The notes under the pieces were generated by a model that saw nothing but the letters and a program-made list of their open reading frames with translations, was not told the origin of the DNA and ran no database searches. From Methylogaea oryzae (GTDB lineage Bacteria > Pseudomonadota > Gammaproteobacteria > Methylococcales > Methylococcaceae), in assembly GCF_019669985.1 (NCBI RefSeq), contig NZ_AP019782.1, forward strand, positions 1,480,501-1,544,500: a stretch of 64,000 bases of DNA, read 5' to 3'. Both the position numbers and the translations under genes were made by a program. Below are positions 1 through 64,000 of the stretch, in pieces. Position 1 is the first letter of the stretch, and each line of letters begins with the position of its first letter.

Positions 1-619
1 ATAAGGGGTCGAGGTCGGCATCGGCGTCCAGCGTCGCCAATTCTTTGATGATCCCGTCGTTGAGCCCGTAGACCCAACCGTGCAAACGCGGTCCGTTGCG
101 GGTTTTCCAGGCTTTTTGAACGATCGAGGTGTGGGCCAGGTTTTGCACTTGCTCGATCACGTTCAACTCCACTAAGCGGTTCACGCGTTCTTCCTGGGTG
201 GGAAGCTGGGCGATTTCGATGCGGTGCAGGCGATAGGTGTCCTTGATGTGCTTGAGCCACTTATTGGCGATCATGATATCCGGCTGCTGTTTGTTCAGGG
301 CGGCGGTGATGCCGCCGCAGCCGTAATGGCCGCAGACGATGACGTGTTTGACCTGGAGTACGTCGACGGCGTATTGCAGCACGCTGAGCATGTTGATGTC
401 GCTGGTGACGACCAGGTTGGCGATGTTGCGGTGGACGAAGAGGGTGCCCGGGTCGCTGGCGGTGATCCGGTCAGCGGCGACGCGGCTGTCCGAGCAGCCG
501 ATCCATAGGAATTCGGGAGTTTGGACGCGGCTGAGCCGTTGGAAAAAGGCGGGGTCTTGTTGCAGTTTTTCCTGGGCCCAGGCTTTGTTTTCCAGCAACA
601 GGCGTTCGATATTGGTCAT
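1..619 (-). CDS. can: Beta-class carbonic anhydrase, C-terminus cut by window edge
   Basis: Interconverts CO2 and bicarbonate in the cytoplasm. Reading the minus strand from the ATG at 619 gives MTNIERLLLENKAW and then the beta-class zinc-site motifs: CSDSR (zinc Cys and the Asp/Arg pair) near residue 42 and HYGCGG (zinc His and Cys) near residue 100. About 206 codons are present and the frame is open to the window edge, so the last residues are missing. It starts 12 bases after the SulP stop, so the two genes are almost certainly co-transcribed. The family and the SulP neighbour together suggest bicarbonate supply, which is inference. The class assignment is firm. Confidence 0.93.
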   Translation of the reverse strand, partial: MTNIERLLLENKAWAQEKLQQDPAFFQRLSRVQTPEFLWIGCSDSRVAADRITASDPGTLFVHRNIANLVVTSDINMLSVLQYAVDVLQVKHVIVCGHYGCGGITAALNKQQPDIMIANKWLKHIKDTYRLHRIEIAQLPTQEERVNRLVELNVIEQVQNLAHTSIVQKAWKTRNGPRLHGWVYGLNDGIIKELATLDADADLDPL

Positions 620-631
620 GGCGGCGTTTCC

Positions 632-2200
632 TCAATGGGCTGAGTGGATGGCGGACGTGTCGTGGGTGAGATGGAAACCTTCCAGTTCCACGGTGGTATT
701 GGTTTCGGTGGCGGCGAGCATGAAGTCGGTGATGGTTTCCCTTATGTCCTGGTCGATGAACAGGGCGCGGGTGCCGTCGATCACCACGTGGCTGTCGGGC
801 GGGATACTGGCGAGATAGCCGCGCAGCACGGCCTTGTTGAGGAAGGACACGTCTTTGTGCAAGCGCAGCAAATAATGCTTGTCGTGCTGCGTCAGTGAAA
901 TCGCGCGATGGAAGTTGGTGCGGATGACGAAATACAAACCGACCGCCATGCCGATCGCCATGCCTTTCAGCAAGTCCGTCAGCAGGATGGCGACGACGGT
1001 GATGGCGAACGGTGCGAGTTGGTTGAAGCCTTTGCGGTACATCTCGATAAACAGCGCGGGCTTGGCCAGCTTGTAGCCGGTCAGCAGCAATATCGCCGCC
1101 AGGGACGCCAGCGGGATCAAGTTGAGGTATCGCGCGAGGAAGACCACGCTGAACAACAGCAATATCCCGTGGATGAAGCAGGACATTTTGCTGTGCCCGC
1201 CGGCATTGACATTGGCGGCGCTACGCACGATGACGGCCGTGATGGGAAGTCCGCCCAACAGGCCGCTGACGATGTTGGCGATGCCTTGCGCTTTTAGTTC
1301 GCGGTTGGTGGGCGCGACCCGTTTCAGCGGATCGAGTTTGTCCACGGCTTCCAGGCTCAGCAGCGTCTCCAGGCTGGCGACGATGGCCAAGGTGGCGGCC
1401 ACGACGTATACGTCCGGATTCAGGAATCGGCTGAAGTCCGGCAGGATGAACTGGCTGGGCAGCTCGCTCGGTCCGGCCAGCAGGGGGAGGTTGACCAAGT
1501 GCTCAGGTGCGATGGCCAGATTGGGCCAAAACTGTTGGCTCAACAGGTGATACGCAATGCCCCAGGCGACCGCCACCAGGGGGCCGGGAAGCGTGCCGAG
1601 CAGGCGGGTGCGCTTGATGAGCGCGGTATCCCACAACAGCATGATGACGATGGCGGTAACGCTGACGATGACCGCGCCGGGGGAGACGGCTTGCAGCGAG
1701 TAAGCGATCTCGGAAAAAGTGGTGTGGGTATCCGCTTGCAGGTAGGTTTCGTCGCCTTCGAAATCGGCGTCGTAACCGACGGCATGGGGAATCTGCTTCA
1801 TGATGAGGATCAGGCCGATGGCGGCGAGCATGCCTTTGATGACCGCCGCGGGGAAATACGCGCCGATGATGCCCGCTTTTAGGAAGCCCAGAGCCAGCTG
1901 GAAGACGCCGGCCACCGTCACGCTGAGCAAGAAGGTTTCGAAGTTGCCCAGTTTGTCGAGGGCGGTGACCACGATGGCGGTGAGGCCCGCCGCGGGGCCG
2001 CTGACGCTCAATTGCGAGCCGCTTAGCCATGCTACCAGCAAGCCTCCGACCATGCCGGCAATGAGGCCGGAGAACAATGGAGCGCCCGAGGCCAGCGCAA
2101 TCCCCAGGCACAGGGGCAACGCGACCAGGAAAACGACGATGCCCGCCGGCACGTCTTCGCGTAAATGGGTGAGGTAGTATCGAAAGGAGTTGTCGTTCAT
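632..2200 (-). CDS. SulP-family anion transporter with STAS domain (probable bicarbonate importer)
   Basis: Inner-membrane anion transporter of 522 residues. Residues about 15-430 are a run of hydrophobic segments typical of SulP. They begin LREDVPAGIVVFLVALPLC and contain the family stretch SGPAAGLTAIV. The last 80 residues (HKDVSFLNKAVLRGYL, VVIDGTRALFIDQDI) are a STAS-like cytoplasmic domain. SulP proteins carry sulfate, bicarbonate or other anions. The carbonic anhydrase directly downstream is the main reason to favour bicarbonate. The ATG at 2200 is supported by a GGAG-like element in the leader. Sulfate remains possible. Confidence 0.9.
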   Translation of the reverse strand: MNDNSFRYYLTHLREDVPAGIVVFLVALPLCLGIALASGAPLFSGLIAGMVGGLLVAWLSGSQLSVSGPAAGLTAIVVTALDKLGNFETFLLSVTVAGVFQLALGFLKAGIIGAYFPAAVIKGMLAAIGLILIMKQIPHAVGYDADFEGDETYLQADTHTTFSEIAYSLQAVSPGAVIVSVTAIVIMLLWDTALIKRTRLLGTLPGPLVAVAWGIAYHLLSQQFWPNLAIAPEHLVNLPLLAGPSELPSQFILPDFSRFLNPDVYVVAATLAIVASLETLLSLEAVDKLDPLKRVAPTNRELKAQGIANIVSGLLGGLPITAVIVRSAANVNAGGHSKMSCFIHGILLLFSVVFLARYLNLIPLASLAAILLLTGYKLAKPALFIEMYRKGFNQLAPFAITVVAILLTDLLKGMAIGMAVGLYFVIRTNFHRAISLTQHDKHYLLRLHKDVSFLNKAVLRGYLASIPPDSHVVIDGTRALFIDQDIRETITDFMLAATETNTTVELEGFHLTHDTSAIHSAH

Positions 2201-2405
2201 GGCTTTGGCCTTGTGGAGGTTTTGCGTGTGAAACGCCGCTCGGGCTTGGGTGTCTGGCTAACGGTATCGTGTCGATATTATAGTGCTGCTGGGTACAATG
2301 TTAAGTAAATCTTAAGTTATGGCAAGCCCGAAATCAGTCCGGCGTCGGCAAGAGCGGCGGACAACGTGCTGCAGGCCACGGTTGGCGCGGGCTTGCGTCG
2401 ACAGG

Positions 2406-2435
2406 TTGAGACGAGGGGGCGCCTTCCCCTATACT
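2406..2435 (+). promoter_or_regulatory. Candidate sigma-70 promoter for bamA
   Basis: TTGAGA (2406-2411), an 18-base spacer and TATACT (2430-2435) lie 35 bases before the bamA ATG. The boxes match the consensus well. In many relatives bamA follows rseP, but here it has its own upstream region, so a dedicated promoter makes sense. A separate AT-rich stretch at 2270-2320 probably serves the divergent sulP gene. Confidence 0.5.
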
Positions 2436-2469
2436 GGCCGCGCCCAGCCAATCAGTTAAGCCTCCCTAC

Positions 2470-4770
2470 ATGCTTCGTACCTACGCTCGTTGCGCGCTCA
2501 TCGCCGGTTTTTGTTCCGCTGCCGTGCAAGCGGCCGAGCCGTTCGTGGTGCAGGACATCCGCGTGGACGGCTTGCAGCGCATTTCCGCCGGTACCGTTTT
2601 CAGCTATTTGCCGATCAAAGTGGGCGATACGGTGGATGAGCACCGGGTCGCCGAGGCGATCCGCGCCCTGTTCAAGACCGGTTTTTTCAAGGACGTGCGT
2701 TTGGAGCGGGAAGGCGGCGTGTTGGTGGTCGTGGTGGATGAGCGTCAGGCCATATCCAGCATCAAAATCGAGGGTAATTCGGATATCAAGTCGGAAGATT
2801 TGACCAAGGCGCTGAAAAATATCGGCTTGGCAGAGGGGCGGGTGTTCAATCGCCAGATACTCGATAAGGTCGAGCAGGAATTGCGCCGCCAATATTACAG
2901 CCGGGGTAAGTATGCGCTGAAAATCGATTCAGAAGTCACCCCGCTGTCCCGCAACCGTGTCGCGGTGACGGTGAAAATTTCCGAGGGCCGCGCGGCGAAG
3001 ATTCGCCAGATCAATATCGTCGGCAACACCGCGTTCAAAGATAAAGATTTGCTCGATGTTTTCGAGCTAAGCACGCCGAATCTGCTCTCCTTTTATACAA
3101 AGAACGATCAGTATTCCAAGCAAAAATTATCGGCCGACTTGGAACGGCTGCGTTCCTATTACATGGACCGCGGCTATATAAAATTTGAAATCGAATCGAC
3201 GCAAGTTTCCATCACGCCGGATAAAAAGGATATTTACGTTACCATCAACGTCAAGGAAGGCGACGTTTATACGCTGGATGAAGTGAAGCTCGAAGGCAAC
3301 CTCTTGGTGAGCCCGGACGAGTTGTTGCCGCTGGTGGCCGTCGGCCCCGGCGAGGTTTTTTCGCGCAAAGCCGCCACGGAAACGTCGAAAGCCATCTCCG
3401 ACCGCCTCGGCGACGACGGTTACATATTTGCCAACGTGAATATGGTGCCGGATATCGACGATGCCAAGAAAACCGTAAAGATCAGTTTTTACGTCGACCC
3501 GGGCAAGCAGGTCTACGCGCGACGCATCAATTTCAAAGGCAACACTCGCACCCGTGACGAGGTGTTGCGGCGTGAAATGCGCCAGATGGAGGCGGCGCTG
3601 GCGTCGTCGCAGAAAATCGAGCGATCGAAGACCCGTCTGGAGCGTCTCGGTTATTTCCAGGACGTGAACGTAGAAACGCCGGCGGTGCCGGGCACGACGG
3701 ACCAGGTCGATGTGAACTACTCGGTTACGGAAAAGCCTTCGGGCAACCTGATGGCCGGTATCGGGTTTTCCCAGACGCAAGGGTTCATTTTTAACGCCAG
3801 CGTTACGCAGGACAATATTTTCGGCAGCGGCAAGCGGGTCAGCGCCGCTTTCAATAATAGCCAGATTTCCACGATTTATTCATTCGGCTATTTGAATCCG
3901 TATTTCACCATGGATGGCGTTAGCTTGGGTTACGACGCCAGCTATCGGGAAACCAACGCCTATCGCGCCAACGTATCGCGTTATAGCACCAATGCCGGCT
4001 CGGTATCGGCCAATCTCGGCATCCCGCTGAACGAATACGACCGGTTGCGGCTGAATGTCGAAGGGGAAAGCATCAAGATCAATACGTCGCAGTATACCTC
4101 GCAGACGATTATTGACTATTTGGCTACGAACGGAGACAACTTCGTCTTGTTCCCCGTGTCGCTAGGCTGGTCTCACGATACCCTGAACAAGGCCTTGTTG
4201 CCCACCAGCGGCGGTTCCCATGCTTTGTCGGCGTTGGCAACCGTGCCGGGCAGCGATTTGGATTACTATAAGCTCAGCTACAAGCTTCAATACTATATCC
4301 CGCTGTCCAAGTCGTTCACCCTGGGTTTCCAGGGCGAAGCGGATTACGGCGGTGGCTACGGCAAGACCGGCGAGTTGCCGTTTTTCGAACATTATTACGC
4401 CGGTGGTGTACTTAACGGCGTGCGCGGTTATCAAGATAATACCTTGGGCCCGAAAGATACTCCGGTGGCGGGCTCGGGGAATCGCCCCTTGCCGTTCGGC
4501 GGCGCCAGCAAGTTGGTCGGTACGGCGGAATTGTATTTCCCCGTACCCTTCGTGGAGGACAGCAAGAACCTCCGGCTCGGCGTATTCATGGATGCGGGCA
4601 ACGTCTTCAAGGATATGCCCCAGTTGGGCGAGCTGCGCTACTCGGCGGGTTTGACCGGCAAATGGTTGTCGCCTTTCGGGGCGATCAAGGTCAGCATCGG
4701 CCAGCCGTTGAACGCGGCTTCCGGCGACAAGACGCAGGCGTTCCAGTTCCAGTTCGGATCGGGCTTCTGA
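2470..4770 (+). CDS. bamA: Outer membrane protein assembly factor BamA
   Basis: Core of the BAM complex, which folds and inserts beta-barrel proteins into the outer membrane. A signal peptide (MLRTYARCALIAGFCSAAVQA) precedes five POTRA repeats over about residues 22-420, then a 16-strand barrel to residue 766. The barrel holds the conserved GVRGYQ lid motif (near residue 652), and the chain ends in Phe (FQFGSGF), the usual beta-signal. Length is close to the family norm of about 800. It is followed by skp, the periplasmic chaperone that feeds barrels to BamA, an order common in gammaproteobacteria. The upstream rseP is not present here. Confidence 0.98.
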   Translation: MLRTYARCALIAGFCSAAVQAAEPFVVQDIRVDGLQRISAGTVFSYLPIKVGDTVDEHRVAEAIRALFKTGFFKDVRLEREGGVLVVVVDERQAISSIKIEGNSDIKSEDLTKALKNIGLAEGRVFNRQILDKVEQELRRQYYSRGKYALKIDSEVTPLSRNRVAVTVKISEGRAAKIRQINIVGNTAFKDKDLLDVFELSTPNLLSFYTKNDQYSKQKLSADLERLRSYYMDRGYIKFEIESTQVSITPDKKDIYVTINVKEGDVYTLDEVKLEGNLLVSPDELLPLVAVGPGEVFSRKAATETSKAISDRLGDDGYIFANVNMVPDIDDAKKTVKISFYVDPGKQVYARRINFKGNTRTRDEVLRREMRQMEAALASSQKIERSKTRLERLGYFQDVNVETPAVPGTTDQVDVNYSVTEKPSGNLMAGIGFSQTQGFIFNASVTQDNIFGSGKRVSAAFNNSQISTIYSFGYLNPYFTMDGVSLGYDASYRETNAYRANVSRYSTNAGSVSANLGIPLNEYDRLRLNVEGESIKINTSQYTSQTIIDYLATNGDNFVLFPVSLGWSHDTLNKALLPTSGGSHALSALATVPGSDLDYYKLSYKLQYYIPLSKSFTLGFQGEADYGGGYGKTGELPFFEHYYAGGVLNGVRGYQDNTLGPKDTPVAGSGNRPLPFGGASKLVGTAELYFPVPFVEDSKNLRLGVFMDAGNVFKDMPQLGELRYSAGLTGKWLSPFGAIKVSIGQPLNAASGDKTQAFQFQFGSGF

Positions 4771-4907
4771 CGCAAAACCGGCCGTTTATTTTTAGCGGCC
4801 ATTCTAGGTACAATTAACCCCCTGTGTTGCGTCCGTGATTTCGGTGCTCGACCGCAGCGGCATACACGGGGAATTGGATCATCAACGCTTCAACGAGAAC
4901 TATTTTT

Positions 4908-5420
4908 ATGACGACGAAACGGGCGGCGCTTTTGTTCATGGGCCTATTCATGGCGACAACGGCCATGGCGGGCGATTTGAAAATCGGGTTTGTGAACGTG
5001 CCGAAGCTGCTGGAGAAGGCGCCCCAGGCGGAAAAGGCCAAGAAAGAGTTGGAGCGTGAGTTTTCTCCCCGGGACAAGCGCCTGGTTTCCGAACAAAAGG
5101 AAATTAAGCAGCTGGAAGAAAAGCTGTCCAAGGACGGCGCGGTGATGAGCGACGGCGAACGTCAGAAGCTGGAAAAGGAAGTCATGAACCGCAAGCGCGA
5201 AGGTAAGCGTCTGCAGGACGAATTCCGCGAGGACTTCAATATTCGCCGCAACGAAGAGCTGGGCAAATTGCAGCGTGAAGTGTTCGAGGCGATTCAGGCG
5301 TTGGCCAAGGAAGAGTCTTTCGATTTGTTGCTGACCGACGGTGTGGTGTTCGCCAGCGAGCAAATCGACGTGACCGAGAAGGTTTCCAAGAAACTGCTGT
5401 CCGGTACGCCGGCCAAGTAA
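4908..5420 (+). CDS. skp: Periplasmic chaperone Skp/OmpH
   Basis: Periplasmic holdase for unfolded outer-membrane proteins. The 170-residue product begins with a signal peptide (MTTKRAALLFMGLFMATTAMA). A short beta segment (KIGFVNVPKLL) follows, then a long charged alpha-helical hairpin (about residues 40-125) rich in Glu, Lys and Arg, and a closing beta segment (FDLLLTDGVVFAS). This is the Skp trimer layout. It lies 137 bases after bamA and ends ahead of a strong hairpin. The Shine-Dalgarno sequence (GAGAAC) is weak. Confidence 0.93.
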   Translation: MTTKRAALLFMGLFMATTAMAGDLKIGFVNVPKLLEKAPQAEKAKKELEREFSPRDKRLVSEQKEIKQLEEKLSKDGAVMSDGERQKLEKEVMNRKREGKRLQDEFREDFNIRRNEELGKLQREVFEAIQALAKEESFDLLLTDGVVFASEQIDVTEKVSKKLLSGTPAK

Positions 5421-5473
5421 GCGGCATCGGCCGGGAGCGTCTTGCGTCAAGCGACGCCCGGCATTCGCAGATC

Positions 5474-5521
5474 AACGGGTACGGTAATCCTTCCCCGCAG
5501 GGGAAGGAGCCGACCCGTTTT
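5474..5521 (+). terminator. Strong nested hairpin after skp
   Basis: An outer stem AACGGGT/ACCCGTT (5474-5480 with 5513-5519) encloses a perfect 8-bp inner stem, CCTTCCCC-GCA-GGGGAAGG (5489-5507), and a short T run follows. It sits between skp and fabZ, just where lpxD is usually found, so it separates the bamA-skp unit from fabZ-lpxA-rnhB. Confidence 0.7.
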
Positions 5522-5555
5522 CGTCAAGTTCTCATCGTAGATCAAGGAATTCGCC

Positions 5556-5996
5556 TTGGAAGTCACCGAAATCATGCGTTATTTGCCCCATCGCTACCCG
5601 TTTTTGCTGGTCGACCGCGTGGTCGATTGCGAGCCGGGCAAGTGGTTGCGGGCCATCAAGAATGTCACCTATAACGAGCCGCAGTTCACCGGCCATTTTC
5701 CGCACCAGCCGATTTTGCCCGGCGTGTTGATTATCGAGGCCATGGCCCAGTCCACCGGTTTGCTGGCCGCCAAAACCGCTCCGGAAGTGCTCGGCGAGGG
5801 CAAAGTGTATTACCTGGTCGGCGTCGACAAAGTTCGCTTCAAGCGTCCGGTGGTGCCGGGAGATCAGCTCACCCTGATCACCGAATACGTGCGCCACAAG
5901 CGGAATATTTGGAGCTTTTCCTGCAAAGCCGAAGTGGACGGCGACTTTGTAGCCAGCGCGGAAATTATGTGCGCTGCAGCGGAGCCGGACGCTTGA
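5556..5996 (+). CDS. fabZ: 3-hydroxyacyl-[acyl-carrier-protein] dehydratase FabZ
   Basis: Dehydrates beta-hydroxyacyl-ACP in fatty acid elongation. The 146-residue hot-dog-fold protein has the diagnostic stretches [16 protein letters not shown] and [20 protein letters not shown], with the catalytic His and Glu. The start is TTG at 5556, preceded by AAGGAA at 5543. The in-frame ATG at 5574 would remove residues found in homologues. The lpxA start overlaps its stop codon, so translation is coupled. FabZ competes with lipid A synthesis for the same hydroxyacyl-ACP, which fits this neighbour. Confidence 0.96.
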
Positions 5997-6763
5997 TTCA
6001 TCCCAGCGCCCTCATCGATGCCGATGCGGTACTGGCCGACGACGTCAGCGTCGGGCCTTTTACCATTATCGGACCGGGCGTGGAGGTAGGTGCCGGTACC
6101 GTCATCGGTCCGCATGTGGTGCTCAAGGGGCCGACCCGCATCGGCCGGAACAATCGAATTTATCAATTTTCGTCGGTGGGCGAGGATTGCCAGGACAAGA
6201 AGTACGCCGGTGAGCCGACCCGATTGGAGATCGGCGACCGTAACGTCATCCGCGAATTCGTCACCATCCATCGCGGCACGATTCAGGACAAGGGCGTCAC
6301 GTCCATCGGCAACGACAATCTGCTGATGGCCTACACCCACGTTGCGCACGACTGCGTGGTGGGCAATGGCTGCATCATGGCCAACGCCGCGTCCTTGGCG
6401 GGGCACGTGCACGTCAACGATCACGCCATCCTGGGCGGCTTTACCTTGGTCCACCAGTTCTGCAAGATCGGCAAATACAGCTTCTCGGCCATGGGCAGCG
6501 TTGTATCCCGCGATATCCCGCCTTATGTGATCGTCGGGGGATCGCCCACGGAGCCTCATGGCGTCAATACCGTCGGCTTGGAACGGCGCGGCTTCAGCAG
6601 CGACGCCATCCGCGAAATCCGCCGCGCCTACAAGATCATCTACAAGAGCAACCACAAGCTCGACGAAGCCATCGCCTTGCTGGCCGACATGGCGACCCGT
6701 ACTCCGGAGCTGGCCTGTATGGTTGAATTCCTGCGCAACACCGGCCGCAGTATCGTTCGTTGA
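5993..6763 (+). CDS. lpxA: Acyl-ACP--UDP-N-acetylglucosamine O-acyltransferase LpxA
   Basis: First step of lipid A synthesis. The 256-residue product is built of left-handed beta-helix hexapeptide repeats ([28 protein letters not shown]) followed by the C-terminal helical domain ([20 protein letters not shown]). The catalytic His lies in THVAHDC near residue 120. The start is TTG at 5993, whose last two bases begin the fabZ TGA. No other in-frame start fits the N-terminus [12 protein letters not shown]. The usual downstream lpxB is absent; rnhB follows directly. Confidence 0.96.
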
Positions 6764-7380
6764 GCGGTACTGCCGCCATGCGGGTGGTGGGCATCGACGA
6801 AGTGGGGCGCGGCTGTATCGCCGGTCCGGTGATCGCGGCGGCGGTGATCCTCGATCCGCGCCGTCCCATTCCCGGTTTGGACGATTCGAAAAAACTGACG
6901 CCTGCGCGCCGCGAATCGCTGGCCGAGCAAATCCGCCAACACGCCGTTGCTTGGTCCATCGGCCGGGCGGAAGCGATGGAAATCGACCGGTTAAACATCC
7001 ACCACGCCACGTTGCTGGCCATGGCCCGCGCTTACCGTAGCCTGGGCGTGGCGGCGGATTTGGCGCGGGTGGACGGAAAGTTCGTGCCGGCCATCCCTTG
7101 CGCGCGGGAAGCCGTGGTCGGCGGCGATGGTCTGTACGCCGAAATTTCCGCGGCCTCTATTCTTGCCAAGGTTTGGCGCGACTGGGAAATGGGGCTGCTG
7201 GATGCGATTTGGCCCGGTTACGGATTGGCGGGCCACAAAGGCTACCCCACGGCTATCCATATTTCCGCTCTGGCTCGGCTGGGGGCATCCCCCATCCATC
7301 GCCGCTCCTACGCCCCGGTGGCCAAGGTGCTGCGGCAAGCGCCGTTGGAGTTTCCCGACGGGGCAAGCGGTCTTCCATAG
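6760..7380 (+). CDS. rnhB: Ribonuclease HII
   Basis: Cleaves the RNA strand of RNA-DNA hybrids and starts removal of misincorporated ribonucleotides. The acidic active site is visible: GIDEVGRG (Asp-Glu), the Asp of LDDSKKL, VDGK, and ISAASILAKVWRD. The frame opens with TTG at 6760, overlapping the lpxA TGA exactly as lpxA overlaps fabZ. An ATG at 6778 (MRVVGIDEVGRG) gives an equally plausible 200-residue protein, so the start is uncertain. It is the last gene of the fabZ-lpxA-rnhB unit. Confidence 0.95.
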   Translation: MSGTAAMRVVGIDEVGRGCIAGPVIAAAVILDPRRPIPGLDDSKKLTPARRESLAEQIRQHAVAWSIGRAEAMEIDRLNIHHATLLAMARAYRSLGVAADLARVDGKFVPAIPCAREAVVGGDGLYAEISAASILAKVWRDWEMGLLDAIWPGYGLAGHKGYPTAIHISALARLGASPIHRRSYAPVAKVLRQAPLEFPDGASGLP

Positions 7381-7445
7381 TAGAATGCCGCCATAGCTTA
7401 GGCCTCGCCATCGGCGTTGCCGGGTTGAACCCGACGGAGTAAGCC

Positions 7446-8036
7446 ATGGCCGATCGCCTCGACGAATTGCTGGCGCGCATGCACCAGCTGCAAGACGAGC
7501 TGCTGGAAGAGCTGCAACGCCAGCAAAAGCGTTTTTCCTATCGTGTGCTGCGCAGACGGGTTTACTTCACTCGCCGGGGCATCGCCGAGCAACGGCAGCA
7601 TTTATTGTCCTTGGGTCGCTACCTGGCCAGGGCCAATCCTTTGCACGTTCTTACGGCGCCCCTGGTGTGGTCCTGCGCCGTCCCCGCCGTGCTGCTGGAT
7701 GCGACGGCCAGTCTCTACCAATGGGTATGCTTTCCCATTTACGGCATTCCTCGGGTGCGCCGGCTCGATTACATCGTTTTCGACCACCAGTTCCTAAAAT
7801 ACCTCAACGCCGTGGAAAAGCTCAATTGCCTGTATTGCAGCTATTTCAACGGCTTGATCGCTTATGTTCAGGAAATCGGCGCGCGCACCGAGCAGTTCTG
7901 GTGCCCGATCAAACACGCCAAGCGCGTCAAAACCCTCCACAGCCGCTACAAGCTGTTTTTCGATTACGGCGACGGCGAGCGTTACCGCAGCGAACTGCCC
8001 AAGGTGCGGCGGGATTTCGGCGACGTGGAGGAATAG
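7446..8036 (+). CDS. Conserved protein of unknown function with Cys/Trp-rich centre
   Basis: A 196-residue protein with no function I can name. A charged N-terminal helix (RLDELLARMHQLQDELLEEL, likely coiled coil) is followed by a Tyr/Arg-rich stretch and two hydrophobic segments (LTAPLVWSCAVPAVLLDA, LYQWVCFPIYGIP). A conserved-looking block comes next: FDHQFLKYLNAVEKLNCLYC, then YFNGLIAYVQEIGARTEQFW and CPIKHAKRV. The CLYC pair, Cys of CPIKH and His could bind a metal, which is inference. I recall similar unnamed proteins in other proteobacteria. It follows rnhB by 65 bases on the same strand. Confidence 0.75.
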   Translation: MADRLDELLARMHQLQDELLEELQRQQKRFSYRVLRRRVYFTRRGIAEQRQHLLSLGRYLARANPLHVLTAPLVWSCAVPAVLLDATASLYQWVCFPIYGIPRVRRLDYIVFDHQFLKYLNAVEKLNCLYCSYFNGLIAYVQEIGARTEQFWCPIKHAKRVKTLHSRYKLFFDYGDGERYRSELPKVRRDFGDVEE

Positions 8037-8180
8037 GGCGGGGACGGCTTATGCTCGCCTTGTCTCGCAGCGCCATGCGGGAGATGGCGTCATGGGAATG
8101 CTCAAGGATTATCCCGCCCGGCAAGCGGAACAGCGCGAATTCGTCCGGGGCGAAACAACGGGCGGCGCCTTGGCGCCGGG

Positions 8181-9158
8181 TTAATCGCCCCGCAGCCGCC
8201 GTTGCGAATAGCGATAGCTCACGTAGATAACGAACTGCATGCCGAAGATCAGGGACGCCAGCTCCAGGTGCAGGGGCTGGGCCAGCAACGGCATATTCAA
8301 CCGATCCATGCTCACCCCGGCCAGGATCGCGCCGACGATCAAGCCCATCAAAATGCCGCCGCAGCGCCGCAGCCAGTTGCCGGCAGGCAGCGCTTTCCAA
8401 AGCCGCCAAACCAGGTAGGCGTTGGTGAACAGCACAATGGAGGAGAACGAGCGGTGCACCAGGAAGATCAGCGGGAATTCGCCGCGCCACAGCTCACGGC
8501 CGGTGTATTGGTGCAGCGCCATGATCAGGTCCACGCCTTCCCGGACTTGTATCCCCAGCGTCATTTGCAGCAGCGTCAACAGCATGGCGATGGACAGCCA
8601 GAGGCCGAACTTTTCCGGCAGGCCGGCGGTGTCCAGCTTGGCGATGCTCTCCTTCTGCGAGCGCATGATGGCGTACAGCAAAGACGCCACGATGGCCTGT
8701 GCCAGCACCATATGCGTCGTGATCAGCCAAGGCTTGAGGTGACTGGTGACCACCATCTTGCCCAGCCAGCCTTGGAAGGCCACCGCGAAGAACACGCCCA
8801 AGCACAGATGGAAAATGGTTTTGTCGAGGTGACGCAACGCCCAGGAGCGGATCACCGTGGTCAGGATCAGCAAGCCGATGCTCACGCCTACCAGCCGGTT
8901 GACGTATTCCGTCCAGGTCTTCAGCGCGTTGAAGCTGGTATCGCTGTAGCCCACCGCGTAGATTTCATGATAGTTGGCCGGCAACTGCGATTCGTCGGTG
9001 GGCGGAATCCACTGGCCGAAGCAGGTCGGCCAGTCCGGGCATCCCATGCCGGCCCCGCTGGCGCGCACGACGGCGCCGACCAGGATGAGGAAATACACGG
9101 CGAAAATGGTGACTGCGCCGATACGGCGGAAACGGGCAAGGGCAAGAGACTCGTTCAT
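8181..9158 (-). CDS. ctaA: Heme A synthase (COX15/CtaA family)
   Basis: Oxidises the C8 methyl of heme O to the formyl of heme A for aa3-type cytochrome oxidases. The 325-residue protein is hydrophobic with about eight membrane segments. It has the family motifs ASGAGMGCPDWPTCFGQW near residue 30 (paired cysteines), TEYVNRLVG, the helix His residues in THMVLAQ and LVHRSFS, and RLNMPLLAQPLHLE. The ATG at 9158 is preferred to an upstream in-frame start at 9191 because it begins just before the first helix. No cytochrome oxidase genes are nearby. Confidence 0.93.
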   Translation of the reverse strand: MNESLALARFRRIGAVTIFAVYFLILVGAVVRASGAGMGCPDWPTCFGQWIPPTDESQLPANYHEIYAVGYSDTSFNALKTWTEYVNRLVGVSIGLLILTTVIRSWALRHLDKTIFHLCLGVFFAVAFQGWLGKMVVTSHLKPWLITTHMVLAQAIVASLLYAIMRSQKESIAKLDTAGLPEKFGLWLSIAMLLTLLQMTLGIQVREGVDLIMALHQYTGRELWRGEFPLIFLVHRSFSSIVLFTNAYLVWRLWKALPAGNWLRRCGGILMGLIVGAILAGVSMDRLNMPLLAQPLHLELASLIFGMQFVIYVSYRYSQRRLRGD

Positions 9159-9268
9159 GGTCCTCAGAAGAGCGGTGCGCGGCGGTTGCAAAAGGGGCTA
9201 TAGGATACACCACGGGCGCCTTGCCCTGCTGCCGCGCCCGCGCCGGTTACTGGTTTGAGTAGGCCGGC

Positions 9269-10708
9269 TCAGCCGGTTGTTACGCTTAGGTAATATCGAA
9301 ATATTAGCGTGGTGACCGTAAAAACGGTCGACACAAACAGGATCGTATAGATCGGTGTCGCCGTGAATCGAAACTGTTTGGCGTTTAGTTTTTTGTTGAG
9401 CGCCGCAAAGCTCAAAATAATGGCGATGGGGGTGAAATACCTCCCCTGGGGGCCCTGGATTATCGTCGCCGGGTGTTCTGTCCAGGTAAATAGCATCATG
9501 ATGAAAATCAGCGCCGCCGAGGCTAGTCCCAGCGTGGTAAGGACGATGACGTTGGCGTTTGGCGCGCGGAAGACGTTCGCGTTGAAAGTAATGACCGCGA
9601 GCCAGACCAACAGGCCGGCAATAATCAGGTAGCCCTCGATAGGCAAGGGCGCGTCGAGCCAGCCAAGGACCCCTACAAAGCCTTCCGCGTAAACCCCCAG
9701 CATGTGATAGTTGGTCAGCGTGGCGGCTATGATATGAAAAAACTGGGACGGGTGGTCGGCGTAGAATTGGATGATTTCGAATGTGGTCAGTTGCCTGGCG
9801 GGCATGCCATGAACGGTTTTCAGGTTATATAGCACCCAGGTCACGGATAGGACTACTAATAATAGCGTGGATACGACGTGCAGTTTGTCGCGTCGTTTCC
9901 AGTAGACAGCCAGCGGCAGTAAGGTTAAGGGGAGTAAGTTTATTCGGGTTGTCACCAGGGCGAATAATGCGATTGTTAGCGCCAGGTGCATCTTTCGAGT
10001 GTAGGTTTCGGACGTGTCCGTGCCTCTTACGTACAGGGCGGCGATAAACGCCGTTAACGCGAAGGAAACCGCGTCAAGGCTGGCCGAGGCCAGTTGGAAC
10101 AACGTCATGGGGATGGCGAATAACGCCAACACCATCGGCGGGGCCGGGGCGGCCAGAAAAGCCAGTCCAAGCAGCCCGAGCGTTGCGGCTAGGGAAAAAA
10201 ATCTGGCGAGTTTATAGGATGTGCTGATGCGCAGATCCAGCGCTTCCCCAATCGCGAGAGCCAGTGCCTGAGGGGTATACGAGAGGGGGAAATAGTAAGC
10301 GGTGTTGGGAAGCTCGCTGAACTCCCGCTGTCCCGTCCATTTTTCCTCGTTGGATAGCTTGACGGTTTCGGCCGATACTTTGGTTTTCGCATGAAAACGT
10401 AAGTCGCTGAAAGCGTCCATGTAGCGAAGAAGGCCGGTGTCGATAGCACCGCCCGTAATGTCGTTCTGCGACCGCAATAATATCTCCCCTTTATATAGAA
10501 GATATGCGCGTTTCAAATGATTGGGTTCGTCGGGAGATTGAAACGGGGGCGTGAGCTGAGAGATGATTTGCACGATAACGAATAACGCCGCCAGGTAGAC
10601 GAGATAGTATTTCCTTTCCGGATATGTCTGCAGCATCTTTTTTAGCGTGCACGCGGGCGTTGTGTGGAGCGGGATGGACTCTAGGTTTTCCTGGCGGGCG
10701 GATGTCAT
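9269..10708 (-). CDS. DUF2142-family polytopic membrane protein
   Basis: A 479-residue protein with about ten to twelve membrane segments. The first periplasmic loop has the family motif PPFQSPDEPNHLKRAYLL (residues about 54-71), and the last third has GPQGRYFTPIA, both typical of DUF2142. Members look like GT-C-fold glycosyltransferases and often sit near surface polysaccharide genes, but their activity is not established and I see no such genes here. The sequence is visibly richer in A and T than its neighbours and the gene stands alone, which suggests acquisition by transfer. Confidence 0.85.
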   Translation of the reverse strand: MTSARQENLESIPLHTTPACTLKKMLQTYPERKYYLVYLAALFVIVQIISQLTPPFQSPDEPNHLKRAYLLYKGEILLRSQNDITGGAIDTGLLRYMDAFSDLRFHAKTKVSAETVKLSNEEKWTGQREFSELPNTAYYFPLSYTPQALALAIGEALDLRISTSYKLARFFSLAATLGLLGLAFLAAPAPPMVLALFAIPMTLFQLASASLDAVSFALTAFIAALYVRGTDTSETYTRKMHLALTIALFALVTTRINLLPLTLLPLAVYWKRRDKLHVVSTLLLVVLSVTWVLYNLKTVHGMPARQLTTFEIIQFYADHPSQFFHIIAATLTNYHMLGVYAEGFVGVLGWLDAPLPIEGYLIIAGLLVWLAVITFNANVFRAPNANVIVLTTLGLASAALIFIMMLFTWTEHPATIIQGPQGRYFTPIAIILSFAALNKKLNAKQFRFTATPIYTILFVSTVFTVTTLIFRYYLSVTTG

Positions 10709-11296
10709 ACGCTTGGGATCCTTGTTGAGTGTATGCCGAAATTTCGACGGGGTATCGTGTGCGGCTTTTAGGGCGGTCCGGCGACGGGGATGAATGCAGA
10801 GGCGGCTGGGTCGGTATTCTTCCCATGGACGCGGCTGGCTTGCTCCTTCGGTTCGGCGGCGCGGGGGAGGGGCCAGGTCAAAAATCGACCAGGACCGCGC
10901 CGCTCCCGCGAAAAGCGCTTTTGACCCGCGTCACAATAATATACGGATAAGCGTTGAGCCGGAACCAAGGATCGAACCCGCACGTGCCCGTTTGCTTTGC
11001 GCGGAGACGGGGCGGTCGTTTTGTCCGCGAGGCGCTGTGGCCCATGGCGCGATCGTCGTGCGATGCCTCTCGTGCATGCGGGCCGCCGGACGGAACCGGC
11101 GCTACGGCGCATGGAAAGGGTTTCCCGCCGCGCTTTCGCCCGGCCGGCTCCCTCGGCTGCACCGGCAAATCCGCGTGCATTCGGCGCGGATGCAAGCCTA
11201 AAGCGGCGTTTCTTGGGATAATTACCGCTTTCCCGACCTCGGCGGCGCTTGTATGCGCCGGGGCGGTTTTCTTGGATCATAAACAAGCGATAGGCC
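10709..11296. other. 588-base gap without a convincing gene
   Basis: Open frames here on both strands are Arg/Pro/Ala-rich, overlap one another and look like GC-driven shadows. The gap holds a CRP-like palindrome at 10919-10936. An imperfect long-loop stem AAAGCGG/CCGCTTT lies at 11200-11231. A hairpin CGGCGC-TTGTAT-GCGCCG at 11243-11260 is followed by TTTT, 36 bases before fumC. A T-arm-like GGTTCGATCC on the minus strand near 10970 has no matching tRNA fold. Confidence 0.6.
10919..10936. promoter_or_regulatory. CRP/Vfr-like palindrome
   Basis: TTTTGACCCGCGTCACAA contains TTTGA-N6-TCACA, one mismatch from the CRP-family consensus TGTGA-N6-TCACA. A copy identical at 16 of 18 positions lies at 32788-32805. 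It is 211 bases before the DUF2142 gene and 360 bases before fumC, so the target is unclear. Confidence 0.35.
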
Positions 11297-12685
11297 ATGC
11301 AACAAGACAACTTCCGCATCGAAAAAGACAGCATGGGCGCGCTGCAAGTGCCTGCCGATGCCCTTTATGCCGCCCAGACCCAGCGCGCCGTGGATAACTT
11401 TCCGGTCAGCGGCCTGACGCTGCCGCCGGCCTTTATCCAGGCGGTGGCCCTGGTGAAGAAGACTGCCGCCCGCGTCAACCGCGATCTGGGCGTGCTGGAT
11501 GCCGACATGGCCGAGGCCATCGCCGCCGCCGCCGACGAGGTGCTGGCGGGACAGCACGCCGGCCAGTTTCCCCTGGACGTGTTCCAGACCGGTTCCGCCA
11601 CCAGCACCAATATGAACGTCAACGAGGTGCTGGCGACCTTGGCCTCGCGCCGTCTGGGCCGGCCGGTGAGCGCCAACGACCACGTCAACATGGGGCAGAG
11701 CAGCAACGACACCATTCCCTCCGCCATCCACGTCAGCGCGGCGCTGGAAGCGCATCGGCAGCTGCTGCCGGCCTTGGAATATCTGGCTGAGACCCTGGAG
11801 CACAAGGCGGAATCGCTGAAGGGGGTGGTGAAAACCGGCCGCACCCATTTGATGGACGCCATGCCCATCACCCTGGGCCAGGAGTTGAACGCCTGGGCCC
11901 TGCAAATCCGCAACGGCGGCGAAAGGGTGCAGGACGCCCTGATGCGCGTCTACCGGCTGGCCCAGGGCGGCACCGCGGTGGGCAGCGGCATCAACGCCCA
12001 TCCGGAATTCGCCGTGCGCTTCGCCCAGACCCTGGCGGAGAACACCGGCCTGCCGTTCGTGCCCAATACGTCTTTTTTCGAGAGCCTGAGCTGCCAGGAC
12101 GCGGCGGTGGAGCTGTCCGGCCAGCTCAAGGTGGTGGCCGTCGGCCTGATGAAAATCGCCAACGATCTGCGCTGGATGAATTCCGGCCCCCTGGCCGGTC
12201 TGGGGGAAATCGAATTGCCGGCGTTGCAGCCGGGTTCCAGCATCATGCCCGGCAAAGTCAACCCGGTGATTCCGGAGGCCGCCGCCATGGTGGCGGCGCA
12301 GGTGATCGGCAACGACGCGACCATCACCGTGGCCGGCCAGTCCGGTTCTTTCCAGTTGAACGTGATGCTGCCGTTGGTGGCCTACAACCTGTTGCAAAGC
12401 ATCCAGTTGCTGGCCAATGTGTCGCGCCTGCTGGCCGACAAGGCCATCGCCGGTTTTACCGTGCGGGAAGACAATTTGCAGGCGGCCCTGGCGCGCAATC
12501 CCATTCTCATCACCGCCCTGAATCCCATCATCGGTTACGCCAAGGCGGCGGAGATCGCCAAGGCGGCGTATAAAGCCGGCCGCCCCATCGTCGATGTGGC
12601 GGCGGAAATGACCGACTTGCCACGCGCCGAGCTGGAACGCTTGCTCGATCCGGCCAAGCTGACCGAAGGCGGGATTCAGGAATAG
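11297..12685 (+). CDS. fumC: Class II fumarate hydratase
   Basis: Reversibly hydrates fumarate to malate in the TCA cycle; oxygen-stable and iron-free. The 462-residue product carries the superfamily signature GSSIMPGKVNP near residue 316 (mobile loop with catalytic Ser). It also has SGSATSTNMNVNE-type substrate residues near 95, QSSNDTIPSAIH, and TGRTHLMDAMP near 180. Full length for FumC. It stands alone, with no obvious operon partner on the same strand. Confidence 0.97.
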   Translation: MQQDNFRIEKDSMGALQVPADALYAAQTQRAVDNFPVSGLTLPPAFIQAVALVKKTAARVNRDLGVLDADMAEAIAAAADEVLAGQHAGQFPLDVFQTGSATSTNMNVNEVLATLASRRLGRPVSANDHVNMGQSSNDTIPSAIHVSAALEAHRQLLPALEYLAETLEHKAESLKGVVKTGRTHLMDAMPITLGQELNAWALQIRNGGERVQDALMRVYRLAQGGTAVGSGINAHPEFAVRFAQTLAENTGLPFVPNTSFFESLSCQDAAVELSGQLKVVAVGLMKIANDLRWMNSGPLAGLGEIELPALQPGSSIMPGKVNPVIPEAAAMVAAQVIGNDATITVAGQSGSFQLNVMLPLVAYNLLQSIQLLANVSRLLADKAIAGFTVREDNLQAALARNPILITALNPIIGYAKAAEIAKAAYKAGRPIVDVAAEMTDLPRAELERLLDPAKLTEGGIQE

Positions 12686-12702
12686 GCGTTGGCGGGGGCA
12701 GC

Positions 12703-12888
12703 TTAGAAGGAGCGCCCCATGAACAGGATGACGGCGCCGGGGAACAGCATGGCCGGGCCCCACCAGGCGCCGGCTAGGGCGGCCACCAGGCCGAGTGCCA
12801 CGATCACGGCGCCGGCGGCGCGGAATTTGCCGTCGATGCGGCGGATGGGAAGGGTTTTTACAGCTTCGCTGCTTTGTGCGTTAGCCAT
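12703..12888 (-). CDS. Small two-helix membrane protein of unknown function
   Basis: A 61-residue protein starting at the ATG at 12888, seven bases after a clear GGAG ribosome site. A charged N-terminus (MANAQSSEAVKTLPIRRIDG) leads into two hydrophobic segments (AGAVIVALGLVAALAGAWWG and PAMLFPGAVILFMGRSF) split by a short turn. No function recognised. It converges on fumC with a 17-base gap. Confidence 0.6.
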   Translation of the reverse strand: MANAQSSEAVKTLPIRRIDGKFRAAGAVIVALGLVAALAGAWWGPAMLFPGAVILFMGRSF

Positions 12889-12988
12889 GGGTTTCTCCAG
12901 AGTCAGCAAGAAATGGCGGTTCAGGCGCTTTGAGCGCCCTGAGGTTTGAGCGGCTAAATCCCGGCAAGTTCCTTCAATCGGCTCGTTG

Positions 12989-13462
12989 TCATGGCGGCAG
13001 AAAATCCGTGCCGCCGCCCGTCATATCGTGCAATCCCAGGGTTTCGCCGCGTCGGGCGCGCTCGGCCCGTTTCAGGATGGGCAGGAAGCCGTCGGCGATG
13101 GCGTAGCCGTGCAGTTCATCCATGGCGACCCAGCGCGCTTCGGACACGTCGTCGGCCGCTTGCGGCCGGGCGTCGGGGTCCAGCGCGGTGGCGAGGAAGT
13201 CGAGGATGACGTAGTGGAAGCCTTCCATGCGCCGCTCCACCACCGCCAATAAAGGGCCGATCGTCACTTCCAGTCCGGTTTCCTCCCGCACTTCGCGGCG
13301 GCAGGCCTCCACCAGGCTTTCGCCCGCTTCCAGCTTGCCGCCGGGCGGATGCCAGAAACCGGCGGCCGGCGGCTGGGCGCGGCGGATCAGCAGCACGCGG
13401 CCCTGGCCGTCGAACACCACGGCGGCCACGCCGATGCCGGGCTTGGGCGCCGTCTCAGTCAT
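12989..13462 (-). CDS. Nudix hydrolase
   Basis: Cytoplasmic hydrolase of a nucleoside diphosphate-linked compound; substrate not predictable. The 157-residue chain carries a complete Nudix box (G-x5-E-x7-REVREETGL) at residues about 41-63, preceded by GFWHPPGGKLEAGES. Its start overlaps the 3' end of mtaB by 8 bases, and it is the last gene of an mfd-mtaB-nudix operon. MutT-like sanitation of damaged nucleotides would suit the repair helicase upstream, but that is inference from position. Confidence 0.92.
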   Translation of the reverse strand: MTETAPKPGIGVAAVVFDGQGRVLLIRRAQPPAAGFWHPPGGKLEAGESLVEACRREVREETGLEVTIGPLLAVVERRMEGFHYVILDFLATALDPDARPQAADDVSEARWVAMDELHGYAIADGFLPILKRAERARRGETLGLHDMTGGGTDFLPP

Positions 13463-14753
13463 CCGTCAGGCTCGCCAGCAACAGCTCGCCGTTTTCCAGC
13501 CGCTCGATTTTCGCCGAGCGAACCGTGGCGCTGAGATCGGCGTGTTCGGCGGGCAGGTCCACCGCCACCCGCAGATAGTTGGGCGTGTAGCCGTACTGGC
13601 GGATAGAACCGTCCGGCTGCTCGTCGCGCTGGCCTTCCCACAGGATGGGGTAGGTGTTGCCGACCCGCGTTTGCAGGGCTTGCCGCTTCATGTCTTGCGC
13701 CAAGGCTTGCAACTCGCGGCAGCGGGTTTTTTTCACCGCGTCGCCGACGTGGTCGGGCAGGGCGGCGGCCTTGGTGCCCTGGCGCGGCGAGTAGCTGAAG
13801 ATGTGGATGTGGCCGAAGCCGATGCGGCGGACGAATGCCAGCGTCTCCGCCCATTCTTCCTCGGTTTCGCCGGGAAAGCCGACGATGATGTCGGTGCTGA
13901 TGTTGATGTCCGGCACCCGGGCGCGGGCCTGCTCCACCAGGGCGGCGAATTCGTCGGTTTTGCAGCGCCGCGCCATGCGCCGCAGCACCGCGTCGCTGCC
14001 GCTTTGCAGGGGCAGGTGTAGGTGGGGCATGAGGCGCGGGGCGTCGAACAGATCGAAAAATCCTTCCGGCAAGTCCCAGGGTTCCAGGGAGCCCAGCCGC
14101 AGGCGCGGGATGTCCGTTTGAGCCAGCACGGCGCGGATCAGCTCGTCCAGCCCCAGCCCCAAATCGCCGCCGTAGCCGCCCAGGTGCACGCCGGTGAGTA
14201 CCGCTTCTGGGATGCCTTGGCGGTGCAGGGCGTTGATCTCTTCCACCACCTCCGCCACCGAACGGCTCTTTTCCTCGCCGCGCGCCACGGTGACGATGCA
14301 AAAGGTGCAGCGGTAGCGGCAGCCGTCCTGCACCTTGACGAAAGCGCGCTGGCGGCCCAGGCGGAACAGCACGCTTTCGCCCGGTTCCGTGGCGAAGGCG
14401 GGTGCGGAATCCTGGTTGAGCTGGCGCTGGGTCAGTTCCACCAGGCGGTCCTTGTCGGCATTGGGCACCAGCAAATCCACCCCCAGGGCTTGGCCAGCCT
14501 GTTCCGGATGGAGGGTGGCGTAGCAGCCGCTCACCACCAGCTTGGCTTCGGGATTTTCCCGGTGCAGCCGGCGCAAGGTTTGGCGCGACTTGCGCACGGC
14601 GTCCTCCGTGACGGCGCAGGAATTGAGCACGATGACGTCGGCATCGCCGCTATCGGCCACCACGGCATGGCCGGCCTGCTGGAACTGGCGCGCCCAGCTT
14701 TCCAGCTCCGCTTCGTTGAGGCGGCAGCCCAGGGTTTTGAGGTTGACTCGCAT
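13455..14753 (-). CDS. mtaB: tRNA t6A37 methylthiotransferase MtaB
   Basis: Radical-SAM enzyme adding a methylthio group to t6A at position 37 of ANN-decoding tRNAs. The 432-residue product has the N-terminal methylthiotransferase domain with three cluster cysteines (Cys10 in LKTLGCRLNEAE, LNSCAV, VSGCYA). The radical SAM CxxxCxxC motif is in CRYRCTFC near residue 145, and a C-terminal TRAM-like domain closes the chain. The opening MRVNLKTLGCRLNEAE is MtaB type rather than MiaB or RimO. It lies 3 bases after mfd and overlaps the nudix gene. Confidence 0.94.
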   Translation of the reverse strand: MRVNLKTLGCRLNEAELESWARQFQQAGHAVVADSGDADVIVLNSCAVTEDAVRKSRQTLRRLHRENPEAKLVVSGCYATLHPEQAGQALGVDLLVPNADKDRLVELTQRQLNQDSAPAFATEPGESVLFRLGRQRAFVKVQDGCRYRCTFCIVTVARGEEKSRSVAEVVEEINALHRQGIPEAVLTGVHLGGYGGDLGLGLDELIRAVLAQTDIPRLRLGSLEPWDLPEGFFDLFDAPRLMPHLHLPLQSGSDAVLRRMARRCKTDEFAALVEQARARVPDINISTDIIVGFPGETEEEWAETLAFVRRIGFGHIHIFSYSPRQGTKAAALPDHVGDAVKKTRCRELQALAQDMKRQALQTRVGNTYPILWEGQRDEQPDGSIRQYGYTPNYLRVAVDLPAEHADLSATVRSAKIERLENGELLLASLTDD

Positions 14754-14756
14754 GGC

Positions 14757-17700
14757 TCAGGTTCGCACGCTTTCGATCAGTTTGCCGATGAATTCCAACC
14801 GCGCCGGCCCGTCCGGTAGCGGGGCGAAGAAGCGCAATTTTTCCGGCCCGTCCAGCTTGTAGCTTTTCGGCTGGGACTGGATGAGCTGGATGATTTTCAG
14901 CGGGTCGACGTTGGGCTGTTGGTTGAACAGGATGCGGCCGCCGTTGGGGCCGGCTTCGATTTTCTTCACGCCCAGTTTTTCCGCGTCCAGCTTCAGTTCG
15001 GTGATGGCGAACAGGTTTTTCGCCGGCTCCGGCAGCAGGCCGAAGCGGTCGATCATTTCCACTTGCAATTCCCTTAAGGCTTCCGCGTCGTCGGCGCCGG
15101 CGATGCGCTTGTACAACACCAGGCGCACGTGCACGTCGGGCAGGTAGTCGTCGGGGATCAGCGCCGGGCATTGCAGGTCGATTTCCGGGCCGGACTCCAG
15201 GGGCGCTTCCAGCTCCGGCTGCTTGCCGGATTTGATGGCGTTGACCGCCCGTTCCAGCAGCTCCGTGTACAGGCTGAAGCCGATTTCCTCCATGTTGCCG
15301 CTCTGGCCTTCGCCCAGCAGTTCGCCGGCGCCGCGGATTTCCAGGTCGTGGGAGGACAGCATGAAGCCGGCGCCCAGTTCGCCTGATTTCTCGATGGCTT
15401 CCAGGCGCTTGACGGCGTCGGCGGTGATCAGGGTTTTCGGCGGTGTCAGCAAATAGGCGTAAGCGCGGTGGTGGGAGCGTCCCACCCGGCCGCGCAGCTG
15501 GTGCAGCTGGGCCAGCCCCAGGGTGTCGGCCCGGTCGATGAGGATGGTGTTGGCGGAGGGCACGTCGATGCCCGATTCGACGATGGTGGTGCACAGCAGC
15601 AGGTTGAAGCGCTGGTGGTAGAAGTCCAGCATGATCTGCTCCAGGTCCCGCTCCGGCATCTGGCCGTGGCCGATGCGGATGCGCGCTTCCGGCACCAGTT
15701 TGGCCAGGCGCTCGGCGGTGCGTTCCATGGTCTCGATCTTGTTGTGCAGGAAATAAATCTGCCCGCCGCGGCGGATTTCGCGCAGGCACGCCTCCTGCAC
15801 CAGGGCGTCGCTCCATTCGCTGACGAAGGTCTTGATGGGGTGGCGGTTGGCCGGCGGGCTGGCGATGATGGAAATGTCGCGCAGGCCGGACAGCGCCATG
15901 TTCAAGGTGCGCGGGATCGGCGTGGCGGTGAGGGTGAGCAGGTCCAGCTCGCTGCGCAGCTTCTTGAAGTGCTCTTTCTGCCTGACGCCGAAGCGGTGTT
16001 CCTCGTCAATGATGACCAGTCCCAGGTTTTTGTAATCGATGCCTTTTTGCAACAGCGCATGGGTGCCGATGACGATGTCCACCTTGCCTTCGGCCAGCTG
16101 CTCCTGGATTTGGCTTTGCTGCTTGGGGGTGACGAAGCGGGAGATGGTTTCGATGCGGATCGGCCAGTCGGCGAAGCGGTCGCGGAAGTTCTGGTAGTGC
16201 TGCTGGGCCAGCAGGGTGGTGGGCACCAGCACCGCCACCTGCTTGCCGCTTTGCGCTGCGACAAATGCCGCGCGCATCGCCACCTCGGTCTTGCCGAAGC
16301 CCACGTCGCCGCACACCACCCGGTCCATGGGACGGGGCGAGGTCAGGTCGCCCAGCACGTCTTGGATGGCGTTTTCCTGGTCCGGGGTTTCCTCGAAGGG
16401 GAAGGTGGCGGCGAACGCGGCGTATTCCTCGCCCACCGTGGCGTAGGTGGGGCGAGCGCGGGCGGCGCGCTTGGCCTGGATGTCCAGCAGTTCCGCCGCC
16501 ACGTCGCGGATTTTCTCCAGGGCTTTCTTGCGGGCCTTTTCCCACTGGTCCGAGCCCAGCTTGTGCAGCGGCGCGGTTTCCGGGCTGGCGCCGCTGTAGC
16601 GGCCGATCAGGTGCAGGGAGGATACCGGCACGTAGATTTTGTCCTGGTTGGCGTATTCCAGGGTCAGGTATTCGCCGGGATTGCCGCCGATTTCCAGCAC
16701 TTGCAGGCCCAGGTAGCGGCCGACGCCGTGGTCGCGGTGGACGACGGGGGAGCCGATTTCCAGCTCTTCCAGGTTGCGGAAGATATTTTCCAGCTCCCGC
16801 TCGGCGGAGCGGCGCCGGCGGCGGCGCTGGCGCACTTTGTCGCCGGACAGCTGGGTTTCCGTGACGATGGCGATGGCCGGATCGTCCAGCAGCACGCCCT
16901 GGTCCATGGGCGCCACCACCACGCAGGGCGTGTGCTCTAGGGCGCGGAACTGTTGCCAGGACTCCACCACCTTGGGTTTGAGGCCGTGCTTGGCCAGGCT
17001 GTCCAGCAGGGCTTCCCGGTGGCCGGCGGTTTCCGCTACGAACAGCACGCGGCCGGCGTAGCCGTCGAGGAAGCGCTGCAAGGCTTCCGCCGGCTGCTTG
17101 TTGGCCGGTTGCAGGGCCAGGTCGGGCAGGGGGCGGCAGGCGAAGGTGATGCACTGCGGTTCCCTCTCCCCCAGGGAGAGGGGATTTGAAATAGTTGCGG
17201 CGGCCATTTTTGAACTCCCCTCACCCCAACCTTCTCCCTGGGGGAGAGGGGGCTGGGCTAGCTGCATGGCGGGGTGCGCGGCAACGCGTTGATACAACTC
17301 CTGGGGAGTCAGGTACAGCGCTTCCGGCGGCAGGGCCGGCCGGTGCATGTCCTGGCGACGCGCGGCGTAGCGCTCGCCCACGTCGTGGTGGAATGTTTCG
17401 GCGGCGGTGGCCACGCCTTCATAGAGCACGAAAGCGGTTTGCGGCGGCAGGTAGTCGAACAGGGTTTCCGTGTGGTCGACGAACAGCGGCAAATAATATT
17501 CGACGCCGCCGGGCGGGATGGCCTTGCTGACGTCCTGGTACACCGTGCTGAGTTTCTCCATGTCGGGAAACTGGGCGCGGAATTCCTTGCGGAAATGCTT
17601 GATGGATTCGTCGGTGAAGGGGAATTCCCGGGCGGGGAACAGGTTGATTGCTTGGACTTTTTCCAAGGAGCGCTGGTTTTCCGCGTCGAAGGTGCGGATG

Positions 17701-18320
17701 GACTCCACTTCGTCGTCGAACAGCTCGATGCGGTACGGCAGCTTGCTGCCCATGGGGAAGATGTCCAGGATCGAGCCGCGCACCGCGTATTCGCCGTGCT
17801 GCATCACCTGGGACACGCACTGGTAGCCCACCGCCTCCAGGCGCAAGCGGGTGGCGTCGATGTCCAGCGTGTCGCCCAATTTGAGGGCGAAGGTATTGCC
17901 GGCGATGTGGCTGCGCGGCCCCAGGCGCTGCATCAGGCTGGCGGCGGCCAGCACCAGCACGCCGCGCCGGCACTGGGGCAGGCGGGCAAGGATTTCCAGC
18001 CGTTGCGAGACGATTTCCGGCAGGGGCGAGAACACGTCGTAGGGCAGGGTTTCCCAATCCGGGAAGTGCAGCACCGGCGCTTGATCGCCGAGGAAAAACG
18101 CCAGCTCCTGTTCCAGCCGCAGGGCGGCGTTCTGGTCGGCGGTGACGATCACCAGCAGGCCGTCCGACCGGGTCGCGGCAGCGGCCAGGGCCAGGGAGTC
18201 GGCGCAGCCGCTCAAGTTTTTCCAGGTGGCAAGCCCGCCCGGCGCAGCGGCCAAGGGCGGTGATAAGACGGAGATCGGCGTGGAGGGCATGGTCGCGGCT
18301 GTGCAGTAACGGACGGCCAT
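14757..18320 (-). CDS. mfd: Transcription-repair coupling factor Mfd, with an in-frame repeat insertion
   Basis: Removes RNA polymerase stalled at lesions and recruits UvrA. Of the 1187 residues, about 20-340 are the UvrB-like region (VIVTADQNAALRLEQELAFF). An RNA-polymerase-interacting domain (GSPVVHRDHGVGRYLGL) lies near 540. Helicase motifs follow near 690 (GDVGFGKTEVA, DEEHRFGVRQ, LTATPIPRT), and the C-terminal TRCF domain ends the chain. Residues about 352-387 (PLPQGEGWGEG to SLGERE) are foreign to the family and come from a palindromic repeat; E. coli Mfd is about 1148 residues. The start is ATG 18320 or ATG 18290, and neither has a good ribosome site. Confidence 0.97.
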   Translation of the reverse strand: MAVRYCTAATMPSTPISVLSPPLAAAPGGLATWKNLSGCADSLALAAAATRSDGLLVIVTADQNAALRLEQELAFFLGDQAPVLHFPDWETLPYDVFSPLPEIVSQRLEILARLPQCRRGVLVLAAASLMQRLGPRSHIAGNTFALKLGDTLDIDATRLRLEAVGYQCVSQVMQHGEYAVRGSILDIFPMGSKLPYRIELFDDEVESIRTFDAENQRSLEKVQAINLFPAREFPFTDESIKHFRKEFRAQFPDMEKLSTVYQDVSKAIPPGGVEYYLPLFVDHTETLFDYLPPQTAFVLYEGVATAAETFHHDVGERYAARRQDMHRPALPPEALYLTPQELYQRVAAHPAMQLAQPPLPQGEGWGEGSSKMAAATISNPLSLGEREPQCITFACRPLPDLALQPANKQPAEALQRFLDGYAGRVLFVAETAGHREALLDSLAKHGLKPKVVESWQQFRALEHTPCVVVAPMDQGVLLDDPAIAIVTETQLSGDKVRQRRRRRRSAERELENIFRNLEELEIGSPVVHRDHGVGRYLGLQVLEIGGNPGEYLTLEYANQDKIYVPVSSLHLIGRYSGASPETAPLHKLGSDQWEKARKKALEKIRDVAAELLDIQAKRAARARPTYATVGEEYAAFAATFPFEETPDQENAIQDVLGDLTSPRPMDRVVCGDVGFGKTEVAMRAAFVAAQSGKQVAVLVPTTLLAQQHYQNFRDRFADWPIRIETISRFVTPKQQSQIQEQLAEGKVDIVIGTHALLQKGIDYKNLGLVIIDEEHRFGVRQKEHFKKLRSELDLLTLTATPIPRTLNMALSGLRDISIIASPPANRHPIKTFVSEWSDALVQEACLREIRRGGQIYFLHNKIETMERTAERLAKLVPEARIRIGHGQMPERDLEQIMLDFYHQRFNLLLCTTIVESGIDVPSANTILIDRADTLGLAQLHQLRGRVGRSHHRAYAYLLTPPKTLITADAVKRLEAIEKSGELGAGFMLSSHDLEIRGAGELLGEGQSGNMEEIGFSLYTELLERAVNAIKSGKQPELEAPLESGPEIDLQCPALIPDDYLPDVHVRLVLYKRIAGADDAEALRELQVEMIDRFGLLPEPAKNLFAITELKLDAEKLGVKKIEAGPNGGRILFNQQPNVDPLKIIQLIQSQPKSYKLDGPEKLRFFAPLPDGPARLEFIGKLIESVRT
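17161..17254 (-). repeat. Palindromic repeat inside mfd
   Basis: Two short palindromes, CCCTCTCCC-to-GGGAGAGGG at 17163-17184 and CTTCTCCC-to-GGGAGAGGG at 17231-17250, flank about 46 bases of unrelated sequence. Read with mfd, the element starts CCCTCTCCCCCAGGGAGA and continues GGTTGGGGTGAGGGG. The whole unit stays open in the mfd frame. A second copy lies inside hrpA and a diverged one after the DUF779 gene. Confidence 0.85.
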
Positions 18321-18433
18321 TTTATTCGGTCGGCGGGGTTCCCGCCTATGGGCTTTGTGGGCCGCGGTCGGCGCGTGTGGTTATAATGAAGCGGTGGTCC
18401 TGTTGGTATCGACCTTGCGGCGGCGGGTGGCGT

Positions 18434-18460
18434 TAAAGTTCATGCGGCTGCTGCCGATAC
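18434..18460 (+). promoter_or_regulatory. Sigma-28 (FliA) promoter of flgM
   Basis: TAAAGTTC (18434-18441), an 11-base spacer and GCCGATAC (18453-18460) match the FliA consensus TAAAGTTT-N11-GCCGATAA at 14 of 16 box positions with exact spacing. It lies 33 bases before the flgM ATG. FlgM inhibits FliA, so this is the known autoregulatory loop. Confidence 0.85.
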
Positions 18461-18493
18461 GCATATCAAACGATTTTCAGTAGGTATGCGACG

Positions 18494-18802
18494 ATGGACA
18501 TTGATATTCGAAAATTGAGCGGGTCGCGGCCCGCCATCCAAAGTCAAAATTCCGCGGCGAGCGGCGCAGGGGCTGCCAATAGCCAGGCGGTCGAGCAGGA
18601 CGCGAAGGATAGCGTCGGCGTTTCCGTCAAGCTGACGGGAGCGGCGTCTTTGATACAGACGGCAGTGGAAACCTCTCGGCAAGGCTCGTCGGTGGACCCG
18701 GCTAAGGTGGCGGTTTTGAAGGAAGCTATCGCCAGCGGACGTTATCATGTGGACTCCAAGCGCGTGGCGGAAAAATTCCTGCGTTTGGAACCCGATATCT
18801 AA
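18494..18802 (+). CDS. flgM: Anti-sigma-28 factor FlgM
   Basis: Binds and holds FliA until the flagellar hook is finished, then is exported. The 102-residue product has the family layout: a disordered Ser/Gln/Ala-rich N-terminus with MDIDIRKLSG, and a C-terminal sigma-binding region with VDPAKVAVLKEAIASGRYHV and RVAEKFLRLE. It lies directly behind a sigma-28 promoter and 22 bases before flgN. Other flagellar structural genes are outside the window. Confidence 0.93.
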   Translation: MDIDIRKLSGSRPAIQSQNSAASGAGAANSQAVEQDAKDSVGVSVKLTGAASLIQTAVETSRQGSSVDPAKVAVLKEAIASGRYHVDSKRVAEKFLRLEPDI

Positions 18803-18824
18803 ATACAGCAATGGCTGAAGCTCC

Positions 18825-19301
18825 ATGGCGGAACATGCAATCGGTGAAACCTTCCGGCAAATGTTGCAAGGACTCGGCGCTCTGGAACAGGCTTTGACGG
18901 CCGAGTCCGAGGCGCTGGCCGCCGCCTTGAGCGATCCCGAAGCCATCGCGCTGGCTACCCAGCGCAAGCAGGCTTTGGTGATGGAAATCAACGGCCTGGT
19001 CCAAAGCGTGGACCGGCAGCTGGCGGAGCAGGGGTTGGCGACCGGCCGCGCCGGCGTGGAAAGCTGGCTGGCCGGTTTACCCGCCGATCACGACTTGCGG
19101 AATCTTTGGCAAGCCATTTTGGATTTGGGGCATCGCTGCAAGCAGATGAACGAGGCCAACGGCTTGCAGATCGGCCTCTTGAGCCGGCGCACCAAGGACG
19201 CGCTGAAAATCCTGCTCGGCGGCGATAGTATCAGCGATACCTACGGCCCGGACGGCGGCGGCCGCATCGCTTCCTCCTCCCGCACCTTCTATACCGCTTG
19301 A
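18825..19301 (+). CDS. flgN: Flagellar export chaperone FlgN
   Basis: Cytoplasmic chaperone for the hook-associated proteins FlgK and FlgL. The 158-residue protein is nearly all helical: ETFRQMLQGLGALEQALTAE at the start, then LATQRKQALVMEINGLVQSV. The FlgN-type C-terminus MNEANGLQIGLLSRRTKDAL is followed by DTYGPDGG and a short Ser/Arg tail. The gene follows flgM by 22 bases and should be read from the same FliA promoter. Confidence 0.9.
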   Translation: MAEHAIGETFRQMLQGLGALEQALTAESEALAAALSDPEAIALATQRKQALVMEINGLVQSVDRQLAEQGLATGRAGVESWLAGLPADHDLRNLWQAILDLGHRCKQMNEANGLQIGLLSRRTKDALKILLGGDSISDTYGPDGGGRIASSSRTFYTA

Positions 19302-19481
19302 TCCTCTCCTAATCGGCGGCCTTTCGGGGGCGCGCTGCGGTATAATCCGCGGCGCTATCAACGCTTCCTTTCCTTTACCCAATTCCTTGCCACGTCAAGG
19401 CGCCGCTTTGATCTTCAGTTCCTCCCAGTTTTCTCGGTCTTCGTGCGGTCCGGCCAGCGCCAGCCTGCGGGACGCATCGCA

Positions 19482-20402
19482 ATGAAAGACGCCGTGGTTC
19501 GGGCCGATGGGCTTAGCAAACGCTACGGCGGCCATCGCGTGGTGGACGGGATTTCTTTCTCCATTCCGCGCGGCGAGTTTTGCGGCATCCTCGGCCCCAA
19601 TGGCGCCGGCAAAACGACCACCCTGCGCATGTTGGCCGGCCATGCTCCGCCCGACGGCGGCGAGTTGACGGTGCTGGGGTTCCCTGTGCCGAAGCGCGCC
19701 AAGGACATGCGCGCCTTGGTCGGCATCGTGCCGCAGCAGGACAATCTGGATTTGGAATTGACGGTGCGGGAAAACCTCGAGGTGTACGGCCGCTATTTCG
19801 GCTTGAGCTCGGCGGAGGTGCGCGACCGTATTCCGCAGCTGCTGCAATATGCCGCCTTGCCGGATAAAGCGGATCAGCGCATCGGCAATTTGTCCGGCGG
19901 CATGAAGCGGCGCTTGTCCATTGCCCGCGCCCTGATCAACCGGCCGCGGCTGCTCATTCTGGACGAGCCCACCACCGGCCTGGACCCCCACATCCGCCAC
20001 AATATCTGGCAATTGCTGCGCCAATTGCAGCAGGACGGCCTGACGGTGATCCTCACCACCCACTACATGGACGAAGCCGAGCGCTTGTGCGATCGCATTA
20101 TTCTCATGGATCACGGCCGCATCCTGGCCGACGGCGCCCCCCGCGACTTGATCGCCGGCCACATCGAGTCCCACGTGCTGGAAGTGCACGGCCAGGACGT
20201 GGCGCGGTGGCGGGAAACGTTCGTCTGCGACGAGCCGGTGCGGCGGGAGCGCGTGGGGGACAGCCTGTATTTATACGGCGAGCAGCTGCAGCCTTGGGTG
20301 GCGTCGCTGGACGCTTGGCCCAGGCTGCGCTATTCCTACCGGCCCGCCAATTTGGAGGACGTGTTCTTGCGCCTCACCGGCAGGGATCTGCGCGATGTTT
20401 AA
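19482..20402 (+). CDS. ABC transporter ATP-binding protein, NodI/CcmA-like exporter type
   Basis: Energises an ABC-2 type exporter with the next gene. The 306-residue chain has Walker A GPNGAGKTTT near residue 43, Q-loop VPQQDNLD, signature NLSGGMKRRLSIARAL, Walker B LLILDEPTTGLDP and the switch His in LTTHYMDEA. A C-terminal regulatory stretch follows, ending DVFLRLTGRDL. The ATG at 19482 is preferred to an in-frame start at 19443 because it begins the domain. The stop overlaps the permease start by 8 bases. Close in form to NodI, but no nod genes are present, so the cargo is unknown. Confidence 0.92.
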   Translation: MKDAVVRADGLSKRYGGHRVVDGISFSIPRGEFCGILGPNGAGKTTTLRMLAGHAPPDGGELTVLGFPVPKRAKDMRALVGIVPQQDNLDLELTVRENLEVYGRYFGLSSAEVRDRIPQLLQYAALPDKADQRIGNLSGGMKRRLSIARALINRPRLLILDEPTTGLDPHIRHNIWQLLRQLQQDGLTVILTTHYMDEAERLCDRIILMDHGRILADGAPRDLIAGHIESHVLEVHGQDVARWRETFVCDEPVRRERVGDSLYLYGEQLQPWVASLDAWPRLRYSYRPANLEDVFLRLTGRDLRDV

Positions 20403-21168
20403 AGTCGCTCCCCCCCGTTGCGTGGCGGTATGGCGGCGCAACGCCACCGTTTGGCGCAAGGGTTCGTTGCGTTCCTTGCTGGGCAGCTTCATGGAGCCGC
20501 TGACCACGTTGTTCGGCCTAGGCTTGGGGCTGGGCGCCATGGTCGGCGAGGTGGACCATCAGTCCTATTTGGCTTTCCTCAGCGGCGGTATCCTGGTGAT
20601 GAACGCCATGAACACCTCCACGTTCGAAGGCTTGTATTTGGCTTACACACGCATGCACGTGCAGCGGATCTGGGATGGCATGCTGGCGGCTCCATTGGGG
20701 TTGGAGGATGTCGTTCTGGGCGAGATCCTGTGGATGGGCAGCAAAAGCGTCATCAGCAACGGCGCGATTTTGCTGGTTGCCGCCGCATTCGGCCTGGTGC
20801 ACGGTTGGCAGGCGTTGTGGATACTGCCGGTGGCGTTTCTGGCGGGGATTTGCTTCGGCAGCATGGCGCTCGTGGTGACGTCCTATTCCCGCAGCTACGA
20901 CTTTTTCGTGTATTACGCGACTTTGTTGACGACGCCCATGGTTATGCTCAGCGGCGTGTTTTTTCCCCGGTCCGCTTTGCCGGAAGCGGTGCAGCAGGCG
21001 ATGGCCTGGCTGCCGTTGTCCCATATCGTGGACGTGGTGCGGCCGCTGATGGCCGGCCAGTTGGAATGCTCGGCGGCGCTGTTCGGCCATTTGGCGGTGC
21101 CGGCGGCTTACGGCGCGGCGGCGGCGGCGATCGCCGTTGCCCGCCTGCGCCGCAGATTGCTGCGCTGA
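20395..21168 (+). CDS. ABC-2 type transporter permease, NodJ-like
   Basis: Membrane half of the exporter, 257 residues with six membrane segments. The N-terminal stretch WRRNATVWRKGSLRSLLGSF and the conserved ABC-2 loop LLTTPMVMLSGVFFPRSALP near residue 185 place it in the NodJ/ABC-2 group. It overlaps the ATPase gene and forms a two-gene operon. Substrates of the family include lipo-oligosaccharides, lipids and drugs; nothing here selects among them. Confidence 0.91.
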   Translation: MFKVAPPRCVAVWRRNATVWRKGSLRSLLGSFMEPLTTLFGLGLGLGAMVGEVDHQSYLAFLSGGILVMNAMNTSTFEGLYLAYTRMHVQRIWDGMLAAPLGLEDVVLGEILWMGSKSVISNGAILLVAAAFGLVHGWQALWILPVAFLAGICFGSMALVVTSYSRSYDFFVYYATLLTTPMVMLSGVFFPRSALPEAVQQAMAWLPLSHIVDVVRPLMAGQLECSAALFGHLAVPAAYGAAAAAIAVARLRRRLLR

Positions 21169-21175
21169 TCGGCGG

Positions 21176-22312
21176 TTACCAGGCGTCGTTCGATTCGAAC
21201 GACGCGAACACCCGCTCGATGCGGGACGTTTCGTTCGCCATGGCGGCTTTTGCGTCGAGCGGCAGGCTTAACGAGAAAACGCCGGCGGCGCCATCGTCGC
21301 GGAAGCTCAGCGTGCCGCCCAGATGGCGGGTGAGCAGAAAGGCGGCAAGGGTGCGGGCCTCGGGGGCGCGTGCCCCTGCGGCGCTCTCGGCCGCCGGTTC
21401 GCGGTTTCGCCGGGCGGGGCGGGTGATCGTGAGCGCCAGCGCCGATGCGTCGCCGGTCGCGGCGAGCTCGACCGGCCGGTCGTCGGCCTTCTCCAGCAGC
21501 AATTCCAGCAGGCATGCCGTGGCGGCGCGGGACAGGTGGACGGCGGGCAGCCGGGCGAGCGCGCACGAGCCTTCGATTTTCGCGCCGCTGCGCGATACGG
21601 TGGTCGTCAGCAATTCCGCCAGGGCCGCCGGCGTGTCGTCGCCTTCGGTCGCGCGCTTCAGCATCGTCCGCAGTTCTCGCGCAATGGCGATGGAGCGCAG
21701 GGCTTCCTCTTGCATCGAATGATGCCGTCCGAGCGATGACGGGCCGCCCGACGGATTGCCGGCGCTTGTTTGCGCCAGGAAGTCGCCGACGGCCGCCGCC
21801 GTGTCGCGCAAGCCGAGCGCGGCACAGAGCACCAGCAGGTCGCGCGCCCGCCCGGCTTCCACCAAACGTTGCCGTGTGGACAGTTTTTCCTCGATGAGCC
21901 GCTCCCGTTCCTGCCGCAGCACGAACAACTCCATGGCGTGTTCCAGTTCCATGCGCAGGGTGCGAATGTCCCATGGCTTATGGATGTAACGCAGGATCTC
22001 GCCGCGATTGACGGCGGCGATGGCGTCGTCGTAATCGGTATAGGCGGTGGTGAGCAAGCGGACGATGGACGGCCAGCGCTCCCGCACCAGTTTGAGCAAG
22101 TCCACCCCGCTGCGGCCCGGCATGCGCTGGTCGGTGAGCAGGACGCCGATGTCGTGGCCTTGGCGCTCCAGTACGGCCAACGCCTTGTCGACGCTATCGG
22201 CGGTAATCACCCGCAGCCGTCCCGCGAGGGCGTCGCATAACACGTCGCACGACGGGCCTTCGTCGTCGACGAAAAGCACGGCGAATTCTTGGGCGTCGCT
22301 GTTTGGCTCCAT
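21176..22312 (-). CDS. Response regulator with degenerate C-terminal region (PhcQ-like position)
   Basis: A 378-residue protein with an N-terminal receiver domain: acidic pair in VLFVDDEGPS, phospho-acceptor Asp in LLTDQRMPGRSG near residue 60, and Lys in IHKPWD near 110. A linker helix follows, then a C-terminal region resembling a histidine kinase without a recognisable H-box or clean ATP lid. Residues 1-130 closely match the upstream gene (DQRMP, GVDLLK, LTTAY, KPWD), so the two are tandem paralogues. It starts 7 bases after that gene. Position and build match PhcQ of the Ralstonia phcBSRQ operon, but identity needs a homology search. Confidence 0.75.
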   Translation of the reverse strand: MEPNSDAQEFAVLFVDDEGPSCDVLCDALAGRLRVITADSVDKALAVLERQGHDIGVLLTDQRMPGRSGVDLLKLVRERWPSIVRLLTTAYTDYDDAIAAVNRGEILRYIHKPWDIRTLRMELEHAMELFVLRQERERLIEEKLSTRQRLVEAGRARDLLVLCAALGLRDTAAAVGDFLAQTSAGNPSGGPSSLGRHHSMQEEALRSIAIARELRTMLKRATEGDDTPAALAELLTTTVSRSGAKIEGSCALARLPAVHLSRAATACLLELLLEKADDRPVELAATGDASALALTITRPARRNREPAAESAAGARAPEARTLAAFLLTRHLGGTLSFRDDGAAGVFSLSLPLDAKAAMANETSRIERVFASFESNDAW

Positions 22313-22319
22313 CGCGGCG

Positions 22320-23495
22320 TCAGTGGGTGTTGGGCGGGAGCGTTACGACGAATTCGGCGAATTCGCCTTCGACGGAGCGGCAGGCGATGGACCCGCCCAT
22401 GGTTTCCGCCACGAGCCTGCAAAACCCCAGGCCCAGGCCGTGGCCTTCCGTGTCGGCGCGAGTGGTCACCGCTTCTTCGAACAGGCGCGGCAGGATCTCG
22501 GGCGCGATGCCGGTGCCTCCGTCCCAGACGCACAGGCGGTTGCCGGCGGCGCGGGTTTCCAGGCGGATTTCGATGCGCCCTTTTTTCGCGGTTTCCACGG
22601 CATGGAGGGCGTTGCTCAGCAGGTTGAAAATCAAGCGCGTCATGAGCGGCATCGCGCCGGAAAATTGGAAGTCGTCCAGCAACTCGGTCCGGACCAAGGC
22701 CCGTTGGCCGGGAGCGAAGGGGAAGCGCTCCAGCGCCTGTTCGACGGCCTCGGCCATGGAGTGCGCGGCGCTGGCCGCTTTGGCGCCGCGCCGTTGCGCC
22801 AGCATCAGCTCCATTAGTTGGCTGACATCGCGCGTCTGGTGTTCCAGTTTGTCCAGGATCGTGTCCAGGGCGTCGCGTCGGCTCGCCCGCGCAACCGAAG
22901 GGTTTTCCCGGCCGTCGGCGGCGTCGTCATAGGCCTCCAGCAGCGGCGGCAAGTGGCGCCGCAGTCCGTCTACGCCCCACGTCATGGCGATCAGGGTGTC
23001 GCGAAGCTTGTGGGCGACCGGCGCCGCGACCTGCAGCGCGGCGTCTTGCTCGTCGCCGGGCTGGTCCCCTTCTGCGCGACGACGCGCGAGGAAATGCTCC
23101 ATCGCCGCCGCCAGCTCACGCCGCAAGGCCGCCACGTCCCAGGGCTTGGGAATGCAGCGGAAAATTTCGGCTTCGTTCAGTGCGGCGACGGTGGCGTCGA
23201 AATCGGCGTAAGCCGTGGTGAGCATGCGGGTGATGTGCGGGTGGCGCCGGCGCGTTTCCTTGAGCAGGTCGACACCGGTCGTCTGCGGCATGCGCTGGTC
23301 GGAGATCAGAACGGCGATGTCGTTGCTTCGGCTCTCCAGGATTCTTGCCGCTTCTACGGCATTGGAGGCGGTCAGCACAGGGAAGCTGTCGCCGCAGGCC
23401 ATGTCGAACGCTTCCAGGGCCATGGCCTCGTCATCCACGAACAGCACCGCGTAGCGGTCGCCGCCTTGCCTATCCATGTTTTCCGAAAACCGCAT
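22320..23495 (-). CDS. Receiver plus histidine-kinase-like protein (PhcR-like)
   Basis: A 391-residue protein with a receiver domain at residues 15-130 (VLFVDDEAMA, phospho-Asp in ISDQRMPQTTG, Lys in IPKPWD). A kinase-like half follows with an ATPase core: N box LIFNLLSNALHAVE near 285, DGGTGIAPEI, and G box GHGLGLGFCRLV. No classic H-E-x-x-x-P H-box is evident; HKLRDTLIAMTWG is the likely dimerisation segment. An output regulator ending in a kinase domain is the unusual build described for PhcR. ATG 23495 has GGAGG seven bases upstream; an in-frame extension to 23609 is unlikely. Confidence 0.8.
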   Translation of the reverse strand: MRFSENMDRQGGDRYAVLFVDDEAMALEAFDMACGDSFPVLTASNAVEAARILESRSNDIAVLISDQRMPQTTGVDLLKETRRRHPHITRMLTTAYADFDATVAALNEAEIFRCIPKPWDVAALRRELAAAMEHFLARRRAEGDQPGDEQDAALQVAAPVAHKLRDTLIAMTWGVDGLRRHLPPLLEAYDDAADGRENPSVARASRRDALDTILDKLEHQTRDVSQLMELMLAQRRGAKAASAAHSMAEAVEQALERFPFAPGQRALVRTELLDDFQFSGAMPLMTRLIFNLLSNALHAVETAKKGRIEIRLETRAAGNRLCVWDGGTGIAPEILPRLFEEAVTTRADTEGHGLGLGFCRLVAETMGGSIACRSVEGEFAEFVVTLPPNTH

Positions 23496-23535
23496 CGCTA
23501 TCCTCCTTTTCCTGTCGAGCCCGCCGGCGCGCGTT

Positions 23536-26160
23536 TCACGCCGCCGCCAAGTCGAATGCAAATTCCGTCCATTCGCCTTCCTCGCTGGCCACCCGCAGGT
23601 TTCCGCCATGGTTGGCGGCGATAGTATGGCAGATACTCAGCCCCAGTCCCATCCCGTGGCCCACGTCGGCAGTGGTGTAGAAGGGGTCGAAAACTTTCGC
23701 CAAAGCGTCCGGGGCGATGCCTTTGCCGTTGTCTCGCACCCGTATCACGATCCGGCCGCCGTCGCGCTCCGCCGTGACGCGAATGACGCCGGCCTCCCGT
23801 TGCGCCACCGCCTTGGCCGCGTTGCTCAGCAGATTGATGAGTATCTGTTCGATCTGGTCATGGGCGCCCAGGGCGTGGCAATCCGCCGGGATGTCGGTGC
23901 GGCATTCGATGCCTTTCATCTCGTGGGCGGTGAGGGTGAGGGCGGTGTCCAGCGCTGCGGCCAGGCTGAAGCGGGTGGCCTTGTCGGCGGGCGAGGGACG
24001 GGCGAAGGTGCGCAAATTGGCGACGATGTCCCGGATGCGGTTCATGCCGTGGCGTATGCGCTCCAAAGCGCGGGCCAGCCGTTCGTCGCCCTGGATCGAC
24101 GGGTCTTCCTGCAGGATTTGCAAAGTGGTGTGAGCGTAATTGAGCGGATTGTTCACTTCGTGCAGCAGGCCGGCGGTGAGCATGCCGATGGCATTGAGTT
24201 TTTCGCTTTGGATCAATTGATCGTGGGCGCGGCGGAGATCGGCCATGGCGGCTTCCAGTTCTCGGTTGCGCTGGCGCACGTCTCGCTGCAAAGCGGCCGA
24301 GCGCGCCAAGTTGCGCAGCCGTGTGCAAACTTCGACACGGCTGAACGGTTTGGTGAGGAAGTCGTCCGCCCCGCAGTCCAACGCGGCCAGCTTGGCTTGT
24401 TCGTCCACGCGGGCGGTGAGTAGGATCACCTTGATATCGGCCAGGGCGGCGTCGCCGCGAATTGCGCGGCAAACGGCCAGCCCATCCATTTTCGGCATCA
24501 TCAGGTCCAGCAACACCAAATCGGGGCGCCGCGCCTTTATCAGGGCTAGTCCCGCCGCGCCGTCGTCGGCTTGCCATACGGTGAATTCGTCGGTCAGCAC
24601 GTCGCGCAAGTAGCCGCGCATGTCGGGTTCGTCGTCGACTATCAGCAACGTGGCCTTGGCGCCGGCATCCGGGGAGGACTGGGCCGCGGGGCTGGCGGCC
24701 CCCCGTTCGCGGGCGGAATGAGGCGAGGGCTCCGTTTCGACGCGGCCGCCGTGCCGGGGGGCGGCGACTTCGATTTCCGGACCTAGATAAAAATCGGCCG
24801 ACCGAAAAAATCGCGCGAAAAGGTCGGTGTCCCGGACCGGCGTAGGGTCCGGCTCGACGGCTTCGGTGGCGGCCAGGGGCAGTTGCACCGTCATGGTCGT
24901 GCCGGCGCCGGGGCGGCTTTCGGCGCGAATGCTGCCGCCTTGTTTTTCCACCAATTCCTTCGCCAACGCCAATCCCAGCCCAGTGCCTTGATAACGGCGG
25001 GTGGAGGAGCCGTCGGCTTGGCGGAAGCGGTCGAATATGTAGGGCAGATCGCCGCTACCGATGCCTATGCCGTCGTCGCGCACGATGATGCGTGCCGACG
25101 CGCCGCTGCTCTCGGTGCTCAACTGCACGGTGCCGCCCGTTTCGGTGAATTTGACGGCGTTGCCCAGCAGGTTGAGCACGATTTTTTCCAGGGCATGGGG
25201 GTCGCCGTGCACGATCAACGGGGTGGGCGCCAATGCTTGGCGGAAAGCCAAGCCGCGGCTTTCCGCCAAATGGCGCATGGAATCGCCCAGTCCGCTTGCC
25301 AACCGGTTGATGTCCACAGGCCGGCTTTCCAGATTGCTTTCGCCTTCCTCCAGCCGGTTCAGGTCCAGCAAATCGTTGACCAAACGGAGCAAACGCAGAG
25401 CGTTATTGCGTATGGTTGCGAGTATGGGAAGCGCGTTGCTCGGAAGCTGTTCCGGTTTATTGAGCAAGTCCTCCGTGGGCGCCAGAATCAGTGTCAGCGG
25501 GGTGCGCAGTTCGTGGGAAACGTTGGCGAAAAATTGCGATTTGAGACGGTCTAGTTCGGAAAGTTGTTTGTTTTTTCCGTCAAGCTCATAGCTGATTCTG
25601 AATTCACTGAATCGACGTCTGGTATTGAAGTAGACGGATGTGATGGCGATGATACTGGTTAGTATTATAAAGTATTGATGTTTGTAGAATTCGAGGGGAT
25701 CGAATTCCTGGGTGTCTCTGATGAGGCAGGCGGCAGAGTATAATATAACCGTTAACACGCAAAAAATTATTGCTTCGCTGATTGATGTTGGAAGCAGTAG
25801 GCCTACGGCTATTATGGCAAGGTTTAGTCCTGAGTGATAGGATGAATAGACCCCGTCGGTAAGGTAGATCATGCCGCAAATCATGATCTGAATGGCCGTA
25901 AGCCACGCTAGGGTTAATCCTCGGATGATTTGTGCGCCAAAAGCGGTGAAGTGAATTAAATAGATTGCCGCTATTATGATGTCGCAAATAACTCTCATGG
26001 CGAAAAATAAGTAAAATTTCTCATGATAAGTTATGTAGTCCAGGGTAACGCCGGCCGGGACAAGAAAAAGTGCCACTATGCAACCAACTCGTGATTCTGC
26101 GACTCGATACGCCGTGTCTGTGTCTCTGTAAGCTTGCTGGATTGCGCTGACACTATCCAT
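23536..26160 (-). CDS. Membrane hybrid sensor kinase with two kinase modules (PhcS-like)
   Basis: An 874-residue sensor. Residues 25-180 hold about six membrane segments with almost no periplasmic domain, suited to a membrane-soluble ligand. Kinase 1 follows: H-box FFANVSHELRTPL (His216), N box LNLLGNAVKFT, G box GTGLGLALAKEL. A receiver domain (LLIVDDEPDM, Asp552 in LVLLDLMMPKMDG, LTKPFS) comes next. A second kinase, of a different subfamily, ends the chain: GLLHEVNNPLNYA (His667), INLLSNAAKAV, GMGLGLSIC. The first 600 bases are clearly AT-richer than the rest, suggesting a mosaic. It lies between the methyltransferase and the PhcR-like gene, matching PhcS in order. Confidence 0.85.
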   Translation of the reverse strand: MDSVSAIQQAYRDTDTAYRVAESRVGCIVALFLVPAGVTLDYITYHEKFYLFFAMRVICDIIIAAIYLIHFTAFGAQIIRGLTLAWLTAIQIMICGMIYLTDGVYSSYHSGLNLAIIAVGLLLPTSISEAIIFCVLTVILYSAACLIRDTQEFDPLEFYKHQYFIILTSIIAITSVYFNTRRRFSEFRISYELDGKNKQLSELDRLKSQFFANVSHELRTPLTLILAPTEDLLNKPEQLPSNALPILATIRNNALRLLRLVNDLLDLNRLEEGESNLESRPVDINRLASGLGDSMRHLAESRGLAFRQALAPTPLIVHGDPHALEKIVLNLLGNAVKFTETGGTVQLSTESSGASARIIVRDDGIGIGSGDLPYIFDRFRQADGSSTRRYQGTGLGLALAKELVEKQGGSIRAESRPGAGTTMTVQLPLAATEAVEPDPTPVRDTDLFARFFRSADFYLGPEIEVAAPRHGGRVETEPSPHSARERGAASPAAQSSPDAGAKATLLIVDDEPDMRGYLRDVLTDEFTVWQADDGAAGLALIKARRPDLVLLDLMMPKMDGLAVCRAIRGDAALADIKVILLTARVDEQAKLAALDCGADDFLTKPFSRVEVCTRLRNLARSAALQRDVRQRNRELEAAMADLRRAHDQLIQSEKLNAIGMLTAGLLHEVNNPLNYAHTTLQILQEDPSIQGDERLARALERIRHGMNRIRDIVANLRTFARPSPADKATRFSLAAALDTALTLTAHEMKGIECRTDIPADCHALGAHDQIEQILINLLSNAAKAVAQREAGVIRVTAERDGGRIVIRVRDNGKGIAPDALAKVFDPFYTTADVGHGMGLGLSICHTIAANHGGNLRVASEEGEWTEFAFDLAAA

Positions 26161-26220
26161 TGTTTGTCGTCCGTTGGAGTAAGCCCGTAAAGCGAGTTGT
26201 TTTCTGTCTGTTATAGTGGT

Positions 26221-27798
26221 TTATTCGTCGCGCTTGATAATCTCAAGAAAAATGTTTTGGTTGCTGGCGTCGTTGAAGGTTCTTGAAGGCGTTTCGGGTG
26301 GTGATATTTTTATCATGTCGTCACTGTCGCGGTAAATTAAATACCATTCCAGTATGTGTTCCATCCATTGGAGCGACGTATTATTCTTGTGGACATTTGT
26401 GACCAGTACTGAGCCGCCGGGTTTTACCCATGTATGAAACATTGTGAGTAGGCGGGAGCATAGCTTATCTGAAAGGTAGTCGAACAAGCCTGCGCAATAT
26501 ACTAGGTCGAATGATGATGTTGGTAGTTCTTTTATGTTTTTTGCGGTTTTTTTTGCTAGGGTGTTTACGGATAGGTTAAGAAAGTTGATGGATGTTGACC
26601 GATTGTATTCCGTGCGGATTTTGTCTAGGTGGTTTTTTGTGTGGTGTATGGTTTGCTCGTTGAAATCCAGTAGCGTAAAGTCGCATTCGTTGGATAAGGG
26701 GCTGTCTCGGATAAAGCGTTGGATCTCAATGGCTGGGCCGCAGCCTATGTTTAATATTTTTGATCCTTGATGTTTTATGGCGTTTTCAAATGTTACCCGA
26801 GAGAGGTAGCTGCATAGGATGTCTATCCGGTTTCTGTGTGCTAAAACTGGACCGGTTTTTAGGTTGATGGCGTTTACTGTTTTAGCGAATACGCTTGCCC
26901 CTTCTTTCGGATCCCGTAGCATCATGTTTACCATTTCATAATCGCCGGCATACCCTAGTGGTTTGCTATATGCTCTATGCACGAAGGGTGCGCACATGAT
27001 TAGAGGGTGTAGTTCGCGTTGCGCATGAAACTTATGTGCATCAACCTGGTCTCTGTGCAAGGAGTTAGCCTCTGATTCGAACGTGCTGAGTAATTCAAGC
27101 GCTTCGGGGCCGATGGCGGAAACAACCTCCTGCGTAAAGTCGTCAATGACGCTGAGTTCAGTATTTTGATCTTGCGAGCAAATTTGTATTTGCGCTTGCT
27201 CCAGCCATCGCTGGGTGTCCGCAAGAAAACATCGTATTCGACCTATGGCAACCCGGTAACTTGGTTGTAGGTTGTTGGTTTCCTTCCATGCATGAAGAAA
27301 CTTATACGGATTTGGCTTTTCAGGTGATAGGTTGTTTACGTCTGTTGTTAGGGGCAGCCAATCATCGATTAATGTTATCGATACAATGAGCATGAGGCCG
27401 GTATTGACGAGGTTGCTGACAATGGCTCTTCCTCGGTATACGACAGTCTCATATTGTCTTAGCGTCAAATCGTGCAATACTTCGCTTAATTGTACGATAG
27501 AGTAAGGGTTGTAAACTTCGAGAACGACCGTCGATCGTGTGAGTTTTAGTAGCGTGCCGCGAGCCTTCTCGCCCTGGCTGTTGCGAAAAGTCACCAGGCT
27601 ATAGGCATTCATGCCGTTGTGAGTCACGGAAGCGAGCCTCGGCTGTCTGAGTGGCGATATGGGGGGTGAAGTTGCTGGTCCGCGGGGAGTAGATCGCCGC
27701 TGAATCGCCGGTCGGGGCGATTCAGGATAAAGAGGCGGTTGCTCGGGCAACGCCTCGATGGTTTCTACAGGTGAATCGAATTGTCTGGGCTTACGCAA
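26221..27798 (-). CDS. SAM-dependent methyltransferase, PhcB-like (hydroxy-fatty-acid methyl ester synthase candidate)
   Basis: A 525-residue protein. A Pro-rich disordered N-terminus precedes a PilZ-like beta domain at about 60-150 (GTLLKLTRSTVVLEVYNPYS). A helical linker leads to a Rossmann methyltransferase domain with SAM motif I ILNIGCGPAIEIQRF near 345, acidic motif FTLLDFNEQT, FDLVYCAGLFDYL, and VKPGGSVLVTNVHKNN. This layout is found in proteins annotated as synthases of 3-hydroxypalmitate methyl ester, the Ralstonia signal made by PhcB. The sensor genes downstream fit. DNA is AT-rich relative to neighbours. The frame opens with TTG 27798; ATG 27612 would drop the disordered part. Enzyme activity is inferred. 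Confidence 0.72.
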   Translation of the reverse strand: MRKPRQFDSPVETIEALPEQPPLYPESPRPAIQRRSTPRGPATSPPISPLRQPRLASVTHNGMNAYSLVTFRNSQGEKARGTLLKLTRSTVVLEVYNPYSIVQLSEVLHDLTLRQYETVVYRGRAIVSNLVNTGLMLIVSITLIDDWLPLTTDVNNLSPEKPNPYKFLHAWKETNNLQPSYRVAIGRIRCFLADTQRWLEQAQIQICSQDQNTELSVIDDFTQEVVSAIGPEALELLSTFESEANSLHRDQVDAHKFHAQRELHPLIMCAPFVHRAYSKPLGYAGDYEMVNMMLRDPKEGASVFAKTVNAINLKTGPVLAHRNRIDILCSYLSRVTFENAIKHQGSKILNIGCGPAIEIQRFIRDSPLSNECDFTLLDFNEQTIHHTKNHLDKIRTEYNRSTSINFLNLSVNTLAKKTAKNIKELPTSSFDLVYCAGLFDYLSDKLCSRLLTMFHTWVKPGGSVLVTNVHKNNTSLQWMEHILEWYLIYRDSDDMIKISPPETPSRTFNDASNQNIFLEIIKRDE

Positions 27799-28013
27799 TG
27801 GTTCCGTTTTGCCGTTGGATCAATCCGTGTTCGATATATGCCCCGATAGTATTTGGCGTAGGAAAGCCAGCGGTTTTCACCCGGATGCTTTAAACGAATG
27901 TTATCATAACAGGCGCCGATGTTTCGTCGGTGAGCTCCCTTTCTCGCCGTGCGCAACGCGAGTCCCAATATCGTCGTTGCCCTCCCGGTCCGTGGTTTTT
28001 ACGTCTAGGTTCC

Positions 28014-31000
28014 ATGTCCTCCGCTCAACGTCCCGCTTCCTCTCCTTTGTCGTCCCAACAATTCGCCTTGCTTCGCCAGTTGGAGTCGCAGCTCAAGGAA
28101 TGCATGCGCCGCGATCAGCAGGGCTTGCGGCGTCAGTTGCAGCGCTTGCGCCAGCAGGGCGGGGCGGACGTCGAGGCGGTGTTGGCCCGGCTGGCGGAGA
28201 AAGTCGCTGTGTCCCAACGGGGGTTGCAGGCGCGTAAATCCGCTGTGCCGCGCGTGCGTTACCCGGAGGAGCTGCCGGTTTCGGGCAAGAAGGACGAAAT
28301 CGTCGCTGCGATCAAGGCCCACCAGGTGGTGATCGTCTGCGGCGAAACCGGTTCGGGCAAGACTACCCAGTTGCCGAAAATCTGCTTGGAGGCGGGCAGG
28401 GGGCTGACCGGCTACATCGGCCATACCCAGCCGCGCCGCATCGCCGCCCGTAGCGTCGCCGCGCGCATCGCCGAGGAGCTGGGCCAGCCTTTGGGCAAGG
28501 CGGTGGGTTACAAGATCCGCTTCCAGGACACTACCTCGCCGGAGGCCTACGTCAAGCTGATGACCGACGGCATCCTGCTGGCGGAAACCCAGCAGGACCG
28601 CTTTCTCGATCACTACGACACGCTGATCGTCGACGAGGCCCACGAACGCAGCCTCAACATCGATTTCCTGCTGGGGTATCTGCGCTGGGTGTTGCCCAAA
28701 CGGCCGGATTTGAAAGTGATCATCACCTCCGCCACCATCGACCCGGAGCGTTTTTCCCGCCACTTCGGCGGCGCGCCCATCATCAACGTGTCGGGGCGGA
28801 CTTATCCGGTGGAGATGCGTTATCGGCCTATCGCTGGCGCCGAGTTGGAAATAAGAAACCCTCTCCCCCAGGGAGAGGGTAGGGTGAGGGGATTAAAAGG
28901 CCGTGGCTCTTTGTCTTCCCTCACCCCAACCCTCTCCCAGAGGGAGAGGGGGCCGGAAGGAGAGGCGAGGGATCAGGATGGTGGGAGCGGGGAGCTTACC
29001 GCCACCGGCAAAGTGCTGGTGCCGCGCTTGCCGGACGACGGCAAGAAGAAACGCTCGGTGGACGAGTCGGATGAGACCGAGCGCGATTTGCAGCAGGCCA
29101 TCCTGGACGCGGCGGACGAACTGCACCGGGAGCGGGCCGGCGACATCCTGGTGTTTCTGTCCGGCGAGCGGGAAATTCGCGAGACGGCGGAATCCCTGCG
29201 CAAGCACCATCCGCCCCACGTGGAAGTGCTGCCGCTGTATTCCAAGCTGGCGGTGGCCGACCAGGAAAAAATCTTCAAGCCCCATGGCCGCGACCGCATC
29301 GTGCTGGCCACCAACGTGGCGGAAACCTCGCTGACGGTGCCGGGCATCCGCTGCGTCATCGACGCCGGCCACGCCCGCATCAGCCGCTATAGCCACCGCA
29401 GCAAGCTGCAACGGCTGCCCATCGAGAAAGTCTCCCAGGCTTCCGCCAATCAGCGCGCCGGCCGTTGCGGCCGTATCGGGCCGGGCATCTGTATTCGCCT
29501 GTACTCGGAAGAGGACTACCGGGCGCGGCCGGAATTCACCGAGCCGGAAATCCTCCGCACCAACCTGGCGGCGGTGATATTGCAGATGCGCTCCCTGGGG
29601 CTGGGCGACATAGCTGCCTTCCCCTTCATCGAGCCGCCCGACGAGCGTCTGATCCGCGACGGCGTCAAGACCCTGCAAGAGCTGGGCGCGCTGGACGAGC
29701 AGCAGAACCTCACCGCCGTCGGCCGCCAACTGGCCAAGCTGCCGCTGGACCCGCGTTTGGGCCGGATGCTGGTGGCCGCCGCCAAGTACAACTGCCTGAC
29801 GGAGGTGGCGGCCATCGCCGCCGCCCTCAGCCTGCAGGACCCGCGCGAGCGGCCCATGGACAAGACCCAGGCGGCGGACCAGGCCCATGCCAAGTTCAAG
29901 CACGAGCAGTCGGATTTCCTGGGCCTGTACAACCTGTGGGTGGCCTACCACGAGCAGAAGCCGCACCTATCCAACAGCAAGCTGCGCGGCTGGTGCCGGG
30001 AGAATTTCCTCAGCTACATCCGCATGCGCGAATGGGAGGATATCCACCACCAGATCAACCAGCTGGTGAAAGGCGAACTGAACTGGCGGCCCAACCAAGT
30101 GCCGGCCGGCTATGCCGAAATCCACAAGGCGCTGCTGACCGGCCTGTTGGGCAACGTCGGCCTGAAGGGCGAGCAGTCGGAATACTCCGGCGCCCGCGGC
30201 CTGAAGTTTCAGATTTTTCCCGGCTCCTTCCTGTTCAAGAGCCGGCCGCAGTGGATCGTCTGCGCCGAGCAGGTGGAAACCGCCAAGGTTTATGCCCGCA
30301 CCGTCGCCAAGATCGAGCCGGACTGGATCGAGGAAGTGGGCGGCCACCTCGTCAAGCGCACCCATTACGATCCGCACTGGGAACGCAAGCCGGCCCGCGT
30401 CGCGGTGCACGAGCGCAGCGCCTTGTACGGCCTCATCGTCCAGGCCGGCCGTAAAGTGCCTTACGAAAACATCAATCCGGCCGGAGCGCGGGAAATCTTC
30501 ATCCGCGAAGCCCTGGTGCAGCAGGAGTACGACTGCCGCGCCGAGTTCTTCCGCCACAACCAGTCCCTGCTGCAATCGGCCGACTACCTGCAGCAGAAAG
30601 GCCGGCGGGTGGACTTGGTGGTGGACGAGGAATGGCTCTACCGTTTCTACGACGAGCGCCTGCCGCCCCATGTGTGCAGCGGCGCCAGCTTCGACCGCTG
30701 GCGGCGCGAGGTAGAAAAGACCGATCCCAAGCTGTTGTTGCTGACCAAGGACGACGTCACTCGTCGGGAAGACGAGAGCCTGGATACGGTCAACTACCCG
30801 GATCACCTAGACGTGGGCGACGGCAGCGTGCGGCTGGAATACCGCTTCGCGCCGGGCGACCCGGAAGACGGCGTCACCGCCATCGTGCCCTTGCACCAGC
30901 TCAACCAGCTCAGCAAGGAACCCTTCGACTGGCTGGTGCCCGGATTGCTGCGGGAAAAGCTCATCGCCCTGCTCAAATCCCTGCCCAAGGACCTGCGCCG

Positions 31001-32165
31001 CAAGCTGGTGCCGGTGCCCGACACGGTGGATCGCCTGCTGCCCAAGCTGGCGGTGGGTGAGGGCGTACTGACCCAGTCGGTGGGAGCGTTGCTGAAATTC
31101 ACTTACGGTTTGACGGTTCCGGACGGGGCTTGGGACGAAGCCTCCCTCACCGAGCATTTGCGCATGAACTACCGGGTGATGGACGAGAAGGGCAAAGTGC
31201 TGGTCACTTCCCGCGACCTGGGCGATCTGCAGCGCCGTTACGGCGCGCAGGCCGGGCAAACTTTCCAGAGCTTGGCGGCCAAGTCGCTGTCCATCAGCGG
31301 TTGCACCGATTGGCAGTTCGGCGACATTCCCATCCGCAGCGACACGAAAACGGGCAAGACCACCGTCCCCGGCTACGCGGCGCTGGTGGACGAAGGCGAC
31401 GCCGTGGGATTGAAGAGTTTCGACACGGAGGCGGAAGCCCGCTGGCGCCATCGTTGCGGCTTGAGTCGCTTGATCCAGTTGGCGTTGGCTAAAGACATCA
31501 AATATCTGCGTAAAAATCTGGCGGTGAAGCCGCCCCACGAACTGGCTTACGCCAAACTGGCCGGCCTGCCGTTTCGCCAAACCGCCGACAATGCCGCATT
31601 GCGCGACGATTTGCTGGGATTGGTGGTGCAGTCGCTATATCTGGACGACCAGCCGGATATTCGCAGCGAAAAGGTTTTTCGCGATCGCTTGGAACGGCAT
31701 CGCGGCCAATTGATCGAGCAGGCCAATACCGCATCGGTCCTGTCGGCCGGAATCCTGGACGGCGCGGCGACGCTGGAAAAAACGCTGGCGGCTTGGCCCG
31801 CCAACGATCCCTGCGCCCAGGATATGCGCGAGCAGTTGCGTTGCCTGGTCTACGCCGGTTTTGTTCGGACGACCTCCCTGGCGCGATTGAAGGAATATCC
31901 TCGTTACCTCAAGGCGTTGCAGCATCGCCTAGATAAGCTGCGCCAAGATCCCGGCCGGGATCGCCGCCAGTTGGATCTGCTCAAGCCGTATTGGGCTCGT
32001 TATTGGGACTACGCCAAGCAGCCTTTGGCCGCGGCGCCGGAAGACGACGCCTTCCGTTGGCTGCTGGAGGAGTTTCGGGTTTCCTTATTCGCCCAACACC
32101 TGAAAACCCCGGTGCCGGTATCGGCCAAACGCTTGGACGAGATGTGGGGTGGGCGGCAAAAATAA
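28014..32165 (+). CDS. hrpA: ATP-dependent RNA helicase HrpA, with an in-frame repeat insertion
   Basis: DEAH-box helicase that rescues stalled ribosomes in E. coli. The 1383-residue product has Walker A GETGSGKTTQLPK near 113, DEAHERSLNIDFLL near 205, SAT motif ITSATIDPERF, motif VI SANQRAGRCGRIGPG, an OB-fold region and the long C-terminal domain. Residues about 281-320 (PLPQGEG through LSQRERG) are not family sequence and derive from a palindromic repeat. They fall in the linker between YRPIAG and the second helicase domain, where E. coli HrpA has a few residues. ATG 28014 begins the conserved N-terminus; an in-frame start at 27930 is unlikely. Confidence 0.96.
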   Translation: MSSAQRPASSPLSSQQFALLRQLESQLKECMRRDQQGLRRQLQRLRQQGGADVEAVLARLAEKVAVSQRGLQARKSAVPRVRYPEELPVSGKKDEIVAAIKAHQVVIVCGETGSGKTTQLPKICLEAGRGLTGYIGHTQPRRIAARSVAARIAEELGQPLGKAVGYKIRFQDTTSPEAYVKLMTDGILLAETQQDRFLDHYDTLIVDEAHERSLNIDFLLGYLRWVLPKRPDLKVIITSATIDPERFSRHFGGAPIINVSGRTYPVEMRYRPIAGAELEIRNPLPQGEGRVRGLKGRGSLSSLTPTLSQRERGPEGEARDQDGGSGELTATGKVLVPRLPDDGKKKRSVDESDETERDLQQAILDAADELHRERAGDILVFLSGEREIRETAESLRKHHPPHVEVLPLYSKLAVADQEKIFKPHGRDRIVLATNVAETSLTVPGIRCVIDAGHARISRYSHRSKLQRLPIEKVSQASANQRAGRCGRIGPGICIRLYSEEDYRARPEFTEPEILRTNLAAVILQMRSLGLGDIAAFPFIEPPDERLIRDGVKTLQELGALDEQQNLTAVGRQLAKLPLDPRLGRMLVAAAKYNCLTEVAAIAAALSLQDPRERPMDKTQAADQAHAKFKHEQSDFLGLYNLWVAYHEQKPHLSNSKLRGWCRENFLSYIRMREWEDIHHQINQLVKGELNWRPNQVPAGYAEIHKALLTGLLGNVGLKGEQSEYSGARGLKFQIFPGSFLFKSRPQWIVCAEQVETAKVYARTVAKIEPDWIEEVGGHLVKRTHYDPHWERKPARVAVHERSALYGLIVQAGRKVPYENINPAGAREIFIREALVQQEYDCRAEFFRHNQSLLQSADYLQQKGRRVDLVVDEEWLYRFYDERLPPHVCSGASFDRWRREVEKTDPKLLLLTKDDVTRREDESLDTVNYPDHLDVGDGSVRLEYRFAPGDPEDGVTAIVPLHQLNQLSKEPFDWLVPGLLREKLIALLKSLPKDLRRKLVPVPDTVDRLLPKLAVGEGVLTQSVGALLKFTYGLTVPDGAWDEASLTEHLRMNYRVMDEKGKVLVTSRDLGDLQRRYGAQAGQTFQSLAAKSLSISGCTDWQFGDIPIRSDTKTGKTTVPGYAALVDEGDAVGLKSFDTEAEARWRHRCGLSRLIQLALAKDIKYLRKNLAVKPPHELAYAKLAGLPFRQTADNAALRDDLLGLVVQSLYLDDQPDIRSEKVFRDRLERHRGQLIEQANTASVLSAGILDGAATLEKTLAAWPANDPCAQDMREQLRCLVYAGFVRTTSLARLKEYPRYLKALQHRLDKLRQDPGRDRRQLDLLKPYWARYWDYAKQPLAAAPEDDAFRWLLEEFRVSLFAQHLKTPVPVSAKRLDEMWGGRQK
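28859..28953 (+). repeat. Palindromic repeat inside hrpA
   Basis: CCCTCTCCC-to-GGGAGAGGG at 28859-28879 followed by TAGGGTGAGGGG, about 26 unrelated bases, then CCCTCACCCCAACCC and a second palindrome at 28931-28950. The two halves are inverted copies, so the unit can fold into one long hairpin with palindromic tips. Same orientation and same reading frame (PLPQGEG) as the mfd copy, but with a different central sequence. Confidence 0.88.
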
Positions 32166-32250
32166 GGGGCGCGCCGTCTCGAGGGGCGCGTATCGTTGGT
32201 TGGGCGCTACGATACAAGACAAATAGGCGAATCTTGATACCCTGCAATCA

Positions 32251-32288
32251 GGAGGGACATCCTTCGGCGACAACCCTCCCTAGGGGAG
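32251..32288 (+). promoter_or_regulatory. Leader with competing hairpins over the ribosome site
   Basis: GGAGGG (32251-32256) can pair with CCCTCC (32274-32279). The overlapping CTCCC (32276-32280) can instead pair with GGGAG (32284-32288), the Shine-Dalgarno sequence of the gene at 32296. The two folds exclude each other, which would allow translation control. Not tested by any calculation. Confidence 0.35.
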
Positions 32289-32295
32289 CGACACC

Positions 32296-32634
32296 ATGGT
32301 GACTTCATTAGGCGGCATTGGCGGGGCTACTCAATATCTCCGTTATCCGGCGGCGAGGGAGGGCGCGGCTCAGCAGCAGGCCAATCCTGCGCCGAACGCC
32401 GCGCATCCCGCCCTCGCCAACGTCGTGGGCGAGCTCAATGCCGTGACCGGTCCGGCGCAAGACATGCATGTGGAACTGGATCTTGGCGGGGGGAAGCAGG
32501 GCGCCCGCATCGTCAGCGATTCCGGTACGGAGCGCCCGATCCCGTTGGAGTACGTCGCGCAGTTGGCCGCGTTGCTGCGGCAATCCGGGGCTGTGCCTGC
32601 CGCTGCCGGCGGCCGGGTGGACGAAATCGCTTAG
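32296..32634 (+). CDS. Small protein, FlaG-like C-terminal motif (tentative), copy 1
   Basis: A 112-residue protein with a strong GGGGAG ribosome site. The N-terminal half is Ala/Gln/Pro-rich and probably disordered. The second half, MHVELDLGGGKQGARIVSDS followed by GTERPIPLEYVAQLAALL, has the spacing of FlaG (beta hairpin, then a PIP-type motif before a helix). The next gene is a clear paralogue (shared LANVV, ELD, GAR, PLQYV/PLEYV, VDE). Flagellar genes flgM-flgN lie 13 kb upstream, but a flagellar role is only a suggestion. Confidence 0.65.
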   Translation: MVTSLGGIGGATQYLRYPAAREGAAQQQANPAPNAAHPALANVVGELNAVTGPAQDMHVELDLGGGKQGARIVSDSGTERPIPLEYVAQLAALLRQSGAVPAAAGGRVDEIA

Positions 32635-32703
32635 GGCGGTTCGTCCGCGGGAAGCCCGGTTCGTTTTCGCCCTCTTCCCCTTTCCTCCGTAACCTGCCCG
32701 CCT

Positions 32704-32734
32704 AATTATCCCCGGTTTTCGCCGGGTGATTATT
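32704..32734 (+). terminator. Hairpin between the two FlaG-like genes
   Basis: CCCGG-TTTTCG-CCGGG with an outer AATTATC/GATTATT extension (one mismatch) gives a stem of about 12 bp, 70 bases after the first small gene. There is no T run, so terminator function is uncertain. The remaining spacer to 32934 carries the CRP-like site and nothing else I can name. Confidence 0.4.
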
Positions 32735-32787
32735 CAACGAACCGCGATTTGCGCCGATGGCCGGTATCGGTTGGGCGTGTCTCGCGG

Positions 32788-32805
32788 ATTTGACCGGCGT
32801 CACAA
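32788..32805. promoter_or_regulatory. CRP/Vfr-like palindrome, second copy
   Basis: ATTTGACCGGCGTCACAA matches the 10919-10936 site at 16 of 18 bases and contains TTTGA-N6-TCACA. It lies 130 bases before the second FlaG-like gene. A TAATAT box at 32825-32830, about 30 bases from the centre of the site, could be its -10 element. Confidence 0.38.
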
Positions 32806-32934
32806 ACAGGGGGAAAAAGCTTGCTAATATTGAAAATGTGAGGCGAATCACGGGTCGATAGGCGGGCGTTGCTTCCATCGGTCCGTAGCGAGTTTTTCGA
32901 TAGCAGCAAGGTTCCTCATAAGGAGGGTAATTCC

Positions 32935-33279
32935 ATGGCTACTTCTTCCTTAAACGGCGTCAACACCCCCTTGGCGGCCATGCGGTATTCCGCGGAGCGG
33001 AATATCGCCAAAGAGAAGGCCGCTGCTCAGGATGCCGCCACTGCGACCCCCGGTCTTGCCAACGTCGTACAGGGGCTGGATACCATCGCCCCAAGCTTGG
33101 CCCACAATATGCGCATCGAGTTGGATATGGGGGAAGGCAAGTTAGGCGCCCGCGTGATCAACAATACGGGGGTGATCCATCCGGTGCCCTTGCAGTACGT
33201 GGCGTCATTGTCCGGTTTGGTGCGGGAGTCCGGCATCGAGCCGCGGGGCGTCGGCAGCCAAGTGGACGAGATGGTGTAG
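32935..33279 (+). CDS. Small protein, FlaG-like C-terminal motif (tentative), copy 2
   Basis: A 114-residue paralogue of the preceding gene: MATSSLNGVNTPLAAMRYSA at the N-terminus, then LANVVQGLDTIAPSLAHNMR, IELDMGEGKLGARVINNTG and VIHPVPLQYVASLSGLVRES. The ribosome site AAGGAGGG is near perfect but lies within a small TCCT-CATA-AGGA hairpin. The gene has its own upstream region with a CRP-like site, so it is probably transcribed separately from copy 1. A terminator follows. Confidence 0.68.
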   Translation: MATSSLNGVNTPLAAMRYSAERNIAKEKAAAQDAATATPGLANVVQGLDTIAPSLAHNMRIELDMGEGKLGARVINNTGVIHPVPLQYVASLSGLVRESGIEPRGVGSQVDEMV

Positions 33280-33316
33280 CGCTCCGGGCGATTCCCGGAT
33301 TTCCGCGAGTTTTTCT

Positions 33317-33347
33317 TGCCGGCCGCCACGGCGCAGCCGGCATTTTT
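33317..33347 (+). terminator. Rho-independent terminator
   Basis: TGCCGGC (33317-33323) pairs with GCCGGCA (33336-33342) around a 12-base loop and is followed by TTTTT. It closes the second FlaG-like gene, 38 bases after its stop, and converges on the GTPase operon. Confidence 0.72.
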
Positions 33348-33367
33348 CGTTGTGGCCTGCCGTGGCG

Positions 33368-35020
33368 TTAAGTCCGCCCTTGCAGCAGGCGGTTCAACAG
33401 CACCCCATCCAGCGGCTGGGCTGAGGTTTCGGCGGCGCGGCAGCGCTGCGCCAAGTCTTGGCCTGCCGTCACAAAAGCCTGCCGTTGGCGTTGGCTTTCG
33501 TCGATAAGGCCGGCGATTTGGCTGGCGGCGGCGGCCAGGCCGCCGACGATGCCTTGGCGCAATCCCTTGAGAGCGGCTTTTTCCGCCGAAGGAGCCAATT
33601 GGCGGTGCAAGAACCACGGCAACAGCCAAGCGATGGCGACCAGCAGTACGCTGTGGATGGCGAAGTCGGCGCCGAGGTAGTGATCGTGGGTGGCTGCGCT
33701 GGCTTGGTAGGCGGTGAGGGCTTGATAGCCGACCCAGCTCAAGGCGGTTACCGGCAGCACGGCGGTGCAAAGGGCGGCGAAGCGTAAGGCGTAGCGTTGC
33801 AGGCTGTTGCCCGGATTGGCCAGGGCCAACCGCAGCGTCTGTTGGGCTTGCGCCATTACCAGCGTCGGCAGTTGCGGTTTGATCTGGCCGGTGCGGGCTT
33901 TGAGGTCGGCGTGCGACAGGCCGGCTTGGGCGGCTTCCAGCACCAAGCGGTCGATAGCGTCCTCGGCCAGGGTTTGCGCCCAGTCGTCCCATAGGGCATA
34001 ACGGCCGGCCGGCGCGGCTCCGTCGCCGGCTTCCGGCGGTTGCGCTAGCTTAACCTGGGGACGCAAGGGGTTGCCGTCCCGCGCCACGAAAGCTTGGGCG
34101 TATTGCTGCATGGGCCATTGCAGGCCTTGCAGCAGGTTGTCCTCGGTTTCCTCCCACAGGGTCTCCCAGCGCCGTTGCAGCTGGGCCGGGTCGTCGCCGC
34201 TTTGCAGTCGGTCCAGGCAACGCTCCAGGCCTGATGCCAATTGTTCCTGCCTTACTTGCCGGGCGCGGTGCTCCAGCTGGCTGACGGTGTGCCCGTCGCA
34301 CAGCGATTGGATGATTTCCGCCAGGCGCGGAAAGTCGTCGGCTTGCCGGTCGCCGGCGGGTTCGCGGCTGTCGGTTTTGAGCACGACCGGGTCGGCGAAA
34401 CCGGCTAAGGCCAACTGCCGGCCGAAATCCTCCAACTGTATCGCCTGGGCGCGGTCCCACTGGTTCAGGATGAACAGCCAGGCATGCTCCTGTCCATGGG
34501 AAAGCAGCAGCCTCCAGGCTTTTTCGTCGCGGTAGCGCTCCGGGCTGACCACGTAAATCAGCACGTCGATATGGGGCAGCCAAGCCAGCACCAGGTCGCG
34601 GTTGGCTTGTTCGGTGCTGTCCATGTCGGGCATGTCGATCCACAAAATGTGGCGTTGGCTGGCGTCCTGGTGGCGGGCGATTTTCACCTTCTCCAGGGGG
34701 AAGTCGCCGGGCAGGCGCTGTAACTGCACCGATTCGTGCACGAATACCGAGACTTCCCGGGAGGTCGGCCGCTCCACCCCGGTACGGGCGATGGGCTGGC
34801 CGGCCAGCCGGTTGAGCAGGCTGCTTTTGCCGACGCCGGTGCCGCCGAAAAACGCCACCACCAGCGGGCGCGAGCCGTCGTGTTCGAACAAGGTGTCCGG
34901 CGTATGGTTTTCGAAATGGCGAAAGCTTTCGGCGTCCTCGCCCGACAGCCAGCCGGCGGCGACGCCTTGCTCGGCCCATTGCCGGGCCTGCTGGGCCAAG
35001 GTCTGCAAGTCAGTGGTCAT
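33368..35020 (-). CDS. Dynamin/YfjP-like GTPase with membrane segments
   Basis: A 550-residue protein. The GTPase domain has P-loop GGTGVGKSSLLNRLAG at residues 59-74, Thr/Ser switch RPTSREVSVFVH, DMPDMDST (G3) and NQWD (G4). A long helical middle follows. Two hydrophobic stretches, FAALCTAVLPVTALSWVGYQ and FAIHSVLLVAIAWLLPWFL (about 410-475), suggest a membrane hairpin. Its start overlaps the end of the partner GTPase by 11 bases. Paired large GTPases of this kind often act on membranes; the specific job is unknown. Confidence 0.8.
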   Translation of the reverse strand: MTTDLQTLAQQARQWAEQGVAAGWLSGEDAESFRHFENHTPDTLFEHDGSRPLVVAFFGGTGVGKSSLLNRLAGQPIARTGVERPTSREVSVFVHESVQLQRLPGDFPLEKVKIARHQDASQRHILWIDMPDMDSTEQANRDLVLAWLPHIDVLIYVVSPERYRDEKAWRLLLSHGQEHAWLFILNQWDRAQAIQLEDFGRQLALAGFADPVVLKTDSREPAGDRQADDFPRLAEIIQSLCDGHTVSQLEHRARQVRQEQLASGLERCLDRLQSGDDPAQLQRRWETLWEETEDNLLQGLQWPMQQYAQAFVARDGNPLRPQVKLAQPPEAGDGAAPAGRYALWDDWAQTLAEDAIDRLVLEAAQAGLSHADLKARTGQIKPQLPTLVMAQAQQTLRLALANPGNSLQRYALRFAALCTAVLPVTALSWVGYQALTAYQASAATHDHYLGADFAIHSVLLVAIAWLLPWFLHRQLAPSAEKAALKGLRQGIVGGLAAAASQIAGLIDESQRQRQAFVTAGQDLAQRCRAAETSAQPLDGVLLNRLLQGRT

Positions 35021-36854
35021 GGCCTAGCGCTAGTTCCGCGGTGGCGACGGTTTGCGTGGGGATGTTGAATTTGTCGGCGCCGTCCAATTGCTCCGGCAGG
35101 CGCAGCAACAATTGCTCGGCCTGTGTTCGCAACAGTTTTTCGACGCTTTGGCGCTGGCGCTGCTTCAGGTCCGCCTCCACTTTGTGCAGGTAGCGGCCCA
35201 AGGCGCTTTCCGTCAGCAGCGTGGTGATGGAAAGCACCGCCGGCGCCAGCACGAAATCGTGCAGGCCGATGCCGCCGGTGTGCAACGCCAAGCCCAAGGC
35301 CGCGGCGTCCGCCGTGGCGCGGGTGGCGCGCAGGCTGTTGAGTACGCCGGGATGTTCTTGCAGTCGTTCCAGCAGGCTGCGCGCCGCGCTTTCGATTTCC
35401 GTCTGGAATTCCCACTGGTAACGTTGGACGGCGGTGTCGAAGGATTGTTGCTGGGCTTCGCGGCCGCTTTGCAGCAGGCGGCTCATTTCGCTCCACCAGC
35501 CGTGCAATCGGCCGTCCTGTTCCCGTTGCTGCATAACGTCTTCCGCCAGCCGCAACAGCAGATGGTCCACGATTTTGCCCAGGATCAGCTGCTCGCTGCC
35601 CGGCTGCGCTTTGCCGCCCCCGGCCAGCTTGCCCAGTTTGGCCATTTGCCGCCACGGCCAGGTTACCGCTTGGCGGGCGTAATGCATGGGTTTGGCCAGG
35701 CCGGGGATTTCCAGCATGGCAAGCAATTCGCCCAGGGCGCGCTGGAAGGTTTCGTAGTGCTGAGGGTGGTTGAGGTAGTCGCGCTGGTACAGCGCCGCCG
35801 CCTCGTCGATCGCCTGTTCCACGTGCCTGTTCCAATCCGCCAAGGCGTTTTGTTCGCCCTGCACCGGCTCCAGCCACGTGTGCCAATGGGTCGCCAAAAG
35901 ACGTTTCGTTTGCCGGCTGTGTTGCGCTCGTTGCGCGCTCGCCGCGGCTTGCCGCAACTGGTCGATGAGCGCCTTGCCCGTTTCGGGCCATAAGGCGGGG
36001 CCCCAATCCTGGCGATAGGGCAGGGAAACGACGGGAGGCGGCGCGTCGCCGCGCAATTCTTTCCAGCGTTGGCGCAGCGAGCCTTCCACCACTTGCCGCG
36101 AGTCCTCGGTGGTTTTGTTGAGGCACAACACCGTGGGCTGGTTGAGGGGGGCCAGCAGCTGCAGCATGTCCCACACCGATTGGTCGGCGTATTTGTCCTT
36201 GCTCACCACCAGCAGCAGCACGTCGGCCAGGGCGGCGGTGCGTAGCACGCCTTCCCGGTAGCCTTCTGCGTCGATGGAGTCGAAGTCAGGGGTGTCCCAT
36301 ATCACGGCCGGTGCCAGCGGATGCTCGGGGGCCGCGGTCAAGGCCGTGAGGGAGTAACAATCGTAGCGGTCATGGGGCAGTTGCTCGGGGGGCAGCCGCT
36401 GGAAGCCGGCGTAATAGTCGCCCAGCCAATCCAGGCCCGTATGTCCGCCTAGGCTGAACCCTTGCGGGTGCACGGTGTAACCGGCCAAGGGGCTGACTTG
36501 GGCCGCCGCTTGCCGGCAGAGGCAATTGACCACGGAGCTTTTGCCCGCCTGGGTGGGGCCGACGACGGCGATATGCAAAGGGCCGGCGTTGCGCAAGGGC
36601 ATGGCGCCGAGGCGCAGGAACGCCTCCGCCAAGGCCAGTGCGGGCAATTGCTTGCGCAGGAACGGCGAGCGGGGCGCGTCCGCCGGCGTATGGGCGAGCA
36701 CCGCCTGGTAGCGCTGCCGCAGCAGGCGCACGAAGTGCAGCAAGGTTTCGTCGGGGCTCAAAGCGCTGGTATCCAGGGAGAAATTGGCCGGTGCCAGCGG
36801 ATTGTACCGTATCCCGTGGGGAGGGTGGCCGGGTAGGGGTAAGGGGGTGGGCAC
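35010..36854 (-). CDS. Dynamin-like GTPase, partner of the following gene
   Basis: A 614-residue protein. P-loop VVGPTQAGKSSVVNCLC lies at residues 97-113, G3 in IWDTPDFDSIDAEG near 195, and G4 in LCLNKTTED near 245. Helical domains fill the rest. A hydrophobic stretch (GIGLHDFVLAPAVLSITTLL) near 530 is a possible membrane paddle. Coiled-coil-rich sequence (KVEADLKQRQRQSVEKLLRT) ends the chain. It is the upstream member of a two-gene operon with its GTPase paralogue. The N-terminal 20 residues are Pro-rich and the start could be slightly internal. Confidence 0.8.
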   Translation of the reverse strand: MPTPLPLPGHPPHGIRYNPLAPANFSLDTSALSPDETLLHFVRLLRQRYQAVLAHTPADAPRSPFLRKQLPALALAEAFLRLGAMPLRNAGPLHIAVVGPTQAGKSSVVNCLCRQAAAQVSPLAGYTVHPQGFSLGGHTGLDWLGDYYAGFQRLPPEQLPHDRYDCYSLTALTAAPEHPLAPAVIWDTPDFDSIDAEGYREGVLRTAALADVLLLVVSKDKYADQSVWDMLQLLAPLNQPTVLCLNKTTEDSRQVVEGSLRQRWKELRGDAPPPVVSLPYRQDWGPALWPETGKALIDQLRQAAASAQRAQHSRQTKRLLATHWHTWLEPVQGEQNALADWNRHVEQAIDEAAALYQRDYLNHPQHYETFQRALGELLAMLEIPGLAKPMHYARQAVTWPWRQMAKLGKLAGGGKAQPGSEQLILGKIVDHLLLRLAEDVMQQREQDGRLHGWWSEMSRLLQSGREAQQQSFDTAVQRYQWEFQTEIESAARSLLERLQEHPGVLNSLRATRATADAAALGLALHTGGIGLHDFVLAPAVLSITTLLTESALGRYLHKVEADLKQRQRQSVEKLLRTQAEQLLLRLPEQLDGADKFNIPTQTVATAELALGHDH

Positions 36855-36935
36855 GGGGCGTTTAAGAAGCGAATAAGCCGAGAAAATTCAAGGGATTCTA
36901 CTATCAAAAGTTAATGGATAGTAACCGGTAAAAAG

Positions 36936-36964
36936 TTGTCAAACTAGGCGCCGTATGGTCTTAT
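36936..36964 (+). promoter_or_regulatory. Candidate promoter of the fds operon
   Basis: TTGTCA (36936-36941), a 17-base spacer and TCTTAT (36959-36964) lie 126 bases before the fdsG ATG, in a local AT-rich patch between divergent genes. Boxes are moderate. I found no ModE-type palindrome here. Confidence 0.42.
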
Positions 36965-37089
36965 ATTCGGCTATAGAGCACGCCAGGCAAGGCATTCCCA
37001 CGGCTAGCCAATCCGCACGCCGAGGACGTTCAGGGACTCACGCTTTAACCCCAATTATTCTACCGAATCCCCGCATTCACGAGGTGGTG

Positions 37090-37572
37090 ATGACCGACTC
37101 CACGACTGACAGTCAACAGAACGTTGTGCGCGACATAACCTCCCGCATGGCCAACCAGCCGGGGGCGTTGCTGCCTATCTTGCACGGTATCCAGGATGAG
37201 CTGGGTTACGTGCCGCCGGACGCGGTGCCGACCATTGCCGACGCGTTGAATCTGTCCCGCGCCGACGTTCATGGCGTCATCAGCTTTTACCACTATTTCC
37301 GCACCACGCCGCCGGGCAAGCACACGGTTTACCTGTGCCGGGCGGAGTCCTGCCAATCCATGGGCGGCGTTGCTTTGGAGGCCCACGTGAAGCAGCGTTT
37401 AGGCATCGACTACCACGAAACCACCAGCGACGGCGTCGTCAGCCTGGAGCCCATGTATTGCTTGGGCAACTGCGCTTGCTCGCCCGCGCTGATGGTCGAT
37501 AAGGAAGTGCTCGGCCGGGTAACGGCGGAGGGTTTTGACACATTGCTGAAGACCCTGAAGGAGGGCGCGTGA
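37090..37572 (+). CDS. fdsG: NAD-dependent formate dehydrogenase gamma subunit
   Basis: The 160-residue NuoE-like subunit carries a thioredoxin-fold [2Fe-2S] cluster. Ligand cysteines appear in [12 protein letters not shown] and [14 protein letters not shown], and the N-terminal helical part ([18 protein letters not shown]) is typical. ATG 37090 follows GAGGTG and begins the conserved N-terminus; the frame is open upstream to 36955 without support. The stop overlaps the fdsB start (TGATG). Soluble FdsABG-type enzymes oxidise formate to CO2 with NAD+, the last step of C1 oxidation. Confidence 0.94.
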
Positions 37573-39119
37573 TGGCTACCGTCTACGTACCTCGTGATTC
37601 CAGCGCCGTATCCCTGGGCGCCGAACGGGTGGCCGAGGCCATCCGCCGCGAAGCCGCCCAGCGCGGCGTCGAACTGAAACTGGTGCGCAACGGCTCGCGC
37701 GGCCTGTATTGGGCCGAGCCCATGGTGGAGGTCTCCACCGTCGCCGGCCGCGTGGCTTACGGCCCGGTGCAGCCCCAGGACGTGCCCGGCCTGTTCGACG
37801 CCGGTTTCCTCGAAGGCAAGAGCCACGCGTTGAGCTTGGGCGCCACCGAGGAAATTCTGTATTTGAAAAACCAGGAGCGTTTGACCAACGCCCGCGTCGG
37901 CATCACCGACCCGGTCAGCCTGGAAGATTATTTGTCCCACGACGGCTACCGGGGCTTGAAGAACGCGCTGGCCATGCAGCCGGCCGACATCGTCAAGGAA
38001 GTCACCGACTCCGGCCTGCGCGGCCGCGGCGGCGCGGCTTTCCCCACCGGCATCAAGTGGAACACGGTGCTGAACGCGCCCAGCGATCAGAAATACATCG
38101 TCTGCAACGCCGACGAAGGCGATTCCGGCACTTTCTCCGACCGCATGATCATGGAAGGCGATCCCTTCGTGCTGATCGAAGGCATGACCATCGCCGGCCT
38201 GGCGGTGGGCGCCACTCAGGGCTATATCTATCTGCGCGTGGAATACCCCAATGCCCTGACCATCTTGAACGAGGCCATCGCCGCCGCTTATCGGGCCGGC
38301 TACCTGGGCCAGAGCCTCTGCGGCAGCGGCAAGTCCTTCGACCTCGAGGTGCGCGTGGGCGCCGGCGCTTATGTGTGCGGCGAGGAGACGGCGCTTTTGG
38401 AAAGCCTGGAAGGCAAGCGCGGCTTGGTGCGCTTCAAGCCGCCGCTGCCGGCCATTGTCGGCCTGTTCGGCAAGCCCACCATCGTCAACAACGTCATTTC
38501 CCTGGCGTCCGTGCCCATCATCTTGGACAAGGGCGGCACCCATTACCGCGATTTCGGCATGGGCCGTTCCCGCGGCACCTTGCCGATCCAGTTGGCCGGC
38601 AACATCAAGCGGCCGGGCCTGATCGAGAAAGCTTTCGGCGTGACGCTGCGGGAGATTCTCTACGACTACGGCGGCGGTTCCGCGTCCGGCCGGCCGATTC
38701 GCGCCGTGCAGGTGGGCGGTCCCTTGGGCGCTTTCCTTCCCGAATCCCAGTTCGACACGCCGCTGGACTACGAGGCTTTCGCCGCCCTGTGGGCGGTGCT
38801 GGGCCACGGCGGCATCGTCGCTTTCGACGATACGGTGGACATGGCCCGTATGGCCCGCTACGCCATGGAGTTCTGCGCGGCGGAATCCTGCGGCAAGTGC
38901 ACTCCCTGCCGCATCGGCTCCACCCGCGGCGTGGAAGTGATGGATCGCATCATCGCCAATCGTGAACACGACAAGAACCTGCTGCTGTTGCGCGATTTGT
39001 GCGACACCATGCTGGGTGGTTCCTTGTGCGCCCTGGGCGGCATGACGCCGTACCCGGTGTTGAGCGCTTTGAACCATTTCCCCGAGGATTTCGGCGCCGC
39101 CAAGCCCGAAGCGGCATAA
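37572..39119 (+). CDS. fdsB: NAD-dependent formate dehydrogenase beta subunit (NuoF-like)
   Basis: The 515-residue flavin subunit that reduces NAD+. An N-terminal thioredoxin-like part is fused to a NuoF core with NADH-binding GLRGRGGAAFPTGIKW near 152 and FMN-binding CNADEGDSGTFSDR near 182. The [4Fe-4S] motif is SCGKCTPCRIGSTRG near 440. The N-terminal fusion is normal for FdsB. ATG 37572 shares one base with the fdsG stop. A 133-base spacer with two hairpins separates it from fdsA. Confidence 0.95.
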   Translation: MATVYVPRDSSAVSLGAERVAEAIRREAAQRGVELKLVRNGSRGLYWAEPMVEVSTVAGRVAYGPVQPQDVPGLFDAGFLEGKSHALSLGATEEILYLKNQERLTNARVGITDPVSLEDYLSHDGYRGLKNALAMQPADIVKEVTDSGLRGRGGAAFPTGIKWNTVLNAPSDQKYIVCNADEGDSGTFSDRMIMEGDPFVLIEGMTIAGLAVGATQGYIYLRVEYPNALTILNEAIAAAYRAGYLGQSLCGSGKSFDLEVRVGAGAYVCGEETALLESLEGKRGLVRFKPPLPAIVGLFGKPTIVNNVISLASVPIILDKGGTHYRDFGMGRSRGTLPIQLAGNIKRPGLIEKAFGVTLREILYDYGGGSASGRPIRAVQVGGPLGAFLPESQFDTPLDYEAFAALWAVLGHGGIVAFDDTVDMARMARYAMEFCAAESCGKCTPCRIGSTRGVEVMDRIIANREHDKNLLLLRDLCDTMLGGSLCALGGMTPYPVLSALNHFPEDFGAAKPEAA

Positions 39120-39150
39120 ACCCCCTGTAGCCGATAGGGTTGGACTACGA

Positions 39151-39207
39151 AATCCCGAGAGCTATACTCGGGATTGTGCCGACGGCCTCTTGCAAAGAGG
39201 CATCGGC
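39151..39207 (+). promoter_or_regulatory. Two tandem perfect hairpins between fdsB and fdsA
   Basis: Hairpin 1: AATCCCGAG-AGCTATA-CTCGGGATT (39151-39175), 9 bp. Hairpin 2: GCCTCTT-GCA-AAGAGGC (39185-39201), 7 bp, inside an outer GCCGA/TCGGC stem (39178-39207). They are three bases apart, lack T runs and end 45 bases before the molybdenum subunit gene. They could stabilise or process the mRNA, attenuate it, or sense a ligand; the sequence does not decide. Confidence 0.6.
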
Positions 39208-39252
39208 GTGGTCCAATCCCACTGGCGACTCTATCCGGTAGAGGTGAACACC

Positions 39253-42102
39253 ATGTCCCTACGCGAAAAAGATTACGGTACTCCCGCCAGCACGTCGGCC
39301 AAACCGGTTACCCTGGAAATCGACGGCTTCAGCGTTACCGTGCCGGAAGGCACCTCCATCATGCGCGCCGCTGCCAGCATCGGCATCGAAATTCCCAAGC
39401 TGTGCGCCACCGACAGTTTGGAGCCGTTCGGTTCCTGTCGCCTGTGCGTGGTGCAGATCGAAGGCGGCCGCGGTCTGCCGGCCTCCTGTACCACGCCGGT
39501 GGGCGAGGGCATGAAGGTCGTGACCCAAAACGAGCGTTTGGGCGGACTGCGCCGCAACATCATGGAGCTGTACATCTCCGATCATCCGCTGGACTGCCTC
39601 ACCTGTTCCGCCAACGGCAACTGCGAATTGCAGGACATGGCCGGCAAGGTCGGCCTGCGCGAAGTGCGTTACGGCTACGAGGGCGAGAACCACCTCCAGT
39701 CCGAGAAGGACACCAGCAACCCGTATTTCACTTTCGAACCCAGCAAGTGCATCGTCTGTTCCCGTTGCGTGCGGGCCTGCTCGGAAGTGCAGGGCACGTT
39801 CGCCTTGACCATCGAAGGCCGCGGCTTCGATTCCAAAGTCTCCCCGAGCCAGAACCAGCCGTTCCTGGACTCCGAATGCGTGTCCTGCGGTGCCTGCGTG
39901 CAAGCTTGCCCCACCGCCACCCTGATGGAAAAGTCCGTCATCGAGCAGGGCCAGCCGGAACACGGCATCGTCACCACCTGCGCCTATTGCGGCGTGGGCT
40001 GCGCTTTCGTGGCGGAAATGAAGGGCAGCGAAGTGGTGCGCATGACCCCGTACAAGGACGGCGGCGCCAACCACGGCCATTCCTGCGTGAAAGGCCGCTT
40101 CGCTTTCGGCTATGCCACCCATAAGGACCGCATCACCAAACCCATGATCCGCGAGAAGATCACGGACGCGTGGCGCGAAGTGAGCTGGGAAGAGGCCATC
40201 GGCTATGCCGCCAGCCGCTTCAAAGCGATCCAGGAAAAATACGGCCGCCAGTCCGTGGGCGGTATCACCTCCAGCCGTTGCACCAACGAAGAAACCTATT
40301 TGGTGCAGAAGCTGGTGCGCGCCGGTTTCGGCAACAACAACGTGGATACTTGCGCCCGCGTCTGCCATTCGCCCACCGGCTACGGCCTGAAGCGCACCTT
40401 GGGCGAATCCTCCGGCACGCAGAACTTCGATTCGGTGATGAAAAGCGACGTGATCCTGGTGATCGGCGCCAATCCCACCGACGGCCATCCGGTGTTCGGT
40501 TCCCTGATGAAGAAGCGCTTGCGCCAGGGCGCCAAGCTGATCGTGGCCGATCCGCGCAACATCGACCTGGTGAAGTCGCCCCACGTGCAGGCCGAGTACC
40601 ACTTGAAGCTCAAGCCCGGCACCAACGTCGCCCTGGTGAACTCCCTCGCCCACGTCATCGTCACCGAAGGCCTGCTGAACGAAGCCTACGTGGCCGAGCG
40701 TTGCGATATGGAATCCTACGCCAAGTGGAAGTCTTTCGTGGCGGAGGAACGCAATTCGCCGGAAGCCATGGAAGCCGTCACCGGCGTGGCGGCTGACGCC
40801 GTGCGCGGAGCGGCGCGCTTGTACGCCACCGGCGGCAACGGCGCCATCTACTACGGCTTGGGCGTGACCGAGCACAGCCAGGGTTCCACCACCGTCATCG
40901 GCATCGCCAACCTGGCCATGGCCACCGGCAACGTCGGCCGCGAAGGCGTGGGCGTCAATCCGTTGCGCGGCCAGAACAACGTGCAGGGTTCCTGCGACAT
41001 GGGGTCCTTCCCCCACGAACTGCCCGGGTACCGCCACGTGTCCGAACCGGCCACCCGCGGCTTGTTCGAGAAGGAATGGGGCGTGACGCTGGAAAGCGAG
41101 CCCGGCCTGCGTATCCCCAACATGTTCTCCGCCGCCCTGGACGGCACGTTCCTGGGGCTGTACGTGGAAGGCGAGGATATCGCCCAGTCCGATCCGGACA
41201 CCCAGCACGTATTGTCCGCCCTGAGCGCCATGGAATGCGTCGTGGTGCAGGACCTGTTCCTCAACGAAACCGCCAAGTTCGCCCACGTGTTCCTGCCGGG
41301 CTCCTCCTTCCTGGAAAAGGACGGCACGTTCACCAATGCCGAACGCCGCATTTCCCGCGTGCGCAAAGTGATGGCGCCGCTGGGCGGCAAGGCGGATTGG
41401 GAAGTGACCCAGGCGTTGTCCAACGCGTTGGGTTATCCCATGAACTACAAAGATCCGTCGGAAATCATGGACGAAATCGCCCGTTTGACGCCGCAGTTCC
41501 ACGGCGTCAGCTACGCCAAGCTGGAAGAGAAGGGCAGCATCCAGTGGCCGTGCAACGACGAAGCCCCGGAGGGCACGCCGCTCATGCACGTGGACCACTT
41601 CGTTCGCGGCAAGGGCTTGTTCCAGGTGACCGAATACGTGCCGACGGAGGAGCGCACCAGCAGCAAATACCCGCTGATCCTCACCACCGGCCGCATCCTG
41701 TCGCAGTACAACGTGGGCGCCCAGACCCGGCGCACCGCCAACACCGCCTGGCACCCGGAAGACCGGCTGGAAATCCATCCCCACGACGCGGAGGATCGCG
41801 GCATCAAGGACGGCGCTTGGGTTGGCATCAAGAGCCGCTCCGGCGAAACCGTGCTGCGCGCCCTGGTGTCGGAGCGCATGCAGCCGGGCGTGGTGTACAC
41901 CACCTTCCACCACCCGTTCTCCGGCGCCAACGTCATCACCACCGACAATTCCGACTGGGCCACCAACTGCCCGGAATACAAAGTGACGGCGGTGCAGGTG
42001 TTGCCCGTGACCCAGCCGTCCGAATGGCAGCAGCAGTATCAGGAGTTCAGCGAGCAGCAACAGTCGCTGTTGGAGCAGCGCGCCCCCGTGGGAGCCGCCT
42101 GA
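39253..42102 (+). CDS. fdsA: Formate dehydrogenase alpha (molybdopterin) subunit
   Basis: The catalytic 949-residue subunit. A [2Fe-2S] domain has cysteines at 51, 62, 65 and 79. HPLDCLTCSANGNC near 111-124 is NuoG-like, and two ferredoxin clusters follow (CIVCSRCVRAC at 166, CVSCGACVQAC at 209). The molybdopterin domain has CAYCGVGC near 243, and the metal ligand is predicted as Cys371 in CARVCHSPTG, followed by a C-terminal cofactor-binding domain. The enzyme uses Cys rather than selenocysteine. ATG 39253 follows GAGGTG. A 933-residue antisense frame is a GC shadow. Confidence 0.97.
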   Translation: MSLREKDYGTPASTSAKPVTLEIDGFSVTVPEGTSIMRAAASIGIEIPKLCATDSLEPFGSCRLCVVQIEGGRGLPASCTTPVGEGMKVVTQNERLGGLRRNIMELYISDHPLDCLTCSANGNCELQDMAGKVGLREVRYGYEGENHLQSEKDTSNPYFTFEPSKCIVCSRCVRACSEVQGTFALTIEGRGFDSKVSPSQNQPFLDSECVSCGACVQACPTATLMEKSVIEQGQPEHGIVTTCAYCGVGCAFVAEMKGSEVVRMTPYKDGGANHGHSCVKGRFAFGYATHKDRITKPMIREKITDAWREVSWEEAIGYAASRFKAIQEKYGRQSVGGITSSRCTNEETYLVQKLVRAGFGNNNVDTCARVCHSPTGYGLKRTLGESSGTQNFDSVMKSDVILVIGANPTDGHPVFGSLMKKRLRQGAKLIVADPRNIDLVKSPHVQAEYHLKLKPGTNVALVNSLAHVIVTEGLLNEAYVAERCDMESYAKWKSFVAEERNSPEAMEAVTGVAADAVRGAARLYATGGNGAIYYGLGVTEHSQGSTTVIGIANLAMATGNVGREGVGVNPLRGQNNVQGSCDMGSFPHELPGYRHVSEPATRGLFEKEWGVTLESEPGLRIPNMFSAALDGTFLGLYVEGEDIAQSDPDTQHVLSALSAMECVVVQDLFLNETAKFAHVFLPGSSFLEKDGTFTNAERRISRVRKVMAPLGGKADWEVTQALSNALGYPMNYKDPSEIMDEIARLTPQFHGVSYAKLEEKGSIQWPCNDEAPEGTPLMHVDHFVRGKGLFQVTEYVPTEERTSSKYPLILTTGRILSQYNVGAQTRRTANTAWHPEDRLEIHPHDAEDRGIKDGAWVGIKSRSGETVLRALVSERMQPGVVYTTFHHPFSGANVITTDNSDWATNCPEYKVTAVQVLPVTQPSEWQQQYQEFSEQQQSLLEQRAPVGAA

Positions 42103-42104
42103 CC

Positions 42105-42929
42105 GTGACGGAAGTCTTGCCGATGGGGGAGGCGGGCAACTATAGCGAAAGCGCCGTGCAGCGTTTTCGCAACGGCCTGCTGACCCAGACGCGGGACTAC
42201 GTGGCGGAGGAGGTTCCCGTGGCGCTGATTTACAACGGCGTGCCTTACACCGTCATGTTGGCGACGCCGGACGATCTGGAGGACTTCGCCGTGGGCTTCA
42301 GCCTCAGCGAGGGCATCGTCGCCGACGCCGGCCAGATCAGTCTGCGGGAAATCCGCCGGCAGGAAAAAGGCGTGGAAGTGTGGCTGAAAATTCCCGGCGA
42401 TAATTTTCGCGCCTTGTCCCAGCGGGGCCGCAGCATGGCCGGCCGCACCGGCTGCGGCCTGTGCGGCACCAACAGCCTGGACGAAGCGGTGCGCACGCCG
42501 TCGCCGGTGGGCGACGGCGTGCGGGTTGCCACCGAATCGGTGGCCCGCGCCCTGGAAAGCCTGAAGGAGGGGCAGACCCTCAACGGCGTTACCGGGGCCG
42601 TGCACGGCGCGGCTTGGGCCAATCTCGACGGCGAAATCCAGTTCATTCGGGAGGACGTCGGCCGCCACAATGCCTTGGACAAGCTGATCGGCGCCCTTGT
42701 TAAGCACGCGGTCGATTTGAAAAACGGCTTCGTGGTCGTCACCAGCCGCGCCAGTTACGAAATGGTGCAGAAAACCGCTACCGCCGGCATCGCGCTGTTG
42801 GCGGCGGTTTCCGCTCCCACCGGTTTGGCCATCCGGTTGGCCGAGGCATGCGGTCTGACCCTGGTGGGGTTCGCCAGGGGTCGGGACCACAACGTCTATT
42901 CCCATCCCCAACGTTTGTTTTATCACTGA
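42105..42929 (+). CDS. fdhD: Formate dehydrogenase accessory sulfurtransferase FdhD
   Basis: Passes sulfur from a cysteine desulfurase to the molybdenum cofactor, which formate dehydrogenases need for activity. The 274-residue product has the FdhD core LATPDDLEDFAVGFSLSEGI, the catalytic pair in RTGCGLCG near residue 122, and VTSRASYEMVQKTATAGIAL, then LTLVGFARG. The start is GTG 42105, two bases after the fdsA stop; ATG 42123 is an alternative. Its place within the fds operon ties it to FdsA, though it may also serve the membrane enzyme. Confidence 0.94.
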   Translation: MTEVLPMGEAGNYSESAVQRFRNGLLTQTRDYVAEEVPVALIYNGVPYTVMLATPDDLEDFAVGFSLSEGIVADAGQISLREIRRQEKGVEVWLKIPGDNFRALSQRGRSMAGRTGCGLCGTNSLDEAVRTPSPVGDGVRVATESVARALESLKEGQTLNGVTGAVHGAAWANLDGEIQFIREDVGRHNALDKLIGALVKHAVDLKNGFVVVTSRASYEMVQKTATAGIALLAAVSAPTGLAIRLAEACGLTLVGFARGRDHNVYSHPQRLFYH

Positions 42930-42940
42930 CACTCAAAGCC

Positions 42941-43150
42941 ATGCACATCGAACAGCTGGTCAAAATGGCCAATGACATCGGTACTTTCTTTTCCGCGGAA
43001 ACCGACAGCGAAACGGCTATCGCCGGCGTTGCCGACCATCTGAAAAAATTCTGGGATCCGCGCATGCGCCGCCAGATCGTCGAATTCCAGCAGTCCGGCG
43101 GCGCGGGGCTGAAGGATATCGTGCAGCAGGCCGTGCAGCGGCTGGGGTAG
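42941..43150 (+). CDS. fdsD: Formate dehydrogenase delta subunit
   Basis: A 69-residue helical protein: MHIEQLVKMANDIGTFFSAE, then a FWDPRMRRQI motif and a closing helix KDIVQQAVQRL. This is the standard FdsD pattern. The family is needed for stability or maturation of soluble NAD-dependent formate dehydrogenases. It is the last gene of fdsG-fdsB-fdsA-fdhD-fdsD and lies 11 bases after fdhD. Confidence 0.9.
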   Translation: MHIEQLVKMANDIGTFFSAETDSETAIAGVADHLKKFWDPRMRRQIVEFQQSGGAGLKDIVQQAVQRLG

Positions 43151-43163
43151 TCCCCATCTTTCC

Positions 43164-43190
43164 GGCTCCCACGGAACTCGCGCGGGAGCC
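43164..43190 (+). terminator. Hairpin at the end of the fds operon
   Basis: GGCTCCC (43164-43170) pairs with GGGAGCC (43184-43190) around a 13-base loop between convergent fdsD and the alcohol dehydrogenase gene. Only TT follows directly, so termination may be weak or bidirectional. Confidence 0.5.
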
Positions 43191-43202
43191 TTCGCGGCTT
43201 TC

Positions 43203-44249
43203 TCAGCCCTTCAAGCTCGCCATATCGATCACGAAGCGATAGCGCACGTCGCTCTTCAGCATGCGCTCGTAGGCGTCGTTGATGTCCTGCATGGCTATCA
43301 ATTCCACGTCCGCCGCCACGCCGTGTTCGGCGCAGAAATCCAGCATCTCCTGCGTTTCGCGGATGCCGCCGATCAACGACCCGGACAAACGGCGCCGGCC
43401 CATGATCAACGCGCCGGCGGACAGCGCCGTCGGCTCCGGCATGCCCACCAGCACCATGGTGCCGTCGCGGCGCAAAAGGCCCAGATAAGCGTTGTAATCG
43501 TGGCCGGCCGACACCGTGTCCAGGATAAAGTCGAAGCGCCCGGCATGGTCGGCGAAGGCCACCGCATCGCGGGTGGCGACGAAATCGTCCGCGCCCAGCC
43601 GCAGCGCGTCGTCGCGCTTGCTCGGCGAGTGGCTGAGCACGGTCACTTTGGCGCCCATGGCCTTGGCCAGTTTCACCCCCATGTGGCCCAGTCCCCCCAG
43701 TCCCACGACGGCCACTTGCTGGCCGGCTTGCACGCCGAAGCGGCGCAGCGGCGAGTAAGTGGTGATGCCGGCGCAGAGCAGCGGCGCCGCCCGGTCCAGC
43801 GGAATGCCGGCGGGAATGCGCAGCACATAGCCTTCGTCCACCGTGATGCGGCTGGAGTAGCCGCCGTAAGTGGGCGTTTTGCCGTCCTTCTCGCGGCTGT
43901 TGTAGGTGAAATTGGCGCCGTTCTCGCAGTATTGCTCCTCGCCGTCCCGGCAGGCTTCGCAAACGCGGCAGGAGTCGACGAAGCAGCCGACGCCCACCGT
44001 ATCGCCCGCTCGCCATTGTTCGACCCGGTTGCCGACTTGGGCGATACGGCCGACGATTTCGTGGCCGGGCACCATGGGGAAGATGGAGCCGCCCCATTCG
44101 TCGCGGGCCTGGTGGATGTCGGAATGGCAAACGCCGCAGTAGAGAATGTCGATCAGCACGTCGTGCGGCCCCGGCTGGCGGCGCTCGATGGCGTAGGGCG
44201 CCAGCGGCGCGTTGGCGGAAGGGGCGGCGTAGGCGGGGGTTTTGAGCAT
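43203..44249 (-). CDS. Zinc-dependent alcohol/aldehyde dehydrogenase, YahK/CAD type
   Basis: The 348-residue NADP(H)-type medium-chain dehydrogenase reduces aldehydes. Catalytic zinc ligands are in [15 protein letters not shown] near residue 40 and PGHEIVGRI. Four structural zinc cysteines lie in [15 protein letters not shown] near 95. The Rossmann motif is [20 protein letters not shown], and the CAD/YahK element [20 protein letters not shown] is present. ATG 44249 follows GAGG. It is probably read with the upstream carboxymuconolactone-family gene, 66 bases away. The physiological aldehyde is unknown. Confidence 0.92.
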
Positions 44250-44315
44250 GGTTGCAACCTCGCTGGATGGGATGTTAAGCAAAGGGGCGCATCGCCCGGG
44301 TAGGGAAGCGCCCGG

Positions 44316-44636
44316 TCATTCTTCCGCCAGTATATCGTTGGCCCAGCTCAAAGCGGCACTGACCGTGGGAAAACCGATGGTGCTGGTCAACAAGATGATG
44401 GCGTGGTTGATTTCGTCGGCGCTGGCGCCGGCCGCCAAAGCGCGCCTGACGTGGCTGTGCACCGATCCTTCGGAATGGATTGCGACGGCCGCCGCCATTT
44501 GAATCAGGTGGGCGGTTTTTTCGTCGATGGGGCCTTGCTCGCGGACGGTCTTGCCCAGGGCCTCGACCGCCGCCATAAACCCTTGATGTTCCTTCTTTTG
44601 CAGCACGTAGTTTCTGGGAACGGTATCATTGTTCAT
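44316..44636 (-). CDS. Carboxymuconolactone decarboxylase/AhpD-family protein without catalytic cysteines
   Basis: A 106-residue all-helical protein: LIQMAAAVAIHSEGSVHSHV, then RRALAAGASADEINHAIILL. Peroxidase-type members have a CxxC followed by His at the helix turn; here the positions read SEGSVHSH, so the cysteines are missing while His residues remain. An AhpD-like peroxidase activity is therefore unlikely. It lies upstream of, and on the same strand as, the alcohol dehydrogenase. Confidence 0.85.
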   Translation of the reverse strand: MNNDTVPRNYVLQKKEHQGFMAAVEALGKTVREQGPIDEKTAHLIQMAAAVAIHSEGSVHSHVRRALAAGASADEINHAIILLTSTIGFPTVSAALSWANDILAEE

Positions 44637-44831
44637 GAGTCGCCTCGCGGAATTCTGTTGCGGCAGGGAGTATCGGCCTGGTCAGCCAAGGCCATACAGC
44701 ACAAAAGTAGCAGGTTGCCGGCGGAGAAGGGCGCTACCCGCCGCAATTGAGCCGATCGCTTGCGCCCGTTGTCGCGTCTTTTTTTGTTTCGTCACGATTT
44801 TGACCGGGGCGTACCGTTTGTCACGAAATTT

Positions 44832-46046
44832 ATGATGCGCCGGTTGTTGCTTCCCAAAGGCGCGGACGGGCATGTGTTGCCGCTCCTCGTGGGGCGCGCT
44901 TTGCGGGCCTTCGCCGACGGCTACGTGGCGGTGCTGCTGCCGGTCTACTTGCTGGCGCTGGGTTTCGATACTTGGCAGGTAGGCTTCCTCTCCAGCGCCA
45001 CTTTGCTGGGCACCGCCGCGACCACCCTGGCGGTGGGCGCCTGGGGCCATCGTTTTCAGCATCGGCGTTTGCTCCTCGCGGCGGCCTTGCTCATGGCCCT
45101 CACCGGCTTCGCCTTCGCCGCCCAATCGGCCTTTTGGCCGCTGCTGCTGATCGCTTTCTTCGGCACTCTCAATCCCAGTTCCGGCGACGTCAGCCTGTTC
45201 GTGCCGTTGGAACACGCCCGCCTGGCGGAGGCCGCCCACGGCGAAGCGCGCACGGCGCTGTTCGCCCGTTACAGCCTGCTCGGGTCCTTGTTCGCCGCCC
45301 TCGGCGCCTTGGCCGTCGCATGGCCCGATCGTCTCGTTCTCATGGCGGGCTTGGACCGGCTCGATGCGCTCCGGGCGATGTTCGCGCTTTACGGTTTGCA
45401 AGGCGGCTTGGTGTGGCTGTTATACCGGCGCTTGCCGGCGCTGCATGGAGACAAGTCGCCGCCGCCGCAGCCGCTGGGACCGTCCCGTGCCGTGGTGCTG
45501 AAGCTGGCGGCGCTGTTTTCGGTGGATTCTTTCGCCGGCGGTTTGGCGGTCAATTCGCTGCTGGCGTTGTGGCTGTTTAAGCGTTTCGACCTGTCCCTGG
45601 CGGCCGCCGGGAGTTTTTTCTTCTGGGCCGGCTTGCTCACCGCCACTTCCCAACTGGCCGCGCCCCGCTTGGCCCGGCGCATCGGCTTGCTCAACACCAT
45701 GGTCTTCACTCACATTCCCGCCAACCTTTGCCTGATCGGCGCGGCGCTTTCGCCCGGTTTGGAAACGGCCATCGGTTTGCTGCTGCTGCGATCCCTGCTG
45801 TCGCAAATGGACGTGCCGGCCCGAGGGGCCTTTGTCATGAGCGTGGTCACGCCGCAGGAGCGGGCCGCCGCGGCCAGCTTTACCGCGGTGCCGCGCAGCC
45901 TGGCGTCGGCGGTCAGCCCGACCTTGGGGGGTGTCCTGATCGCCGCCGGCTGGCTCGACGTGCCGTTGGTGGCTTGCGGGGCTTTGAAGATCGCTTACGA
46001 CTTGACGCTGTGGGTGGCGTTTCGCCGATTCAGCGCAAGGTTCTGA
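44832..46046 (+). CDS. Major facilitator superfamily transporter
   Basis: A 404-residue protein with about twelve membrane helices. The first (VLPLLVGRALRAFADGYVAVL) and the A-like loop GWGHRF-type GAWGHRFQHRRLLLAAALL are MFS features, and the mid loop LPALHGDKSPPPQPLG separates two halves. The substrate cannot be read from the sequence. ATG 44832 or 44835 (Met-Met) is favoured over an in-frame start at 44760, which would add a hydrophilic tail. It converges on fdhE with 37 bases between. Confidence 0.87.
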   Translation: MMRRLLLPKGADGHVLPLLVGRALRAFADGYVAVLLPVYLLALGFDTWQVGFLSSATLLGTAATTLAVGAWGHRFQHRRLLLAAALLMALTGFAFAAQSAFWPLLLIAFFGTLNPSSGDVSLFVPLEHARLAEAAHGEARTALFARYSLLGSLFAALGALAVAWPDRLVLMAGLDRLDALRAMFALYGLQGGLVWLLYRRLPALHGDKSPPPQPLGPSRAVVLKLAALFSVDSFAGGLAVNSLLALWLFKRFDLSLAAAGSFFFWAGLLTATSQLAAPRLARRIGLLNTMVFTHIPANLCLIGAALSPGLETAIGLLLLRSLLSQMDVPARGAFVMSVVTPQERAAAASFTAVPRSLASAVSPTLGGVLIAAGWLDVPLVACGALKIAYDLTLWVAFRRFSARF

Positions 46047-46083
46047 TTCGCCGCGAGACGCCTGGCCCGTCGGCGCGCCGGGA

Positions 46084-46971
46084 TCATGTCCCCGGCAGCA
46101 ACAGCAGATTAACTCCGAGCCGCTGGTAGGATTCCTCGGCCATCAGCAAGTCCAGCGCCAAGGTGGCGATGTCGTCGGCGAAGGGATCGACTTGCGTGTC
46201 TTTTTCCCGGTCCATGATTTTCAGGTAGGCGCGGCAGCCACCGCAGGCCTCGGCTTTGACGGCGTCGGCCGCGCCTTCGATGCCGTAATAAGCCATTTTC
46301 TCGTTCGAACCGCAGTGGGCGCAGTGGATGCGAGGCCGGTTCCATTGGGTGGCGCATAGCGAGCAGCACAGGTAGCGCAGGCCGTGCAGGTCGCCGCCGC
46401 TGTGCAGCAGGCTGGCGACCGGGGGGGAGCCGCAGGCGGGGCAGAGGTTCGGCTGTTGCGGCGCAGTCAGCTGTGTGCTGTTAAGGCCGGCGGCCTGGCT
46501 TGTCCAAAAGGCCTGCAGCGCCGCGGCGACGAAAGGTGCCAGGGCGGTGTCGATACGGTCGAATGTGCCTAGCAGCAATGCCTCCGCCCAGCCAGCCATT
46601 TCGGCGTCGTTGGCGCGGCCGATGCGCACCAGGGCGGTGCCCACGGCGCTTGGCTTCTCTTCCATGCGCATGGCGATATGGCGCAACGCTTCCCGCCAAG
46701 CGGGGGCGCTGTTTGCTGCAACGATGTCCAGTGGCAGGCCCGTGTTTTTGGCCGGCGGCGGCAGCTCGGTAAAGCGCTCAGCTAGGCAGTGCTGGATTTC
46801 CGCCAGTTCGGCTAGCAGCGACAAGTATCCGGCCATGCTCTGCTGTTTGCAGGCCAACTGGCGGAAGCGGGCTGCGCGGTGATGGAACAGGGTTGTTGCG
46901 TCGGGTAACCTTATCAGGTTATTCGTTTGCTCCCGAGCCGTTTCCTGGGAGCCCGAAAGAGGATCACCCAT
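46084..46971 (-). CDS. fdhE: Formate dehydrogenase maturation protein FdhE
   Basis: A cytoplasmic maturation factor for membrane formate dehydrogenases, 295 residues. The N-terminal half is helical. The C-terminal half has four Cys pairs of the rubredoxin-like fold: LCPACGSPP near 182, CCSLCATQW, IHCAHCGSNE, EACGGCRAYL. The family binds iron and is thought to check the cofactor-loaded catalytic subunit before Tat export. It follows fdoGHI on the same strand but is separated from it by the broken OST-HTH gene, whose 3' end overlaps the fdhE start by 8 bases. Confidence 0.94.
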   Translation of the reverse strand: MGDPLSGSQETAREQTNNLIRLPDATTLFHHRAARFRQLACKQQSMAGYLSLLAELAEIQHCLAERFTELPPPAKNTGLPLDIVAANSAPAWREALRHIAMRMEEKPSAVGTALVRIGRANDAEMAGWAEALLLGTFDRIDTALAPFVAAALQAFWTSQAAGLNSTQLTAPQQPNLCPACGSPPVASLLHSGGDLHGLRYLCCSLCATQWNRPRIHCAHCGSNEKMAYYGIEGAADAVKAEACGGCRAYLKIMDREKDTQVDPFADDIATLALDLLMAEESYQRLGVNLLLLPGT

Positions 46972-47811
46972 TGATTAACACCTCGACATAACGAACTTTG
47001 CTTCTGTATAAAATGGTTGTTCCTTCCTCTCGAATATCGAAAGCTTCCGAGGTAACCAACACCTCTCTGAGGGAGGCGAGTCCGTAGATTTTCGGGGTGA
47101 TGGCTGGGTTTTGATTTTTAATGAATTTTCCTGCTTGTCCTAAATGCGTCCAGCCTTCAGTGTCTTTCATTTCACGTTCGGCGAGCTTGAGTAGCTTGAT
47201 AATGTCGGTATCTGCCCAGTCAGGGGGGCAGTGTGGACATTTATCGTGGTGTACGATGCTATATGTCTCGCCAGCAAGTCGTGCAACTGACGCAGGTCCT
47301 CATTTTGAGCGTTACTGCTTTCCAGTAGCGCCTTCGTTAGGAAACAAAGGCTCGGGGCTATGTCGCGATAAAAGGATTGCGCTTGACGGTATTGGTCGTC
47401 CAGGAATCGCAGTGCATTTTGCATTTCTTCCTTCGTTAGCGTTGAGATGCCGGGTTGCCGGAAAAAACCATGAACCAGGGTATTTCGTGAGTCGAGGAGT
47501 TTTTTTAGTTGTCGCTCAAAAGTGTCTTGGCATTCGTTATCGGTTAGTCCTTCGCCAGTTATATCGACGGATTGTTTGTATGCCCCGATCAACTGGCCCA
47601 AGGTTTGGCCCTTTAGTGCACCTCTAAAACTACGCAAGGAATCGACGCCGCTTTTCTTGCTTCCATCGGGATGAATGTATGGCAACAGCATTTTTAATGC
47701 GCCCTCGATTGCTTGGAACAGCATCAGGTTGCGCCCCATGCGTTGCTGGAGTTCGACGTGTAGCTGTTGCCATTCGCTCGTTCCCATAAACGAGTTGTCC
47801 GCTTGGCTCAC
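46964..47811 (-). pseudogene. OST-HTH/LOTUS-domain gene split by a frameshift
   Basis: Two overlapping frames together encode what looks like one protein of about 282 residues. The first (47811 to 47167) begins MSQADNSFMGTSEWQQLHVE and reads well to LRQLHDLLA, then turns to unlikely sequence. The second frame, entered between 47299 and 47262, reads GETYSIVHHDKCPHCPPDW, then ADTDIIKLLKLAEREM and the LOTUS domain GWTHLGQAGKFIKNQNPAI, TPKIYGLASLREVL. Its lone ATG at 47170 hides this. The second frame has a TGA at 47300-47302, so the shift must lie downstream of it. DNA is AT-rich, and the gene sits inside the fdo-fdhE unit. A sequencing error is possible. Confidence 0.75.
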
Positions 47812-47821
47812 GTTGCGGTTC

Positions 47822-48445
47822 TCAATGCTCCTCGCCTCTCATCACCCGCTTATACCACCCCGGATGATGCTTGGCCGCCCAGGCGCGGGTGACGGTGCCG
47901 CGGACCATGGCGCCGACGGTGCCGCGTATCCAGATGGCGGCGTAGATGTGGACGATGATGCCGGCGATCATGACGAAGGCCGCCAGGGCGTGGATCAGCA
48001 CCGCCCAGCGCAGGGTGTCGATGGCGAAATTGCCGGCGAACCAGGGGCGCCAGATGACGACGCCGGTGATCAGCAACGTGGGTATGGCGAGCGTCATGGT
48101 CCAGAACAGCAGCTTCTGGCCGGCGTTGTAGCGATCCACTTCCGGCAGGCCTTCTTCCCGGTTGTGCATCACGTCGTTGATGCGGCGCAGCCAAGCGACG
48201 TCGTTGCGGGTGATGAGGTTGTGGTGCCAGAACTTCAGCGCCAGGCCGGAAAAGGACAGGAACATCGCTACGCCGATGTAAGGGTGCAGGATGCGCGTCC
48301 AAGTGCCGCCGCCGAACAACTGGCTGAACCAGAACATGGACGGGTGGAACAGGGCCAGGCCGGAGAAGGCCAGCAGCAGGAAGGTGACGGCGGTGAGCCA
48401 GTGATTGAGGCGCTCGGCCGCGCTGTAGCGGTTGATCGGTTTCAT
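47822..48445 (-). CDS. fdoI: Formate dehydrogenase-N/O gamma subunit (cytochrome b556)
   Basis: The 207-residue membrane anchor binds two b hemes and hands electrons to quinone. Four hydrophobic helices carry heme His residues ([55 protein letters not shown]). ATG 48445 overlaps the fdoH stop by 4 bases (ATGA); an in-frame extension to 49210 is a shadow of fdoH. It is the last gene of fdoG-fdoH-fdoI. Confidence 0.94.
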
Positions 48446-49314
48446 GGCGTTTTCTCCTTGTCCTCTTCTTCCGCTTCGTTGGGGCCGACGGTGACGTAGT
48501 GGAAAAAGCCGGCCAGGCCGGTGAGCAGCAGAGCCGCCGTGGCGAAGGGCTTGAACAGACCTTTCCAGAAGCCCACCACGGCGCTGATGTGGGGATTCTT
48601 CGGCAATCCGTTGTACAGTTCCGGCTTGTCGGCGTGGTGCAGCACGTACATGACGTGGGTGCCGCCCACCCCTTCCGGGTTGTACAGGCCGGCGTTGTCG
48701 AAACCCCGTTCCTTCAAGTCGGCGATGCGCTCGTTGGCGTGCTCGATCATGTCCTCCTTGCTGCCGAACACCAGGGCCTGGGTCGGGCAGGACTTGATGC
48801 AGGCCGGTTCCAGGCCGACCGAGACCCGATCCGAGCAGAGGGTGCACTTGTAGGCCTTGCTGTCCTTCTGCGAGATGCGCGGCACGTTGAACGGGCAGCC
48901 GGCGACGCAGTAGCCGCAGCCGATGCAGGCTTCCTCGTGGAAATCGACGATGCCGTTGCTGTATTGGATGATGGCGCCGGGCGAGGGGCAGGCCTTGAGG
49001 CAGCCGGGATCGGCGCAGTGCATGCAGCCGTCCTTGCGGATCAGCCATTCCAGGTGGCCGTTGGCTTCGGTTTCGGCGAAGCGCATCAGGGTCCAGCTGT
49101 TGGCGGTGAGGTCGTGGGGATTCTGGTAGGAGCCCACGTTGACGCCCACCTCCTCGCGCAGATCGTTCCACTCCTGGCAAGCCGATTGGCAAGCCTTGCA
49201 GCCGATGCACTTGCTGACGTCGATGAGCTTGGCCACTTCCGTCATCTGCCGCTGGCTGGGCGACGGCGTGGTGGTGGCGGAGCGGCGCAGGATGTCTAGG
49301 GATTGCAATGCCAT
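48442..49314 (-). CDS. fdoH: Formate dehydrogenase-N/O beta (iron-sulfur) subunit
   Basis: The 290-residue electron-transfer subunit holds four [4Fe-4S] clusters. The Cys sets are [16 protein letters not shown] near 37, [13 protein letters not shown] near 96, [14 protein letters not shown] near 128, and CTLCSDRV with [11 protein letters not shown] near 155-170. A single C-terminal membrane helix ([20 protein letters not shown]) anchors it on the periplasmic side beside FdoI. The gap to fdoG is 2 bases. Length matches the E. coli protein. Confidence 0.95.
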
Positions 49315-49316
49315 GC

Positions 49317-52300
49317 TTATACCTCCGTAGTGCCTTTGAGCAACCGCATCAGCAGCGACGTCTTCTGCGTCGCGCGGCTATCCTCGTCCTCGCCGTGGCG
49401 GTGCTGGTGCTCGTGTTCTTCGCCGGGCTTGTGGGTGTGGGGCATGAGTTCGCTCAGGTCTTTCTCCACGTTGACTAAAAACGCTTTGAACTCCGGCGTC
49501 TGGGTGTTGGCGTCGCCCAAATACGGCGTCAGGTTGTTGGCGAAAAAGCCCTTGCGGGTCTGGCCCTGGAAACCCCAGTGCACCGGCACGCCGATCTGGT
49601 GCACGGTCTGGCCGGCCACGGACAGCGGCTTGATGCGCTTGGTGACCATGGCCACGGCCTTGATGAAGCCGCGCTTGGAGCGCACGGTGACGATCTCGCC
49701 GTTGGCGATGCTCAGCTCCCGCGCCAGCTCCTGGCCGATTTCCACGAACTGTTCCGGTTGCAGCGAGGCGTTGATGCGCACATGGCTGGTCCAGCAGTTG
49801 AAATGCTCGGTCAGGCGGTAGGTGGTGGCGACATAGGGGAAATCCTCCTTGCCGCCCAGCATGGCCTTGTCGCCGGGGAACACGCGCGCCGCCGGGTTGC
49901 TGACCACTTTGGGGTGCAGCGGATTGGTGCCCAGCGGGGTTTCGTAGGGCTCGTAGTGCTCGGGGAACGGGCCGTCGGCCAGCCGGTCGGCGGCGAATAA
50001 GCGGCCGACGCCTTCCGGATTCATGATGAAGGGCGCCATGTCGTTGCCGGGCGCGACGTCCGCTTTGTAATCGGGCACGTCCAGGCCGCTCCACTTGTTG
50101 CCGTCCCACTGGATGATGCGGCGCTTTTCGTTCCAGGGCTTGCCGGCCGGGTCGCAGGAAGCGCGGTTGTAGAGGATGCGCCGGTTGGCCGGCCAGGCCC
50201 AGGCCCAGTTGGGAGCGATACCCAAACCGGTGGGGTCGGACGTATCGCGGCGCGCCATCTGGTTGCCGGCTTCGGTCCAGGAGCCGCTGAACACCCAGTT
50301 GCCGCAGGCGGTGCTGCCGTCGTCCTGCAACTGGGCAAAACCGGCCAGCTGCTGGCCGGCCTTGACCAGGATTTTGCCCGGGTCTTTGGGATCGGCGATG
50401 TCGGCTAGGGCGTAGCCGCTGTATTCCTTGGCCAGTTCTTCCGGCGAGGGTTCCTCGGCTTTCTGATAGGGCCAGTGCAGGTTGAGGATGGGCTCGGGGA
50501 AAGCGCCGCCGTCCTTGCGGTAAGCGTCGCGCAGCCGCAGGTACAAATCGGACATGATCTCCACGTCGTTGCGCGCCTCGCCCGGCGGCTCCGCGCCTTT
50601 CCAGTGCCATTGCAGCCAGCGCGAGCTGTTGACCAGGGAGCCGTCCTCCTCGGCGAAGCAGGTGGTGGGCAGGCGCAGCACTTCGGTCTGGATATCGGCC
50701 GGATTCACCGGGTTGTGCTCGCCGTGGTTCTGCCAGAATTCGGAGGTGTCCGTCGCCAGGGGGTCCATCACCACCAGGAACTTGAGCTTGGCCAGGGCGG
50801 CGGCGACCTTGGCCTTGTTGGGGTAGGAAGCCAGCGGGTTGAAGCCTTGGCAGATAAAGCCGTTGACCTTGCCCTGCGCCATCAGGTCGAACATGCGCAG
50901 GCTGTCGTAGGGCTTGTCCAGCTTGGGCAGCCAGTCGTAGCACCAATCGTTGTCCTTGGTCGCCGCCTTGCCGTACCAGGCCTTCATCAAACTGGTGTGG
51001 AACTTGGGCAGGTTGGACCAGTAGCTGAGCTGGCCCGGCCGCAGCGGCTTGAAGGCGCGCTTTTCCAAATAGCCGGCGCGGCCGGTTTCGCTGTCCTTGG
51101 GCAAGGTGATGTAGCCGGGCAACATGTCGGTGAGCAGGCCCAGATCGCTCAGCCCCTGGATGTTGGAGTGGCCGCGCAGGGCGTTGACGCCGCCGCCGGA
51201 GACGCCCATGTTGCCCAGCAACAGCTGGATCATGGCCATGGCGCGGATGTTCTGCACGCCTACGGTGTGGTGGGTCCAGCCCAGGGCGTACAAACTCGTC
51301 AGGGTGCGGCTGGGCACGGCGGTGGATGCGATCAGCTCGCAGATTTTCAGGAAGGCGTCTTTCGGCGTGCCGGTCAGCTCCGTCACCTTGTCCGGCGTGT
51401 AGCGCTCCACGTGCGCCTTGAGCAATTGGAACACGCAGCGCGGGTGCTGCAAGGTGGTGTCCACCTTGGCGTAGCCTTGGTCGTCCAGCTCGTAGTTCCA
51501 GCTGCTACGGTCGTACTGCTGCTCGCTCTTGCCGGCGTCGTAGCCGCTGAACAAACCGTCCTCGAAGCGGAAGTCCTCGCGCACGATGAAGGCGGCGTTG
51601 CTGTAAGCCGTCACGTACTCGCGGTTGATGGCTTCGTTTTCCAACAGATAACGCATGACGCCGTTGAGGAAGGCGATGTCGCTGCCGGCGCGGATCGGCG
51701 CGTAGAAATCGGCCACCGCCGCCGTGCGGTTGAAGCGCGGGTCTACCACGATCAGCTTGGCCTTGTTCTTGGCCTTGGCTTCCACCGCCCACTTGAAGCC
51801 CACCGGATGGGCCTCGGCTGGATTGCCGCCCATCACCAGGATCACGTCGGCGTTCTTGATGTCCATCCAGGTGTTGGTCATGGCGCCGCGGCCGAAGCTG
51901 GAAGCCAGGGCCGCCACGGACGGGGCGTGGCAAATGCGCGCCTGGCTGTCGAGCATGACGATGCCCAGCGCGCGGGCGATCTTGTTGGTGAGGTAGCCGG
52001 TTTCGTTGGAGGCGGCGGAAGCGGCCAAAAAGCCCAGGGAGGTCCAGCGGTTGACGGTCTGGCCCTGGTCGTTCTTGGCGATGAAGTTCTGGTCGCGGTC
52101 TTCCTTCAGCAACTGGGCGACGCGCTGCATGGCCCACTCCCAGGACACCCGCTTCCATTCCTTGCTGCCGGGGGCGCGGTATTCCGGGTATTTGAGGCGC
52201 GTCGGACTGCGGACGAAATCCAGCAGGCCCGCCCCCTTGGGACACAGGCTGCCGCGGCTCACCGGATGGTCCGGGTCGCCTTCGATGTGGATGATTTCCG

Positions 52301-52517
52301 CCTTGGCGTTCTTCGCCTTGTCGCCCAGGCTGTACATGATGAGGCCGCAGGCCACCGAGCAATAGGGGCAGGTGTTGCGGGTTTCGGTGGTGCGCGCCAG
52401 CTTGAAAGTGCGCACTTCGGCCAGGGCCTCGCTGGGCGAAAAGCCCAGAGCCGCTAGGGAGGAGCCGCCCAGGGTGGTCGCGCTCAGCTTGAAAAACTGG
52501 CGTCGTGTGACTTGCAT
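49317..52517 (-). CDS. fdoG: Formate dehydrogenase-N/O alpha subunit, Cys form, Tat-exported
   Basis: The periplasmic molybdopterin subunit, 1066 residues. A Tat signal ([15 protein letters not shown]) is followed by the [4Fe-4S] motif [10 protein letters not shown] near 50 and molybdopterin domains. At residue 196, in [14 protein letters not shown], a Cys replaces the selenocysteine that E. coli FdnG/FdoG carry at the same number; this is one continuous frame without an internal UGA. Quinone-linked formate oxidation would complement the NAD-linked FdsABG enzyme. ATG 52517 is well placed for the signal peptide. The long opposite-strand frame at 50475 is a shadow. Confidence 0.96.
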
Positions 52518-52779
52518 GGTGTCCTCCTGGGCTGGGAAGTTGCGCTAGGCTTGGGTGTGTGGTTGGAAAACGATGTTAACTTGGGCATCCTGGCGCCGGG
52601 GGAGTTCCGCAAAACGCTTTCCGGGCGTTGTGGTCTCCTGTGCAACGCGGCGCAATCCGCTTATTTTATTATTGTCGCCATTTTCGAGCGCTTAAGCGAC
52701 GGGCAAAAACGGGCCGCATCCCCGCGCCCTTATGGGGGGCGGCTAAAACACAAAAATGCATCACTGAGGAGAGCAGGGC

Positions 52780-54300
52780 ATGAGCACATTCGATCCCAGC
52801 CGTTTCGGTTACACGGTCCCCTTGAAAAAGCGCTACGACAACTTCATCGGCGGACGCTGGGTGCCGCCGGTCCAGGGCCGATACTTCGAAAATATCACCC
52901 CAATCACCGGTCAGGTGTACTGCGAAGCGGCAAGGTCCAGCAGCGACGACATCGAACTGGCGTTGGACGCGGCCCATGCCGCCCGCGACGCCTGGGGCCG
53001 CACGCCGGTCGCCGAGCGGGCCAATCTGCTGCTGAAGATCGCCGACCGCATGGAGGCGAACCTTGCGACCCTGGCCGCGGCGGAAACCCTGGACAACGGC
53101 AAGCCCATCCGCGAAACCCTGGCGGCCGACATCCCGCTGGCTATCGACCACTTCCGCTATTTCGCCGGCTGCGTCCGCGCCCAGGAAGGCAGCCTGTCGG
53201 AAATCGACGACGATACGGTGGCCTACCATTTCCACGAGCCGCTGGGCGTGGTGGGGCAGATCATCCCGTGGAATTTCCCCATCCTCATGGCCGTTTGGAA
53301 GCTGGCGCCGGCCTTGGCCGCCGGCAACTGCGTGGTGTTGAAGCCCGCCGAGCAGACGCCCACCTCCATCCTGGTGCTGATCGAGCTGATCGCCGATCTG
53401 CTGCCGGCGGGCGTGGTCAACGTGGTCAACGGTTTCGGCCTGGAGGCAGGCAAGCCCTTGGCTACCAGCAGCCGCATCGCCAAGATCGCCTTCACCGGCG
53501 AAACCACCACCGGCCGGCTCATCATGCAGTACGCTTCGCAGAACCTGATTCCGGTGACGCTGGAGTTGGGCGGCAAGTCGCCCAACATCTTCTTCGAGGA
53601 CGTGTGCGCCCAGGACGACGCTTTTTTCGACAAGGCGGTGGAAGGCTTCGTCATGTTCGCCCTCAACCAGGGCGAGGTGTGCACCTGCCCGTCCCGCGCC
53701 CTGATCCAGGAGTCCATCTACGAGCGCTTCATGGAGAAGGCGCTCAAGCGGGTGGCGGCCATCAAGCAAGGCCATCCTTTCGAGCCGGACACCATGATCG
53801 CCGCGCAGACCTCCAGCGAGCAGCTGGAGAAAATCCTCTCCTACATCGACATCGGCAAGCAGGAAGGCGCCCAGTGCCTGATCGGCGGCGAGCGCAACGT
53901 AATGGCGGGGGAGTTGCAGGACGGCTATTACATCAAGCCCACGGTGTTTCGCGGCCACAATAAAATGCGCATCTTCCAGGAGGAGATCTTCGGCCCGGTG
54001 GTGTCGGTCGCCACCTTCAAGGACAAGGACGAAGCCCTGGTCATGGCCAACGACACGCTGTACGGCCTGGGGGCCGGCGTTTGGAGCCGGGACGGCACCT
54101 TGGCTTATCGCATGGGCCGCGAGATCAAGGCGGGCCGCGTATGGACCAACTGCTACCACGCCTATCCGGCCCACGCGGCGTTCGGCGGCTACAAGCAATC
54201 GGGCATCGGCCGGGAAACCCACAAGATGATGCTGGATCACTACCAGCAGACCAAGAACCTGCTGGTCAGCTACAGCCCGAAAGCCCTGGGCTTTTTCTGA
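52780..54300 (+). CDS. NAD+-dependent aldehyde dehydrogenase (acetaldehyde type, ExaC/AldB-like)
   Basis: The 506-residue enzyme oxidises aldehydes to acids. The NAD site is [20 protein letters not shown] near 155, the glycine-rich turn is [12 protein letters not shown], and the general base Glu lies in [15 protein letters not shown] near 265. The catalytic Cys is in [14 protein letters not shown] near 302, and the C-terminal motif is [18 protein letters not shown]. The two-Cys CTC site and the N-terminal [12 protein letters not shown] are typical of AcoD/ExaC acetaldehyde dehydrogenases. A DUF779 gene 8 bases downstream is the usual partner. The 262-base upstream gap shows no clear operator. 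Confidence 0.94.
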
Positions 54301-54308
54301 GCCGGCCG

Positions 54309-54686
54309 GTGGACACCCGCAAGGTCGTCGCCACCGAGGCCGCCCTGGCCTTGGTGGAAACCCTCAAGGCCAAGCACGGCCCGTTGATGTTTCACCAATC
54401 GGGCGGCTGCTGCGACGGCAGCGCGCCCATGTGCTACCCGCAAGGGGAGCTGCTGGTGGGCGATAACGACGTGCTGCTGGGCGACATCGGCGGCAGCCCG
54501 TTCTATATCAGCGCTTCCCAGTACGAGTATTGGAAACACACCCAGCTCATCATCGACGTGGTGCCGGGCCGGGGTGGGCAGTTTTCCCTGGAAAGCGCCG
54601 AAGGCGTGCGATTCCTCACCCGTTCCCGCTTGTTCAGCGACGAGGAAGCGGCGGCGTTGGGGGAGGGCGCCAGGGTCGGTGTTTAG
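54309..54686 (+). CDS. DUF779 protein, aldehyde dehydrogenase partner
   Basis: A 125-residue protein starting at GTG 54309, 8 bases after the aldehyde dehydrogenase stop: VDTRKVVATEAALALVETLK, then FHQSGGCCDGSAPMCYPQGE with the conserved Cys set, ISASQYEYWKHTQLIIDVVP and LTRSRLFSDEE. DUF779 genes regularly follow acetaldehyde dehydrogenases, but their function is unknown; the Cys cluster suggests metal binding. An upstream in-frame start at 54081 inside the previous gene is not credible. Confidence 0.88.
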   Translation: MDTRKVVATEAALALVETLKAKHGPLMFHQSGGCCDGSAPMCYPQGELLVGDNDVLLGDIGGSPFYISASQYEYWKHTQLIIDVVPGRGGQFSLESAEGVRFLTRSRLFSDEEAAALGEGARVGV

Positions 54687-54710
54687 GCAAGCCGGTCAGG
54701 GCGCTTTTTT

Positions 54711-54810
54711 ATCTCCCTCACCCTGACCCCAATGCCGTTAAGTTAAGCTCCTAACCCCTCGCTGCGCTCCCCCCCCTCACCCTAACCCTCTCCCGGAGGG
54801 AGAGGGGACT
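54711..54810. repeat. Intergenic, diverged copy of the palindromic repeat
   Basis: CTCCCTCACCCTGACCCC (from 54713) and CCCCTCACCCTAACCC followed by the palindrome CCCTCTCCC-GGAGGGAGAGGGG (54786-54807) match arms of the repeats in mfd and hrpA. The left palindrome is lost and the centre differs. The hairpin may also end transcription of the aldehyde dehydrogenase operon. From 54811 to 54918 I see nothing else. Confidence 0.75.
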
Positions 54811-54918
54811 GGATCGGCGGCCTTCATCTCACCGTTTCGCCCCAAGCCTAGCTCCGGCACGATGTTTGTATCCCCAAAACCCAACCAAACCGTTTTCAGG
54901 CGGCGTGCCGGGCAATTT

Positions 54919-54942
54919 CGTAATATATGGCTCTAAATAACG
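54919..54942. promoter_or_regulatory. ModE operator upstream of modBCE
   Basis: CGTAATAT-N8-AAATAACG, 24 bases, matches the architecture of the E. coli modA operator as I recall it (CGTTATAT-N8-ACATAACG). It lies 82 bases before the modB ATG. Two more sites of the same 24-base length occur at 58536 and 58642, which makes chance unlikely. Confidence 0.75.
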
Positions 54943-55024
54943 ATGGTGGGGCGTTGAAAATGGCGGTTTTCGAGGTCCGTCGCGGTGCGGCGGCACCGGC
55001 TCGGTGCGCGGGCTGGAGGCCGGC

Positions 55025-55711
55025 ATGCTGACGCCGGAAGAGCAGTCCGCGTTGCTGCTGTCGGTAAAGGTCAGCGTTTGCTCGGTCGCCGCCACGTTGC
55101 CGTTGGCGGTGGCGTTGGCGTGGCTGTTGGCGCGCCGCGCTTTTCCCGGCAAGGCCTTGCTGGAGGCCTTGCTGCACCTGCCGCTGGTGCTGCCACCGGT
55201 GGTGGTGGGCTACGTGCTGTTGTTGACCTTCGGCCGCAACGGCTGGCTGGGCGTCCGCTTGTTCGACTGGTTCGGCGTGACCGTCGCTTTCACCTGGAAA
55301 GGCGCGGCCATCGCCGCCGGGGTGATGGGGTTCCCGTTGATGGTGCAGGCGATCCGCCTGTCCATGGCCGCCATTGAGCCGCGTTTGGAGCAGGCCGCCA
55401 GTACCTTGGGCTCGGGCCCTTGGCGGGTGTTTTTCACCGTTACCTTGCCTTTGTCGCTGCCGGGCATCATCGCCGGCACGGTGCTGGGTTTCGCCCGGGG
55501 GCTGGGCGAATTCGGCGCCACCATTACCTTCGTCGGCAATATCCTCGGGGAAACCCGCACGTTGCCCCTGGCGTTTTTCACCTTGACGCAAACCCCCGGG
55601 GGCGACGACGCCGCCTACCGGCTGGTGTGGTTGTCCATGGCGGTGGCGTTCGGCGCGCTGATGGCCAGCGATCTGCTGGGCAGGCGCAGCAAGCGTCTGT
55701 TGGGAGAGTAG
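55025..55711 (+). CDS. modB: Molybdate ABC transporter permease ModB
   Basis: Inner-membrane channel for molybdate, 228 residues with five or six helices. The ModB landmarks LHLPLVLPPVVVGYVLL near 50, DWFGVTVAFTWKGAAIAA, and the EAA-like loop AASTLGSGPWRVFFTVTLPL near 130 precede LGEFGATITFVGNILGETRT. ATG 55025 is preferred to GTG 55004. modC follows after 5 bases. modA is not upstream as usual; it is encoded convergently 2 kb away. Confidence 0.95.
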   Translation: MLTPEEQSALLLSVKVSVCSVAATLPLAVALAWLLARRAFPGKALLEALLHLPLVLPPVVVGYVLLLTFGRNGWLGVRLFDWFGVTVAFTWKGAAIAAGVMGFPLMVQAIRLSMAAIEPRLEQAASTLGSGPWRVFFTVTLPLSLPGIIAGTVLGFARGLGEFGATITFVGNILGETRTLPLAFFTLTQTPGGDDAAYRLVWLSMAVAFGALMASDLLGRRSKRLLGE

Positions 55712-55716
55712 GCGTC

Positions 55717-56844
55717 GTGTTGCGATTGGACGTGGTGCTGAGCCGGGGGCGATTCACCCTGGCGGCGCAATTGGAGGCGGACGCACCGGTCACCGGTTTG
55801 TTCGGCCGCTCCGGTTCCGGCAAGAGCACTTTGCTCGCTGTCGCGGCCGGCCTGGCGCGGCCGCAGCGCGGCCGGGTGGAGCTGGACGGCGAGGTGCTGT
55901 TCGACAGCGAGCGGGGCATTTGCCTGCCCGCCCATCGCCGCCGGGTGGGGCTGGTGTTCCAGGACAGCCAGCTGTTTCCCCATTATTCGGTGCGCGGCAA
56001 CCTGCTGTACGGCTGTCGCCGGCCGGGCGGCAACGGCGTGTTCCGTTTCGACGACATTGTCGATTTGCTGGAACTGGCGCCGTTGCTGCAAGCCCGGCCG
56101 CGCCAGCTGTCCGGTGGCGAGCGCCAGCGGGTGGCGTTGGGGCGGTCGCTTTTGGCCGCGCCGCGCCTGTTGTTGCTGGACGAGCCCCTGGCTTCCCTGG
56201 ACCAGGGACTGAAGGCGCAGATATTGCCGTTCCTCAAGCGCATCAAGGACGAGCTGGGCCTGCCCATGGTGTACGTATCCCACAGCCTGGCGGAAATTCT
56301 TCATCTCACCGACCGCCTGGCCTTGGTGGCCGAAGGCCGGGTGGTCGCTGCCGGCGTTTTGCAACGGCTGGTGGCGGAAGGACGGCTGGCCGAAGCCAAA
56401 GTGGCGGTGCCGGAGAATATCCTGGCGGCGTCGGTGGTCGGCCACGATCCGGAAGGCGGATGCACCGAGATGGCGGTGGGTGGGCAGGTGTTGCGCGTGC
56501 CCATGCAGGCGCAGCGGCGGGCAGGCGAGACGGCTTATCTGGCCTTGGCCGCTGGCGACGTTGCCCTGGCGCGCCACGCCGTGGCGGGCACTTCCATCCA
56601 GAACCAAATCGGCGGCCGCGTCGTCGGCGTGCGCGAATTCAACGGCGCCATGCGCATCGCCATCGACGCCGGCGCGCCCTTGCTGGCCGAGGTGTCGCGC
56701 CACGCTTGCGCCGAGCTGGATCTGCGGGAGGGCGCGCAAGTCTATTGCCTGATCAAAGCGCGCTCGTTCCATTATCTGACCGACGGCTGGGATGGCGGCG
56801 ATGGATCTTCCGGCGCGCCATCCAGCCAGGAGAACGATGCATGA
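55717..56844 (+). CDS. modC: Molybdate ABC transporter ATPase ModC
   Basis: Energises molybdate import. The 375-residue product has Walker A LFGRSGSGKSTLLAVAAGL near 33, signature QLSGGERQRVALGRSL near 130, Walker B LLLLDEPLASLDQ and switch His in VSHSLAEIL. A C-terminal Mop domain at about 300-360 (QIGGRVVGVREFNGAMRIAI) can bind molybdate and adjust uptake. The start is GTG 55717, which begins the family N-terminus LRLDVVLSRGRF; a frame extension to 55420 is shadow sequence. The stop overlaps the modE start (ATGA). Confidence 0.95.
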   Translation: MLRLDVVLSRGRFTLAAQLEADAPVTGLFGRSGSGKSTLLAVAAGLARPQRGRVELDGEVLFDSERGICLPAHRRRVGLVFQDSQLFPHYSVRGNLLYGCRRPGGNGVFRFDDIVDLLELAPLLQARPRQLSGGERQRVALGRSLLAAPRLLLLDEPLASLDQGLKAQILPFLKRIKDELGLPMVYVSHSLAEILHLTDRLALVAEGRVVAAGVLQRLVAEGRLAEAKVAVPENILAASVVGHDPEGGCTEMAVGGQVLRVPMQAQRRAGETAYLALAAGDVALARHAVAGTSIQNQIGGRVVGVREFNGAMRIAIDAGAPLLAEVSRHACAELDLREGAQVYCLIKARSFHYLTDGWDGGDGSSGAPSSQENDA

Positions 56845-57653
56845 GCGAACCGAAACAGCCCCCGGCGCCGCCCGGCTTGGTGGAGGGCGAGTTGCGCCTG
56901 GCGGGCGGCCTCAACGAAAAGCTGTTCCGTCTGCTGGCCGCGATCGACGCCAGCGGCTCCATCAACCAGGCCGCCAAGGCCGTCGGCCTCAGTTACAAAG
57001 GCGCTTGGGAAATGGTGGAGCGGGCCAACAACCTGTCGCCGCGGGTGCTGGTGTCCACCGCCGTGGGTGGCCGCCACGGCGGCGGCACGGCGCTCACCGC
57101 GGCGGGGCAAAGCCTGCTGGGGTTATACCGGCGTTTGCAGGAAGAACATCGCCAATTCCTGCGCGGACTCAACGACGATTTGGCGGCCGATCCGGAATTT
57201 TTGTTTTTAGCCAGGAGAATGCTGATGAAAGCCAGTGCGCGTAACCAGTTTTTCGGAAAAGTGGCGGAAGTCAGGCCGGGCGCGGTCAATGCCGAAGTCG
57301 TGGTGAGCCTCAAGGGCGGCGATACGCTGGTGGCCGCCGTTACCATGGAGTCTTTGCAAACCCTGGGGATCGCGGCGGACGTGGATGTGGTGGCGCTGGT
57401 GAAAGCGCCCCAGGTGGTCATCGTCACCGACATGGGGCCGTATCGCTTGAGCGCCCGCAACCAGCTGACGGGCAGTGTCGTTCGCGTGCAGAAAGGCGCG
57501 GTGAACGCGGAAGTGGTGATTCAACTGCCGGGCGGCGATACGGTTTACGCCACCGTCACCAACGACGCGGTGGAGGACCTGGGCTTGAAGGAAGGCAGCG
57601 CCGCCACCGCGGTGTTCAAGGCCGGGGCGGTGATTCTCGGCGTGGCCGCCTAG
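56841..57653 (+). CDS. modE: Molybdate-responsive regulator ModE
   Basis: DNA-binding sensor of molybdate, 270 residues. The N-terminal winged helix-turn-helix has IDASGSINQAAKAVGLSYKG, then AWEMVERANNL and GRHGGGTALTAAGQSLL. Two Mop repeats follow: KASARNQFFGKVAEVRPGAV near 130, and RLSARNQLTGSVVRVQKGAV near 200. This is full-length E. coli-like ModE. It normally represses molybdate uptake when molybdate is plentiful. Three matching operators are present at 54919, 58536 and 58642. modE is the last gene of modBCE, so it would also control its own synthesis. Confidence 0.95.
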   Translation: MSEPKQPPAPPGLVEGELRLAGGLNEKLFRLLAAIDASGSINQAAKAVGLSYKGAWEMVERANNLSPRVLVSTAVGGRHGGGTALTAAGQSLLGLYRRLQEEHRQFLRGLNDDLAADPEFLFLARRMLMKASARNQFFGKVAEVRPGAVNAEVVVSLKGGDTLVAAVTMESLQTLGIAADVDVVALVKAPQVVIVTDMGPYRLSARNQLTGSVVRVQKGAVNAEVVIQLPGGDTVYATVTNDAVEDLGLKEGSAATAVFKAGAVILGVAA

Positions 57654-57667
57654 TCGTCATAAGGTCG

Positions 57668-57693
57668 GGCGCGGCGGCCGATGACGCCGCGCC
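57668..57693. terminator. Hairpin between convergent modE and modA
   Basis: A perfect 9-bp stem GGCGCGGCG/CGCCGCGCC (57668-57676 with 57685-57693) with an 8-base loop lies between the two convergent stop codons. There is no T run on either side, so it may act as a bidirectional barrier. Confidence 0.5.
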
Positions 57694-57705
57694 TATGGGG
57701 CGCCG

Positions 57706-58467
57706 TTACTTTCCGCCCAACAGTGTGAAGCCGTATTTACGGAACACCGCTGCCGCGGCATCCCCTCGCAGATAGTCGTAAAACGCCTTGCTGGCCGGAG
57801 TCTGGTTGAGCAGCGCCGCCGGGTAAACGATGGGGGCGTGGCTGTCGGCGGGGAATTCGGCGACGGTTTCCACTTTGCCGCTGGCGGCCGCGTCGGTGGC
57901 GTAGACGATGGCGGCGGCGCATTCGGCCCGTTCGACGAAGGCCAGCGCGGCCCGGACGTCCTCGGTGCCCACCAGGCGCGACTGGATGCCGTCCCATAGT
58001 CCTAAGTTCTGCAAAGCTTCCTTGGCGTAAATGCCCACCGGCACCGAGGCGGTTTCGCCGGTGCACAATTTGCCGTCGAAGGCGGCGGCCAGGTTGGCGC
58101 CTTTTTCCAGTTTCACCGGGAAGCCGCGGCCTTTGGGGGCAACCAATACCAGGCTATTGCCGAGCAGGTTGACGCGGGAGCTGCTGTCGATTTTGGCTTT
58201 GCCGTCCAGGTAGTCCATCCATTTCAGGTCGGCGGAAATGAACAGGCCGGCGGGGGCGCCGTTTTCGATTTGCTTCGCCAGGGCGGAGGAGGCGGCGAAG
58301 GAGGTTTTCACCGTGTCGCCGCTGCCGCTTTCGTAAGCTTTGGCGATTTCGGTCAAGGCGTTGGTGAGGCTGGCGGCGGCGAAAACGGTGGTTTCCGCGG
58401 CCTGGACGGCGGCTTGGGGCGCCAGGCCGACGACCAGGGCGAACAGGGCGAGTTGTAAGTGTTTCAT
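57706..58467 (-). CDS. modA: Molybdate-binding periplasmic protein ModA
   Basis: Periplasmic molybdate receptor of 253 residues. A signal peptide (MKHLQLALFALVVGLAPQAA) precedes the oxyanion-binding segments VFAAASLTNALTEIAKAYE, SFAASSALAKQIENGAPAGL (Ser contacts near 58-59), ISADLKWMDYL and GNSLVLVAPK. GETASVPVGIYAKEALQNLG and AIVYATDA follow in the second lobe. It has a GGAG ribosome site and a ModE operator 69 bases upstream. It stands apart from modBC, on the opposite strand, but is tied to them by the shared operator type. Confidence 0.95.
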   Translation of the reverse strand: MKHLQLALFALVVGLAPQAAVQAAETTVFAAASLTNALTEIAKAYESGSGDTVKTSFAASSALAKQIENGAPAGLFISADLKWMDYLDGKAKIDSSSRVNLLGNSLVLVAPKGRGFPVKLEKGANLAAAFDGKLCTGETASVPVGIYAKEALQNLGLWDGIQSRLVGTEDVRAALAFVERAECAAAIVYATDAAASGKVETVAEFPADSHAPIVYPAALLNQTPASKAFYDYLRGDAAAAVFRKYGFTLLGGK

Positions 58468-58535
58468 GGATGGACTCCTGCGGTGAATGTGTCGAGGTCA
58501 ATGGGCCGGCGCACGGCGGTTATGCCGTTGGGTAT

Positions 58536-58559
58536 CGCTATAACGTACACTATATTGCG
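58536..58559. promoter_or_regulatory. ModE operator upstream of modA
   Basis: CGCTATAA-N8-ATATTGCG spans 24 bases in the 331-base divergent region between modA and the porin gene. It sits 69 bases before the modA ATG, where the modA promoter should be. First and last bases agree with the other two sites (CG-n-TA and CG ends). Confidence 0.75.
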
Positions 58560-58641
58560 CTAGCGTCGTAGTCGCAGCATGATTCAGGCCAGCGGCGATG
58601 CGTTGGCCCGAATGTTGTATTCAAGCCGTTGTGGTGCTCTA

Positions 58642-58665
58642 CGTTATAACGCCATAGTGATAGCG
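58642..58665. promoter_or_regulatory. ModE operator upstream of the porin gene
   Basis: CGTTATAA-N8-TGATAGCG, 24 bases, shares CG(T/C)TATAACG with the 58536 site. It is 133 bases before the porin ATG and 174 bases before modA. The second site could help repress modA, but its place on the porin side suggests that the porin is also ModE-controlled. Confidence 0.68.
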
Positions 58666-58798
58666 AAGGGCGTTCAAGGGCACTTTTCTTTGTGCGCTGT
58701 ACGACATTGTCGGGCGGCTGTTGCTAACACGACGACGCGTCGGCAGCGCCTAAGCTTAGCGGAGCGGTTCGATTGGAAATCCTGTGTGGGGGGAAACG

Positions 58799-60403
58799 AT
58801 GACAACGAGACTACCTAGCCAGTTGGTTTTGAATGGGTGCAAAGATGGGGCGGGCGGGTTCGCTCCGGCCGGGCTGACCGGAATTTCGGCGTTGCTGTTG
58901 CTGCTGAGCGGCGGCCCGCTTGCGGCGGCCGAGGCCGACAAGCCCAAGCCTTCCGTCCGGCCGGCTTTCGGCGCGTCAGCGGCCGTGCAGGACGATTGGA
59001 TCGGCAAGCGCAACCCCTATGCGCCGGAATACAACCTCCACGACGCCTTGGGGCTACCCGATTGGGTGTCTTTCTCCGTGGAAAACCGGCTGCGCTACGA
59101 GAGCATGGACGGCCAGTTCCGCGCCAACGGCGTCGGCGGCGACCAAGCCCTGCCCATGCAGACCGACGCGTGGCTGGAGCTGCGCCACAACGGCTTCCGC
59201 GCCGGCGTGGAATTTCTCGACGCCCGCCAGTTCCTGTCCGACAGCGGCTCCGAGATCGGCTTCAGTGGGGGCAGGGCGGTCAACTTGAACAACACCGAGG
59301 TGAACGAAGCGGACTTCCTGCAAATCTACGGCGCCTGGTCCGGCGAAAACGTCGCCGAATCCGGCGTGGACATGGAGGTGAAACTGGGCCGCCAGACCTT
59401 GGATATGGGCAGCCGCCGCTTGATCGGCCGCAACGTGTTCCGCAACGCCGTCAACAGCTTCACCGGCGCGCTGTTCCGTTTCCGCGACAACAAGGATAAG
59501 TGGCAGCTGCGCTTGTTCGGCGTGCAGCCGGTGGAACGTTTCCCCACCGCCAGCGCCGATCTGATGAACGGCCGCCACCGCTTCGACGAAGAGGCCTACC
59601 GCGCCTATTTGGGCGGCGGCATGGCGGAATGGTTCGACGTGGCCTACAAAGTGAACGCGGAAGCCTACCTGTATTACCTCAACGAGGCGGACCGTCCCGG
59701 CGTGCTGACCGCCGACCGCGAGCTGTTCACCCCCGGCGTGCGCTTCTACCGCAAGCCGGCCAAGGATCAGTTCGACTTCGAGGCGGAAACCATCGCCCAG
59801 GTCGGTAACTCCCACGCCACCACCGCGGCCACCGACCGCAAGACGCTAAGCAACCAGGCTTGGTTCCAGCACGTCGAGGCCGGCTACACCTTCGATTTGC
59901 CCTGGTCGCCCCGCTTCATGGCCATGTACGACTATGCCAGCGGCGACCACAGCAGCCGGGACGGCGTCAACGGCCGTTTCGACACCCTCTACGGCGTGCG
60001 CCGGGCGGATTTCAACCCCACCGGCATTTTCGGCGCCGTGGCGCGGGGCAACGTCAATTCGCCTGGCTACCGCGTGTTCTTGGCGCCCCGCGACGACGTG
60101 ACGGCTTTCGTCGGCCATCGCCTGGTGTGGCTGGCGGACCGCAAGGACGAGTGGGTGGGGACCGGCTTGCGCGACGCCACCGGTAAATCCGGCGATTTCG
60201 TCGGCCATTTGATCGAGGCGTCCACCCGCTGGGACGTCAGTTCCAATCTGGCGCTGGAAACCGGCTGGACGCACTTGATCAAGGGCGAGTTCGCGCGCAA
60301 CGCCGTCACCTCTCCGGCCACCCGCACGGCCGCCGCCGTGGCCGCGCCGCGGGATAAGCAGGATGTGGATTATTTCTACGTGCAGTCCTTGGTGAGATTT
60401 TAG
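58799..60403 (+). CDS. Alginate-export-family outer membrane porin, candidate molybdate channel
   Basis: A 534-residue outer-membrane beta-barrel. After about 30 N-terminal residues comes a hydrophobic export segment (GISALLLLLSGGPLAAAEA). DWVSFSVENRLRYESMDGQF and KLGRQTLDMGSRRLIGRNVF then show the alternating strands of the Alginate_exp family. Repeated Tyr/Trp-edged strands lead to the final strand VDYFYVQSLVRF, with a terminal Phe. ATG 58799 follows GGGGGGAAA; GTG 58784 is an alternative. Family members pass anionic polymers or small anions. The ModE site upstream and the mod genes next door suggest a role in oxyanion entry, which is inference. Confidence 0.8.
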   Translation: MTTRLPSQLVLNGCKDGAGGFAPAGLTGISALLLLLSGGPLAAAEADKPKPSVRPAFGASAAVQDDWIGKRNPYAPEYNLHDALGLPDWVSFSVENRLRYESMDGQFRANGVGGDQALPMQTDAWLELRHNGFRAGVEFLDARQFLSDSGSEIGFSGGRAVNLNNTEVNEADFLQIYGAWSGENVAESGVDMEVKLGRQTLDMGSRRLIGRNVFRNAVNSFTGALFRFRDNKDKWQLRLFGVQPVERFPTASADLMNGRHRFDEEAYRAYLGGGMAEWFDVAYKVNAEAYLYYLNEADRPGVLTADRELFTPGVRFYRKPAKDQFDFEAETIAQVGNSHATTAATDRKTLSNQAWFQHVEAGYTFDLPWSPRFMAMYDYASGDHSSRDGVNGRFDTLYGVRRADFNPTGIFGAVARGNVNSPGYRVFLAPRDDVTAFVGHRLVWLADRKDEWVGTGLRDATGKSGDFVGHLIEASTRWDVSSNLALETGWTHLIKGEFARNAVTSPATRTAAAVAAPRDKQDVDYFYVQSLVRF

Positions 60404-60537
60404 GCCCGTCGTTGCCCCCGCGCCGCTCCTGACCTATCGCCGTATCGCTGCGCTTGGCACCGACCTTGCTCCGAATGGGCGAGCGACGCAAAAACGTCGC
60501 GGACCTATCCAATGGCTGCCATTGCGGGGTAACGGTC

Positions 60538-61032
60538 ATGAAAACGCGCATGGGGTTTATGGTTTTCGCCTTGGTCGGTTTGGCGCTGTTCGCCGCCCCG
60601 GGGGAGTGCCGGAAATTTGGCGGGCGTCAAAAATTATCGCTGGCCGAGCGCACCGGTTGGGATTATCAAGCGGAAATGGATCGGCGGATGTCGTCTCTAC
60701 AGGCGTTCGGGGCGCTGGCGCCGGAACGGGCCAAGGACGATGCGCCGCGGGTCGAACCGAGCAAGCCGGGGCAGCGCGCCTTCGATTTGTGCCTAAGCCG
60801 CTGCGCGGCGCCAGTGGAAGAGCCCGGCCAGCGCCGCGCCGGGGCGGCGCTGGTGGGGGACCTGAACGACGCGGCGCTGATGCAGCGGCTGCGCAAAGTC
60901 GGCATGGGCTTGAGTTGGCGAGCCGCGCCCAACGTGGGGTTCAGCGCCGATTACGAAAAAGTGATGGACGCCGCGGACGTGGGCCGCGTTGCCCCCGATA
61001 CCGTAAGAGCCAGGATGCAGTGGGATTTTTAG
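60538..61032 (+). CDS. Exported protein of unknown function, downstream of the porin
   Basis: A 164-residue protein with a signal peptide (MKTRMGFMVFALVGLALFAA), then RQKLSLAERTGWDYQAEMDR and a charged middle with a CLSRC pair. The C-terminal part MGLSWRAAPNVGFSADYEKV ... TVRARMQWDF looks like two amphipathic strands ending in Phe, as outer-membrane proteins do. It follows the porin by 134 bases and may share its transcript. The segment RQKLSLAER is echoed by RQRLSLAER in a frame at 58738-58780, just before the porin. Function not recognised. Confidence 0.6.
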   Translation: MKTRMGFMVFALVGLALFAAPGECRKFGGRQKLSLAERTGWDYQAEMDRRMSSLQAFGALAPERAKDDAPRVEPSKPGQRAFDLCLSRCAAPVEEPGQRRAGAALVGDLNDAALMQRLRKVGMGLSWRAAPNVGFSADYEKVMDAADVGRVAPDTVRARMQWDF

Positions 61033-61160
61033 GTTCGACGGCGCGGGTTGCGGTGTTTTCCGGACGTTTCCCGGTTGCCTTGTTTTGCCGTGGCGGGGTA
61101 GAGTGGCCGTTTGCCGCGCCTTATGGCGCGGCCGGCGATTTCAACAAACGGGGTTAAGGC

Positions 61161-61682
61161 ATGGCTGTGCGGGGTGGCGGTGCGGTTTGGGTTCGGCGAG
61201 CGGCTGTCGTTGGGTTGCTCGCAGCGCTGTTGGCGGGGTGCACCAGCACGGCGCCGGTGCCGCCGGCCCAGCCCGCGCCGGAGGTGAAGCCGCCCAAACC
61301 CCCGGCCGGGGCATCCAAAGCGCCGCCGGTGCGGCCTGCGCAAAAACCCGCGGCGGCGCCTTCGTCGGCGGTGGTGGCGCTCATGGACGAAGCCCAGACG
61401 GCACGGGAGGCGGGCAATCTGGAAGGGGCCGCGGCCACCTTGGAACGCGCCGTGCGCATGCAGCCGCGCAATGCGACTTTGTGGTACCGCCTGGCCGAAC
61501 TGCGCTTGCAGCAGGAGAAGCCGCAGATGGCCGTTGACCTGGCGCTCAAATCCAAGCTGCTGGCCGGTTCCGACCAAGAGCTGGTGCAGAAGAACTGGGC
61601 CTTGATCGCCCAAGCCAAGCGCCGCTTGGGCGACGAGGCGGGCGCAACGGCGGCGGAGCGTCGGGCGGCCGGCCAACCTTGA
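61161..61682 (+). CDS. TPR-containing lipoprotein
   Basis: A 173-residue protein with a lipoprotein signal (VVGLLAALLAGC, Cys near residue 27) and a Pro/Ala/Lys-rich linker to about residue 65. One to two TPR units follow: ALMDEAQTAREAGNLEGAAA, then TLERAVRMQPRNATLWYRLA. It likely faces the periplasm and binds a protein partner. Its TGA overlaps the TTG start of the helicase gene. YbgF or PilF-like roles are possible but unsupported. Confidence 0.82.
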   Translation: MAVRGGGAVWVRRAAVVGLLAALLAGCTSTAPVPPAQPAPEVKPPKPPAGASKAPPVRPAQKPAAAPSSAVVALMDEAQTAREAGNLEGAAATLERAVRMQPRNATLWYRLAELRLQQEKPQMAVDLALKSKLLAGSDQELVQKNWALIAQAKRRLGDEAGATAAERRAAGQP

Positions 61683-63580
61683 GTTCCCTGGAAGATATTT
61701 TTTCCGACGGCGGAGCCTTGTCCGCCGCGCTGGATGGCTATGCGCCCCGTTCCCAGCAGCTGGAACTGGCTCAGGCGGTGGAGGCGGCTATCCAAAGTCG
61801 CCGGACGCTGGTGGCGGAGGCCGGCACCGGCACGGGCAAGACCTTGGCCTATCTGGTTCCCGCCGTACTGTCCGGCCAGCGGGTGGTGGTGTCCACCGGC
61901 ACTAAAAACTTGCAGGACCAGCTGTTCCACAAAGACATTCCCTTGTTGCGCAAGGCGCTACACAAGCCGTTCAAGGCGGCTTTGCTGAAAGGCCGCGCCA
62001 ATTACCTGTGTCCGCACCGGCTGGCCGTTTCCCAAGGCTATGAGCTGCACGCCCACCGTTCCGATTTGGCCGACTACGAGACCGTGCGCGCCTGGGCGGG
62101 CCGCACCCGCAGCGGCGACATCGCCGAAGTGACCGGCGTGGCGGAAAACGCCCTGGTGTGGCTGAGCGTCACTTCCACCGCCGACAACTGCCTGGGGCAG
62201 GATTGTCCCGAGCTGGACAAATGCTTCTTGCTCAAGGCTCGCCGCCAGGCCCAGGAGGCGCAGGTGGTGGTCATCAACCATCATTTGTTGTGCGCGGAGT
62301 GGCGCTTGCGCCAGACCGGCTTCGGCGAGTTGCTGTCCGGCGCCGACGCGGTGATCGTGGACGAGGCGCACCAATTGGCGGAAACCGCCACGCAATTCCT
62401 CGGCATCAGCGTCAGCGGCCGGCGCTTGGTGGAATTGGCCCGCGACGTGCTGCTGGAACAGCGCAACAACGCCGGCGACATGGGCGAGCTGCAACGGGAG
62501 GCGGAGCAACTGGAGCAGTGGGTGCGCGACCTGCGTCCGTCGTTCGGGCCGGCGTTGCGGCGCGGGCCGTGGTCGGAGCTGGAGGCCAACGAGGTCGTCA
62601 TGAACGGCCTGGCCGGTTTGCAGGAACGCTTGGAAGGGCTGGGCCTGGTGCTGCACGAAGCGGCCGAGCGCAGCAAGGGACTGGAGTCCTGCTGGAGTCG
62701 CTGCGAAGAGCTGATGGAGCATTTGCAAACCCTGCTGCACGACGAGGACAGCGAGTGGGTGCGCTGGTTCGAGACCTATCCGAAAAGCTTCGCTTTGCAC
62801 CGCACGCCGTTGGAGATCGCCAGCCAGTTCCGCCAGTTCATGGCGGGTTTCGGCGGGGCTTGGGTGTTCACTTCGGCCACCCTGGCGGTGGCCAAACGCT
62901 TCGAGCATTTCCAGCACAGCCTAGGACTGGGGGAGGCCGAAGCCCACAGTTGGGACAGCCCGTTCGATTATCAGCGCCAAGCCTTGCTGTACCAGCCGGC
63001 CGGCATGCCGGACACCTCCGACCCTAATTACACCCAGGCCGTGGTGCGGGCCGCTTTGCCGGTGCTGCAAGCCAGCCGGGGCCGGGCGTTTTTGCTGTTC
63101 ACCAGCTACCAGGCCATGAACGAGGCGGCCGAATTGCTGGAGGGGCAGCTGCCTTATCCCGTGTACGTGCAGGGCACGCAGCCGAAAGGGGCGTTGCTGG
63201 AGCGCTTCAAGCGCGACGGCAACGCCGTGCTGCTGGCCACCGCCAGCTTCTGGGAAGGGGTGGACGTGCGCGGCGAGGCGCTGTCCTGCGTCATCATCGA
63301 CAAGCTGCCGTTCGCTTCCCCGGGCGACCCGGTGCTGAAGGCGCGCATCGACGCCCTCAAGCGGCGCGGCGTGGAGCCCTTCGTCGCCTTGCAACTGCCC
63401 CAGGCGGTGATCGCCTTGAAGCAAGGAGCCGGACGGCTGATTCGCGATGTCGGCGATCGCGGCGTGCTGATGCTGTGCGACCCGCGCCTGCGCACCAAAT
63501 CCTACGGCCGGGTGTTTCTCAACAGCCTGCCGCCCATGCCCGTGACCCGGCGCTTGGAGGACGTGCAGCGATTCTTCTAG
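61679..63580 (+). CDS. yoaA: DinG-family iron-sulfur DNA helicase YoaA
   Basis: Superfamily 2 (XPD-like) 5'-3' helicase of 633 residues. It has Walker A VAEAGTGTGKTLAYLVPA near 47, and a four-Cys cluster (Cys of NYLCPHRL near 111, then NCLGQDCPELDKC near 168-179). The DEAH box is VIVDEAHQLAETA near 225, FTSATLAV near 405, and the C-terminal motif QGAGRLIRDVGDRG. E. coli YoaA works with the polymerase clamp-loader subunit HolC in damage tolerance. The start is TTG 61679, overlapping the upstream stop; the conserved N-terminus SSLEDIFSDGGAL begins right there. Confidence 0.94.
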   Translation: MSSLEDIFSDGGALSAALDGYAPRSQQLELAQAVEAAIQSRRTLVAEAGTGTGKTLAYLVPAVLSGQRVVVSTGTKNLQDQLFHKDIPLLRKALHKPFKAALLKGRANYLCPHRLAVSQGYELHAHRSDLADYETVRAWAGRTRSGDIAEVTGVAENALVWLSVTSTADNCLGQDCPELDKCFLLKARRQAQEAQVVVINHHLLCAEWRLRQTGFGELLSGADAVIVDEAHQLAETATQFLGISVSGRRLVELARDVLLEQRNNAGDMGELQREAEQLEQWVRDLRPSFGPALRRGPWSELEANEVVMNGLAGLQERLEGLGLVLHEAAERSKGLESCWSRCEELMEHLQTLLHDEDSEWVRWFETYPKSFALHRTPLEIASQFRQFMAGFGGAWVFTSATLAVAKRFEHFQHSLGLGEAEAHSWDSPFDYQRQALLYQPAGMPDTSDPNYTQAVVRAALPVLQASRGRAFLLFTSYQAMNEAAELLEGQLPYPVYVQGTQPKGALLERFKRDGNAVLLATASFWEGVDVRGEALSCVIIDKLPFASPGDPVLKARIDALKRRGVEPFVALQLPQAVIALKQGAGRLIRDVGDRGVLMLCDPRLRTKSYGRVFLNSLPPMPVTRRLEDVQRFF

Positions 63581-63595
63581 GCCGTAGCGAGATTC

Positions 63596-63634
63596 CGCGC
63601 CGTTCCCGGCGTGCCAGCGGGGCGCGCCTTTTTT
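63596..63634 (+). terminator. Rho-independent terminator after yoaA
   Basis: CGCGCC (63596-63601) pairs with GGCGCG (63621-63626) around a loop containing a second short CCCGGCG element, followed by CC and TTTTTT. It lies 16 bases after the yoaA stop. Confidence 0.68.
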
Positions 63635-63655
63635 GCTTAGAATACCCGCTTCCCC

Positions 63656-64000
63656 ATGGCGTTGTTCCGGAACCCCCTTTTGTCATCGCCCACCGCGACC
63701 CCGTCGGCTTCCGCACCCAGCTTGCGTTGGGGCATGGCTTTGCCTTGCCTGGTGTTGTGCGCCGGCTTGGGCATCACGTGGATGCTGTGGCAAGGGGCGC
63801 AAAAGGCTGAAATTCAGCGGGCGCAGGCGGTGTTCGATTTCCGCGTGCGCGATCTGGCCGCCCGCCTCGTGCATCGCATGCAGACTTACGAGCAAGTGTT
63901 GCGCGGCACCAACGGCTTGTTCAGCGCCTCGCGGACGGTGGAGCGGGTGGAGTTTCGCCGCTATATCGACGCGCTGAAGCTGGCCGAGCGTTATCCGGGT
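63656..64000 (+). CDS. CHASE-domain membrane sensor, 5' part only
   Basis: Starts at ATG 63656 and runs open to the window edge, 115 codons. After a Pro/Ser-rich N-terminus there is a membrane helix (MALPCLVLCAGLGITWMLW). The start of a periplasmic CHASE domain follows: VHRMQTYEQVLRGTNGLFSA, then SRTVERVEFRRYIDALKLAE and RYPG. CHASE receptors end in a histidine kinase, GGDEF/EAL or cyclase domain, which lies outside the window, so the output is unknown. Confidence 0.85.
   Translation, partial: MALFRNPLLSSPTATPSASAPSLRWGMALPCLVLCAGLGITWMLWQGAQKAEIQRAQAVFDFRVRDLAARLVHRMQTYEQVLRGTNGLFSASRTVERVEFRRYIDALKLAERYPG

Follow-up and report, generated by a model that had tools for sequence, protein, structure and literature searches.

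Methanotrophs need molybdenum to run formate dehydrogenase, to reduce nitrate and to fix nitrogen. The phosphate porins OprP and OprO (PF07396) are Pho-regulated substrate porins, and porins of the Occ/OprD type guide small anions by means of basic residues, their known cargoes being organic carboxylates. With respect to molybdate, the available part of one source presents diffusion through porins as the supposed route of entry (PMC8264917), and this agrees with the assumption of general-porin entry made in an earlier interpretation of the DNA studied here (the sequence-only reading). In the accessible portions of two further papers, a TonB receptor 'potentially for molybdate' is placed in the Mo cluster of Azotobacter chroococcum (PMC4465626), and Pseudomonas aeruginosa is described as using a ModA protein secreted by its T6SS together with IcmP at the outer membrane (PMC8602904). 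The operator consensus of the Escherichia coli regulator ModE is given in the available text of PMC545781 as ATCGNTATATA-N6-TATATANCGAT. The accessible part of a survey of outer-membrane protein families covers the alginate export family without molybdate, and a search of open-licence PubMed Central papers found no literature link between an Alginate_exp porin and either ModE or a mod operon. A paper on the ompW porin was rejected as a precedent, since 'mode' is a common word in its available text and molybdate occurs there only in media.

The window, by which we mean the whole stretch of DNA that was analysed, comprises 64 kb (63% G+C) of a 4.02-Mb single-contig genome, by kinship that of a methanotroph allied to the Methylococcaceae in the order Methylococcales, and carries a set of molybdate genes together with a gene for an outer-membrane porin (Table 1). 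The genes modA and porin are divergent across a 331-bp intergenic region, and the end of modE lies 1.1 kb from the porin start. The ModE protein matches the Mop model TIGR00638 over two stretches with 143 bits, above the cut-off, and its residues 28-267 match the E. coli ModE structure 1b9m with an E value of 2.6e-38; it remains below the cut-offs of the curated models ModE_repress (89.2 bits; cut-off 98.5) and PRK10676 (171; cut-off 369). The genome thus encodes the full-length regulator that a ModE regulon presupposes. The sequence-only reading had recognised an alginate-export-family porin, a ModE protein encoded about 1 kb away from it, and three 24-base palindromes before modB, modA and the porin gene. 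Each of these assignments stood up: the porin scores 177 bits against the PF13372 cut-off of 25.2, the regulator has Mop domains above cut-off in addition to its similarity to the E. coli structure, and the palindromes are found at 54919, 58536 and 58642.

Table 1. Position of the genes and palindromes of the window's molybdate locus, and of the OprO/P-type porins found at the mod locus of other genomes (locus:start-end).
Feature	Position	Strand	Evidence and remarks
modB, molybdate ABC permease	55025..55711	+	NCBIfam TIGR02141, 225 bits, above cut-off; start ATG
modC, molybdate ABC ATPase with TOBE domain	55717..56844	+	NCBIfam TIGR02142, 375 bits, above cut-off; Pfam ABC_tran and TOBE; start GTG
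modE, full-length regulator: N-terminal winged helix and two Mop domains	56841..57653	+	Mop model; E. coli structure 1b9m
modA, periplasmic molybdate-binding protein	57706..58467	-	TIGR01256, 204.6 bits, above NCBIfam cut-off; solved ModA structures, best E 1e-76
Alginate_exp-family outer-membrane porin, 534 aa, predicted 18-strand barrel	58799..60403	+	PF13372, 177.2 bits; cut-off 25.2
ModE-type palindrome CGTAATATATGGCTCTAAATAACG	54919..54942	.	82 bp before modB; one mismatch to CGNTAT-N12-ATANCG
ModE-type palindrome CGCTATAACGTACACTATATTGCG	58536..58559	.	68 bp before modA; one mismatch to CGNTAT-N12-ATANCG
ModE-type palindrome CGTTATAACGCCATAGTGATAGCG	58642..58665	.	133 bp before porin start; exact CGNTAT-N12-ATANCG
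OprO/P-type porin at mod locus	L286:3836-5683		
OprO/P-type porin at mod locus	L287:5896-7698		
OprO/P-type porin at mod locus	L288:2719-4617		
OprO/P-type porin at mod locus	L289:5778-7688		

Close to the mod genes, the minus strand of the window (49317-52517) encodes a large molybdopterin oxidoreductase, formate dehydrogenase-like by reading of its sequence; none of the top three ModE-matrix ranks in the window (see below) lies before this gene. A DUF779 protein is encoded at 54312-54686, directly 3' of an aldehyde dehydrogenase gene.

How much weight the palindromes can bear depends on the way in which they are assessed. The 64-kb window was scanned with a symmetric matrix derived from 46 distinct exact sites in other genomes, the window being excluded, and it placed 54919, 58642 and 58536 at ranks 1, 2 and 3 among all window positions (scores of 17.6, 10.7 and 9.5). 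Five mononucleotide shuffles of the window yielded maxima from 1.6 to 12.6, the highest of which exceeds the scores of 10.7 and 9.5; because shuffled maxima reach 12.6, the intergenic sites 58642 and 58536 are convincing only in combination with their position and conservation. The bare pattern was rejected as evidence since it is as frequent in the genome as its reversed control: exact CGNTAT-N12-ATANCG occurs at 3 places in 4.02 Mb versus 3 for the control, and with two mismatches allowed the numbers are 1058 versus 1054. A longer form, CGNTATAAC-N9-ATANCG, whose extra bases were picked after the sites of the family had been viewed, has four genomic occurrences when no more than one mismatch is tolerated; the 331-bp modA/porin intergenic region contains two of them, and 58642 is the only one free of mismatches. 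A simple scan of 58300-58900 revealed no sigma-70-like promoter pair.

The conservation of the arrangement was assessed in the order Methylococcales, where a protein search of 151 genomes (the window's own included) gave matches in 94. The main set comprises 83 loci with at least 32% identity from 79 genomes and 30 genera, again with the window's own included; 20 lower-identity loci were also taken, and short fragments and further lower-identity matches were left out. The modA gene is found near the porin gene in 50 of the 83 loci (19 of the 30 genera; 49/82 without the window), and either modA or a ModE/Mop-like gene in 55 (22 of the 30 genera; 54/82 without the window). For five of these 55 linked loci the sole match is ModE/Mop-like, and in L060 it is located 4.5 kb off. 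When the count is restricted to loci flanked by 1.3 kb or more on each side, 51 of 73 are linked; the 28 of 83 loci without a nearby mod gene lack one in part because contigs end. In the only further genome of the window's genus among those searched, neither the porin (E values up to 1e-20) nor ModA (E values up to 0.001) was detected; this genome is a draft, and it is a single instance.

Palindromes were sought in the 450 bases upstream of each porin start and in the first 60 bases inside the gene, and the chance expectation was taken from 100 rounds of dinucleotide shuffles. An exact palindrome is present upstream of the porin in 39 of the 83 loci, representing 14 genera (38/82 without the window), whereas the shuffled sequences gave 0.06 on average and never more than 2; when one mismatch is tolerated, the count rises to 48 of 83 against 1.06 expected. 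No palindrome with at most one mismatch is found in 14 of the 55 linked loci. Judged by this comparison of gene neighbourhoods, the association of the porin with the mod locus is conserved in the Methylococcales, and the porin belongs to the molybdate locus.

A second collection, the named set, consists of the best 80 of 332 loci from an alignment-based search and covers largely the same genomes as the 83-locus set; a single-sequence search of genome contigs had confirmed no relative, whereas the search with an alignment did. Within these best 80 of 332 loci, ModA is encoded in 60, ModA or a ModE/Mop-like gene in 65, a ModE-like gene lies divergent upstream in 38, and an exact palindrome occurs in 40 at a median position of about -117. 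The usual order at the locus is modE, palindrome, porin, modA. It is exemplified by Methylomonas methanica (L175), with modE, palindrome, porin, a confirmed modA, mop and a ModC-like gene, and by Methylobacter tundripaludum SV96 (L157), in which a divergent modE and the palindrome are followed by the porin, a TauE-family permease, modA, modB, modC, mop and a second ModC-like gene, the identities of modA, modB and the ModE-like gene having been confirmed. Methylomonas sp. LW13 (L173) likewise has modE, palindrome, porin and modA in succession, and in both L173 and L157 the palindrome is exact. In two lineages, mod operons contain a TauE/SafE-family permease, either internally or at their end (L157:8501-9286, L286:9872-10675).

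Since the 331-bp region of the window also serves modA, the palindrome at 58642 could act on modA, and one can therefore envision that both palindromes of the divergent region act on this gene and that the porin promoter is free from ModE control. The two sites are 68 bp (58536) and 174 bp (58642) away from the modA start, and their matrix scores lie within the range of the shuffled window, both of which favour such a scenario. It is difficult to reconcile with the arrangement in the named relatives (best 80 of 332 loci), in 57 of which the porin is followed on the same strand, at a distance of no more than 1.3 kb, by modA, and whose exact palindromes are positioned 43 to 321 bases before the porin. 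Furthermore, four loci of one Methylomonas clade have no mod gene within about 7 kb and nevertheless possess an exact palindrome at -136 to -144 of the porin, which separates regulation from mere linkage, albeit in one lineage only. We therefore consider control of modA alone to be quite improbable. Membership of the porin in the ModE regulon, as proposed in the sequence-only reading, is supported by a position at the mod locus and by palindromes far beyond chance; it is very likely on these comparative grounds, and there are no binding or expression data.

In a Pfam search, the window porin matched PF13372 only, with neither a PF07396 nor an OprD-family match, and no plug or TonB-dependent receptor domain was detected at E values up to 0.001; two further, weak PF13372 matches are present in the whole genome. 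AlphaFold2, run with 64 sequences, predicts an 18-strand barrel (mean pLDDT 83.6, pTM 0.83). The alignment used for the structure represents 63 of the 80 named loci; 64 had passed the redundancy and length filters, and L192, cut at a contig end, was dropped. The solved fold closest to the predicted model is that of AlgE (5d5d; Z 29.1, 366 aligned residues, rmsd 2.8; Foldseek E 1.2e-16), followed by Occ/OprD porins with Z values of up to 26.7. The link to AlgE came only from the fold search, as a sequence-profile search of solved structures with the family alignment gave no relative at E values up to 1.

The Pfam name of the family might be taken to mean that the porin exports alginate or another polysaccharide, and its PF13372 membership and the AlgE fold are in keeping with that function. 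The structural alignment with AlgE shows only about 11-12% identity, however, and the neighbours of the porin gene, modBCE and modA, are molybdate rather than polysaccharide genes, with no genes for alginate polymerisation or modification beside it. The whole genome offers a single weak and partial AlgX-family match elsewhere, other alginate genes having been outside this search. A role in polysaccharide export is, in our view, scarcely credible.

A more serious challenge to molybdate as the main cargo comes from the relatives of the porin. The closest one (L134; 62% identity) is encoded after a ChrA-type chromate transporter gene (region L134:5125-8434), the next two (L122 and L123; 57% and 56%) come after a CysB-family gene, and L136 (55%) has neither a chromate nor a CysB-family gene beside it, with sulfatase genes about 3 kb off. 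No exact palindrome precedes L134, L122, L123 or L136; L135, the same gene as L122, has one with one mismatch. With nearest relatives located at chromate and CysB-family genes and devoid of exact palindromes, the branch of the window porin may represent an oxyanion porin that was locally recruited to molybdate. An AlgE-type porin directly after urease genes (L062:3094-8485) is possibly a urea- or nickel-related channel, and the existence of this urease-linked family member implies that the cargo may vary with the neighbours.

Two ModB-like permeases are encoded in the vicinity of the porin in 16 of the 20 loci of a sister clade (L082-L101, e.g., L091:6977-8644), whose porins are 26-31% identical to the window porin; in the one locus that was checked, these permeases belong to a sulfate ABC importer in which a sulfate-binding protein and CysT were recognised. 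The AlgE-type porins of this clade are hence candidate sulfate porins. A sulfate-binding protein gene is also found beside a sister-clade porin outside the order (L251). When the clade is used as a control, an exact ModE palindrome is present in 2 of 20 loci, both among its 3 mod-locus members. These mod-linked members occupy two separate places inside the clade in a tree from which fragments and repeats of the same gene were omitted (SH-aLRT support only, from a quick method), and as far as this tree can be trusted, sister-clade porins entered the mod locus in two lineages.

Together, the chromate- and CysB-linked relatives, the sulfate-linked sister clade and the urease-linked member favour the view that the window porin is a broad oxyanion porin, mainly for sulfate or chromate, that stands beside modA by chance in this genome; ModE control might then be real or not, and molybdate would not be the main cargo. 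Chance placement does not fit well with an exact palindrome in 14 genera and a mod position in 22 of 30, nor with the separate gain of other porins by the mod locus, and we consider this view rather unlikely.

That separate gain is apparent from two sister genera without a close AlgE-type porin, where an OprO/P-type porin is encoded at the mod locus in four of the four genomes examined (Table 1); one of the two genera has at least four more genomes, which were left out. The L286 and L287 proteins match PF07396. Their counterpart in L288 is not matched by PF07396 but shares 35% identity with the protein of L286 (E 3e-122) and exhibits no significant similarity to the window porin, and that of L289, which has no Pfam match, was not compared by itself and is assigned through its place and an N-terminal stretch nearly identical to that of L288. 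The best palindromes between or before the genes are exact in L286, and carry two mismatches in L287 and one each in L288 and L289. In another genome (G029), a PF07396 protein is located at the other end of the mod cluster. No porin was seen beside modA in G021, in G041 and at one of the two modA loci of G058; the modA loci of G075 and G095 are on short contigs, and G101 contains, a few kb from modA, a 635-aa frame without a Pfam match or similarity to the L286 porin. Gene position and family assignment thus indicate that the mod locus acquired other porins separately. One of the two genera has a tandem pair of dissimilar modA-like genes before modB (L286:5903-7452, L287:4063-5627).

Beyond the order, a class-wide search gave a match in 13 of 369 genomes, including the window's own and G008, and a phylum-wide search in 15 of 398, own included. 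Twenty-six distinct loci outside the order were inspected with 1.5-kb flanks, and in two of them ModA and ModB are encoded divergently from the porin; one, from another order (L247/L298), has an exact palindrome between modA and the porin, and the other (L243/L297) has none. A genome from another family of the class contains a broken porin copy with two stop codons within the match (L131).

That the porin admits molybdate is the best reading of these data because of its constant mod company and because OprO/P-type porins take its place. We suggest, with a probability of roughly 0.7, that it is a ModE-controlled outer-membrane oxyanion channel that serves as the entry point feeding ModABC, whereby binding, permeation and selectivity are inferred. 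The channel role, which the sequence-only reading had raised as a possibility, is supported indirectly by the operon position, by the OprO/P-type porins at the same place in sister genera and by the predicted AlgE/Occ-type barrel. Residue conservation among 57 mod-associated and 20 sister-clade proteins provides candidates for the determinants of selectivity: at 18 positions, a basic residue is present in 95% or more of the mod-associated porins (exposure to the lumen has not been shown), and R211, R307, R416, R441 and K495 are basic in only 0-30% of the sister-clade proteins. Fifteen acidic positions are likewise conserved among the mod-associated porins. Points that speak against the proposed reading are the position of the nearest relatives outside mod loci, the loci of the main set that lack a mod gene or, although linked, a palindrome, the modA loci without a porin, the absence of a sigma-70-like promoter from the simple scan and these conserved acidic positions.

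The process envisioned for this channel would begin with molybdate shortage, when ModE without molybdate is inferred to leave the palindromes at modB, modA and the porin gene, so that the porin would be made together with ModABC. Molybdate would then diffuse into the periplasm through the AlgE/Occ-type barrel with its many conserved basic residues, although diffusion and a preference for molybdate are both inferred, and tungstate and other tetrahedral oxyanions would probably pass the same barrel. In the periplasm, ModA would catch molybdate and ModBC would pump it inward. Once molybdate is sufficient, the ModE-molybdate complex would bind the palindromes and shut modB, modA and the porin gene, a repression that is likewise inferred.

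The presence of a mod-cluster porin under an apparent molybdate switch in many methane-eating bacteria suggests a dedicated outer door. Whether methanotrophs more generally possess dedicated oxyanion channels matched to periplasmic binding proteins (the AlgE-type clade with ModABC under ModE, the sister clade with the sulfate importer, and an OprO/P-type barrel for molybdate in other genera) is a question on which we are evenly divided. If true, a ModE-controlled porin at the mod locus makes the outer membrane a regulated step of molybdenum uptake, and one that was repeatedly re-invented, rather than a leaky sieve. It would likewise provide likely functions for porins now named after alginate export, split by their neighbours into molybdate and sulfate channels, together with candidate selectivity residues for such porins.

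Among the known systems, the E. coli ModE regulon provides the regulatory parallel, as the operator consensus fits the window palindromes and modABC is controlled by ModE; the available text of PMC545781 names no porin among the targets. The TonB receptor of A. chroococcum resembles the window porin in that a mod locus has been suggested to include an outer-membrane component, but it is a TonB-type receptor and not an open porin, and the accessible part of PMC4465626 mentions no ModE operator for it. P. aeruginosa likewise possesses a surface route devoted to molybdate, which relies, in the portion of PMC8602904 available, on a secreted ModA and a metalloproteinase partner. AlgE and the window porin share the Pfam family PF13372 and the predicted 18-strand barrel; at about 11-12% identity, they differ in that the latter is found in a molybdate-import context under ModE-type operators and not in one of alginate synthesis. 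The Occ/OprD porins are close in fold to the model of the window porin, which has no OprD-family Pfam match, and their organic carboxylate cargoes set them apart. With OprP and OprO, finally, the window porin would share the principle of pairing an anion porin with a high-affinity ABC importer under common regulation, and in a sister genus a PF07396 protein occupies the corresponding genomic position; without a PF07396 match it is not a member of that family, and its cargo would be molybdate.
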